IMG/VR virus record: IMGVR_UViG_3300033145_000606
Span: 1-20,418 of that record
DNA: 20,418 nucleotides
From: a virus
Strand: one strand, 5' to 3'
Position 1 is the stretch's first letter. Each line of letters begins with the position of its first letter. The position numbers were made by a program, and so were the translations under genes. Below, piece after piece: positions 1-20,418 of the stretch. A model generated the notes under the pieces. That model worked only from the letters and a program-made list of their open reading frames with translations, ran no database searches and was not told the origin of the DNA.

Positions 1-156
1 TTCTATAACAACCCATTGGCTCCAAAAATCATAAGGTTTATTATTTTTTTTACTTTTACCAACCTTATGTTCTGGTGGGTCAGTATAGACAACTTTGCCT
101 TCGATTTCGATATTGCTCATACCGACATCGAGATTATCAATTCCGCTAATCTTCAT
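1..156 (-). CDS. OB-fold-like nucleic-acid-binding protein (partial, runs off the left edge)
   Basis: An ATG at 156-154 opens a frame that stays open to base 1, giving the first 52 residues; the C-terminus is outside the window. The visible part has the beta-strand pattern IEIEGKVVYTD followed by a basic linker and FWSQWVVIE. This strand-linker-'WSQ-VVIE' pattern recalls OB-fold single-stranded-DNA-binding or primase-associated phage proteins, so a role in replication or recombination is inferred. A GGAGGG ribosome binding site sits about 8 bases upstream. The start overlaps the upstream gene's stop in a TAATG arrangement, indicating translational coupling. The fold call rests on pattern only. 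Confidence 0.6.
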   Translation of the reverse strand, partial: MKISGIDNLDVGMSNIEIEGKVVYTDPPEHKVGKSKKNNKPYDFWSQWVVIE

Positions 157-341
157 TACATTTCCCTCCCTAACTTATTATTTTTACGCTTCCATTCATA
201 TCTCAAGTAGCTATTATTCTCATCTACCCCGAATAGCTTTTCCAACTTCACTTCACTTCTTGCCCTTAGCCACTGTAGTTCTTCTTCTATTGTATTGCCA
301 TTTTTCATTGCTTTAAATTTTGCGATTGATTTTAAACTCAT
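156..341 (-). CDS. Small hypothetical phage protein (61 aa)
   Basis: I do not recognise this protein. It is short, highly charged and probably helical, with a LQWLRARSEVKLEKLF segment at about residues 23-38 and a basic C-terminal stretch (YEWKRKNNK). Its ATG overlaps the stop of the upstream 163-aa gene (ATGA, 341-338) and its own stop overlaps the next start (TAATG, 158-154). It is therefore the middle gene of a tightly coupled cluster leading into the OB-fold-like gene. The coupling on both sides is the main argument that it is real. Confidence 0.6.
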   Translation of the reverse strand: MSLKSIAKFKAMKNGNTIEEELQWLRARSEVKLEKLFGVDENNSYLRYEWKRKNNKLGREM

Positions 342-829
342 AATAAGTCACCTCCGCCAGGTAACTTATACTCGAATTTCGGGTCTTGTGGAGTAATGGT
401 TAGCCCTTCATCGCATACATCATCATGGGTAATAATTCCATCAGCGTAATCCTTTTTCAATTGTGCTTTCTTAAATTCTTCAACTACCTTGATATACCTT
501 TCTCGTCGTTCCTCATTTTCTTTAGCCCACCTAATTAATTTAGGAATATCATAATTCCACTTATCAGGCATCTTTTTAAAATGTGCCCAGCCACCTTGAG
601 AAATATCAATCTTTTTTTCTCCTGTTTCTTTCTTAAATTCTGTAAGTGCCGCTTTTGCGTGTATTGTCTTATTTATAATTATTTTGTCGAGCTTATTTAT
701 TTCCTCATTATTAGACTGGCATAGTTCCTCATTCTTTTCTTGAAGCATTAAAATTTTTATTTTACATTTCCTAACTTCAAGTAAATCTTCTTCAGTCAAT
801 TTTTTGTAGTCGAAAGTTTTAGTAACCAT
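338..829 (-). CDS. Hypothetical coiled-coil phage protein (163 aa)
   Basis: No family is recognised. Residues about 10-70 are lysine/glutamate-rich and look like a coiled coil, followed by a GGWAHFKKMPDKW segment and a second charged helix ending near residue 120 (ERRERYIKVVEEFKK). The tail is acidic and ends in PGGGDLL. The start is well supported: GGGGAGGA lies 7 bases upstream of the ATG. It heads a run of overlapping genes ending in the OB-fold-like protein, so a DNA-metabolism accessory role is possible but not shown. Confidence 0.7.
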   Translation of the reverse strand: MVTKTFDYKKLTEEDLLEVRKCKIKILMLQEKNEELCQSNNEEINKLDKIIINKTIHAKAALTEFKKETGEKKIDISQGGWAHFKKMPDKWNYDIPKLIRWAKENEERRERYIKVVEEFKKAQLKKDYADGIITHDDVCDEGLTITPQDPKFEYKLPGGGDLL

Positions 830-856
830 TTATTTTTCCTCCCCTTCATTTATTTC

Positions 857-1012
857 TTACCACTTAAACTTACGATAAAAACGCCCATTTGTATAATCTT
901 TATATCGCCCCCTTTTTTTATTTTCTTTCTGTAGTAGCCAGATTTGCCTTACTATCCGCAAGCAGATTAGTGCAAATATAATAGTTAAGGCAGTAATCAT
1001 TTCGTGCGGCAT
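857..1012 (-). CDS. Small single-span membrane protein (51 aa)
   Basis: The ATG at 1012 is preceded by AGGAGG at 6-base spacing, inside the end of the upstream gene. The N-terminal 19 residues (MITALTIIFALICL core) form one hydrophobic segment, followed by a strongly basic tail (QKENKKRGRYKDY and RFYRKFKW). That predicts one membrane span with a positively charged cytoplasmic tail. The function is unknown; small phage membrane proteins of this kind include superinfection-exclusion and lysis-control factors, which is only a suggestion. Confidence 0.6.
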   Translation of the reverse strand: MPHEMITALTIIFALICLRIVRQIWLLQKENKKRGRYKDYTNGRFYRKFKW

Positions 1013-1022
1013 TTTAAGCCTC

Positions 1023-1184
1023 CTATGCTTTAATTTCTTTTAACAATTTTTCTACAGCAATTCTGATAAATTGTGAAACTTTTAGTGGCATTTTAATATT
1101 ATCAATCTGATAATTTTTTGAAGCATTAACTATTTCTTGCTTCTTTTCTGTTGTTACTTCAAATCCGATAATTGCTTTTGTCAT
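1023..1184 (-). CDS. Small basic protein (53 aa), possibly DNA-binding
   Basis: A perfect AAGGAGG stands 7 bases before the ATG at 1184, which overlaps the previous gene's stop (ATGA, 1184-1181). The protein begins MTKAIIGFEV and ends in a helix containing MPLKVSQFIRIAVEKLLKEI. The arrangement of a strand-like N-terminus and a short amphipathic helix pair resembles ribbon-helix-helix antitoxin or repressor proteins, but this is a weak resemblance. Downstream, the ribosome binding site of the next gene overlaps its stop codon. Confidence 0.6.
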   Translation of the reverse strand: MTKAIIGFEVTTEKKQEIVNASKNYQIDNIKMPLKVSQFIRIAVEKLLKEIKA

Positions 1185-1402
1185 ACCTGATCCTCCTTTC
1201 TTATGATATCCTCATCAGTACAGGCTCTACCTGCAGACCGGGAATATATCCCGGTTGCGTCTATTAATCTTTTGCAACTTTCTGCACTTGCATAATTATC
1301 GTAATGTTCTTGGTCAACCCAGAGTAATTTCCCTCGATTAGTAATGTATTCTGGATTCATTCCCTCATCAATTCTTTTTTGTTCTGCTTCGCTAATTTTC
1401 AT
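1181..1402 (-). CDS. Small hypothetical protein (73 aa)
   Basis: This is the first gene of the left-hand small-gene cluster. The sequence is hydrophilic, beginning MKISEAEQKRIDEGMNPEY, with WVDQEHYDNYASAESC in the middle and ACTDEDIIRKEDQV at the end. No domain is recognised. AAGGGGGAT stands about 8 bases before the ATG, and an AT-rich stretch with TATAAT lies about 35 bases further upstream. The stop overlaps the next gene's ATG. The coupling and the ribosome binding site support it as real. Confidence 0.6.
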   Translation of the reverse strand: MKISEAEQKRIDEGMNPEYITNRGKLLWVDQEHYDNYASAESCKRLIDATGIYSRSAGRACTDEDIIRKEDQV

Positions 1403-1437
1403 TTTTCAAATCCCCCTTTTTTTATTTACCTAATTAT

Positions 1438-1443
1438 ATTATA
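1438..1443 (-). promoter_or_regulatory. Possible -10 element for the left small-gene cluster
   Basis: TATAAT reads on the minus strand at 1443-1438, overlapping a second TATAAT at 1438-1433, upstream of the gene starting at 1402. No good -35 hexamer is visible at 16-18 bases, and the surroundings are very AT-rich, so the match could be chance. It lies downstream of a minus-strand terminator and a palindrome, which is where a new promoter would be expected. Confidence 0.3.
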
Positions 1444-1519
1444 GAAAGGTTTTTTTTAAATTATTTACAATTATTTTTATTTATTTTTATTTAAGCAGAA
1501 AACAATATTATAGCTAACC

Positions 1520-1550
1520 TCTGTAACCGTTGATATATAACGATTACAGA
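1520..1550. repeat. 31-bp imperfect palindrome, operator-like
   Basis: TCTGTAA (1520-1526) and CGTT (1528-1531) are mirrored by AACG (1539-1542) and TTACAGA (1544-1550), around a 7-base centre with one mismatched pair. There is no U-tract on the minus-strand exit side (GGTTAGC follows), so it is not a terminator for the resident genes. A dimeric repressor site is one reading, inferred from its place between a terminator and a candidate promoter. Confidence 0.5.
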
Positions 1551-1704
1551 AAAAACCCTCATAACATCACTAGATTGCCCTTTTTAGAGTAATATTGCTT
1601 TTTACATACAATCATAAGCGGATTTACCAACTTTAGCAAGGATTTTTACACCAGAAGCAGATTATTTGATTATTGAGGGAATTAAAATGTGGGTTATCTA
1701 TAAA

Positions 1705-1730
1705 CAGAAAAAGCCGGTAGCTAACCGACT
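1705..1730 (-). terminator. Rho-independent terminator
   Basis: On the minus strand AGTCGGT (1730-1724) pairs with ACCGGCT (1718-1712) across a 5-base loop, a 7-bp GC-rich stem including one G-U pair. TTTTTCTG follows immediately. It lies about 70 bases beyond the stop of the gene ending at 1799, so it should end that transcript. Confidence 0.65.
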
Positions 1731-1798
1731 TCTTCTGCAGGAGGAAAAAAAAATGAAAAGCTGTACATAATCCGGCTACAGCCACCGGGGGGAGGTAA

Positions 1799-2217
1799 TT
1801 ATCTATCCCTAATAAATCTATCTATCTCATCTCGCATTTCCTGATCTAACCTTTTTGCAAATCCTTGATTATCTTTATCTTGTTTCCACATTGCTATATA
1901 TTCAGCATGCTTTAAAAATATTCCTCTATTTTTAAATATTGTTATTATCTTATTTTCTTGATTAGTCTTAATTAAGTAAAGGGTAAGCCAGGCTACTATT
2001 GCCAACCTGGCTTTTAATATTTCTTTTTTACTTGGTTTTATATAGGGTTTTTTGGCTCATAGGTTTTAATTGCAGCTAATACTCTATAAAATACTTCATT
2101 ATCAATTTCGGTCGAACTTGCCACGATTTTAGTTTCAATTAATTCCAAAACATAATGAACGCCCTTTTCGCCTAAAGCACCTAATGCTTTTAGAACTATT
2201 AAAATTATATTTTCCAT
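1799..2217 (-). CDS. Predicted -1 frameshift fusion protein (about 139 aa), function unknown
   Basis: The upstream frame (2217-2038) reaches the heptamer A AAA AAC in the correct phase (2053-2047), three codons before its TAA. A -1 slip there enters a frame open down to 1799, adding 82 residues. That downstream frame has no ATG or GTG start with a ribosome binding site; its only plausible start is a TTG at 2005 with no visible Shine-Dalgarno. The added part has a hydrophobic segment (AIVAWLTLYLI) and a charged C-terminus (LDQEMRDEIDRFIRD). An 8-bp stem-loop lies 33 bases beyond the slip site, further than usual. A simple sequencing or mutational frameshift is the alternative. Confidence 0.5.
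1985..2013. repeat. 8-bp stem-loop downstream of the slippery site
   Basis: AAGCCAGG (1985-1992) is exactly complementary to CCTGGCTT (2006-2013), with a 13-base loop. In the minus-strand transcript it lies 33 bases after the A AAA AAC heptamer and could influence frameshifting, although 5-9 bases is the usual distance. On the plus strand it is followed by a T-rich run and could act as a terminator there, but no plus-strand gene is seen. Confidence 0.5.
2038..2217 (-). CDS. Small hypothetical protein (59 aa), zero-frame product of the frameshift gene
   Basis: The start at 2217 is chosen because AAAGGAGGTGA lies just upstream; a longer version from 2262 would place that ribosome binding site inside the gene. 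The N-terminus (ENIILIVLKALGALGEKG) is an amphipathic or membrane-associated helix, and the rest is mixed, ending in TYEPKNPI. No family is recognised. The last codons contain an in-phase A AAA AAC slippery sequence. Three TYGACTA motifs lie 100-140 bases upstream of the start. Confidence 0.6.
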   Translation of the reverse strand: MENIILIVLKALGALGEKGVHYVLELIETKIVASSTEIDNEVFYRVLAAIKTYEPKNPI

Positions 2218-2262
2218 TACTTTTTCACCTCCTTTCTCATTTATATGCACCAAAGCTATCAT

Positions 2263-2413
2263 CTCATGTTATGTTTCGTGTATCTAATTGTGAACTACCG
2301 AGTAATCCTCGTATGTTCGACTATCTTCTAATTGACTACAAAAGAGTCAGTCTTGACTACACCCTATATTCTTAACATAAATAGTTGAATATGCAGGGTT
2401 ATTCCTCTTGCAA
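2263..2413. promoter_or_regulatory. Leader region with three TYGACTA motifs
   Basis: This noncoding stretch lies between two minus-strand genes. It carries TTCGACTA at 2316-2323 and TTGACTA at 2332-2338 and 2353-2359, all in the same orientation within 45 bases, 100 or more bases upstream of the 2217 start. The same motif recurs upstream of other small genes and in the 2.8-3.5 kb region. An operator array is inferred. Confidence 0.4.
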
Positions 2414-2632
2414 CTATTTCTCTATAAACTTTTTACATTCCCAAACTGGTGTAGTAACTTTATGTAAACAATCAAAGTCAAATAATAGGTTAGCAATTTG
2501 ACAATTAATACTTCTATTTTCTGGCTTAAATTTTTTACATAAATAACATAAACAATAATCCCTATGTTTCCCCTTCAAATACTTTCCAACAGATACTTCT
2601 ACGCCGTGATGTTTGTATTTAACAACTAACAT
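2414..2632 (-). CDS. Cysteine-rich, probably zinc-binding small phage protein (72 aa)
   Basis: The N-terminal 20 residues are basic. Residues 27-67 contain CLCYLC, a further C at about 44, DFDC near 54 and WEC near 66: six cysteines in a spacing that suggests a structural zinc site. Similar small proteins with CxxC, a central C and a TTPVWEC-like end are often seen in phage genomes with no assigned function; that comparison is from memory. AAAGGAGGT precedes the ATG by a few bases. The stretch upstream carries two TAGTCG motifs. Confidence 0.65.
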   Translation of the reverse strand: MLVVKYKHHGVEVSVGKYLKGKHRDYCLCYLCKKFKPENRSINCQIANLLFDFDCLHKVTTPVWECKKFIEK

Positions 2633-2737
2633 ATTTACCTCCTTTCATTTCCCCAACATACCCTAAATAACACTTCCAAGGATTATCACATTTTAAACAA
2701 CTATTGAATCTATTATATTAGTCGAACATCTATTATT

Positions 2738-2842
2738 TTAGTCGTCCCTATAATACCAACGACCCATTATCTCCAATTCCGCTTCGTTGATCTCTTCTGG
2801 CGTGCCGTTCTCTATTTTGTCTAATAGTTCTTCATAATCCAT
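2738..2842 (-). CDS. Very small acidic protein (34 aa)
   Basis: The ATG at 2842 has AGGAG at 7-base spacing, and the frame encodes MDYEELLDKIENGTPEEI followed by NEAELEIMGRWYYRDD. It is strongly acidic and probably helical. Length, composition and ribosome binding site look like a genuine small phage protein, but with only 34 codons the evidence is modest. A TATAAT lies about 15 bases upstream of the ATG without a clear -35. Confidence 0.5.
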   Translation of the reverse strand: MDYEELLDKIENGTPEEINEAELEIMGRWYYRDD

Positions 2843-3162
2843 TTCTATACTCCTATTTATTATACTTTAGTCTACCATTACGGACTTGCTGTGACATCTT
2901 ACTGTTACTTGTCAACCTTATCACCCTAATCGTTACATTTAGAGATTTTGTCTGGTAAGTCGGACTTTCTCCAATTATATATATTATTTTGTATATTATG
3001 ATACGCAAGTTATTTAGTAGATAACCTACTATATCTTAATTAACATTATTAATAACTACAACTGAATTATTTCCGTTTTGGAAATACTGTCATTATGCAC
3101 GGCAATTGTGCATACTACCGTAGGTTTGCACAATGTGCGATAATATGTAAGGTTAGCTTTAT

Positions 3163-3209
3163 AATATGTGTAATAAAATAGAACATCTACTTTGCAATAT
3201 GTGTAATAA
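3163..3209. repeat. Two 14-bp direct repeats (iteron-like)
   Basis: AATATGTGTAATAA occurs at 3163-3176 and again at 3196-3209, exactly 33 bases apart, about three helical turns. A partial third copy (ATAATATGTAA) lies near 3140-3150. The in-phase spacing beside an AT-rich block is the layout of initiator-binding iterons, though two copies are few. Confidence 0.5.
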
Positions 3210-3261
3210 TTTGTTACATTGAGACTGCAATATCTTCGACTACATTTTACACTTCTACACG

Positions 3262-3290
3262 CCCAATATACCTTCTGACAGTATATTGGG
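3262..3290. repeat. Perfect 10-bp inverted repeat
   Basis: CCCAATATAC at 3262-3271 is exactly complementary to GTATATTGGG at 3281-3290, with a 9-base loop. Neither side is followed by a T-run, so an intrinsic terminator is unlikely. It is the strongest simple hairpin in the gene-poor region. Confidence 0.65.
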
Positions 3291-3301
3291 GAATTACTAT
3301 T

Positions 3302-3335
3302 ACAGCCAGAGTAACAGCCAGAGTAACAGCCAGAG
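3302..3335. repeat. Three tandem 12-bp repeats
   Basis: ACAGCCAGAGTA is repeated at 3302-3313 and 3314-3325, and the first 10 bases again at 3326-3335. It is a short tandem array between the 10-bp hairpin and the 45-bp dyad. Twelve bases is too short, and the copies lack spacers, so it is not a CRISPR. Confidence 0.7.
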
Positions 3336-3338
3336 CTT

Positions 3339-3383
3339 AATTGACCTATGCGACCCTTTCGGTCAATGTCGCCTTAGTCAATT
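3339..3383. repeat. 45-bp two-tier dyad symmetry
   Basis: AATTGAC (3339-3345) pairs with GTCAATT (3377-3383), and inside it GCGAC (3350-3354) pairs with GTCGC (3368-3372). The 4-base internal loops are symmetric and the apical segment is 13 bases. On the minus strand the apex contains CC-GAAA-GG, a GNRA-type cap. It could be a structured RNA or a protein-binding site. One arm overlaps a TAGTCAA motif. Confidence 0.55.
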
Positions 3384-3655
3384 CCCGCTATAAGTATAAA
3401 TATATTTGGCTGTTAGTCAAGTTACATTTGCCTGTTTTCCCACCCTCACAGGCTTAGCTGCTATAGTCAACTACCCTACCACGTCTAAGAAATATAAACA
3501 CAGGTTCATATTTTAGCGTGATATTTATTATGCCAATTATTAAGGGTTTGCCTATAGGACTTAACAGCACCCTCAAGCTGTCAGGGTAATTGTACATTTC
3601 TACTCTTAGTATATCGTACAAAACCCATTATCACCACTCTATTAAAGTGGCTCGT

Positions 3656-3736
3656 TGGTGGAGGTGGCGTGAATCGAACACGTGTGTTAAGCTTACACGA
3701 ATTTACGGCTTTGCTTAATCGATACCTTACACCCCC
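3656..3736 (-). ncRNA. 81-nt tRNA/tmRNA-like RNA element ending in CCA
   Basis: On the minus strand GGGGGTG (3736-3730) pairs with CACCTCC (3666-3660), a 7-bp acceptor stem with one G-U pair, followed by A and an encoded CCA (3658-3656). A T-arm with TTCGATT loop occupies 3683-3667 (four of five stem pairs). There is no normal D-arm, and no anticodon loop with U33. Instead TAAGGTATCGAT resembles the D-loop of bacterial tmRNA 5' ends, and TTAAGC (3718-3713) pairs perfectly with GCTTAA (3692-3687) like tmRNA helix 2. The message and pseudoknot part would be replaced by a 20-base loop. A decayed tRNA or a tmRNA-derived attachment site are alternatives. Confidence 0.55.
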
Positions 3737-3742
3737 ATATCT

Positions 3743-3751
3743 ATTATATCA
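3743..3751 (-). promoter_or_regulatory. Extended -10 promoter for the tRNA/tmRNA-like element
   Basis: TGATATAAT reads on the minus strand at 3751-3743, matching the extended -10 consensus TGnTATAAT. Six bases separate it from the first G of the RNA element, so transcription would begin on its 5' G. No -35 is evident, as is usual for extended -10 promoters. The site lies just after the metallophosphatase stop, in AT-rich DNA, so a chance match is possible. Confidence 0.5.
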
Positions 3752-3758
3752 CATTATA

Positions 3759-4880
3759 TTATTTATATACTTTTATTTTCATCTTTCTCGGTTCATCTAT
3801 TAACTGGATCTTCCTCTTCCAGACCACGCCATGCTTTTTATTTATTCCCAGTATCGTTTGTGATGGTATACTCATCCGCCTTAACTTGCCTATACTAAAT
3901 ATATCACCGCCTACAAAAGCACCGTTCATATATATATTTTCAAATTCAGCGTCATTATGAAAATGGCCGGCAAGCATATAATCAGCTTTTTCAGAAAACT
4001 TGCTTAACATATCACCGATATTATTCTTTTCCCTTTTAGCCCCATAAAATGGTATACCAGCCCAGCTCCTGACAGTGTCTCCATGCTCAAGCCAAAACCG
4101 CCAGCCCTCTACGTCTATTAGCATATGCTGTGCTTCTGTAAATTCCAGTGATATATTATCAATCCCTCGTAATCTCTCCTGTATACTCCAGTAAACAATC
4201 CTATCAAAGTTATCTTTGGGATGTGCACCTTTTACGCTTTGGGTGATTCTGCCATGATTACCATATACCCCAAAGCATTTAATCTCTTTGAAATATTTAG
4301 ACAGGGCAATTATATAATCGGTAAATAATTCTACTACGCCCATGATTTGGTCGGTAATCTGAAACTCTATACTTGCCATTTGATTATCCCGCATTATAGC
4401 ATTGTCTATCATATCCCCGAGAAAAGCTATAACCAATTTATCTGGTCGATTAGGATAGTATTCTAATATCCGGCAAGTTTTCAGCAATAAGTAATCAAGC
4501 TCACGTTTAGCCACTTTTGAATTATATTCAAACATTCCCCCAATCTCTACCGGTTTAACTTTCAAACCATAATGAAAATCACTTACCATTTGCAACCACA
4601 CCTCTTTTTTAAGATGTGATTTTATGATTTGCGGAATATATCTTTCCCTTTTCTCTAAACTCTTAACAACCTTTTGAGATATTTTTTCTACATTAACGTA
4701 TATTTCTTTATCTTTATTCACCTTTAAAGGTATGAGTTTAATATCTTTCTTATCTCGATGTTTTTTTGCCCCTTCTGTTGGGTATTTACCACAATTCTCA
4801 CATTTATATTTTTGTTTATTGTACGGATCAAAGCCTCGTTTAGTTAGCTTATCCGACCCGCAATATGGACACTTATCGAT
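3759..4880 (-). CDS. Calcineurin-like metallophosphatase with N-terminal zinc ribbon (about 373 aa)
   Basis: The catalytic domain carries the metallophosphoesterase motifs in order (numbered from the ATC start): SDFH (D101, H103), GDMID (D156), GNH (N208, H209), EHGD (H266) and GHFH (H306, H308). These bind two metal ions; the substrate could be nucleic acid or nucleotide. From the GTG at 4721 the protein would be 320 aa, but the frame is open upstream and encodes a clear zinc ribbon, CPYC (4-7) and CENC (27-30). No ATG/GTG/TTG exists there; an ATC at 4880-4878 lies 7 bases after AAGGAGG, with a TAA directly upstream. I therefore choose the ATC start. The gene follows the lysis cassette and precedes the RNA element. 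Confidence 0.8.
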   Translation of the reverse strand: MDKCPYCGSDKLTKRGFDPYNKQKYKCENCGKYPTEGAKKHRDKKDIKLIPLKVNKDKEIYVNVEKISQKVVKSLEKRERYIPQIIKSHLKKEVWLQMVSDFHYGLKVKPVEIGGMFEYNSKVAKRELDYLLLKTCRILEYYPNRPDKLVIAFLGDMIDNAIMRDNQMASIEFQITDQIMGVVELFTDYIIALSKYFKEIKCFGVYGNHGRITQSVKGAHPKDNFDRIVYWSIQERLRGIDNISLEFTEAQHMLIDVEGWRFWLEHGDTVRSWAGIPFYGAKREKNNIGDMLSKFSEKADYMLAGHFHNDAEFENIYMNGAFVGGDIFSIGKLRRMSIPSQTILGINKKHGVVWKRKIQLIDEPRKMKIKVYK

Positions 4881-4896
4881 ATAATCCCCTCCTTAT

Positions 4897-5028
4897 TTAA
4901 AAATAAACTTCGTTAATATTTGTTCTTCTATAGATCCCACTTTTGGTATAATTCAGTCCTATATAAAGGACAATTAAAATTGATATACCTATTATAAATA
5001 GATAGACTATTATAACTTCTTTATCCAC
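4897..5028 (-). CDS. Tiny single-span membrane protein (43 aa)
   Basis: A GTG at 5028 inside the end of the glucosaminidase gene opens a frame with a strong hydrophobic segment (VIIVYLFIIGISILIVLYIG) and a polar C-terminus (YRRTNINEVYF). A longer frame starts upstream at 5097, but that part overlaps the glucosaminidase heavily. The ribosome binding site is weak. Position in a lysis cassette suggests a holin-like or lysis-modulating role, which is inference. The stop is followed almost at once by the metallophosphatase ribosome binding site. Confidence 0.45.
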   Translation of the reverse strand: MDKEVIIVYLFIIGISILIVLYIGLNYTKSGIYRRTNINEVYF

Positions 5029-5480
5029 CCCATCTGTTCTGCAATAGCTAAAACTTTTCCCGGATATTTTGGGTCGGTGGCGTATCCTGCTTTCCATATC
5101 TCCTCTATATACTTCCTTGCATTACTCTTATTTATTACTGCCTGTTTATATCTTTTAGCACCCAAAATTAAGTTGCCATAATCGATAAAACTTTCAGAAT
5201 AATTATTATAGGCACGAAATTCACCTATTACCTTTACTTTCTCCCCAGCAATATATTCGTGAGTCCATACTTCAACCGAGCCATTAGTGCCTTTTCCTTT
5301 AATTCCAAATAAATTATATGAAAACTTTTTTGTATGCTTGTCGATAGGGATATGCTTCCCCCAGCCAGTCTCAAGTATGCATTGACTGGCTAATATAGAA
5401 GCAGGTAGCCCTGTTATCGCTTTAGCTTTGTATGCTTCTGCTAATATTTCTATTGCAAATAATCGCTGTTTATTATTCAC
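5010..5480 (-). CDS. Endolysin-type N-acetylglucosaminidase, FlgJ/GH73-like (156 aa)
   Basis: This is a peptidoglycan hydrolase of the mannosyl-glycoprotein endo-beta-N-acetylglucosaminidase type. The signature SQCILETGWGKH places the catalytic glutamate at about residue 37. NLFGIKG (56-62), FRAYNNYSESFIDY (about 88-101) and AGYATDPKYPGKV (about 131-143) are the usual later motifs. Length is normal for a single catalytic domain; there is no cell-wall-binding domain or signal peptide, so it needs a holin to cross the membrane. Its GTG start overlaps the upstream stop (GTGA, 5480-5477). Confidence 0.85.
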   Translation of the reverse strand: MNNKQRLFAIEILAEAYKAKAITGLPASILASQCILETGWGKHIPIDKHTKKFSYNLFGIKGKGTNGSVEVWTHEYIAGEKVKVIGEFRAYNNYSESFIDYGNLILGAKRYKQAVINKSNARKYIEEIWKAGYATDPKYPGKVLAIAEQMGWIKKL

Positions 5481-5815
5481 TTAATCTTTCCCTTCATTTC
5501 CTTCATTTCTGCCCTCAATTTAGCTATTGCAGGATTTTTACCGTTTAGCAATTCCAATATTCTGTCAAAACCAGACAATAATTTATTCCATGCTTCATCA
5601 CTATTTTGTTCATATTTATTAAGATTGTTTAGCGTCTGTGCCTGTATAACTGCAATATCCTTGTTTAGCTTTTTATTTTCGGTTACGTTATCATCAATAT
5701 TTTTTAGCCTGCCCTCGAATAAACTCCACATCTTACGCACTAAAAAAGTAGCTACCCAAAATATAAAAATATAACTTCCGTATTTATAAATTGCTTCAGG
5801 CGTTAGTCCTAACAT
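5477..5815 (-). CDS. Membrane-anchored coiled-coil protein, possible holin or lysis accessory (112 aa)
   Basis: Residues about 11-28 form one hydrophobic span (YKYGSYIFIFWVATFLV), followed by basic residues and then a long heptad-like helical region to the end (NIDDNVTENKKLNKDIAV, then AKLRAEMKEMKGKIK). A short N-terminal anchor with an extended coiled coil is seen in phage holin-like and lysis-accessory proteins next to endolysins. AAAGGAGATGG stands before the ATG. It is translationally coupled to the glucosaminidase. One span is few for a canonical holin, so the exact role is open. Confidence 0.6.
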   Translation of the reverse strand: MLGLTPEAIYKYGSYIFIFWVATFLVRKMWSLFEGRLKNIDDNVTENKKLNKDIAVIQAQTLNNLNKYEQNSDEAWNKLLSGFDRILELLNGKNPAIAKLRAEMKEMKGKIK

Positions 5816-5834
5816 TTACACCATCTCCTTTTAC

Positions 5835-6317
5835 TTAAAATGTTCCTATTAACTTTGACTTCTTCTTTAATATCTTGCCTTGCCAATCCCTAATCTCCAT
5901 ACTCTTTAGCCCGTCAGGATAAATATAATGTCCAATTTCTATATAGTCATTAAATCCTGACTTGAAACTGCTATTACTAAACATAGCTAACTTGCCACGA
6001 TACGGGAATACACAGACTGCGTGTCCCTTCTTCCCTTGCCAACGTGCCTTGTTATAGCCATTATAAATGACAAACCTTGCCTCAACTTTGATTATCCTGA
6101 CTAAAACATCTACTGCAAACCTTGCGAAGTCCTCACAATCCCCGCTGTCCAACATAAATTCATACGGTGTTTTCCAATAATCTTTCACTTCACTTACCCA
6201 AGTATATTGTTTCAAAAACTCGTGTAGCTTCCTGATAGATGTCAGGTCTTTCACCGCATCTAAATATTCTTGTGTCGGTGTAAACTGTTGCCACTTGTCT
6301 TTTTGTTTAAAGCACAT
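5835..6317 (-). CDS. Transglutaminase-like cysteine peptidase (160 aa)
   Basis: The motif SGDCEDFARFAVDVL (58-72) with C61, GHAVCVF with H99, and FSNSS with N115 give the Cys-His-Asp/Asn triad of transglutaminase-like cysteine peptidases. No signal peptide is seen. In phages such proteins sit near lysis or tail genes and are thought to act on cell-wall peptide or on structural proteins; here its place between a membrane protein and the endolysin favours a wall-related role. The ATG directly abuts the upstream TAA, indicating coupling, and no separate ribosome binding site is obvious. Confidence 0.75.
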   Translation of the reverse strand: MCFKQKDKWQQFTPTQEYLDAVKDLTSIRKLHEFLKQYTWVSEVKDYWKTPYEFMLDSGDCEDFARFAVDVLVRIIKVEARFVIYNGYNKARWQGKKGHAVCVFPYRGKLAMFSNSSFKSGFNDYIEIGHYIYPDGLKSMEIRDWQGKILKKKSKLIGTF

Positions 6318-6527
6318 TTACATCACCATCCATATTATTAATCCACCTGCCACAGTAGCCAAAATATCCCAGAAATCAAAATAGCTTTTCTTGATTTTCA
6401 GGTCGTATGCTTCTTTTAATACTGCAATTATGATTACAGGAATAATCGGATAAGCTATAAAATAACTTGCCACCCAGAATATAATTGCCCCTGCAAGAAA
6501 ATGGTATAACTTGTCTATATGTTTCAT
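6318..6527 (-). CDS. Small membrane protein, YfiM-like pattern (69 aa)
   Basis: Two hydrophobic stretches (about 10-36 and 54-69) flank a polar loop with KEAYDLK and YFDFWDILATVAGG. The pattern 'DKLYHFLAG...KEAYD...FDFWDILAT..GG' recalls YfiM/DUF2279-type proteins, in which H, E and D residues are spaced this way; I infer the relation from the pattern only. AAGGAGATATT precedes the ATG. As first gene of the lysis-type cassette it could act as a holin, but the conserved polar residues argue for another membrane function. Confidence 0.6.
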   Translation of the reverse strand: MKHIDKLYHFLAGAIIFWVASYFIAYPIIPVIIIAVLKEAYDLKIKKSYFDFWDILATVAGGLIIWMVM

Positions 6528-6536
6528 AATATCTCC

Positions 6537-7604
6537 TTAAAAGGCTGCTCCGAAAAATATTGCATTACCACCTGTTTCCTCACTCCCATAAGTAAGCAAG
6601 GTGTCGTTTGTAGAATTGTAAGAACCTTTCGCCCAAGCATTAGTTCTTCTTATACTTGATATTCTAACTTCATCTACTTTTCCATCGAAAGGTTGACCTG
6701 TGCCATTATAAGTAGAAATCCAAGATTGGTTGGTGTCATCAAAGTTTACTGTAGTTCCACTATTATCAGTATCACCAGGAGTTCCGCTATCAAGAAAATA
6801 AGCAAAATCATCATCAGCAAAAGCAAATGCTAAATAATGCCAACTGGCAGTATCTCCAAAAGCAATATCAACCCACTCGGCTTGATAACTATTATTATAG
6901 TAATAAACCCTAAGTGACCCATCAGCGTCTACTTTGAGAGTTAGTTCTTGACTGCCTGCTGTATTTCCAATATGCACTATCCTTTGATCGGCAATTAAAC
7001 TATCTGTTTTAAACCATACTTCTACAAAACCCGCATTTCCAAAAGTTCCCAAAGAAGGAATACTAATTGTATCGTCTGTTCCGTCAAAATCCTGTGCTTT
7101 TCCTATTGGTGAAACAACTTGTGTAGGTTCGGCATTGGCTTTTTTAGTGGCATCATAATTCGTAGTGCTATCAAGCACCGTAGTATCTGTATCGTCATCA
7201 CTTAGATGATAGACTGCTTTGTAATTGCTATCCCAGACACTTGCACCTGCAGTAGTTCCTATTGCACCGATATAAGTTGTGTTATCACTTGCACCGTTGT
7301 CATAATAATAATAAATATCCGTATCTGCACTTGATGATATAGATGTAACCTTGACATGATATATTGCCTTACTTTCAGAAACATCAAACAATTCTTTTTC
7401 TGCATATAGTTGCGTAGTGCCATCACTTGAGGTAAAGGCACATTTCATATAATCACTGTCAGCATCAAATTCGGTGAATATTTCTTCCGCTTGTGCTGCT
7501 GTGAAGAATACCGTTACAGGGAAGTCGGATAAGGTTGAATCTATCTTAGTATGGTCGATAGTTAATTTTATTCTTTTGTCGTATGTGCCGAATAAGTCAG
7601 CCAT
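6537..7604 (-). CDS. Adhesin-like structural protein: DUF2341 plus LamG (concanavalin-like) domain (355 aa)
   Basis: The N-terminal ~110 residues (DKRIKLTIDHTKIDSTLSDF, later YYYYDNGA) match the DUF2341 pattern. It is followed by a LamG/concanavalin A-like jelly roll (about 125-345) recognisable by KAVYHLSDD, DSTTNYDAT, GKAQDFDGTDDTISIP and DGKVDEVRIS. Such pairs are common in extracellular carbohydrate-binding proteins, so receptor or surface binding at the tail tip or virion surface is likely. No signal peptide is present, as expected for a virion protein. AAAGGAGATAAATT precedes the ATG. It is the last structural gene before the lysis cassette. Confidence 0.75.
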   Translation of the reverse strand: MADLFGTYDKRIKLTIDHTKIDSTLSDFPVTVFFTAAQAEEIFTEFDADSDYMKCAFTSSDGTTQLYAEKELFDVSESKAIYHVKVTSISSSADTDIYYYYDNGASDNTTYIGAIGTTAGASVWDSNYKAVYHLSDDDTDTTVLDSTTNYDATKKANAEPTQVVSPIGKAQDFDGTDDTISIPSLGTFGNAGFVEVWFKTDSLIADQRIVHIGNTAGSQELTLKVDADGSLRVYYYNNSYQAEWVDIAFGDTASWHYLAFAFADDDFAYFLDSGTPGDTDNSGTTVNFDDTNQSWISTYNGTGQPFDGKVDEVRISSIRRTNAWAKGSYNSTNDTLLTYGSEETGGNAIFFGAAF

Positions 7605-7616
7605 AATTTATCTCCT

Positions 7617-9416
7617 TTAACTAAAATCTTTACTTAATTGAGCATACCATTGTTTATCCGCAGTCTTATAAGTTAAACTTACTATGTCTTCTGAACCTGC
7701 CGCAGTTGATAATACCCCCAAAGTCCCATCTGTCCATTTCACTAATTGTTGAACTGTGTGAGTTCCTGTTCCAGTATCAGTTATATCAATATTTGTGCCA
7801 GCTATAGCATTGGCTTTAGTAGTCGCTACTTTAATATGATTTTCTGAAGTCCTTATAGCATAATAAATAGTATCTATGACTAAAGGGTCTGGCAAGTCAG
7901 CGTCTGAAGTTTTAAATCGTATTCTCGCACCCGTAGGAATATCAATTGTTAAGTCTATAATTTCTGTATCTGTATGCACATCAGTTGTAGCGATAGCTTC
8001 ATCTTTTTGAGTTACAATTTCATCCATCACCCTTGTGCCTGTGCCATCTTGAGTAATAATTAGTTGTGCGTTTAAAGCCCCAGTAGGAGCAGTTATGGTA
8101 ATGGTAAAGTTGTGTGCAGCGGTCAGAATTGCCTTATTACTATTTCCTAAATTCCAAGCTATGGCAGTCCCAGAAGTCAAAATCTGTTCTGTAAAATTAA
8201 TACTATGTGCCCCAGATTGAAGCTGCTCACCTAATTCAGGTGTAGTATCATCCTTTATATTAGCTATTTTATTGTTAAAAGTGTCCCAATCAGCTGTAAG
8301 CAAGTATCCACTATTATCTGTGTCAGCAGGTTGAGTTGTTATAGTATGCTGTGCAGCTGTCAAATGGTATTCTTCCCCAGCTGTTCCACCTTGCAATCCA
8401 CCAAGATTATTATGATTAGCAACCTCTGTCCCGCTAAAGAATTGAGATGTTACCATTATTACCGCAGTGAAACTTCCACCAGCTTGCGGAGCTATAATTG
8501 CCCCTATAAGGCAACCAAAATCAGTTAAATGGTTAGGTATTGTAGGTGGTATTATTGCCGCGATTTCTGCTTCTGCTAACGTATAACTGCCCGTGCCATA
8601 GACAACATATACATCTCCATCGTCAACGTGCCTATAGACATAATGAACACCATATCGAGCTACACCAACATTGCCTAAAGTTCCATCACCATCATCATAA
8701 TGGGCAAAATCAATTACATTACTTCCTGTTTCTGTCCAGCCACCTGCCCCATCATCATAAACGTATGTAAATTGTGTAGTAGCACTGTTATAAGCGGCAA
8801 GAGAAAATGCATTCAGTCCGCCATAAACTATTCCAGTTCCCATTATAAAATTATTCGTGCCTGAATATTCTATAGCAGAACCACTTTCTAATTCTAACGC
8901 CCTTAATGTTTTTGCCCTCTGATGTAGTTTTCTAACTCCATCACCAAATCTAAAGCCACCATCTATGTAATGGACGTTATCACTGCCATCTTTCATCACC
9001 TTGCCAAGTGGTATCGCATTGTAACCGTTTGGAGCAGTTTCGCTTGTGGTTATCGTACAAGGTGTACCGTATGTAAATACTACAAAATAGGTTGTGTCAG
9101 CAGCAGTAATAGTTTGGTTATCTTGTTCGGCAAGGGTAACGGATGTTAGCACCCCCGTTGCACTTGCTGTTGAACGCAAGAGTGCCTTTGTGATAGCAGT
9201 TACCTTAAACGTACCAGCATTAGTGCCTGTGGTTACAACGCCACCTGTAACAATTCCAGCACTATTCATATCGTTTATATTATAAGCATATTTTTCTATT
9301 TCAGTTATTGCAGTTTCTACAACATCATAACTATCCGAAGTTACTACTTGACCTGCTTGTCTGTCCGTATCTAATGTATCTAAACTTCCGGGGAAATTAC
9401 ATTGATTCTTAGGCAT
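7617..9416 (-). CDS. Tail fibre / receptor-binding protein (599 aa)
   Basis: The start MPKNQCNFPGSLDTLDTD leads into repetitive beta-rich, Thr/Ala/Gly-rich sequence. Around residues 337-362 the segment HNNLGGLQGGTAGEEYHLT is a motif shared by many tail fibre and baseplate proteins. The C-terminal third (ITQDGTGTRV, WTDGTLGVLSTAAGSEDIV) has the look of a fibre-tip beta domain. It probably forms a trimeric fibre that contacts the host surface. GGAGG stands 9 bases before the ATG, within the end of the upstream gene. The assignment is to structural class rather than a named family. Confidence 0.75.
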   Translation of the reverse strand: MPKNQCNFPGSLDTLDTDRQAGQVVTSDSYDVVETAITEIEKYAYNINDMNSAGIVTGGVVTTGTNAGTFKVTAITKALLRSTASATGVLTSVTLAEQDNQTITAADTTYFVVFTYGTPCTITTSETAPNGYNAIPLGKVMKDGSDNVHYIDGGFRFGDGVRKLHQRAKTLRALELESGSAIEYSGTNNFIMGTGIVYGGLNAFSLAAYNSATTQFTYVYDDGAGGWTETGSNVIDFAHYDDGDGTLGNVGVARYGVHYVYRHVDDGDVYVVYGTGSYTLAEAEIAAIIPPTIPNHLTDFGCLIGAIIAPQAGGSFTAVIMVTSQFFSGTEVANHNNLGGLQGGTAGEEYHLTAAQHTITTQPADTDNSGYLLTADWDTFNNKIANIKDDTTPELGEQLQSGAHSINFTEQILTSGTAIAWNLGNSNKAILTAAHNFTITITAPTGALNAQLIITQDGTGTRVMDEIVTQKDEAIATTDVHTDTEIIDLTIDIPTGARIRFKTSDADLPDPLVIDTIYYAIRTSENHIKVATTKANAIAGTNIDITDTGTGTHTVQQLVKWTDGTLGVLSTAAGSEDIVSLTYKTADKQWYAQLSKDFS

Positions 9417-9420
9417 GTTA

Positions 9421-10377
9421 TCAGTCCTCCAATTCTATGTTAGATTCATAATTCCCAGCTGAAAATCTAACCGATATTTTTCTAATTATCATTTTCTTAA
9501 TTAAAGTTTTAACAATACTATCTACAAATCCAATTACCTCGTATAAAATCATTCTCCGTTCATAACTATCCCCTAACGAAAATGCTTCTGAAAGTCCTAA
9601 GTCAGCAGTGCCAACTTTTGAATCGCTAATACCCAAAGTTTCAGCAATGGCTTCAGAAGCAGAATTTGCTATACTATCTATAACATTAAACGCCTCTGCT
9701 AAATCTATAATATAATGATTGCCATCAGTTATTGAAAAACTTTCCGCTAATCCTAAATCACCATCGGTTACTATTACATCGGCTATTCCAAAAGATAATG
9801 CATCACTTAGAATTCCTTTGTCGAAAGCTCCAACATCAAAACCGTGGTCTGCGGTATCAAATTTACAGGCAACATTATATTCCGCCATAATTGTCGCTAC
9901 TATCTCTAAGCTGTCAACTGTGATAGCCGAAAATCCAGCAGTATTAAGCATACTACCAGTAGTACCATCGTTAAATAGCCCATATTCGGTTGCCGCTACA
10001 ATCGTAGTGAAATTAGCTGTAAAAGTACAAGTCTTTTCTCCCGGTGTATGAGCATAAGTTGCGGTTTCCCGTTGATCTTCACTTGTTAATGTAGTTGATG
10101 CCGCATTCCCAGCAACTCCACTTCCGATAGCCATGTGAGTTATATCTGATGGTTGAGCATTTTTGCCTAAACAATCACAAATCAAGTCAAATCCTGCATC
10201 CGTTATAAGATTCTTTTGTTCTTTAATAAAAGCTATAGAACCATCTTTATTTCTACCGGTTAATTTCAGTCCACCAGTAATTTTTAATCCTTCTACATTT
10301 GGTCTGTCTTTACTCATTTTTTTGTTTACCTCTTTTTCTGTTTTTCCAGTCACAAATTTAATTATTTTATTTACCAT
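9421..10377 (-). CDS. Tail fibre-type protein with ~18-residue repeats (318 aa)
   Basis: Residues 55-170 resemble a phage tail-protein domain (NLITDAGFDLICDCL, THMAIGSG, AATEYGLFNDGTTGSML). Residues about 190-287 contain six degenerate repeats of the type L-[SA]-E-A-F-S-x-x-D-S at 190, 210, 226, 244, 262 and 278, spaced 16-20 residues. The C-terminus is basic and beta-like (KMIIRKISVRFSAGNYES). Neighbours are hub and fibre genes, so it is probably part of the tail tip. AAAGGAGA precedes the ATG. The repeat block could form a fibre shaft; that is inference. Confidence 0.65.
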   Translation of the reverse strand: MVNKIIKFVTGKTEKEVNKKMSKDRPNVEGLKITGGLKLTGRNKDGSIAFIKEQKNLITDAGFDLICDCLGKNAQPSDITHMAIGSGVAGNAASTTLTSEDQRETATYAHTPGEKTCTFTANFTTIVAATEYGLFNDGTTGSMLNTAGFSAITVDSLEIVATIMAEYNVACKFDTADHGFDVGAFDKGILSDALSFGIADVIVTDGDLGLAESFSITDGNHYIIDLAEAFNVIDSIANSASEAIAETLGISDSKVGTADLGLSEAFSLGDSYERRMILYEVIGFVDSIVKTLIKKMIIRKISVRFSAGNYESNIELED

Positions 10378-10397
10378 AATATCTTCTCCTTTCTATT

Positions 10398-11852
10398 TTA
10401 TAATATTTTTTTTACTGTAATAGTATCCCCAATCTCATAAGGTGCTGGTGTAGGTCTGGTTACTACCAGTTTAGTTTTTTGGTCTTTATAATCAGCCAGA
10501 TATGCAGCCGATACAATATCCGCTATGGTCTGATTTTGTATAAGATGATTCTCGATTTTTAAAGTTCGCTTTCCACCTACTTTTGCTATATCAGCGTCAC
10601 TTGCGGTTGCCTCTGATGTTATTTCAGTTTTATTTGCACCGTAGGGATAAGCTGTCTTAAATTCCAAATACGAGCCATATTTTGTACCCCAAGCTCCTAT
10701 CGCATAAGCTCTGATATAATAAGTTGTGTCAGCAGTTAGCAATGTAAGCTGTAATGAAAATACTCCTTCGCTATAAGTACCACCGCCATTTTCGGACTCG
10801 TCCCAAGTGTCTGTTTCGGTTAGACCATATTTAAACCCTCGTGTAGTTATAGGTTCTACCACATCAAGTTCAATTAACCCATTTGCGGTCACCTTTGTAG
10901 GGTCAGCCCTGATAATATCAGTTGGTACTTGTGTAGTTACGGCAGGATTGGTATAAAAATTTACCTCCGAGCCATAACCGTAGCCACCTGAATTATAAGC
11001 ATACGCCTTGACATAATACTTCTCTCCCCTTATAAGTCCAGTCATTGGTCTTGAAAATGCCCCAGTCCCGAATGAACCTATTTCTTCAGATTTGCTATCA
11101 GCTACCGTTGGGCTACCTGTCGTATTCCAGCAGACCCCTCGTTTGGAAGCATTTTCATCACCTGTATCTGTAATATTCCCGTTTCCAGTTGCGATTATTT
11201 CGTTGATATCCGATACCGCTTGAGTGGTAACCGTAGGAGAAATAGCATAAGTTATCACTAATTTGGCTCGGTATTCAGAGCCTCTCTCATTAGTTCCAAG
11301 ATATGTTGTTTCTTTTCCGGCTGCTCCCTCAGCAGGTGGAGTTGAACTTATATCTGTGCTAAGCCGTAATGCAAATTTTGTAAGACCAGTTTTATTTATC
11401 CACCCTCTTCCAGTGGAATTTAAAGTAATAGTAAAATATCCGAGTCCACTTGTATTAATATCGGTAGAGCTTATACTGCCCCCATCGCCAGAATAATGAG
11501 AGTGAAGATAATCGCCTATTTCTAAAGGGTCATGAGGATATGTGGGTTGCCCATTTTGTACTACTAAATTCCAACCAGATTGACCTACTTGAACAACATC
11601 TACATTGTAAAGATGTAAAACTACCTGTGATATTGTAACATCATCTGGCAAACCCGATGTATCAAAGAAAAGAAAACCTCGATTTATAGTATAATAAGAA
11701 GGTGCAGAATAAAACTGCCCTATTTTTATATAAGTTAATGAATCATATACTGACCCTGTTGCATAATCATGGATAAAACTATATGTGTGAGTTGTAGTTT
11801 CACCATAAAGAAGACCTTCGCTTGCACTTGAATATACAGTTAATTCAGGCAT
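10398..11852 (-). CDS. Hub C-terminal part fused to DNRLRE and Fn3-like domains (484 aa)
   Basis: Residues ~1-205 match a DNRLRE-type beta domain (NRGFLFFDTSGLPDDVTISQ, RGSEYRAKLVITYA). Residues ~208-310 and ~311-405 are two Fn3-like repeats (SPTVTTQAVSDINEI..., PAVTTQVPTDI...), each ending in a YYVKAYA/YYIRAYA strand. The last ~80 residues (QNQTIADIVSAAYLADYKDQ, YEIGDTITVKK) look like the end of a siphophage baseplate hub, not of an adhesin. The hub N-terminal half is the preceding gene, and the two frames are in register, separated by TAA GGG AGA GAT TTT ATG. AAGGGAGA serves as ribosome binding site for the ATG chosen here. Confidence 0.7.
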   Translation of the reverse strand: MPELTVYSSASEGLLYGETTTHTYSFIHDYATGSVYDSLTYIKIGQFYSAPSYYTINRGFLFFDTSGLPDDVTISQVVLHLYNVDVVQVGQSGWNLVVQNGQPTYPHDPLEIGDYLHSHYSGDGGSISSTDINTSGLGYFTITLNSTGRGWINKTGLTKFALRLSTDISSTPPAEGAAGKETTYLGTNERGSEYRAKLVITYAISPTVTTQAVSDINEIIATGNGNITDTGDENASKRGVCWNTTGSPTVADSKSEEIGSFGTGAFSRPMTGLIRGEKYYVKAYAYNSGGYGYGSEVNFYTNPAVTTQVPTDIIRADPTKVTANGLIELDVVEPITTRGFKYGLTETDTWDESENGGGTYSEGVFSLQLTLLTADTTYYIRAYAIGAWGTKYGSYLEFKTAYPYGANKTEITSEATASDADIAKVGGKRTLKIENHLIQNQTIADIVSAAYLADYKDQKTKLVVTRPTPAPYEIGDTITVKKIL

Positions 11853-11864
11853 AAAATCTCTCCC

Positions 11865-12920
11865 TTATCCTAAAGTTTCTCTCGTTTCACCCATTACAAT
11901 TATATGATTATATACCTCATCAATATCCTCACTTACCCCTTGATTAGTTATACAATCATCTGAAAAAGTATCTACACTTGTGCCGATACTTGCCTTTGCT
12001 TTGAATATTGCATTACCTAAATAGTCAAAATAAAATCTATATTGTGCCACTTCGGCAAGTAACCGTATTGCTTCAAAAGCTGATGTCCCTGTATTGAACG
12101 ATACACGGTCAATTTCTATACCTGTTGGGGTAATTAAATCAGTATCGGCTAACCAAGTATCCCTCGCAGTTTCATCTGCAAATATGCCCGCTGCCAATAA
12201 TATATCTCCTACTACACTTTCCACGCTTTGAGCCTGAAAATAATAGACTACCAAATTATTAGTACCATCATAATCGGGGATTTTATCAGCTAAAAAACTA
12301 AACTTATTAGTAGCTCCTATATATCCAAAATCTGATTCTTTATATATCGGTGTTAAATGGCTACCATCATAAGGGCTTATGCTGTCTAAATAGGCTATAT
12401 ATAATCCTGTGCAGGTAGCATTCATACTATAATCTGCTGTACCATTTACAGTACTAAAAGTCTGCGTAGTTCCCCAATAAGTATTTGAACCATATAATTT
12501 AAAGTCTAATACAGTCCGCATAAAATCCCGCCCTGTTATAGTGCAAATTTCCTCACCTGCTACAGTTGATAATTCATAATTATCTATCCTACCGATGATC
12601 CACTGGTAATAGTAATTTGTTGAATCTACTTTAATGCCAGCATATACTTTTATTCTTCTACCCTGTTTTAGCCAATCATAATAAGCAGAACCAGCATTCC
12701 AGGAGAAATATCGCATATCTGTATTTAAACAAGTTATAGAAAATGAATAAGCACAAAAACGTGAAACTTCATCTTCAATATTGGTATTAATACTAAAATC
12801 TATTACATCGGGCAATTCCTGATAATCACCTTCGCCATCAATATCTATTTCAACTTTTCCAATAACTACAACTGATTTACTTTTAAAATCAGCTACAGTT
12901 AACGGAGTAATAGTTTGCAT
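11865..12920 (-). CDS. Baseplate hub / tail-associated protein, N-terminal part (351 aa)
   Basis: The protein opens with beta-rich sequence typical of siphophage hub proteins (ELPDVIDFSINTNIEDEVSR, QGRRIKVYAGI, IIGRIDNYELSTVAGEEI, ITGRDFMRTVLDFK). It later shows VESVVGDILLAAGI, FEAIRLLAEVAQYRFYFDYL and EDIDEVYNHIIVMGE. In related proteins the chain continues past this last motif; here it stops at TAA (11867-11865) and the expected C-terminal hub piece is found at the end of the next, in-frame gene. AAGAGGTAT precedes the ATG within the end of the upstream gene. It follows the tape measure in standard siphovirus order. Confidence 0.7.
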   Translation of the reverse strand: MQTITPLTVADFKSKSVVVIGKVEIDIDGEGDYQELPDVIDFSINTNIEDEVSRFCAYSFSITCLNTDMRYFSWNAGSAYYDWLKQGRRIKVYAGIKVDSTNYYYQWIIGRIDNYELSTVAGEEICTITGRDFMRTVLDFKLYGSNTYWGTTQTFSTVNGTADYSMNATCTGLYIAYLDSISPYDGSHLTPIYKESDFGYIGATNKFSFLADKIPDYDGTNNLVVYYFQAQSVESVVGDILLAAGIFADETARDTWLADTDLITPTGIEIDRVSFNTGTSAFEAIRLLAEVAQYRFYFDYLGNAIFKAKASIGTSVDTFSDDCITNQGVSEDIDEVYNHIIVMGETRETLG

Positions 12921-12922
12921 AT

Positions 12923-13246
12923 TTATACCTCTTGTAATGTAAAAGTAATACTGTATTCACCAGTTGACTTATCTAATGAACCGATAAACCTGACTGTATA
13001 AGTGACAGATTTATGGATAAAATTCAAAGTGATATCTTTATTATGTTCGGCTTCTATATTAGTAACTTCTGTTGATGTGGGTTTAATTAATGTAACCGTA
13101 AATGCTTTTTTAGTAATCGGTGCTTTCTGTACAGTTACCGAACCATCCAAATTAATATGAGATGATATAATGGGTTGCCGTGATATAGCAACTATTGTAT
13201 TTGTAAAAGTCGATTCTGAACCTGCAGTTCCTAATTGTATATTCAT
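12923..13246 (-). CDS. Small tail protein between tape measure and hub (107 aa)
   Basis: The chain is beta-rich (TNTIVAISRQPIISSHINLD, KKAFTVTLIKPTS, VTYTVRFIGSLDKSTGEYSI) and lacks membrane or coiled-coil segments. In siphoviruses the gene immediately after the tape measure usually encodes the distal tail protein; this one is much shorter than a full distal tail protein but could be a minimal tail-tip adaptor. GGAAGG stands before the ATG, overlapping the end of the tape measure gene, and the hub start follows within a few bases. Its function is inferred from position only. Confidence 0.6.
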   Translation of the reverse strand: MNIQLGTAGSESTFTNTIVAISRQPIISSHINLDGSVTVQKAPITKKAFTVTLIKPTSTEVTNIEAEHNKDITLNFIHKSVTYTVRFIGSLDKSTGEYSITFTLQEV

Positions 13247-13258
13247 AGTTAAACCTTC

Positions 13259-15256
13259 CTAAGCTGTTGCAAACTTATATCCTTGCATTGCAGCTTCTCG
13301 CTTAATTAATCTAAGCATTTCTTTTGCATCGCTTCCCCCAAATTTGGGAGTATTTATTACAATTGCCCCCGGTTGTATATTTATTGGATTTGAATAGCTT
13401 TTTTGCTGATTATAGGTATTCTGGGAAGCAGGGATAACTGCTTCACCTTTATGAATCATAGCTAAGCCTGTTCGGGGGACATAAGGAGTGCCTACAGCAT
13501 AAGTAGGAGTTCCCACTAAATTTGCAGCAACAATAGCCTGTGCTTCCTCGTAAGAGCCAGCGTGTTGAATAGAAGGAAGATTTGTTAATCCTATAACTTT
13601 TCCTGACTCATCCTTTATCTTTCTTATAGATCTTGCCAACTTTTCATTTTTTTCTATACTGCTATCTTTTACATTATTTAATTCATTTAACTTTGCTATT
13701 TCTAATTCATACCATTTTTTGACTTCCTCAATAGATAATCCCAAATCAATATAAGCCTGCCTTTCCTCGTCTAATTTTCTAATAGCTACCTCCATAGCGG
13801 TATGGGTTAGCTCGAATATTTTATTAGATAATGATTCTGTAGCTTTTGCTGCTTCTTCCTGTTTCTTCTCAAATTCCTCTAAAGTAATCCCTGCACCTGC
13901 TGCTACTTCATCTACTATTTCTAAAGCACTTGCTATATCTGTAAATACTGGCATAAGTTTTTTACCTGATTTTGTAGCTTCATCTGTTTTTTCTGCAAGA
14001 CCGTCCATTGAAGTAGCTAAAGTGTCAATCTTTGGAGCTGCTTCTTTGGCTTCTGTCCCCGCTTCTTTGAGTTTTTCCGCTGTTTCTCCTGTCGCTGTTG
14101 CTAATTCATCATTAGCTTCAGTAACTTCTTCGGCTGTTTCTTTGTATAAACCTAATTTCTCTAATACCCATTTGACTTTATCCCAGAGCCAGCCCAGAGC
14201 TTCGGTTACTTTCCCCACTACTGCAATGGTAAAATCTCTTATCCCGCCAAAGTTTGTAGTCCAGGCAACCGCTAAAGCACCTACTGCCAATATAATTAAT
14301 CCTATTGGGCCCGTAGAAGCTGCCAGTGCTTTCATAGCTATGCTGATAGCGGTAATCGCAACCTTCATCTTTAAGAAAACAGCAACGGCCATCAGAATGG
14401 GGCCGCCTACCGCAGCCATAACTCCCAGCGTTGCAGCTACTTTTATCAGCATTTCCACTAATGGCTTATGAGCGTCAGCCCATGCCTTGATTTTCTTAAT
14501 AATCTCTAATGCCTTTTCACTAAATTTTATTAATGGTGGTATTAATATTTCCCCTATGCTTCTGCCCATACCCCCGACACTTTCTTTTAAATCGGTTATA
14601 CGGTCATTAAATTCAGCTGCCTTTGCTGCTGCTTCTGTAGACATCACAATACCAAGCTCTTTAGCTTTTTCCATTAAGGCTTCAATGCCTGCTCCGCCCT
14701 CTTTTAGCATAGGCAATAATTGAGTTCCATATCTTGCCCCAAATATATCAGTAGCCAGAGCAACCTGTTTAGTCTCATCAGTCATTGCAGCCAATTTAGT
14801 AGCGGCTTCTTTTAATACATCCATAGTCGGTCTCAAATTACCTTCGGTATCGGTAACAGATATATTTAATTCCTCAAATGCTTCTTTAGCTTCACCAACC
14901 CCCATTGCAGCGTCATTCATTCCACGAGCCAAATATCGGAGTGATTTTTCAACTGTATCTAAATCAGCCCCGCTAATTTTAGCAGCATAACCTAAAGCAG
15001 ATAATTGCTCGACAGATACATTAGTTCGTTTAGACATTTTATCAAGTCTATCACCTAATTGAGTAGTCTTTGTTACAATAGCACCGAATGCAGCAGTGAT
15101 CACTCCACCGGCAATAGCCATACCTTTACCTATACCTGCTAATTTAGCGGACATAGCAGCAGCAGACTTTTCAACCTTGCTTTGTGTCTTACTTAAAGAC
15201 TGCACTAATTTATTATCTTTAGCTGTGATATCAATAAAAGCCTCACCGAGTTGAAT
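13259..15256 (-). CDS. Tail tape measure protein (about 665 aa)
   Basis: It sets tail length and is ejected with the DNA. The N-terminal coiled-coil (KTQSKVEKSAAAMSAKL), GMAIAGGVITAAFGAI, the PhageMin-type region (QLSALGYAAKISGADLDTVE, ATDIFGARYGTQLLPML), four hydrophobic segments (~255-330) and Ala/Glu/Lys-rich C-terminal helices are typical. The first ordinary start is GTG at 15205, but upstream in frame lies QLGEAFIDITAKDNKLV, typical of tape measure N-termini and with no ATG/GTG/TTG. An ATT at 15256-15254 lies 6 bases after AAAGGTGGTGA, a near-perfect ribosome binding site, and a TGA precedes it; I chose it. The protein is short for a tape measure, predicting a tail of about 100 nm by the usual 1.5 angstrom per residue rule. 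Confidence 0.85.
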   Translation of the reverse strand: MQLGEAFIDITAKDNKLVQSLSKTQSKVEKSAAAMSAKLAGIGKGMAIAGGVITAAFGAIVTKTTQLGDRLDKMSKRTNVSVEQLSALGYAAKISGADLDTVEKSLRYLARGMNDAAMGVGEAKEAFEELNISVTDTEGNLRPTMDVLKEAATKLAAMTDETKQVALATDIFGARYGTQLLPMLKEGGAGIEALMEKAKELGIVMSTEAAAKAAEFNDRITDLKESVGGMGRSIGEILIPPLIKFSEKALEIIKKIKAWADAHKPLVEMLIKVAATLGVMAAVGGPILMAVAVFLKMKVAITAISIAMKALAASTGPIGLIILAVGALAVAWTTNFGGIRDFTIAVVGKVTEALGWLWDKVKWVLEKLGLYKETAEEVTEANDELATATGETAEKLKEAGTEAKEAAPKIDTLATSMDGLAEKTDEATKSGKKLMPVFTDIASALEIVDEVAAGAGITLEEFEKKQEEAAKATESLSNKIFELTHTAMEVAIRKLDEERQAYIDLGLSIEEVKKWYELEIAKLNELNNVKDSSIEKNEKLARSIRKIKDESGKVIGLTNLPSIQHAGSYEEAQAIVAANLVGTPTYAVGTPYVPRTGLAMIHKGEAVIPASQNTYNQQKSYSNPINIQPGAIVINTPKFGGSDAKEMLRLIKREAAMQGYKFATA

Positions 15257-15271
15257 AGCTACTCACCACCT

Positions 15272-15903
15272 TTAAAACTTTTTTGGGGTCTTTATCCCCC
15301 GCTTTTTCGCCATCTTCATTAAATCTTCTGTTGTTGTAGTATCTTTTTGCTTTGATTGACTACCTGAAAATATCTTTTCTATTTCTGGTATATCACTCAT
15401 ATATGAATTAAATTGATATAGAGACATATCAGCTATTTGGTTAATCGTAAAACCGTAATATCTTGACAAGAGAGCAAATGCCTTATGCCAGCTTATTTCT
15501 TCTTTGCTCTCTTTGGGGAGTTTTTTACCGTCCCGCCAATTTTCATTAGTGTATTAAATATCTCATCATAATTATCTAAATCAATTAATTCATCTACATC
15601 TTGTAGTGTTATTTCTGGCTGATATTTTTGCAGGCTTTTCCATAACATAAAGCAGACCCCGTCCATAGTGGACAGTTCTTTTGTTTCGTTTATATCCCCA
15701 TCCATAATAGTAAGAATTGATTCAATCCGTTCAGCTTTATCAGTTACAACATCCTGGATTATCTTAATCCGCTGCCCTTTTAAATATTGCCGGAAGTCTG
15801 CTAAATCCCGTAAATTAAATATACCCAACTTATATTCCTTACCTTTTATAGTTATAGGAATACCACTGCCAGTTATATTTTCTAATTTATCTTTTTCACT
15901 CAT
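15272..15903 (-). CDS. Tail assembly chaperone GT fusion made by -1 frameshift (about 210 aa)
   Basis: Ribosomes that slip at A AAA AAC (15526-15520) leave the G frame after residue 128 and read 82 more codons to the TAA at 15272. The added part, KESKEEISWHKAFALLSRYY followed by GFTINQIADMSLYQF, has the look of a T domain, which links the chaperone to the tail tube subunit. The T frame has no start codon of its own with a ribosome binding site. The slip site is followed by a 7-base spacer and a perfect 10-bp stem. By analogy with lambda gpG/gpGT, the fusion recruits tube subunits to the tape measure. Confidence 0.88.
15469..15526 (-). promoter_or_regulatory. Programmed -1 frameshift signal
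   Basis: The slippery heptamer A AAA AAC occupies 15526-15520 in the zero frame of the G gene (codons GTA AAA AAC). After a 7-base spacer, AGAGAGCAAA (15512-15503) pairs perfectly with TTTGCTCTCT (15478-15469) around a 24-base loop that contains the G stop codon. Heptamer, spacer length and stem are all canonical. Confidence 0.92.
15493..15903 (-). CDS. Tail assembly chaperone G (136 aa)
   Basis: This acidic, helical protein (KLGIFNLRDLADFRQYLKGQ, LTIMDGDINETKEL, ITLQDVDELIDLDNYDEIF) sits between the tail tube and tape measure genes, the invariant location of the G-type chaperone. It coats the tape measure during assembly and is absent from the virion. It ends in a short basic tail (KNSPKRAKKK) read only when no frameshift occurs. 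GAAGGAGTGAAAT precedes the ATG. Confidence 0.82.
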   Translation of the reverse strand: MSEKDKLENITGSGIPITIKGKEYKLGIFNLRDLADFRQYLKGQRIKIIQDVVTDKAERIESILTIMDGDINETKELSTMDGVCFMLWKSLQKYQPEITLQDVDELIDLDNYDEIFNTLMKIGGTVKNSPKRAKKK

Positions 15904-15922
15904 ATTTCACTCCTTCTATTTT

Positions 15923-16729
15923 TTAACTTGATTCTGAACTTAATATACTATCACCTTTAAAACTCAAACTTTCATTGACCAGAGTATCTACTGCCGATGT
16001 TATAGAATGCCCGTCAACTTTTACCCAGCCTTCATATCGTAAGCTACTGGCTTCATCAACATAAAATCTTATTATTAGACTATCGCCAATCCATTCCAAT
16101 ACTTCTTCGGTTAACCAATGCCGTTCCGCACTACCTGTCCAGCCTTTTAATGCTGCTATATATGTTCGATGTCCATCATCGCAATAATCAGTCGTTTCTA
16201 ATATATCGCAAACATTATCAGCACTCCAGTTAAAGAAGCCACATACTACCCCGATTTCGCTGTATGAGTGGCAAGTCCAGGTAACCGTATTATCAGCAGT
16301 AGTGCCACCAACTGTAGTTCCCCACGGGGAAGGCTCTGTTGCTCCCGAAGTTCCATCATTGCCTGCCGCCACTTCATAATAATAATCATTCGGGGTCGTT
16401 GGTAATACTCTATCACCCACTTCATAGGCATGGTCAGCCTGCCAGGTTTCAGCGTCTTTATGAGCATATACGCCTTCATTCCAGTATTTATAGGTTACAT
16501 AGACTGTGTCAGTCCCGCCATCAGCAACTACTAATGAACCAGCAACCGTGCAATAATATGCTTTTGTTATAGGATTGCTACCGCCAGCGTCAGAAGTTAC
16601 CTTACTTACCAATACATTCGTATTCGCCAATGATTTTACACCATCAACTAATGTAACTTCTTCATTGGCTACATCTATACCATCACCATAAGTAGCATAT
16701 ATTGCTCCTAATTTTCCAGCTTTTTCCAA
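15923..16729 (-). CDS. Major tail tube protein with added domains (about 268 aa)
   Basis: The C-terminal ~120 residues (DILETTDYCDDGHRTYIAAL, KGWTGSAERHWLTEE, GWVKVDGHSITSAVDTLVNE) are a tail tube fold homologous to the smaller gene just upstream. It is preceded by an N-terminal beta domain (YATYGDGIDVANEEV, DTVYVTYKYW) and a carbohydrate-binding-like insert (WQADHAYEVGDRVLPTTPND, then GTSGATEPSPWG, NTVTW), giving a tube decorated on its outside. TTG at 16729 is chosen because GAGGTGAT lies 8 bases upstream; a GTG at 16738 would adjoin that site and is the alternative. Confidence 0.75.
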   Translation of the reverse strand: MEKAGKLGAIYATYGDGIDVANEEVTLVDGVKSLANTNVLVSKVTSDAGGSNPITKAYYCTVAGSLVVADGGTDTVYVTYKYWNEGVYAHKDAETWQADHAYEVGDRVLPTTPNDYYYEVAAGNDGTSGATEPSPWGTTVGGTTADNTVTWTCHSYSEIGVVCGFFNWSADNVCDILETTDYCDDGHRTYIAALKGWTGSAERHWLTEEVLEWIGDSLIIRFYVDEASSLRYEGWVKVDGHSITSAVDTLVNESLSFKGDSILSSESS

Positions 16730-16800
16730 TTTAATCACCTCTAATCATAATTCATTTACCTTATGCTGAAGTTAAAACACATTCACCAGTACCCTGAAAA

Positions 16801-17088
16801 CTAATAGTTGCAGTTACTAACATCTCCTGTGTATTTCTCTGTCGCTCCTACAATGCTAAATACTAAATCTGTAATTTCATCTCCAACACCTATTGTATTT
16901 GCCGTATCCCAGTTAATTTCGCAACTTCCAGTCCAACCGTCTAAACCTACGATATAAGTTCTGTGTCCGCTATCATCATAATCGGTTGTTTCTAAAGTAT
17001 CACCTACTAAATCAAGACTCCAAGCCTTAACACCTGCTGTCAGTCCTGTACAAGTTATACTTCCGCTTTTTCCAGCTACTTCTGCCAT
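16801..17088 (-). CDS. Small tail tube paralogue, C-terminally frameshifted (95 aa)
   Basis: VGDTLETTDYDDSGHRTYIV and LDGWTGSCEINWDTANTIG align with the larger tail tube gene downstream, so this is a tail tube fold. The frame ends KYTGDVSNCNY, whereas the +1 frame directly continues with LVTATISFQGTGECVLTSA to a TAA at 16763-16761, the expected end of a tail tube subunit. Compared with the paralogue, about 13 residues are missing at the junction, so a 38- or 40-base deletion changed the frame. AAGGTGATTAATA precedes the ATG. It may be a functional short tube protein, a decaying duplicate, or a +1 frameshift gene. Confidence 0.7.
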   Translation of the reverse strand: MAEVAGKSGSITCTGLTAGVKAWSLDLVGDTLETTDYDDSGHRTYIVGLDGWTGSCEINWDTANTIGVGDEITDLVFSIVGATEKYTGDVSNCNY

Positions 17089-17112
17089 TATTAATCACCT
17101 TCCTTTCTTTTT

Positions 17113-17496
17113 TTATTTTTGTATCTCTAATCTATACTGTACAAAATAATTCCATATCCCATTTTCTCTCGTTAGATTATCTAATTCTCTTTTCATATAT
17201 ATACTATCCCAACCCGCTACGGTTAATGAACACCAATCGTATAACGCCGTTAATTTAGTGTATATATCATTAATCGTTGTCGAGCTATTATTATTATCGT
17301 AAATATTAAATTGTATTATCACATTTTCCATATCTTCGGTAAATGTATAATCAGCTACCCCGCTAATTTTATGATAGACTATGTAAGGGTATACTGTCCC
17401 CTGCGGAGCTTCGGTTAGATACATTCCCGATACTACAGCTTTGAGTGCTGTATTGCCGTTATATTTATTCCAGATACCTTTAAACAAACATTCCAT
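17113..17496 (-). CDS. Tail completion / terminator protein, DUF3168-like (127 aa)
   Basis: The pattern GIWNKYNGNTALKAVVSGMY, then EAPQGTVYPYIVYHKISG and FNIYDNNNSSTTINDIYTKL, ending in RYRLEIQ-like strands, is that of gp17/DUF3168 tail terminator proteins. These cap the tail tube and join it to the head. Length is typical. The start lies inside the end of the homing endonuclease gene, with AGAGAGGGATACAA before the ATG. Before that gene's insertion it would have followed the gp10-like gene directly. Confidence 0.8.
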   Translation of the reverse strand: MECLFKGIWNKYNGNTALKAVVSGMYLTEAPQGTVYPYIVYHKISGVADYTFTEDMENVIIQFNIYDNNNSSTTINDIYTKLTALYDWCSLTVAGWDSIYMKRELDNLTRENGIWNYFVQYRLEIQK

Positions 17497-18202
17497 TTGT
17501 ATCCCTCTCTAAATTATTCTTAGTTATAACTTTATGGCATTCTTTACATAAAGTAATTCCGTTATTAATATCCCAAAGCTCTTTACAATTTAAAGCTTCT
17601 TCTAAGGTTGTAATTTCATAATATCGAATTAAAGAAATAAAACTATTTATATGATGTGCTTCAAGATAAGTTCCTCTTGCCCCACATTTTTGGCAAGTAA
17701 AATTATCTCTACCAAATACCATTAATCGCCATTCTTTATATTTTGATGTTTGCCTTATTCTTATATTTAAATCAGAAATGCCACCTTTCCAATTCCAATG
17801 TTTAATACCAGCTCTTCCTATTTTCTTTTTTGTTTCTTCTGAATGATAATGTCCTAAACAATTAGTATTCCCCATTTTAGCTTCACTCATTTTCTTTTTT
17901 GCTTCATCGGACATATACCACATACCTTTCATTCCTGTTGTTCCTTTTGTAGGTGGATGCCCTAATTTAAATTGATTTGCAGTTGGTTTACCCTTTTTTG
18001 ATTTACTTATATTATTTTTATGTTCTTCACTAAATTTAATACCTTTTAATAATGTTCCTCTTGCCCAAATAGGTATATCATATTTCTTTAATCTTCTAAA
18101 GATAGTTGTATTATGATAACCATATTTTTCCCCTATTATAGTAGTGGATATTTTTTCTTTAATATACATTTTCTCTAAAATATCCTTTGTTAATACTTGC
18201 AT
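17480..18202 (-). CDS. Free-standing homing endonuclease, HTH + NUMOD3 + HNH (240 aa)
   Basis: Residues 18-44 form a helix-turn-helix-like segment (TIIGEKYGYHNTTIFRRLKK). Three NUMOD3-type DNA-binding repeats follow (about 57-72, 97-112, 119-134; FSEEHKNNISKSKKGK type). The HNH nuclease has C170-x2-C173, H183-H184, N214 and C219-x2-C222-H223, with all key residues present. It nicks or cuts DNA at a specific site to spread itself. It is inserted between two head-completion genes and its 3' end overlaps the tail terminator start by 17 bases, so it must be co-transcribed. AAGGAGATTAT precedes the ATG. Confidence 0.88.
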   Translation of the reverse strand: MQVLTKDILEKMYIKEKISTTIIGEKYGYHNTTIFRRLKKYDIPIWARGTLLKGIKFSEEHKNNISKSKKGKPTANQFKLGHPPTKGTTGMKGMWYMSDEAKKKMSEAKMGNTNCLGHYHSEETKKKIGRAGIKHWNWKGGISDLNIRIRQTSKYKEWRLMVFGRDNFTCQKCGARGTYLEAHHINSFISLIRYYEITTLEEALNCKELWDINNGITLCKECHKVITKNNLERDTNGMFV

Positions 18203-18211
18203 ATAATCTCC

Positions 18212-18529
18212 TTATATAATCTTCTTGAACATTTGCCTTATAGCCTTTTCATTCTTATGTAAAGCAGGTCGCAAATAAGGCTGCGGTGCTCGATTAAATT
18301 CAGGATCTTCGCTACCCATTTCAACTGCCCTTGCATATTCAACATTACTACCAACCCTGCCAATCATGCCTTCTATCTCATGAGTAATCGAACTTCTTAA
18401 TCTTCCTGTGTCTACTGGGCATAATATTTTAGCGTCACGTTCCACCATTAAACAAGCCTTACTTATTATCTGCTTATTTGCCTTATTTATTTTGCTAATA
18501 ACTTTTGCCCCATACCATTTTACGCCCAT
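18212..18529 (-). CDS. HK97 gp10-like head-tail joining protein (105 aa)
   Basis: KDAKILCPVDTGRLRSS-type sequence followed by VGSNVEYARAVEMGSE and PQPYLRPALHKNEKAI is the hallmark of the HK97 gp10 family, a small tail-completion or head-tail joining protein. Length is normal. The ATG directly abuts the upstream TAA, with GAGGAAG as ribosome binding site inside the upstream gene. The order adaptor, gp10-like, tail terminator, tube is the standard siphovirus order. Confidence 0.87.
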   Translation of the reverse strand: MGVKWYGAKVISKINKANKQIISKACLMVERDAKILCPVDTGRLRSSITHEIEGMIGRVGSNVEYARAVEMGSEDPEFNRAPQPYLRPALHKNEKAIRQMFKKII

Positions 18530-18850
18530 TTATACTTCCTCTTTCAAAGTTATTCGTAACCGCCTATTCTGGCTATGCCCCATATTATTAATATAGATAA
18601 TCTTATATGTAGTCGTGCCTTTAACAAATATATCAGCTTCGGTAATAGTTTCGCCGATAGGATAATCGATATAAAAGTAATGGTCAGCGATTATCGTAAG
18701 CTTGTCTGCACTTAATCTCTCATCACCTTTGATAGTAGATAAGACATCTGTTATTTTTCGCAAGCCAGCCCAAGCGAATGTTTCGCCGCCCATTCCATCT
18801 GGCGTCCCTGTCCATCGTCTTAACTCCATAGTGACCTTTTTACCTATCAT
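18530..18850 (-). CDS. Head-tail adaptor / head closure protein (106 aa)
   Basis: The protein shows the SPP1 gp16/HK97-type head closure pattern: MELRRWTGTPDGMGGETFAW, then LSTIKGDERLSADKL, with DHYFYIDYPIGETI and a C-terminal RRLRITLKEEV strand. It forms the ring beneath the connector that closes the capsid. Length and position before the gp10-like gene fit. Its ribosome binding site (ATGAGGTTTAATT) lies over the stop of the methyltransferase gene, so it is translated from the same message. Confidence 0.82.
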   Translation of the reverse strand: MIGKKVTMELRRWTGTPDGMGGETFAWAGLRKITDVLSTIKGDERLSADKLTIIADHYFYIDYPIGETITEADIFVKGTTTYKIIYINNMGHSQNRRLRITLKEEV

Positions 18851-18859
18851 AATTAAACC

Positions 18860-19630
18860 TCATGCAAATAATGTTTTTGGAATAGTTTTAATTCTCTTAT
18901 TAGCTATTTTGCAATATTCTTTATTACTATCTATACCTATATATTTTCTCTTTGATTCTACACAAGCTACCGCTGTGGTTCCACTTCCTAAAAATGGATC
19001 CAGAACAATATCACCTTCATTGCTTGAAAAATTTATACATCTTTTAGCTAAAGCTACAGGCATTTGGCAAGAGTGTAATTTTTTATTTGTTTTTATATCT
19101 AGTTCTGCTTCTTTATTTTTTATACAACCAGAATTAATAGGTTTTATATCATCCCAATAATTAGACATCTTGCCTTTAAATATTTTTCCGCAACCACTCC
19201 AGTAATTATCAGGCTTTCTCCTCTTTTCTGCATAAGTGTTAAAAGTTGGGAAAAATCCTTTTGTATAAAATAATATTATTTCAGCAAATTTATCATAATT
19301 ATTTTTAGGATGTCCTTGACTTTGATTTTTCCAACTGATTATATTTTTATAACTTGCAATATTATTTAAAATTGTCATCATATTATATAGATTATCTAAA
19401 TCTTGTTTAACATATATAGAGGAATTTGGTTTTAATATTCTACTTATTTCTATAAATATATCTTGTAGCCAATCCCAATAATCTATTCGATTATCATCAT
19501 AATCTTTATAAGGATAATTTTTATTATACGGTGGATCCGTTACTATTAAATCAACCAAATTATCGGGTATCCCCTTCATCACTTCTAAACAATCACCACA
19601 TATTATTTGATTAATATAATCCTCTATCAT
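18860..19630 (-). CDS. DNA methyltransferase, beta class (N6-adenine or N4-cytosine; 256 aa)
   Basis: Motif IV DPPY is at residues 32-35 and motif I DPFLGSGTT at 211-219. This DPPY-first order is the beta class, which modifies the exocyclic amine of adenine or cytosine using S-adenosylmethionine. A following GIDSNKEYCKIANKRI is the usual C-terminal end. No restriction enzyme is adjacent, so it is an orphan phage methylase, probably protecting phage DNA. It is inserted between the connector and adaptor genes; its ATG overlaps the connector's stop (ATGA, 19630-19627). GGGAGATT precedes the ATG. The target sequence cannot be read from the sequence. Confidence 0.88.
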   Translation of the reverse strand: MIEDYINQIICGDCLEVMKGIPDNLVDLIVTDPPYNKNYPYKDYDDNRIDYWDWLQDIFIEISRILKPNSSIYVKQDLDNLYNMMTILNNIASYKNIISWKNQSQGHPKNNYDKFAEIILFYTKGFFPTFNTYAEKRRKPDNYWSGCGKIFKGKMSNYWDDIKPINSGCIKNKEAELDIKTNKKLHSCQMPVALAKRCINFSSNEGDIVLDPFLGSGTTAVACVESKRKYIGIDSNKEYCKIANKRIKTIPKTLFA

Positions 19631-20418
19631 ACAATCTCCCTCTTAACATACTTATCTAAAATAGCCTCCGCCTCTTTCGGTATATCTCCAACATCTAAAG
19701 TTATACTTATATCCCCTACTTTATAATTCTTTATCCCGAATATTTCCTCTTGTCGCTTCTGATAGATATATTTAACTATAATCTTTATTGCCAGCTTCAA
19801 ATCACCAGGCATATTATCCGAGCTATACCCCGCATAATAAGTAAATCTAACATTGCCGTGACCCTCGCTAAAACCGCCGCTATAGTATATATGGTCGCTA
19901 AACACTTCATAACTATCCTCATCAATTTCACTGCTGCCAACCCAAAGCTCCCTAAAGTGTGATAATATTACATTGTTATCATCTGTATCAGATGTGATGC
20001 TATCGATAAAAGTTAAAGTTAAAGCAGCCACCCCATCTGTATCTATGGTAAGCAGACCGCTATTGCTATCGCTATTTTGCACTAATACTTTATCACCTGC
20101 CACAAAGCCATCATCCACAAAGCTACCACCATCAGCCCTCGTTACTGTTTTTGCTGAACTATCCCAGACTAAATCGTCAAGATTAACCGCTAATACCGGA
20201 TATTGTTCAAAGTATATTATTGGCTTTCCATTCCCATCGTGCCGTTCCTTCACATATAAAGCCGCCTCAAATTTTCTATTGCAATAATTCTCTACCCAAT
20301 CTTCAACCGCATTATGTATAACTGATATAATCTCTGATGGGTCACTCGTTGTTATATCTGAAGTGATAGTCTGGGCTGCTGCATGGTCGGCATTAAAGCC
20401 AAACAATAGCCCTGCATC
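19627..20418 (-). CDS. Head-tail connector protein, gp6-like, 5' end probably outside the window
   Basis: SEIISVIHNAVEDWVENYCN and the end DLKLAIKIIVKYIYQKRQEE...GDISITLDVGDIPKEAEAIL are the pattern of phage gp6-like connector proteins, which form the ring under the portal. A TTG lies at 20406 but the frame remains open to the window edge, so I treat the gene as partial. Between the two family halves there is an extra beta-rich segment (about 75-165; ADGGSFVDDGFVAGDKVLV), probably an Ig-like insertion, which makes it longer than usual. It is the first gene of the visible head-completion block. Confidence 0.78.
   Translation of the reverse strand, partial: DAGLLFGFNADHAAAQTITSDITTSDPSEIISVIHNAVEDWVENYCNRKFEAALYVKERHDGNGKPIIYFEQYPVLAVNLDDLVWDSSAKTVTRADGGSFVDDGFVAGDKVLVQNSDSNSGLLTIDTDGVAALTLTFIDSITSDTDDNNVILSHFRELWVGSSEIDEDSYEVFSDHIYYSGGFSEGHGNVRFTYYAGYSSDNMPGDLKLAIKIIVKYIYQKRQEEIFGIKNYKVGDISITLDVGDIPKEAEAILDKYVKREIV

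Follow-up and report, generated by a model that had tools for sequence, protein, structure and literature searches.

A message-less tmRNA-like mini-RNA, found in a phage genome and in many other phages, keeps bases that point to alanine charging and SmpB contact

To our knowledge, trans-translation is nearly universal in bacteria, and how phages handle it is hardly known. The bacterial one-piece tmRNA (ssrA, RF00023) is ~360 nt in length and has a G3·U70 acceptor, a GGNNUCGAC D-loop, a GAC linker containing A334, a T-arm and helix 2, no anticodon arm, and an mRNA-like domain and pseudoknots. Alanyl-tRNA synthetase (AlaRS) charges tmRNA through G3·U70, and by cryo-EM A334 and U17 line the Trp122 pocket of SmpB, with G19 packing on the same protein (PMC8363625). 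Some phages carry a full tmRNA (e.g. Rey), and a phage-borne tRNA-like domain also occurs in the permuted, tagged two-piece tmRNAs of Melnitz (PMC9004378) and, as called by ARAGORN, of Pseudomonas phage SM1. Forms with no tag-coding message are known from a few CDS-less organellar tmRNAs, including those of ~65 bp in Mallomonadaceae plastids (PMC11915505), and from one phage, the Mycobacterium phage DS6A, whose TLD-only tmRNA is reported as a single oddity (PMC4131195; PMC11915505; Mao et al. 2009 as cited there). The same papers describe the DS6A form as inhibiting endogenous tmRNA in E. coli (PMC4131195; PMC11915505), and TLD-only RNA as doing so whether chargeable or not, perhaps by titration of SmpB (PMC4131195).

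The window analysed here is a stretch of 20,418 nt, positions 1 to 20,418 of IMG/VR virus record IMGVR_UViG_3300033145_000606, and contains on its minus strand an 81-nt element which comparison at the sequence level has confirmed as a real tmRNA-like RNA structure. Its parts and immediate surroundings are as follows.

3656–3736, minus strand: TLD-only tmRNA-like RNA, 81 nt (52.9 bits with covariance model R1, from which this sequence was excluded, and 38.2 bits with RF00023)
3730–3736, minus strand: 5' strand of the acceptor stem, GGGGGTG, with G3 at 3734 (from the sequence; the stem covaries in relatives)
3719–3726, minus strand: tmRNA-type D-loop GGTATCGA, holding the counterparts of E. coli tmRNA U17 and G19 (from the sequence)
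3713–3718, minus strand: 5' strand of helix 2, TTAAGC (from the sequence; covariation at all 7 pairs in the family)
3693–3712, minus strand: 20-nt loop replacing the tmRNA message and pseudoknots (from the sequence)
3687–3692, minus strand: 3' strand of helix 2, GCTTAA (from the sequence; covariation in the family)
3684–3686, minus strand: linker CAC, its middle A at 3685 taken as the equivalent of tmRNA A334 (conserved in the family; contact from PMC8363625)
3667–3683, minus strand: T-arm ACGTG-TTCGATT-CACGC (from the sequence; the T-stem covaries in relatives)
3660–3666, minus strand: 3' strand of the acceptor stem, CACCTCC, with U70 at 3662 pairing with G3 (U70 in all relatives)
3656–3659, minus strand: discriminator A and encoded CCA (A73 in 169/172 and 85/85 relatives)
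3743–3748, minus strand: candidate -10 TATAAT, extended by a preceding TGA (from the sequence; spacing cluster in the family)
3759–4721, minus strand: phrog_284 'exonuclease' (calcineurin-like phosphoesterase) gene, a same-strand neighbour separated from the RNA by 22 nt on its upstream side

Read from G1 at 3736 to the final A of CCA at 3656, the RNA runs GGGGGTG, TAA, GGTATCGA, TTAAGC, the 20-nt loop, GCTTAA, CAC, ACGTG, TTCGATT, CACGC, CACCTCC, A and CCA. The acceptor is followed by a tmRNA-type D-loop, helix 2, the T-arm, the discriminator and CCA. An anticodon arm and a tag reading frame are absent, as are pseudoknots PK1–PK4, for which the 20 nt inside helix 2 offer no space. The 7-bp acceptor, T-arm, discriminator, CCA, D-loop and TTAAGC/GCTTAA helix had been described, with the same coordinates, in an earlier note, and all are borne out by the sequence. 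The seven acceptor pairs include the G3·U70 wobble, and at the outer end of the T-stem stands an A/C mismatch, a detail absent from the earlier description. With this mismatch, a helix 2 of merely 6 bp and no clear capping hairpin, the window copy is divergent: typical relatives have a loop with an A-rich bulge and a CCGCAYGYGG-like hairpin, of which the window version is degenerate. In a free MFE fold of the window RNA the acceptor and helix 2 form and the T-arm does not.

Using ARAGORN, neither a tRNA nor a tmRNA was called on the window, and at gathering thresholds Rfam left the element unmatched, while a permissive Rfam scan gave weak tmRNA-family matches and no tRNA, in line with the earlier statement that a D-arm and a proper anticodon loop are missing; helix 2 occupies the place of the D-arm and anticodon arm. 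Against RF00023 the RNA aligned end to end (model positions 1–374) with 38.2 bits, below the cut-off of 47, and several relatives exceeded the gathering score at 54–66 bits. R1, a covariance model built from 31 relatives and without the window sequence, matched the element over its full length at 52.9 bits (E = 2e-10), its sole match in the window. Across 158 family loci, ARAGORN made calls overlapping the mini-RNA at three and none at the other 155, so standard tools overlook message-less tmRNA mimics of this kind. The three 'tmRNA' calls, on L008, L047 and L094, were taken as spurious.

Relative to bacterial tmRNA, the window RNA is of the same plan at 81 nt, without the mRNA-like domain and pseudoknots and with helix 2 closed by a short loop. 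It resembles the DS6A RNA in consisting of a TLD only with no tag, and the plastid forms, which are organellar, in being a tmRNA with no tag coding sequence, each of these comparisons being by description only. It differs from permuted two-piece tmRNAs in that its 5' half is directly joined to the 3' half in the usual order, with helix 2 closed.

We searched viral contigs with a degenerate pattern (GGGGNNG, GGNNTCGA D-loop, T-loop and fixed acceptor Cs, with 25–55 free bases between), and at least 119 contigs matched, most matches being 74–81 nt in length and plainly alike; two of the acceptor types, each taken alone, gave 83 and 81 viral contigs, and the set pooled from viral records comprised 172 unique sequences. 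The 158 best-formed loci, chosen for a well-formed T-stem and helix 2 in the register of a 3-nt linker, fell into 59 groups without a detectable common neighbouring protein, 48 of which were single loci, the window included. Judged from these sequences, the mini-RNA appears to be carried by well over a hundred other phages, mostly unrelated, in contrast to the single case of DS6A in the papers cited above. Relatives of the window phage, sought through its exonuclease or its whole DNA, were not found, a window-specific RNA pattern had no matches in viral contigs, and the other carriers compared had almost no genes in common with the window phage, with methyltransferase matches only. Cultured carriers include Streptomyces phages Shaeky, LuckySocke and BRock and Stenotrophomonas virus Jojan60, and through these the idea of mimicry is directly testable.

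When the same pattern was applied to 257 Gb of bacterial genomes there were 35 matches: about a dozen belong to the family, and the others, well over half, are tRNAs or chance. Phage genes lie beside some of the bacterial-genome copies (terminase and integrase at L134, phage-type endonucleases at L133). Full-length ssrA was present in seven of eight bacterial genomes or bins carrying a mini-RNA, and the mini-RNA differed from the ssrA ends of the same genome. Genomes or bins with a mini-RNA carry the labels Sinomicrobium, Streptomyces lycii, Actinomadura, Phytoactinopolyspora and Cellulomonas (L133, L134, L149, L151 and L154), five genera that could serve as bench hosts. Separately, variant mini-tmRNA-like elements scoring 43–47 bits were seen in two MAG contigs labelled WPS-2 / Eremiobacterota (L128, 1517–1589, minus strand; L152, 1505–1576, plus strand), possibly a side branch of the family in bacteria or prophages.

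No broad family of TLD-only phage RNAs was described in the open-licence literature that we searched. Truncated tmRNA forms are rejected during curation of the tmRNA database (PMC11915505), which goes some way to account for this gap. What is new here is its breadth, the common closed helix 2 with a capping hairpin, and the conserved charging and SmpB-contact bases. Blast also matched mycobacteriophages Validus and Milly, Pseudomonas phage SM1, Mycobacterium phage Rey and Gordonia phages; these matches have the look of attachment sites, or of tmRNAs that are complete or permuted, and were set aside. The SM1 record (L158) contains an unannotated tRNA-Arg together with the permuted tmRNA called by ARAGORN, with tag ANDTSFDVRLAA (2858–2929 and 2940–3360).

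Pairing in the family was assessed in two ways. In 85 diverse sequences held in a fixed register, the unconstrained acceptor pairs, T-stem pairs 1–4 and helix-2 pairs 1–7 all paired far above shuffles, helix 2 pairing at 86% in register and at 33–44% when slid by one or two bases. Likewise, when the 31 sequences behind R1 were aligned by MAFFT, 94.8% of cells were paired compared with 66.5% when shuffled and 39–53% when slid, changes on both sides affected 199 cells compared with 59 shuffled, and the covariation score was 0.718 compared with 0.159. The acceptor, T-stem and helix 2 all show many compensatory changes, helix 2 at all seven pairs; the earlier note had named their absence in relatives as grounds for rejection, and they proved to be abundant. 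Comparative sequence evidence of this kind indicates that the structure is under selection.

We then examined individual bases. U70 was found in 172/172 unique viral sequences, position 70 being free in the pattern, and the discriminator was A in 169/172; as a control for the former, U70 was missing in 13 of the 35 bacterial-genome matches. A second search, anchored on the inner hairpin, a GGAC linker and the T-loop with the acceptor and D-loop unconstrained, recovered 85 elements with a full acceptor, and in every one G3·U70 (85/85) and A73 (85/85) were present while acceptor pair 4 varied freely. The D-loop, again unconstrained, was exactly GGNNTCGA in 71 of these 85, and the others were mostly small variants. 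The middle base of the 3-base linker before the T-stem, which we equate with A334 from its distance to the E. coli tmRNA 3' end, was A in 158/158 of the well-formed loci selected above, with no constraint on it in the search. These conserved bases point to alanine charging and SmpB contact.

The codons GCA AAG CCG TAA, which run from the end of helix 2 into the loop and were thought possibly fortuitous in the earlier note, are indeed chance: GCN..stop strings occur in 15 of 158 family loops compared with 27.7 in shuffles, rarer than chance, and a mini-tag reading was rejected on this basis. SmpB was sought in 50 carrier records, many of which may be fragments, and was encoded by none; subject to the same limit, 49/50 of them hold exactly one mini-RNA copy.

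An own promoter had also been proposed for the window RNA. The TATAAT with extended -10 does end 6 nt before G1, inside the 22-nt gap after the upstream gene, and TATAAT-like hexamers in the family cluster 5–9 nt before G1, with 14 sites at these five spacings compared with 23 at the other 43. The single window match is, on the other hand, not beyond chance, as the AT-rich region contains 12 promoter-like sites compared with 10.5 expected. Elsewhere, the mini-RNA of L099 abuts the stop codon of the upstream gene, copies in the cultured phages Shaeky, LuckySocke, BRock and pSt2308 lie within tRNA arrays, where they are unannotated in the records, and a tRNA is found within 500 nt at 28/158 loci.

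A phage RNA imitating the tmRNA tRNA-like domain, its message cut down to a loop, had been suggested before, and this reading is strongly supported by the relatives, the covariation, G3·U70, A73 and the SmpB-contact base. On these sequence features the mini-RNA is probably a tagless, alanine-chargeable mimic that blocks or bypasses trans-translation through host SmpB, AlaRS and EF-Tu. It would be transcribed from its own promoter or, in promoterless relatives, released from a longer transcript through tRNA-processing enzymes, and copies inside tRNA arrays or abutting a stop codon would be excised as tRNAs are. Host AlaRS would then charge it through G3·U70 and A73, host SmpB would bind its elbow, with EF-Tu on the acceptor and T arms, and the resulting Ala-RNA·SmpB·EF-Tu complex would compete with host tmRNA for non-stop ribosomes. 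Lacking a message, the RNA would add no degradation tag, so that trans-translation would be blocked or the ribosome engaged without tagging. Occupation of AlaRS, SmpB or EF-Tu, as the earlier note proposed, is plausible but unproven. More tentatively, it is quite possible that charged, SmpB-bound, message-less phage tmRNAs occupy non-stop ribosomes in a widespread takeover of rescue, to the benefit of the phage, whose products would escape tagging. The logic is like that of RNA-based anti-CRISPRs, which mimic crRNA repeats. Our data suggest that message-less tmRNA mimics are common and structurally constrained, with alanylation and SmpB-contact signals kept with hardly an exception, and that interference with host ribosome rescue, or its takeover, occurs in many phages. 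Interfering with trans-translation is not a universal phage need, since some phages carry full tmRNAs.

Other explanations have to be weighed against this blocking or bypass of trans-translation. If the RNA acted solely as a sponge, titrating scarce SmpB or EF-Tu off the ribosome, charging would be irrelevant; the invariant A334 equivalent agrees with this, as does the report that TLD-only RNA inhibits tmRNA independently of charging (PMC4131195), from which inhibition may not need charging, and another role could lie behind the strict G3·U70. A pure SmpB sponge would need neither G3·U70 nor A73, which are kept almost without exception while adjoining pairs change freely, and we consider it unlikely. 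The strictness of G3·U70 therefore suggests more than an SmpB sponge, namely ribosome entry or tagless rescue. In tagless rescue the charged RNA would take over the nascent chain, add one alanine and clear stalled ribosomes untagged, sparing phage proteins from proteolysis. Strict charging determinants without any tag frame fit well with such a role, and CDS-less tmRNAs of organelles are considered to aid cells with incomplete mRNAs (PMC11915505), but with the message absent it is not obvious how termination or release would happen, and the short closed loop would be unlikely to reach the decoding site, which makes this improbable too. A decoy outside ribosome rescue, which occupies AlaRS or EF-Tu, baits RNA-targeting host defences or primes replication, is quite improbable: some copies do sit in tRNA arrays and replication or DNA-metabolism genes often adjoin the mini-RNA, but these neighbours vary, and a general tRNA-Ala decoy would need none of the tmRNA-specific D-loop, GAC linker and helix 2 that are conserved. 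For replication priming, another of the earlier suggestions, we found no support.

The remaining two alternatives concern what the element is. Integration into host ssrA could have left such a remnant, or the element could be an attachment site: some phages carry the 3' end of ssrA as attP, and the matches in Validus and Milly lie beside an integrase. The earlier note would have accepted the element as only an attachment site had it been identical to a host ssrA 3' end on the T-arm side alone; instead the element has both acceptor halves, the D-loop and helix 2, which covary in the set of 85 diverse sequences, in bacterial genomes with a mini-RNA its ends are unlike those of the genome's own ssrA, R1 has no match in the whole Validus record, and no integrase was found among the ten window proteins scanned. 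The compensatory changes on both sides contradict this origin, which we regard as very improbable. An ordinary tRNA or a chance fold is hardly credible, for although the T-arm, acceptor and CCA are tRNA-like, ARAGORN and Rfam fit no tRNA model to the window, and R1 gives tRNAs and permuted tmRNAs at most 34 bits compared with 52.9 for the window and 43–90 for family members.

The neighbourhood of the RNA offers a further lead. Directly upstream in the window is the phrog_284 'exonuclease' gene, whose product has weak similarity to calcineurin-like phosphoesterases, and phrog_284 is the commonest neighbour family of other mini-RNAs; it lies upstream and on the same strand in several groups (the L099 group, L080 and L289), with homology to the window protein (HMM, E 4e-12). 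Such a gene was seen upstream of the RNA at L099 (1773–2945), L080, L289 and L022. A functional link between phrog_284 and the mini-RNA may exist, and the other neighbours vary (head, terminase, helicase and replication genes). Directly downstream of the RNA, positions 2633–3655 of the window form ~1 kb without a convincing gene and with short direct repeats (e.g. cagccagagtaa near 3303–3335), and this stretch could hold other RNAs or an origin.
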